A stretch of 10,777 nucleotides of DNA from Methanocorpusculum sp. (GTDB taxonomy: Archaea > Halobacteriota > Methanomicrobia > Methanomicrobiales > Methanocorpusculaceae): positions 1-10,777 of the forward strand of contig JAGARL010000208.1 of the NCBI GenBank assembly GCA_017622255.1, written 5' to 3'. The number at the start of each line of letters is the position of its first letter. Positions within the stretch are counted from its first letter, which is position 1. The notes under the pieces were generated by a model, which ran no database searches, was not told the origin of the DNA, and worked only from the letters and a program-made list of their open reading frames with translations. The position numbers and the translations under genes are program-made. Shown here in pieces: positions 1 to 10,777 of the stretch.

Positions 1-433
1 AATCAACCGTTTCAAAGCCCCAGTTTTCATAGACGGCAATTGAGTTCGCGTTTCCTTTGTTTACGGTAAGCCTGATGCGGGAAAGTCCGTTTTCCCGTGC
101 GGTGTCTTTTACCAGAGCCAGAGCCTTTGAGGCAAACCCTCTGCCGCGGGATTCTTCTTTGAGATAGAGTTTGCTTAAGAAGAGGTGGTCTTTTCGCGGC
201 TGAACACCGACATATCCGATGATTTTTCCCTCTGCTTCGAGCAGAAAGTACGTGTATCCCTCCTCTATCTGCTCTTTGATTGCTTTTTCCGACTGGAAGT
301 TTTCAACCATGTAGGAGACCTGTGCGGCTCCCAAAAGCGGAGTATAGTACTCCGCCCAGATTTCTTCTGCGGTCTTTGCAGTCTCTGCGATTTCTTCTGC
401 GGACTGCACTGTAGTACACATGATTCCGGTCAT
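1..433 (-). CDS. GNAT family N-acetyltransferase, C-terminus cut by window edge
   Basis: 144 codons are visible. The GNAT fold signature is clear: a beta-strand region around residues 61-80 (GYTYFLLEAEGKIIGYVGV), then the acetyl-CoA pyrophosphate-binding loop at about 96-101 (RGRGFA, matching R/Q-x-x-G-x-G/A), then the late motif N130-S-I-A-V-Y135 ... G139-F140. Enzymes of this family move an acetyl group from acetyl-CoA to an amine; the substrate cannot be read here. Family proteins are usually 150-180 residues, so only the last strand or so should be missing. The start ATG shares four bases (ATGA) with the ppk1 stop, which argues for translational coupling in the birA-ppk1 operon. A second in-frame ATG at 421-419 is possible but lacks this coupling. 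Family certain, role unknown. Confidence 0.9.
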   Translation of the reverse strand, partial: MTGIMCTTVQSAEEIAETAKTAEEIWAEYYTPLLGAAQVSYMVENFQSEKAIKEQIEEGYTYFLLEAEGKIIGYVGVQPRKDHLFLSKLYLKEESRGRGFASKALALVKDTARENGLSRIRLTVNKGNANSIAVYENWGFETVD

Positions 434-2466
434 TTTTTCCTCATACGGATAAACTGCTCCTGTGCGGGAGTTCCGCTTCCCGGCGGCAGAGCATACCTGC
501 CGGCTGCATCAAGCCGGTAGCCTTTTGCTTTGTCGGAAAGCCAGACGGAAAGCAGTTCGCGGATGGAGTTGCGGCATTCCGCATCATACACCGGGCAGAG
601 CATTTCGATGCGTTTTTTGAGATTTCTCGGCATCATGTCCGGGCTTCCGATGTAGAGTTTCGGCTCTCCGCCGTTTTCAAAGAAATATACCCGTGCATGC
701 TCTAAAAACCTGCCGACAACAGACACGACGGTGATGTTCTCGGAAAGTCCGGGAACGCCCGGACGGAGCATGCAGATTCCCCGCACGCACAAATCAATCC
801 GCACGCCTTCCTTTGATGCCGCATACAGTGCGTTGATGATGGTCTTGTCCGTTAAGGAGTTCATCTTCATGATGATTCTTGCATGGTGTCCTTCCTTTTT
901 GCGGACAGTCTCCTGCTCAATCATCCGGAGAATTCCGTCTTCGATTCCGTCCGGACTTACCAGGATGCTTTCAAAGCTGCCGGAGATTTTGCCCTCGTCA
1001 ATCTGGGAGAAGAGCCTTCTGATGTCCCGGCAAATCCGCTCGTCTGCGGTAAAGAGGGAAAGGTCAGAGTACACGCGTGCCGTTCCTGCATTGTAGTTTC
1101 CGGAAGATACACTTGCATAGTACCGCTTCCCGCCTCCTTCTTTTCGGGCAACCAGACAGCATTTTGCATGCGTCTTGAGGTCCGGAATGCCGAACTTCAC
1201 GTCAACACCTGCTTTTTCGAGCTTCTTTGACCAGAGGAAGTTTCTCTCCTCGTCAAAGCTTGCCTTCAGTTCGACAACTGCAGTCACCTTCTTTCCGGCT
1301 TCTGCTGCGGAAATCAGTGCATCCGCAACCGGCGAGTCCGAACCTAAACGGTAAAGCGTGATGAAAATCTCGGAGACATCCATGTCCTCTCCTGCGGCTT
1401 TGAGGAAGTTTACGAAGGCGTCAAAGCTCTGGTAGGGGGTGAAGAGGATGGTGTCTTTTTTGGCAATAGCGGAAAACACTCCTTTGGTTGTTTCCAGTCC
1501 TTTCGGCATGCCGGGAGTAAATGCCGGAAACCGGAGCCGCGAAAAGGATGCGGGGATTGTTTTGAGGTCTGCAATTCCCAGCGGTCCTTTGGTATCATAC
1601 ACGAGTTCCGGTGCGATATCAAGCGCCGAGACCAGATGTGCGGTATAGCCGAATGGCAGTTCTTCGGGGGTTTCGAGGCGGCTTGGCAGACGCTCGGAGA
1701 GTTTCTGCTCGCCGAAGATGATGTCGTCTGCATCATCACCTTTGAACACCTTCTCCGCCTCGCGGGTCAGGCGGACCGGCATTACGGCATACACATCTTC
1801 AGAAAACAGCCGCTCGGCATAGCGCCGAAGTACATCTTCGGCGAATACGAAGGTGTTCTCCCTTCCCGGGACTTGGAGGAATCTGCCGTTTTTGTCGATG
1901 AACTCCTGAATCGGTACTGCGGCTCTGCCGTTTCTGGTCTCGGCAAGCAGGGTAAAGCCTTCCAGATGTTCATCGAGCCGCATATCGGCGAACCGTTTTC
2001 CGCGAAGGACTCTGAACTCTTCCTTTTCGATACGGGAGATGAGGGCGTTCTGTTCTTTTTCAGAGCAGGCTTTCCAGGGTATGAGGTGAATTCCTGCTGC
2101 GTCAAGCTGCGGTTCGAGTTCCTTTCGCCAGAGGGTTGAGGCTTTCCGCATAAGAGAGATTACCCGCGGGTAAATCATCTCGAATGCGGACTGTGCGCCG
2201 GCGATTTCCTGATACTCGTCGCTTTCGATGCGGGAGTTTTTCTGATATTCGGGAATTCTTACCTGGAAGAATTCATCAAAGTTTCCTGCAGTGATACTGA
2301 GGAAGTTAACGCGTTCAAGAAGAGGGTTTTTGGGATTTGCCGCTTCGGCTAAAATCCGCTCATTAAATTTTATCCATGACAGTTCACGGTTAAAGTAGAG
2401 TCCCTCGTCCTCTGCGATTTTCGAGAGATCCTTTAACCGGATGCGGTTTTTCTTTTTCTTTCCCAT
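430..2466 (-). CDS. ppk1: Polyphosphate kinase 1 (PPK1)
   Basis: 678 residues, close to the usual PPK1 length (E. coli about 690). PPK1 reversibly moves the gamma-phosphate of ATP onto long-chain polyphosphate. The N-terminal domain begins with the typical FNRELSWIKFNERIL (25-39) and NPLLERVNFLSI (47-58). Both phospholipase-D-like catalytic histidines are present: H433 in KTHAKCCLV, matching the autophosphorylated His of E. coli, and H590 in GRFLEHARVYFFENG. Also conserved are ELKASFDEERN (399-409) and VRGICMLRPGVPGLSENI (561-578). Nothing suggests inactivation. The start lies two bases after the birA stop, and the stop overlaps the acetyltransferase start, so all three genes are probably one transcript. 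The link to biotin ligase has no obvious biochemical reason. PPK1 occurs in only some archaea. Confidence 0.97.
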   Translation of the reverse strand: MGKKKKNRIRLKDLSKIAEDEGLYFNRELSWIKFNERILAEAANPKNPLLERVNFLSITAGNFDEFFQVRIPEYQKNSRIESDEYQEIAGAQSAFEMIYPRVISLMRKASTLWRKELEPQLDAAGIHLIPWKACSEKEQNALISRIEKEEFRVLRGKRFADMRLDEHLEGFTLLAETRNGRAAVPIQEFIDKNGRFLQVPGRENTFVFAEDVLRRYAERLFSEDVYAVMPVRLTREAEKVFKGDDADDIIFGEQKLSERLPSRLETPEELPFGYTAHLVSALDIAPELVYDTKGPLGIADLKTIPASFSRLRFPAFTPGMPKGLETTKGVFSAIAKKDTILFTPYQSFDAFVNFLKAAGEDMDVSEIFITLYRLGSDSPVADALISAAEAGKKVTAVVELKASFDEERNFLWSKKLEKAGVDVKFGIPDLKTHAKCCLVARKEGGGKRYYASVSSGNYNAGTARVYSDLSLFTADERICRDIRRLFSQIDEGKISGSFESILVSPDGIEDGILRMIEQETVRKKEGHHARIIMKMNSLTDKTIINALYAASKEGVRIDLCVRGICMLRPGVPGLSENITVVSVVGRFLEHARVYFFENGGEPKLYIGSPDMMPRNLKKRIEMLCPVYDAECRNSIRELLSVWLSDKAKGYRLDAAGRYALPPGSGTPAQEQFIRMRKK

Positions 2467-2468
2467 AA

Positions 2469-3455
2469 TTAGAGCAGGTAGCAGTCGCCTGCGATGACCC
2501 GCTCAACATCTCCATCGTCTCTATGGACGAGAAGCGCTCCGCGTTCATCGATGTCGATTGCTTCGCCGTCGAATCCTTCATGAAGGGTGCGGATTCTGAC
2601 ACGGCGGTGGAGGGTGTGTGAAAGGCTTCTCCATTCACGGAACAGCGGTTCGGTCTCGCCTTTTAAGATCATGGTGTATCTGCGTTCAAACTCTTTGAGG
2701 AAGACGGCAAAGAACTTTGCCCGCTCCACATCGTGTCCGAGTTCATCAGATAAGGAGGTAACAATGTCGCTTAAGCTTGGCATGGCTTTTTCCACGGAGA
2801 GGTTGACATCAACACCGATGCCGATTAATCCGTAGCGGATTCTTCCCTTGTCTGCGGAGAGTTCAAGAGTAGTTCCGGCGACTTTTTTATCTCCGATGAA
2901 AACATCGTTTGGCCACTGGATAAGAGCGGAGAGTCCGAACTCATGGCGGATTGCCTTTGCAAGAGCTAAGGATGCCGCGGCCATGATGACGAAGGTGTGT
3001 TCCACGTCAATATCAGGCTTGACAACGATAGTTGCCCAGATTCCGCCTTCGGGACTCATCCAGACTCTGTTGAGTCTGCCGATTCCGCCCGTCTGCTGTT
3101 CTGCGATTAAGACTGTGCCTGGCTGTACTTCGCATCCGACTTCACGCATCATCTGCCGTGCTAACGCGTTGGTAGAGGATACTTCTTCGAAGTGATGCAT
3201 TTCCCGTCCGATGCTTTTGGTCTTTAAGTGGCGTTTGACTTCGTAGGGGAGAAGAAGCCAGGTGCGTTTGCGAAGCGCATAGCCGGTTTTCGGGGATGCG
3301 TCAATGACGTAGCCTACTTCACGCAGGAGGTTTACATATTTCCAGAGGGTGGTTCTGGAGATGTTGAGTTTTTCAGCGAGGATTTCTGCCGGCACTGGAT
3401 TATTGAGTCCGGCTTCATCGAGCAGGCGCAGAAGGTCAAAGATAGGATTTGTCAT
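2469..3455 (-). CDS. birA: Bifunctional biotin-protein ligase / HTH regulator (BirA type)
   Basis: 328 residues in three parts. Residues 1-65 form a winged helix (AEILAEKLNISRTTLWKYVN at 24-42, wing near SPKTGYALR). The ligase core is about 83-265. A C-terminal SH3-like barrel is about 282-328. The enzyme makes biotinyl-5'-AMP and attaches biotin to a lysine of biotin carboxylases or carrier proteins. The adenylate loop reads QTGGIGRLNRVW (121-132): the family GRGR is GIGR, but the arginine aligning with E. coli R118 is kept (R127). The conserved WPND is at 181-184, preceded by Q where K is common, and K191 in DKKVAG matches E. coli K183. The HTH domain suggests it may also repress target genes, as in E. 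coli; no target is proven here. A GGAG lies 10 bases before the ATG. First gene of the operon. Confidence 0.95.
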   Translation of the reverse strand: MTNPIFDLLRLLDEAGLNNPVPAEILAEKLNISRTTLWKYVNLLREVGYVIDASPKTGYALRKRTWLLLPYEVKRHLKTKSIGREMHHFEEVSSTNALARQMMREVGCEVQPGTVLIAEQQTGGIGRLNRVWMSPEGGIWATIVVKPDIDVEHTFVIMAAASLALAKAIRHEFGLSALIQWPNDVFIGDKKVAGTTLELSADKGRIRYGLIGIGVDVNLSVEKAMPSLSDIVTSLSDELGHDVERAKFFAVFLKEFERRYTMILKGETEPLFREWRSLSHTLHRRVRIRTLHEGFDGEAIDIDERGALLVHRDDGDVERVIAGDCYLL

Positions 3456-3505
3456 GGCTTTCCGTCTCCGAATTATCTATACGTTTGTTTACGCCATTCA
3501 AAGGG

Positions 3506-3517
3506 AATAATATTTCG
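3506..3517 (-). promoter_or_regulatory. Probable archaeal promoter (BRE + TATA) for birA-ppk1 operon
   Basis: On the minus strand the sequence reads CGAAATATTATT, a BRE-like CGAAA joined to a TATA-like A/T block. A start about 26 bases further on would fall near 3483, leaving a leader of roughly 28 bases that contains the GGAG before birA. A second, shorter CGAAATATTCC sits at 3542-3552 on the same strand. Promoter calls by eye are weak. Confidence 0.45.
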
Positions 3518-3609
3518 GATGGATTGGATGATTTTTCTTCAGGAATATTTCGTTTTGGAAGGGTATGGGGTTTTGGGTTGCGGTATTTTTCCGCAGGAAA
3601 ACCCTCGCC

Positions 3610-3617
3610 TTTAATCT
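3610..3617 (+). promoter_or_regulatory. Possible TATA box for the TDT transporter
   Basis: TTTAATCT lies about 32 bases before the chosen ATG at 3646 and would place transcription start a few bases before it. This fits a nearly leaderless mRNA and explains why no Shine-Dalgarno sequence is seen. Short A/T match only. Confidence 0.3.
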
Positions 3618-3645
3618 CTTTCAAAGACCTATACATTCATACTGC

Positions 3646-4599
3646 ATGAATCTGCTCCAAAAACTCCTGTATAATCTCCCCCTTCCGATATCCGGTCTGA
3701 TGCTTGCTATAGCATCGCTTGGGATTTTGTTCCCGCAGTTTTTTCAGGTTTTTTCCCGGCCTGAAGCAGGGTTTGTCCTGCATGTTCTCTGCGGCGTTTT
3801 TGCGGCAGTACTGTGGATTCTGCTTGTTCTCAAAGCGGTATTTTTCTTCCCGCAAATAAAAGCGGCAGGGAAAAATCCGGTTCTGGCATCGGTTGCCGGC
3901 ACGTTCCCGATGACGATAATGGCTCTGGCCGTATATGTATTCGAGCTGTTTGGAGAGGGAGCAGTTCTTTTCTGGTATGCTGGCGTGATTTTGCATGCGG
4001 CACTGATTGGGTATTTCTCCCTCCGCTTCCTGAAACATCCGCGGCTTTCGGAGGTTTATCCCAGTTGGCTTGTGGTGTATGTGGGAATTGTTCTCGCGGC
4101 GATTACTGCTCCGTACTTTAACCAGATTGCTGTCGGACAGTTCTGTTTCTGGTTTGGAGCGGCAGCTCTTGTTCCGCTTCTGCCGGCTCTTCTAGTCAGA
4201 TGCACGCAGATGCCGCTTGCTGATTCGGTAAAGCCGCTGTTCTGTATTTTTGCCGCCCCCATATCGATTCTTCTTGCAGGCTATGTGCAGAGTTTTTCTG
4301 CAGATACTGCTCTTGTGTTCACGCTTCTGGCCGCGGAGACAGTTATCCTGGTTCTGGTTCTGCAAAAACTTCCCGGTCTTCTGCGCCTTCCCTTCTGTCC
4401 CGGATATTCGGCATTTACGTTCCCGTTTGTGGTGACCGCAACAGCGTATCTGCTCGGCATTGAGACTCTGGTTGAGGCAGGCGTTCTTGGAATCGGATGG
4501 TATGCGGTGTCCGCGGCAGTTCTTCTGCTTGCGGCAGTGCTGGTGGTGTATGTTTCGCTTCGCTATGTTCAGGCACTGCGGAAGATGGTTTTCAGCTAA
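3646..4599 (+). CDS. TDT family transporter (SLAC1/TehA/Mae1-like membrane protein)
   Basis: 317 residues, almost entirely hydrophobic, with about ten membrane helices (roughly 12-32, 42-66, 80-102, 106-126, 139-158, 163-185, 194-214, 218-238, 248-272, 281-307). Family-like signatures are PLPISGLMLAIASLG near the N-terminus, NPVLASVAGTFPMTIMAL in helix 3, YPSWLVVYVGIVLAAITAP in helix 5 and GYSAFTFPFVV in helix 9. Relatives carry anions: malate (Mae1), sulfite (Ssu1), chloride/nitrate (SLAC1); TehA is linked to tellurite resistance. The substrate cannot be read here. An upstream in-frame start at 3565 would add 27 residues outside the family core and run into the birA promoter region, so ATG 3646 was chosen. 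Divergent from birA, convergent with the EctB-like gene. No terminator is visible on the plus strand. Confidence 0.88.
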   Translation: MNLLQKLLYNLPLPISGLMLAIASLGILFPQFFQVFSRPEAGFVLHVLCGVFAAVLWILLVLKAVFFFPQIKAAGKNPVLASVAGTFPMTIMALAVYVFELFGEGAVLFWYAGVILHAALIGYFSLRFLKHPRLSEVYPSWLVVYVGIVLAAITAPYFNQIAVGQFCFWFGAAALVPLLPALLVRCTQMPLADSVKPLFCIFAAPISILLAGYVQSFSADTALVFTLLAAETVILVLVLQKLPGLLRLPFCPGYSAFTFPFVVTATAYLLGIETLVEAGVLGIGWYAVSAAVLLLAAVLVVYVSLRYVQALRKMVFS

Positions 4600-4607
4600 A
4601 AAAAAAA
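4598..4607 (-). terminator. Oligo-T terminator of the EctB-like gene
   Basis: Ten consecutive T on the minus strand, beginning three bases after the TAA stop of the transaminase, with no stem needed. This is the usual archaeal intrinsic terminator. It overlaps the stop codon of the convergent transporter gene. Confidence 0.7.
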
Positions 4608-4610
4608 GAG

Positions 4611-5906
4611 TTATTCGATGGGGTTGGCAACTGCTTCTGCCATAACATCGCAGACAATGCCGAGACCTTTGAGCAGAATATCATCCGGAATAGTGATTGC
4701 CGCCATGATTTTGACGACGGTATCCTCTCTACCGCAGAGTTCTAAGATAACGCCTTTCTCAAAGCAGCGTCTGCGGATATCGTAGGCCATGAGCGGCGAG
4801 TATTCGCCGAAGTCAATTCCCCACATGACTCCCATACCGCGGACCTCGAGGTTGTCTGCAATCTTCGGCACGCGGGTTTCGAGGAACTCGCGGATGATTC
4901 CCTCTTTTCTCTTGCATTCTGCTTCGAGGTTGTCGTGCACCAGGCATTCGAGTGCGGCCTTTCCTGCGATGAAGGCGAGCTGGAATCCGCGGAAGGTTCC
5001 GTTGTGTTCTCCCGGAAGCAGAACATCGTACTCCGGTTTTACGAGGGCGATTGCCGCGGGCATTCCAATTCCGCCAATCGATTTTGCCATGACGACGATG
5101 TCAGGCTTGATGCCTGCTCTCTCGAAGGAGAAGAAGGAGCCGGTTCTGCCGCATCCTGCCTGAATGTCGTCAACGATGAGCATCATGTCATGCTTGTCGC
5201 AAAGTTCGCGTGCTCTCCGCAGCCACTCTTCGGAGAGGACAAAGATACCACCTTCTCCCTGCACGGTCTCCACAATCAGTGCCGCCGGTTTGTCAACTCC
5301 GCTGTGGTCGTTGGAGATGAGCATATCCATGTAGGCGATGGTGTCCATCTCAGGCATCATTGCCGGATGCGGAATGTGGGTGACGTTGCTCAAGGTAACG
5401 CCGCAGGCATCCCGTGCACTTCTCTCGGTGGTTAAGGAAAGAGAGCCTAAGGACATGCCGTGGAAGCCGCCCATAAGAGCGAAGATATTGGACCTGCCCT
5501 TTGCTTTGCGGGCGATTTTTAATGCCGCCTCAACCGCGTTAGTGCCGGTTGGTCCCGGGAACATGACTTTGTAGTCATAGCCCCGCGGGGTGAGGATTAA
5601 GTCCTGCAGTGTCTGGATGAACTCGCCCTTGGCAATCGAGTACATGTCAAGGCCGTGTAAGAGTCCGTCTCCTGCGAGATAGTCGAGGACTTTTCCTTTG
5701 ATGTATTCGTTGTTGTGGCCGTAGTTGCAGCTTCCCGCTCCACAGAGGAAGTCGATGTATTCGTTATCGTCCTGGTCATACAGCAGTGAGCCTTTTGCTC
5801 TGGTGAAGATTACCGGATATTTTCTGCAGTAAGACCGTACGTTGCTTTCGTATTTTTCGAATACAGCAGGTTCCATCATGCTTTTGTTGTTGTTGTTTAA
5901 ATCCAT
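4611..5906 (-). CDS. ectB: Diaminobutyrate-2-oxoglutarate transaminase, EctB type
   Basis: 431 residues, a class III PLP aminotransferase close to EctB. EctB makes L-2,4-diaminobutyrate and 2-oxoglutarate from aspartate semialdehyde and glutamate, the first committed step of ectoine synthesis. Seen: FEKYESNVRSYCRKYP near the N-terminus, the phosphate-binding GPTGTNAVEAAL (118-129), FHGMSLGSL (148-156), IVETVQGEGGI, the cofactor aspartates in IVDDIQAGCGRTG (244-256), the PLP lysine K275 in AKSIGGIG, and GEHNGTFRG (299-307). These are typical of EctB more than of ornithine or GABA transaminases. The start is ATG 5906, eight bases after AAGGAG; an in-frame GTG nine bases earlier overlaps that Shine-Dalgarno. 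ectA and ectC are not next to it, so ectoine production is not shown; diaminobutyrate may serve another pathway. Four AAC codons follow the start region (NNNN). Confidence 0.88.
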   Translation of the reverse strand: MDLNNNNKSMMEPAVFEKYESNVRSYCRKYPVIFTRAKGSLLYDQDDNEYIDFLCGAGSCNYGHNNEYIKGKVLDYLAGDGLLHGLDMYSIAKGEFIQTLQDLILTPRGYDYKVMFPGPTGTNAVEAALKIARKAKGRSNIFALMGGFHGMSLGSLSLTTERSARDACGVTLSNVTHIPHPAMMPEMDTIAYMDMLISNDHSGVDKPAALIVETVQGEGGIFVLSEEWLRRARELCDKHDMMLIVDDIQAGCGRTGSFFSFERAGIKPDIVVMAKSIGGIGMPAAIALVKPEYDVLLPGEHNGTFRGFQLAFIAGKAALECLVHDNLEAECKRKEGIIREFLETRVPKIADNLEVRGMGVMWGIDFGEYSPLMAYDIRRRCFEKGVILELCGREDTVVKIMAAITIPDDILLKGLGIVCDVMAEAVANPIE

Positions 5907-5914
5907 GAACCACA

Positions 5915-5920
5915 CTCCTT
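5915..5920 (-). promoter_or_regulatory. Shine-Dalgarno of ectB, decides the start
   Basis: Minus-strand AAGGAG with an eight-base spacer to ATG 5906. It excludes the longer GTG start at 5915, which would lie within the ribosome binding site. Confidence 0.75.
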
Positions 5921-5921
5921 T

Positions 5922-5932
5922 CTATCGGATAG
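5922..5932. promoter_or_regulatory. Short palindrome CTATC-G-GATAG before ectB ribosome site
   Basis: Two perfect five-base arms around one base, two bases upstream of the AAGGAG. It could be an operator or a small hairpin in the mRNA leader. It is short enough to be chance. Confidence 0.2.
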
Positions 5933-5980
5933 GGTGAATTTAGTGGAAATCTGCTCCCGCATGAACCGGCGGCTATGAGA

Positions 5981-5996
5981 TATCAATATGTTTGTT
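5981..5996 (-). promoter_or_regulatory. Possible BRE/TATA promoter of ectB
   Basis: The minus strand reads AACAAACATATTGATA, a purine-rich block before an A/T block. Transcription would start near 5960, giving a leader of about 55 bases. An alternative TTTTAAAT lies at 6009-6016. Neither is strong. Confidence 0.3.
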
Positions 5997-6287
5997 GCCC
6001 CCCTCAGGATTTAAAACTGTCCCTTTGGAAACAGTCGTTTATAGCCTGATTTTTGCCGGTTTGCGGACTTTGCTTGGACTTCAAAAAACCCCCTGCAAAC
6101 GTGAATTCGGTATTCATGACACAAGCGGGGGTGGATGGTGTGTGGGGTGTTTGGAAGTTGGGTTGCAACCCGCGCATGAATTCTCTGTTTTTCCAGCGTA
6201 TTTTCCGGCGCGCTTTGCGGAGTTTTGGAGATTTTGCGATTGGGCTGTTTTTGTGGGGATTTTGGTTGTTTTTTGGAGGATTGATTG
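5997..6287. other. Gene-less stretch, no supported CDS
   Basis: No recognisable protein. Contents: an imperfect hairpin with ACTGT at 6016-6020 and ACAGT at 6031-6035; a perfect 12-base palindrome GGGTTGCAACCC at 6160-6171; and a G+T-rich plus strand from about 6120 to 6287. An open frame with a hydrophobic tail (ATG 6116 or 6176, stop 6317-6319) runs into the palindrome at 6288-6380 and has no Shine-Dalgarno or known relative, so it was not called. Confidence 0.5.
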
Positions 6288-6380
6288 CCCGTCGCTGCCG
6301 CTCGCTATCGCACGGCTAACCGCCGTGCTCACGGCTTGAGCCTTCGGCTCTCGCCAACCGCGGCGGCTGACCGCGACGGG
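6288..6380. repeat. G+C-rich branched palindrome, left island boundary
   Basis: The outer stem is CCCGTCGC (6288-6295) with GCGACGGG (6373-6380). Inside it GCCGC (6297-6301) can pair with GCGGC (6363-6367). Two hairpins sit within: GCACGGC/GCCGTGC (6310-6316 and 6322-6328, loop TAACC) and GAGCC/GGCTC (6338-6342 and 6346-6350). It resembles the palindrome at 10621-10663 in its outer stem, inner GCCGC/GCGGC stem and flanks (GATTG before, GGGAAAAA versus GGGAATAA after), with one compensated T-A to C-G change in the outer stem. Probably a dispersed palindromic element; structured RNA is possible. No terminal duplications are evident. Confidence 0.6.
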
Positions 6381-6401
6381 AAAAATATGGTTTGGTTTTT
6401 C

Positions 6402-6409
6402 TTTTAAAT
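6402..6409 (+). promoter_or_regulatory. Possible TATA box for leader A
   Basis: TTTTAAAT in the A/T-rich gap between the palindrome and the conserved leader. A start about 26 bases on would be near 6432, about a dozen bases before the leader homology begins at 6445. Confidence 0.35.
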
Positions 6410-6444
6410 CTGTATTTGTGGGTTGATTGGATTTTAGTGGTCTT

Positions 6445-6714
6445 CCGTCGGGCTACAAAAATACAAGCCGCTCCTTCGTCTTCGGTCTTCGCGGAGCTTA
6501 CCGCTCCGCTTCGACCTGCAGACTCGGCGCGTCTGTCTTTTTCTTTACGCCCTCCTTAGTAGCGTGGAGTTGGCGGCGCACAGGCGTTCACCCGCGAGAG
6601 GATAATGCCCTCGGTCTTGTCGCTTCGCTCCAATCCCGCGAGCAATATCGTCTCGCGGCTTGTACGCATGCTGTGTCAAGCCCGCCGGTTGTCTGGTTGG
6701 CTTTGGAGTCATGT
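6445..6714 (+). ncRNA. Conserved structured RNA leader of GxxExxY gene, copy A
   Basis: 270 bases, about 82% identical by hand alignment to the 270-base leader at 10283-10552 on the other strand. Elements in order: hairpin GGTC-TTC-GCGGAGC-TTACC-GCTCCGC-TTC-GACC (6484-6516), identical in both copies; stem CGCC-CTCC (6548-6555) with GGAG-TT-GGCG (6566-6575); long hairpin CCGCGAGA-G-GATAATGC (6592-6608) with GCAATATC-G-TCTCGCGG (6642-6658); hairpin GGCTTG-T-ACGCA/TGTGT-CAAGCC (6657-6682); small CCGG-TTGT-CTGG hairpin (6685-6696) just before the GGAG. Four pairs of the long hairpin's outer stem are replaced by other Watson-Crick pairs in copy B, so pairing, not sequence, is conserved. An open frame runs through this copy but is broken by indels in copy B, so it is not coding. 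Function unknown: cis regulation of the downstream ORF, or an RNA partner of its protein. Confidence 0.65.
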
Positions 6715-7092
6715 ATGAAAAAGTTAGATGTGAACTCAGATATGTACAGAATTGTCGGATGCGCCATGAAAGTAAGACACAATCTTGGAAACGGATTTTC
6801 CGAGAGTGTGTATGAGAAAGCATTCCAGATGGAGTTACAGGATGCAGGTTTTTCGGTGAGACTGCAGGTTCGGATTCCGGTTTTCTACAAAGGAGTAAAT
6901 CTGCATCGAGATTATGTGGCAGATGTGTTTGTGAATGATTCTATTATTGTAGAGTTAAAGGCGGTTCGCTGTCTTGGAAAGATTCACGAGGAACAGATAG
7001 GACATTATCTGAAAGCGACTGGTTTGAAGGAGGGGCTTCTGGTGAATTTCGGAAATGCACGAGGGTTGGAGTGGAGATATGTTTCTCCCTAA
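6715..7092 (+). CDS. GxxExxY protein, PD-(D/E)XK nuclease-like, copy A
   Basis: 125 residues, the standard length of the GxxExxY family (TIGR04256; PDDEXK_3 in Pfam). The name motif is G27-FS-E30-SV-Y33. A PD-(D/E)XK-type active site is visible: E30 in the first helix, D70 in DYVAD, and E80-L-K82 in IIVELKA. The end is GLLVNFGN ... LEWRYVSP. The biochemical role of the family is not established. The start is ATG 6715, six bases after GGAG (6705-6708). The same spacing occurs in copy B, where the nearby upstream ATG (6711) is CTG, so ATG 6711 is not the start. By hand count 82 of 125 residues match copy B. It follows its RNA leader directly and precedes the restriction gene by 79 bases on the same strand. 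Confidence 0.88.
   Translation: MKKLDVNSDMYRIVGCAMKVRHNLGNGFSESVYEKAFQMELQDAGFSVRLQVRIPVFYKGVNLHRDYVADVFVNDSIIVELKAVRCLGKIHEEQIGHYLKATGLKEGLLVNFGNARGLEWRYVSP
7073..7088 (+). other. Small hairpin over the end of GxxExxY copy A
   Basis: GGAGA (7073-7077) pairs with TCTCC (7084-7088), overlapping the last codons. Copy B has a stronger hairpin at the same place (GGAGAG-TTTA-CTCTCC). A similar GGAGA...TTCTCCCTAA string recurs after the restriction gene at 9701. There is no T run, so termination here is doubtful. Confidence 0.4.
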
Positions 7093-7123
7093 TTCCTCAT
7101 ATTATCGTTTTCAAAACAACAAT

Positions 7124-7136
7124 CCCAAATACTTAT
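7124..7136 (+). promoter_or_regulatory. Possible promoter of the restriction gene
   Basis: CCCAAATACTTAT, BRE-like then TATA-like, would start transcription near 7157, 15 bases before the chosen ATG 7172. The gene could instead be read through from the GxxExxY transcript. Confidence 0.35.
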
Positions 7137-7171
7137 CGTCTGTCCCGTCAACAAAACATATACTGAGGAAA

Positions 7172-9697
7172 ATGAAAGGGGAAGAAACAAGACTTACAAA
7201 AATGATTAAAAATGCAGACCAACTCTGCATTCCAGTTTATCAGAGGGATTATAACTGGGGGAAAGATCAATGCAGACAACTCTATGATGACCTAACCTCA
7301 GTTATCATCTATAACCGCTCAACCCACTTTTTTGGAAGCGTGGTTGATGCACAAGACCCAAATGGCGGAAAAGATGATTATATTATTATTGACGGACAGC
7401 AGAGAATCACCACCATATCTCTTCTCCTTCTTGCCTTCAAGAATCTCCTCCTCAAAAATGAACTTATCCTCACTGAATACACACATGACAATCTCCTCAA
7501 AAGAGTAGATGCCATACTTATAAACGAGGATGAAGAGATACGCCTTAATCCTGCTCCAAACAGTAAAACAGCCTACTTTGCCCTTTTCAAAGATGAGGAA
7601 GATTTCATACAGGATTCAAACGTTACTGCAAACTACACTTACTTCTTAAACCGTTTACGGGAAGACAAAGAACAGTTTTCCGCAGACCAAATATGGAATG
7701 CAGTAAACTCCTTAAACATCATTGATATCTACTTGGAAGCAGGAGATGACGCACAACTCATCTTTGAAAGTCTCAACTCCACAGGTCTTGCCCTTTCCGA
7801 AGGAGACAAAATCAGAAACTACCTCATGATGTCCCTTTCCATCAAAGAACAGGAGAGGTACTATGAGGAATACTGGCGCAAAATTGAAGCCAACACAAAT
7901 CCTCGAACAGATTTCTTCATCAGAGACTTCCTCACTATAAAAACCCGCAGAACTCCTAATCGGGATAACATCTACAACGAGTTTAAATCCTACATTAGAA
8001 ACCTCAACAAAGAAGAAATCATTTCAGAGATGCTTAGATATTCCAAGTACTGCCTATGGGTTTACCACCCAGAAAAAGCAGATGCAGGAATTCGTGAGGC
8101 ATTAACCACTCTTAGAAAACTCGACTTTGGTGTTGCAGACCCTTACCTCTTCTCGCTTCTTGATACTTACAAAAATGGAGAACTCAAAGAAATAGATGTA
8201 AGTACATCTGTAGGTATTATCGAGAACTATCTGTTTAGAAGAAAAATCTGTGAGGTCGCAACAAATGCACTAAACAAAATCTTTACCACTCTACACAGTG
8301 ATGTCATAAAACTCAAAGGAAACAGTGAGGATTATTCAGAGCGCCTAAGATATATTCTCCTGAAAAAAGAGGGAAGCGGAAGATTCCCCAGAGATGAAGA
8401 GTTCGTTGAACAACTTCAAACACGTGACATCTACCACTCTATGACGGACAAATATAAGATGTATCTTCTTGAACGTCTGGAACAGTTTGGAAATGATGAG
8501 AAAATTGATATATCCTATCTTATGGAGAATGGGAAATGCAGTATCGAACATGTCATGCCGCAGACACTCACACCCCAGTGGATTGAAGATTTGGGTGGTG
8601 AGGAAGACGCAGAGAGAATTCACAAAACTTGGCTTCATCGTCTTGGAAATCTCTCACTTACTGCATACAACTCCCGATACAGCAATTCACCATTTACAAC
8701 AAAACTTACTATTGAGAATGGATTTAAGGACAGTAAGTTCACCTTAAACAAATTCATCGCAGCCTGTGATAAATGGACAGAGGAAGAAATTATCCAAAGA
8801 ACGGCCTATCTCATAGACCGTTCAAAGAAAATCTGGCCTGAAATCACAACCTCCTTTGTTGAAGAAAAGAAACGGGAAGGAGACTTTATCAGATTGGGAA
8901 GTGGATTCAGTTTTACCGGAACTCAGATTGTCGGCTTTAACTTTGAGAATACGTTCTATGAAGTATCATCATGGAAGGAGTTTTTAGTAACTGCGTTACA
9001 GATTCTCTATGATATCGACAAAGAACCTCTGCAAAATATTGCTTTGAGTTCCAACAGTTCCGGTCCGATGAATTCTCTTGTTTCGAGTGAACACGATTTG
9101 GAGTTCTGGAAGATTCAGAAGGTCAATGAAGATGTGTTTGTTAATGTTCATAGTTCGACAGCAGATAAGTTGAGGCTGCTCATATCCTGCCTTGATATTT
9201 ATCATATACCTCCATCATCAATTCAGATTAGAGTTAAGGAAGGGGCAGTAGGGACTGAAGGAAGATATCATGCGAGACGTAGATTCTGGGAAATTCTTCT
9301 CCCCGTAATCAACGAGTTAACCCCTTCCTTCTCGAACCGTTCCCCATCATGGGACCCGTGGATGACTGCCGGAGCAGGTGTTCGCGGAGGTCTTGAATAT
9401 AGGCTGTATTTCAGCTCTAAAATTTGTTCAACTGGATTCCAATTCAACATGCGTGACCGGGAAGAGAATCTGCAGTATTTTGATGCAGTTTTTTCCCGAA
9501 AGGATGAGATTGAGTCGGCACTTGGAGTTGAGCTATCATGGGAAAGACATGAAAACCAGAGGTTATCTATGGTTAATGTCATTAGAACCGATTTACGTAT
9601 TGATAATGAAGAAGACTGGGAAGAAGCAGTGACCTTCATGTCTGAATGGCATTCAAAAATCTATGCTGTTTTCCAACCGATTTTGGAAAAACTTTGA
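7172..9697 (+). CDS. GmrSD-like restriction protein: DUF262 + DUF1524 (HNH) + DUF4268-like
   Basis: 841 residues. N-terminal DUF262 (GmrS-like, ParB-related): IPVYQRDYNW (20-29), IIDGQQRITT (72-81) and FESLNSTGLALSEGDKIRN (198-216); in this family the DGQQR region acts in nucleotide hydrolysis and DNA processing. Middle DUF1524, a His-Me finger/HNH nuclease: SIEHVMPQTLTPQW (457-470, H460), then HRLGNLSLTAYNSRYSNSPF (489-508, N493, N500). A linker module with FYEVSSWKEF (595-604) follows. The last 140 residues (RRRFWEILLPVI ... NRSPS ... WER ... FQPILEKL) match DUF4268. Type IV enzymes of the GmrSD group cut modified phage DNA, so antiphage defence is likely; the target modification is unknown. 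ATG 7172 starts the family-like N-terminus (MKGEETRLTKMIKNADQ) after GAGG; the 39 codons before it overlap the GxxExxY gene. Codon style seems to change near 8900. Confidence 0.88.
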   Translation: MKGEETRLTKMIKNADQLCIPVYQRDYNWGKDQCRQLYDDLTSVIIYNRSTHFFGSVVDAQDPNGGKDDYIIIDGQQRITTISLLLLAFKNLLLKNELILTEYTHDNLLKRVDAILINEDEEIRLNPAPNSKTAYFALFKDEEDFIQDSNVTANYTYFLNRLREDKEQFSADQIWNAVNSLNIIDIYLEAGDDAQLIFESLNSTGLALSEGDKIRNYLMMSLSIKEQERYYEEYWRKIEANTNPRTDFFIRDFLTIKTRRTPNRDNIYNEFKSYIRNLNKEEIISEMLRYSKYCLWVYHPEKADAGIREALTTLRKLDFGVADPYLFSLLDTYKNGELKEIDVSTSVGIIENYLFRRKICEVATNALNKIFTTLHSDVIKLKGNSEDYSERLRYILLKKEGSGRFPRDEEFVEQLQTRDIYHSMTDKYKMYLLERLEQFGNDEKIDISYLMENGKCSIEHVMPQTLTPQWIEDLGGEEDAERIHKTWLHRLGNLSLTAYNSRYSNSPFTTKLTIENGFKDSKFTLNKFIAACDKWTEEEIIQRTAYLIDRSKKIWPEITTSFVEEKKREGDFIRLGSGFSFTGTQIVGFNFENTFYEVSSWKEFLVTALQILYDIDKEPLQNIALSSNSSGPMNSLVSSEHDLEFWKIQKVNEDVFVNVHSSTADKLRLLISCLDIYHIPPSSIQIRVKEGAVGTEGRYHARRRFWEILLPVINELTPSFSNRSPSWDPWMTAGAGVRGGLEYRLYFSSKICSTGFQFNMRDREENLQYFDAVFSRKDEIESALGVELSWERHENQRLSMVNVIRTDLRIDNEEDWEEAVTFMSEWHSKIYAVFQPILEKL

Positions 9698-9700
9698 TAC

Positions 9701-9718
9701 GGAGAGGATTACTTCTCC
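9701..9718 (+). other. Hairpin after the restriction gene, similar to the GxxExxY end
   Basis: GGAGA (9701-9705) with TCTCC (9714-9718), then CTAACTC. It shares GGAGA and TTCTCCCTAA with positions 7073-7092, the end of GxxExxY copy A. It could be a remnant of a module end or a chance match. Confidence 0.35.
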
Positions 9719-9758
9719 CTAACTCTTAGGACAACACAGACGTAAAACCAGAATAGAG

Positions 9759-9793
9759 ATGAGGCAGAAATATGCAAAAATCTGCCCCATTTT
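9759..9793 (+). terminator. Stem-loop plus T run after the restriction gene
   Basis: ATGAGGCAGA (9759-9768) pairs with TCTGCCCCAT (9781-9790) with one A-C mismatch, followed by TTT. Position and shape fit a terminator for the plus-strand gene that ends at 9697. Confidence 0.45.
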
Positions 9794-9797
9794 CGTA

Positions 9798-9812
9798 TAT
9801 GTTTTAAACATA
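9798..9812. other. A/T-rich palindrome TATGTTT-T-AAACATA
   Basis: Perfect seven-base arms around one T. It lies between convergent genes, so a protein-binding site or a second termination structure are both possible. Confidence 0.35.
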
Positions 9813-9829
9813 CACTACAAGGAGAAATA

Positions 9830-9857
9830 GGTGGGAAATCTCAGAAAGAGTCCCACC
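9830..9857. other. Stem-loop GGTGGGA/TCCCACC between convergent genes
   Basis: Arms 9830-9836 and 9851-9857 are perfect. An inner CTC/GAG stem (9840-9842, 9848-9850) stacks next to them, with a three-base bulge and an AGAAA loop. No T run follows on either strand and no ORF is present. A small RNA or transcript-end structure is possible. Confidence 0.35.
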
Positions 9858-9899
9858 ACATAAACAAATTGGATATTATACATGATAATACTAATAGAT

Positions 9900-9925
9900 A
9901 AAAATCATGGAGAGTAAACTCTCCA
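9900..9925 (-). terminator. Hairpin plus T5 at the end of GxxExxY copy B
   Basis: TGGAGAG/CTCTCCA (9908-9914, 9919-9925) forms seven pairs with a four-base loop over the last codons. Five T follow on the minus strand after the TGA stop. The stem overlaps the coding end, as in copy A. Confidence 0.5.
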
Positions 9926-10282
9926 CTCCAACCTTTTCATATTTCCGAAGTTCACCAGAAGTCCATCTGATATCCCGGTACATTTCAGATAACTTTCAAT
10001 CTGCTTTTCGTGTGCCTTACCCAAACCGGAAACCGCTTTCAGTTCCACAATCACCTTTCCATCAACCACCAAATCCGCAAAGAAATCCTTACCCAAATCA
10101 ATTCCCTTGTAAAACACCGGAATCTTCACCTGACGCTTCACTGAAAATCCGGCTTCCAGAAGCTCCCACTCAAGTGCCTTCTCGTACACTGATTCCAGAT
10201 AACCGGACTTCAAAGTGTTGTACACCTTCATAGCACATCCAACGATTCGATACATATCTGAGTCAACATCTAACTTTTTCAT
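9905..10282 (-). CDS. GxxExxY protein, PD-(D/E)XK nuclease-like, copy B
   Basis: 125 residues, exactly as long as copy A and 66% identical by hand count (82/125). Motif G27-YL-E30-SV-Y33, with active-site residues D70 in DFFAD and E80-L-K82 in VIVELKA. Differences cluster at residues 21-30, 61-79 and 85-90, while the predicted catalytic residues are kept, so both copies look functional. The start ATG 10282-10280 is six bases after GGAG. An in-frame ATG at 10342 would add 20 residues from the conserved leader and was rejected. It is convergent with the restriction gene across about 207 bases, while copy A points into that gene, so the two modules form an inverted pair. Confidence 0.88.
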   Translation of the reverse strand: MKKLDVDSDMYRIVGCAMKVYNTLKSGYLESVYEKALEWELLEAGFSVKRQVKIPVFYKGIDLGKDFFADLVVDGKVIVELKAVSGLGKAHEKQIESYLKCTGISDGLLVNFGNMKRLEWRVYSP

Positions 10283-10552
10283 ACAGAACTCCGAAGCCAA
10301 CCAGACAACCGGCGGGCCTACAAGGCTGGCGTGACAGCCCAAGGATGATATTGCCTTCGGGATTGGAACGAAGCGACAAGACCGAGGGCATTATCTTCCT
10401 TGGGATAGAACGCCTGTGCCCCGCCAACTCCCCCGCATTAAGGAGGGCGTAAAGAAAACAGGCGAGTGCGCCGAGTCTGCAGGTCGAAGCGGAGCGGTAA
10501 GCTCCGCGAAGACCGAAGGCGAAGGAGCAGTCGAATGTTTTTAGCCCGACGG
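10283..10552 (-). ncRNA. Conserved structured RNA leader of GxxExxY gene, copy B
   Basis: 270 bases, the inverted counterpart of the leader at 6445-6714. Hairpin 10482-10514 is identical to copy A. The long hairpin pairs CCCAAGGA-A-GATAATGC (10404-10388) with GCAATATC-A-TCCTTGGG (10354-10338). Compared with copy A four outer pairs changed on both strands, and the central G-G mismatch became A-A. The CGCC-CTCC / GGAG-TT-GGCG stem is kept with a different ten-base loop. The hairpin after the long stem is redesigned as GGCTG-TCACGC-CAGCC. No T run occurs inside, so the leader is probably transcribed together with the ORF. Coding potential is not conserved with copy A. Confidence 0.65.
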
Positions 10553-10620
10553 AAAAACAGCAAAAGAGCATCAACTCGCCTTTACTGCGGAGGCTGTGGA
10601 CAAATAAAAAATCCGGATTG

Positions 10621-10663
10621 CCCGCCGAAAAAGCCGCGGCGATTAGCCAAGCGGCTCGGCGGG
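10621..10663. repeat. G+C-rich palindrome, right island boundary
   Basis: Stems: CCCGCCG (10621-10627) with CGGCGGG (10657-10663); AGCCGC (10632-10637) with GCGGCT (10651-10656); GGC (10638-10640) with GCC (10646-10648); loop GATTA. Related to 6288-6380 and in the same plus-strand orientation. On the minus strand it lies downstream of the gene at the right edge and is followed by CCGGATTTTTT, so it might also help terminate that transcript. Confidence 0.6.
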
Positions 10664-10678
10664 AATAAAATCCTACAG

Positions 10679-10687
10679 AAAAAAAAA
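10679..10687 (-). terminator. T9 terminator of the right-edge gene
   Basis: Nine T on the minus strand immediately after the TAA stop, matching the archaeal oligo-T pattern also seen after ectB. Confidence 0.6.
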
Positions 10688-10777
10688 TTATTCCTTCTCC
10701 TCTGCATCCGCAGAAGAAGAGGACGAAGCATTCTTTGCAACCTCAACAGCCCGGGCAATCTCATCCTTGTCCGGAAG
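10688..10777 (-). CDS. C-terminal end of an unidentified protein
   Basis: Only the last 29 codons are present. They read LPDKDEIARAVEVAKN, then five serines, then a short acidic-lysine tail ending EEKE. The helix-like segment plus flexible Ser/Glu tail suggests a soluble protein end, but I do not recognise the family. The frame is supported by the T9 terminator directly after its stop. The longer opposite-phase open frame here (minus, 10582-10764) is a low-complexity shadow. Confidence 0.55.
   Translation of the reverse strand, partial: LPDKDEIARAVEVAKNASSSSSADAEEKE

Follow-up and report, generated by a model that had tools for sequence, protein, structure and literature searches.

Judged from comparison with related genomes, the two copies of the predicted structured region form the two ends, convergent and not equivalent, of a single mobile unit with a restriction-type gene as cargo. 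The window (the whole stretch of DNA analysed, 10,777 nt) makes up contig C155 in an assembly of 1.50 Mb that is fragmented and 79.5% complete, and left of the unit it holds ordinary neighbours, namely polyphosphate kinase, biotin ligase and class III aminotransferase genes. The original prediction described two regions of exactly 270 bases each, which we recovered at 6445-6714 (plus strand, copy A) and 10283-10552 (minus strand, copy B); it put their identity at about 82%, and we count 235 of 277 aligned columns (84.8%), with blastn giving 83.1% over 267. As it also stated, the leaders are more alike than the proteins that they precede, the window's two GxxExxY proteins being 66% identical to each other. 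The structured feature reaches beyond 6445-6714, out to terminal hairpins on either side, and the parts of the unit are as follows:

6288..6380, no strand assigned: terminal hairpin at the unit's outer left end (inverted repeat CCGTCGC..GCGACGGG)
6381..6714, minus strand: left structured RNA (or single-stranded DNA), outward strand, containing the originally predicted feature (from folding energies)
6592..6658, minus strand: covarying main hairpin, left (match of model R1 at 6575-6673, minus strand, 102.6 bits; pair counts)
6715..7092, plus strand: GxxExxY protein, S clade, PD-(D/E)XK-like (TIGR04256 129.7 bits, PF13366; clade support 100/100)
7172..9697, plus strand: cargo, GmrSD-type restriction-like protein (GmrSD_N, GmrSD_C and DUF4268 in Pfam; PADLOC models Orf5, HEC-06 and mREase_IV)
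9905..10282, minus strand: GxxExxY protein, T type (TIGR04256 134.2 bits; groups with L036m on a weak branch, 84/64)
10283..10620, plus strand: right structured RNA (or single-stranded DNA), outward strand (10283-10662, plus strand, -171.1 kcal/mol, z -9.5)
10338..10404, plus strand: covarying main hairpin, right (match of model R1 at 10323-10422, plus strand, 100.5 bits)
10621..10663, no strand assigned: terminal hairpin at the unit's outer right end (CCCGCCG..CGGCGGG)

Both small ORFs are clear members of TIGR04256 and PF13366, scoring far above the curated TIGR04256 cut-off of 35 bits, and PF13366 is the sole Pfam domain in each. The G-x-x-E-x-x-Y motif reads GFSESVY and GYLESVY in the two proteins, and its E and Y are invariant across 32 GxxExxY sequences, as are D70, E80 and K82; the D and E-x-K residues of PD-(D/E)XK are present, and we take these three positions to be the catalytic residues of PD-(D/E)XK nucleases. 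Pfam finds no RuvC or HNH nuclease domain in either window protein and Rfam, at the gathering score, no HEARO match in the window, in contrast to the HEARO/IsrB and TnpB systems to which the original prediction drew a likeness. Among solved structures there was no convincing relative by sequence, the best profile match (E 0.0017, over half of the length) being judged chance, and the passages retrieved from open-access full text hold only passing mentions of the family.

The strand that folds better is the opposite, outward-facing one, and for this reason the proposed mRNA leader with cis regulation is not supported. The outward strand is favoured in all 30 distinct cores (mean gain 10.9 kcal/mol) and in 14 of 15 full modules; at 6445-6714 it reaches -119.4 compared with -110.7 for the gene strand. 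For the region 10283-10662 (380 nt), RNA parameters give z -9.5 for the outward strand and z -4.3 for the gene strand, while DNA parameters give -5.8 and -4.75. Across 46 distinct rows, the 1178 pair cells divide into 1058 Watson-Crick, 91 G-U, 5 A-C and 24 other, where the pair model, built on the outward strand, somewhat favours that strand in the comparison of G-U with A-C, and 39 of the 91 G-U cells come from one pair position. The internal loops are TC/TC when read along the gene strand but GA/GA, a motif that forms sheared pairs, along the outward one. Since outward folding wins in every core, G-U exceeds A-C by 91 to 5 and the z-scores differ as given, the feature reads as an outward-facing structured RNA or single-stranded DNA and not an mRNA leader, although the strand tests show only which strand folds and fit RNA and single-stranded DNA alike. 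We consider it very improbable that the GxxExxY mRNA begins with a structured leader acting in cis: the region does lie directly upstream of the ORF, its gene strand also beats shuffles (z -4.0 and -4.4), and in the left copy over 395 nt, the sole exception among the 15 full modules, the gene strand is slightly better (-160.0 vs -157.0), but the 30 cores point the other way, the GA/GA loops exist only on the outward strand, and on the gene strand the 91 G-U cells would become A-C mismatches.

The long hairpin is as originally described: in copy A, CCGCGAGA at 6592-6599 pairs with TCTCGCGG at 6651-6658, in copy B 10338-10345 pairs with 10397-10404, the mismatch beside the changed pairs is G-G in A and A-A in B on the gene strand, and the inner stem is constant between the copies. 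The four compensating pairs are real changes, but they reflect two circulating versions of the eight-pair stem (24 and 11 of 49 rows) and not four fresh events. Both versions recur in every end type (L, R and S/T), which makes it likely that ends have exchanged sequence. The inner three pairs occur in nine triplet combinations, seven of them all Watson-Crick, one with a G-U (7 rows) and one with a G-G (1 row), and on these alignments the inner triplet is independent support for covariation.

Alignment A3 comprises 29 relatives, a row with a 50-nt insertion having been omitted. Of its 753 cells 98.5% pair, falling to 37-54% when the 3′ partners are slid, and the predicted selection on a nucleic-acid structure tied to the GxxExxY gene is supported. 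Cells changed on both sides number 135 compared with 45±5 in shuffles, and the covariation score is 0.512 compared with 0.181±0.012, with 0 of 500 shuffles as high in either case, under a shuffle control that ignores the relatedness of the sequences. By pairs the excess is only modest, 15 of 26 showing a change on both sides (shuffles 12.1±0.9; 2 of 500 as high), and further pair types show none (31 vs 31.4). The terminal hairpins also covary, with 127/128 and 114/116 cells paired and no strand bias; the second hairpin of R-type ends, as aligned here, is less well paired (126/154 cells). The match to a known RNA family that the original prediction asked about did not appear, as nothing in the window reaches the Rfam gathering score, and the tRNA/tmRNA scan returned nothing. 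Sub-threshold Rfam matches in copy B, such as mir-9449 (E 0.004), belong to unrelated families and lie far below their cut-offs.

Stems that vary in sequence while keeping their pairing, palindromic terminal hairpins lacking strand bias, and one strand that folds much better than the other, as it does in attC, would all suit ends that work as folded single-stranded DNA, that is, as recombination sites recognised by structure in the manner of attC or REP, which GxxExxY would cut or resolve and for which RNA would be unneeded. We rate this as rather unlikely, given that the strand gap is larger with RNA than with DNA parameters, G-U pairs are frequent, the region is large and multi-branched, and a Pfam scan of 41 cargo proteins found no transposase, Y1/HUH or tyrosine recombinase domain.

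Each end module spans ~0.8 kb and consists of a terminal hairpin, ~350-450 nt of structured outward strand and, directly beside it, an inward-pointing GxxExxY gene, the one conserved ORF of the modules. Homology of the window's left copy to other modules stops 440-480 nt from the start codon, just past the terminal hairpin. Contig ends cut 4 of 30 modules short of the terminal hairpin; for most others homology ends 390-560 nt from the start codon, close to that hairpin, and several share longer flanks, which are probably orthologous. Inspection by eye reveals one more hairpin ~30 nt outside in seven of ten R ends. No convincing target-site duplication was found in seven two-ended elements with termini placed only approximately. 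As a separate observation, 5 of 32 leaders (in L036, L040, L042, L043 and L046, at one GxxExxY gene each) carry an extra palindromic insertion between RNA region and start codon, and extra hairpin sequences lie within the RNA region or terminal hairpin of L038m, L044m, L044p and L147 (GGCGAGGGAGCG..-type) and of L039p and L040m (another type); they apparently occupy loops and resemble small elements compatible with the fold.

For residues common between clades, 85% of codons are identical over codons 1-10 compared with 50% over codons 15-118, which means that nucleotide constraint may extend into the GxxExxY ORF, and an AT-rich preference at translation starts could be part of the cause. This conservation, and the head-to-head adjacency of RNA and gene, would fit an addiction or control module in which the outward RNA acts as antisense at the 5′ end of GxxExxY mRNA and restrains a harmful nuclease, and in which two such modules stabilise the restriction genes, which are themselves addictive. 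Simple antisense control, however, needs no compensatory, multi-branched structure, and the terminal hairpins and heterotypic convergent ends would go unexplained, so that we hold such a module to be doubtful.

TIGR04256 has 91 matches in 16 of 25 Methanocorpusculum genomes, and among the 78 near-full-length ones, counting neighbours within 12 kb, there are 17 neighbouring GxxExxY pairs: 16 convergent, 1 tandem and none divergent, the 16 being not all independent because some share a cassette. The tandem pair (L096, G013:C43) has no R1 match and is of the kind that lacks the RNA, while all 16 convergent pairs lie in the five genomes with R1-detected RNA (G000, G007, G012, G013 and G014). R1 matches both ends in 12 of these pairs, and the other four (L035, L045, L047 and L049) have one end at a contig end. 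In a tree of 35 GxxExxY proteins, an R clade (15 rows, support 100/99) holds all 11 genes with an R-typed leader, an L clade has 14 rows (100/98), and the S clade, to which the window's left protein belongs, has 3. Every one of the 16 pairs joins two protein types, 13 being L+R, two S+T and one (L041) a long-branch protein, which has an L-type leader, with R. A yak-gut contig (L056, JAGBSZ010000010.1) adds one more convergent pair, the 17th, whose proteins tblastn types as T-like and R-like. That contig carries a Methanocorpusculum-type pair though it is labelled Bacteroidaceae, and is probably mis-binned.

In 12 of the 16 pairs the ends enclose restriction-type genes. Besides GmrSD in the window, the cargo comprises an HsdR-N-like protein (L036); MmeI (L038, L045 and L048); DpnI (L040, with a DpnD-like partner, and L039 and L046 by domain match plus DNA match); type I methylase and specificity genes with HsdR (L043) or with Abi_alpha and no HsdR among the proteins scanned (L041); and cytosine methylases (L042 and L047), L042 also matching a type II REase model. 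Among the ORFs scanned, which did not include every small one, L035, L037, L044 and L049 showed no restriction gene. L049 encodes an IetA-like ATPase; its stretch 3590-12099, which holds SPFH, zinc-ribbon, TPR and IetA-like AAA domains, may be a defence system not yet described. Throughout the five carrier genomes, MmeI matches (3/3) and DpnI matches (3/3) all fall within pairs, as do 4 of 14 N6_Mtase places, two of them MmeI genes; a fifth N6_Mtase place lies in the decayed unit of G012:C22.

Sites with and without the unit speak for its mobility. In G007 the alignment leaves 114 bases unaligned at the site of the window's unit, compared with 4457 in the window (6220-10676), from which we conclude that the whole two-ended unit is missing there, the empty site not being base-precise. 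In G013 the site is occupied by an S module whose cargo differs. Within the unit there, L166 674-3705 encodes 806-aa and 191-aa proteins with no Pfam match, and G014 (L052) has ORFs similar to this pair in size and order. One DpnI cassette, 90-96% identical, sits between unrelated flanks in G012, G007 and G013, as far as the contigs extend (one G013 end is cut by a contig end). In two cases a site carries other cargo in another genome: L048 and L168 have both flanks in common and differ in cargo, MmeI in one and a complete type I system in the other, and L043 and L044 share the left flank around different cargo, the right flank ending at a contig end. At about 2610-3130 of L147 (G012:C13) there is RNA and no gene, the left terminal hairpin being joined to a right RNA with its right terminal hairpin; L147 is a non-coding, MITE-like copy between two terminal hairpins, and G014 has a full pair there. 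An alaS-lig site was considered as a clean empty site and dropped, as G013, G014 and G015 hold other filler there. Taken as sequence comparisons, these data leave the anatomy and mobility of the cassette well supported.

Could the ends be passive repeats, spread by some other route, between which host homologous recombination swaps cargo while GxxExxY and the RNA serve an unrelated role? The shuffling of stem versions among end types is what this would produce, and in G012 and G014 the flanks at the window's site are rearranged. The left flank there is inverted relative to the right flank in L165 (G012:C11) and L167 (G014:C3), which suggests inversions with breakpoints near the unit. Passive repeats would, however, leave unaccounted for the strong selection on structure, the invariant D, E and K residues and the heterotypic make-up of 16 of 16 pairs, and we therefore think this improbable.

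The association of RNA and gene reaches beyond pairs in a few places. Most single GxxExxY genes examined in the genus have neither the RNA nor a convergent partner: among 16 further loci, 13 lack an R1 match, with proteins 37-50% identical to the window's, and the three that have one are L098 and L104 (leader-type genes; at contig end, decayed) and L109 (of a diverged kind). A diverged, unpaired subfamily of ~50% protein identity (L109 and L140-L143), found through the R1 match itself and weak in the case of L142, has the hairpin upstream and outward of the gene. Since R1 matches thus stand beside single, diverged GxxExxY genes, the association does not depend on pairing. In L140 the hairpin occurs a second time, there with no recognisable gene. 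The distribution is narrow: under stricter filters R1 RNA occurs in 5 of 232 genomes of the class, and among 392 drawn from the phylum the window's own genome is the only one to have it. Searching with the protein yielded 271 relatives (E <= 1e-30), and most of the 120 listed lie on short contigs. By eye, no convergent pair was seen elsewhere in the order outside the window's genome (13 of 70 drawn genomes had matches). Relatives of the T-type protein were absent from viral contigs and phages, and its plasmid relatives (8 records) are all <60% identical.

We tentatively favour, at somewhat less than even confidence, an RNA-protein end module that mobilises or maintains a defence cassette. The cassette would be a two-ended mobile unit whose ends, with different protein types, enclose mostly restriction-type cargo. 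The outward strand would act as RNA, each RNA would bind its own GxxExxY protein, and the two resulting complexes would act on the two ends to move the unit; alternatively, the complexes may cut cassette-free alleles, after which repair would copy the unit in. Homologous recombination via the common ends would then swap cargo. Anatomy, pairing, folding strand, mobility and cargo are seen in the sequence, and we infer outward transcription, nuclease activity of GxxExxY, cooperation of RNA and protein, and the role of two complexes. A more specific form, to which we attach little probability, is an RNA-guided PD-(D/E)XK system in which two RNA-GxxExxY complexes, one per end, cut cassette-free sites and drive copying of the defence cargo; the outward RNA would then run to the edge of the unit, and its 3′ end could carry flanking sequence.

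If the end-module reading is true, antiviral genes would be moved by a route that uses neither a transposase nor an integrase of any recognised kind, and GxxExxY, a widespread family still lacking an explanation, would have a role: it would supply one half of an end module made of RNA and protein. The structured part, >350 nt long, has no Rfam match at threshold, and the cassette makes gain and exchange of archaeal defence genes testable. Titles, abstract openings and passages of the open-access literature (including PMC8934634, PMC12085832, PMC3031569, PMC10035134 and PMC12988326) contain no description of the unit. The unit appears to be a mobile gene cassette of a kind not described before, carried by gut methane-producing archaea. 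We know of no element whose ends consist of a structured RNA and a PD-(D/E)XK gene. The novelty lies in this anatomy, for the general layout, with cargo between inverted ends, follows that of a composite element.

In composite transposons and IS-flanked restriction systems, as presented in passages of PMC3031569, inverted copies bracket restriction genes and move with them. Inverted copies bracket movable cargo here too, but neither the cassette ends nor the scanned cargo contain a transposase, and the ends are heterotypic, each with a structured RNA. In OMEGA systems (TnpB, IscB, IsrB/HEARO), a nuclease-like gene at the border of a mobile element has a large structured RNA as its neighbour. 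The cassette is alike in that its RNA adjoins a nuclease-like gene at the unit edge; in contrast to the RuvC/HNH proteins of OMEGA, however, the protein here is a 125-aa PD-(D/E)XK-like one, and the RNA is antisense to the gene, matches nothing in Rfam at the gathering threshold and could act as a guide only hypothetically. Because a defining feature of each was looked for and not found, we set the cassette apart from both composite transposons and OMEGA. Integron attC sites serve exchangeable cargo and have a structure favoured on one strand, and cassette cargo is likewise exchangeable and one strand favoured in folding, whereas the cassette ends are far larger, multi-branched, present on both sides and each provided with a gene, and the scanned cargo has no integrase domain. 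Homing endonucleases of the PD-(D/E)XK I-Ssp6803I type reside in group I introns and in this way also tie a small PD-(D/E)XK nuclease to a folded RNA, but the cassette, which matches no Rfam intron family, is intergenic and carries cargo.
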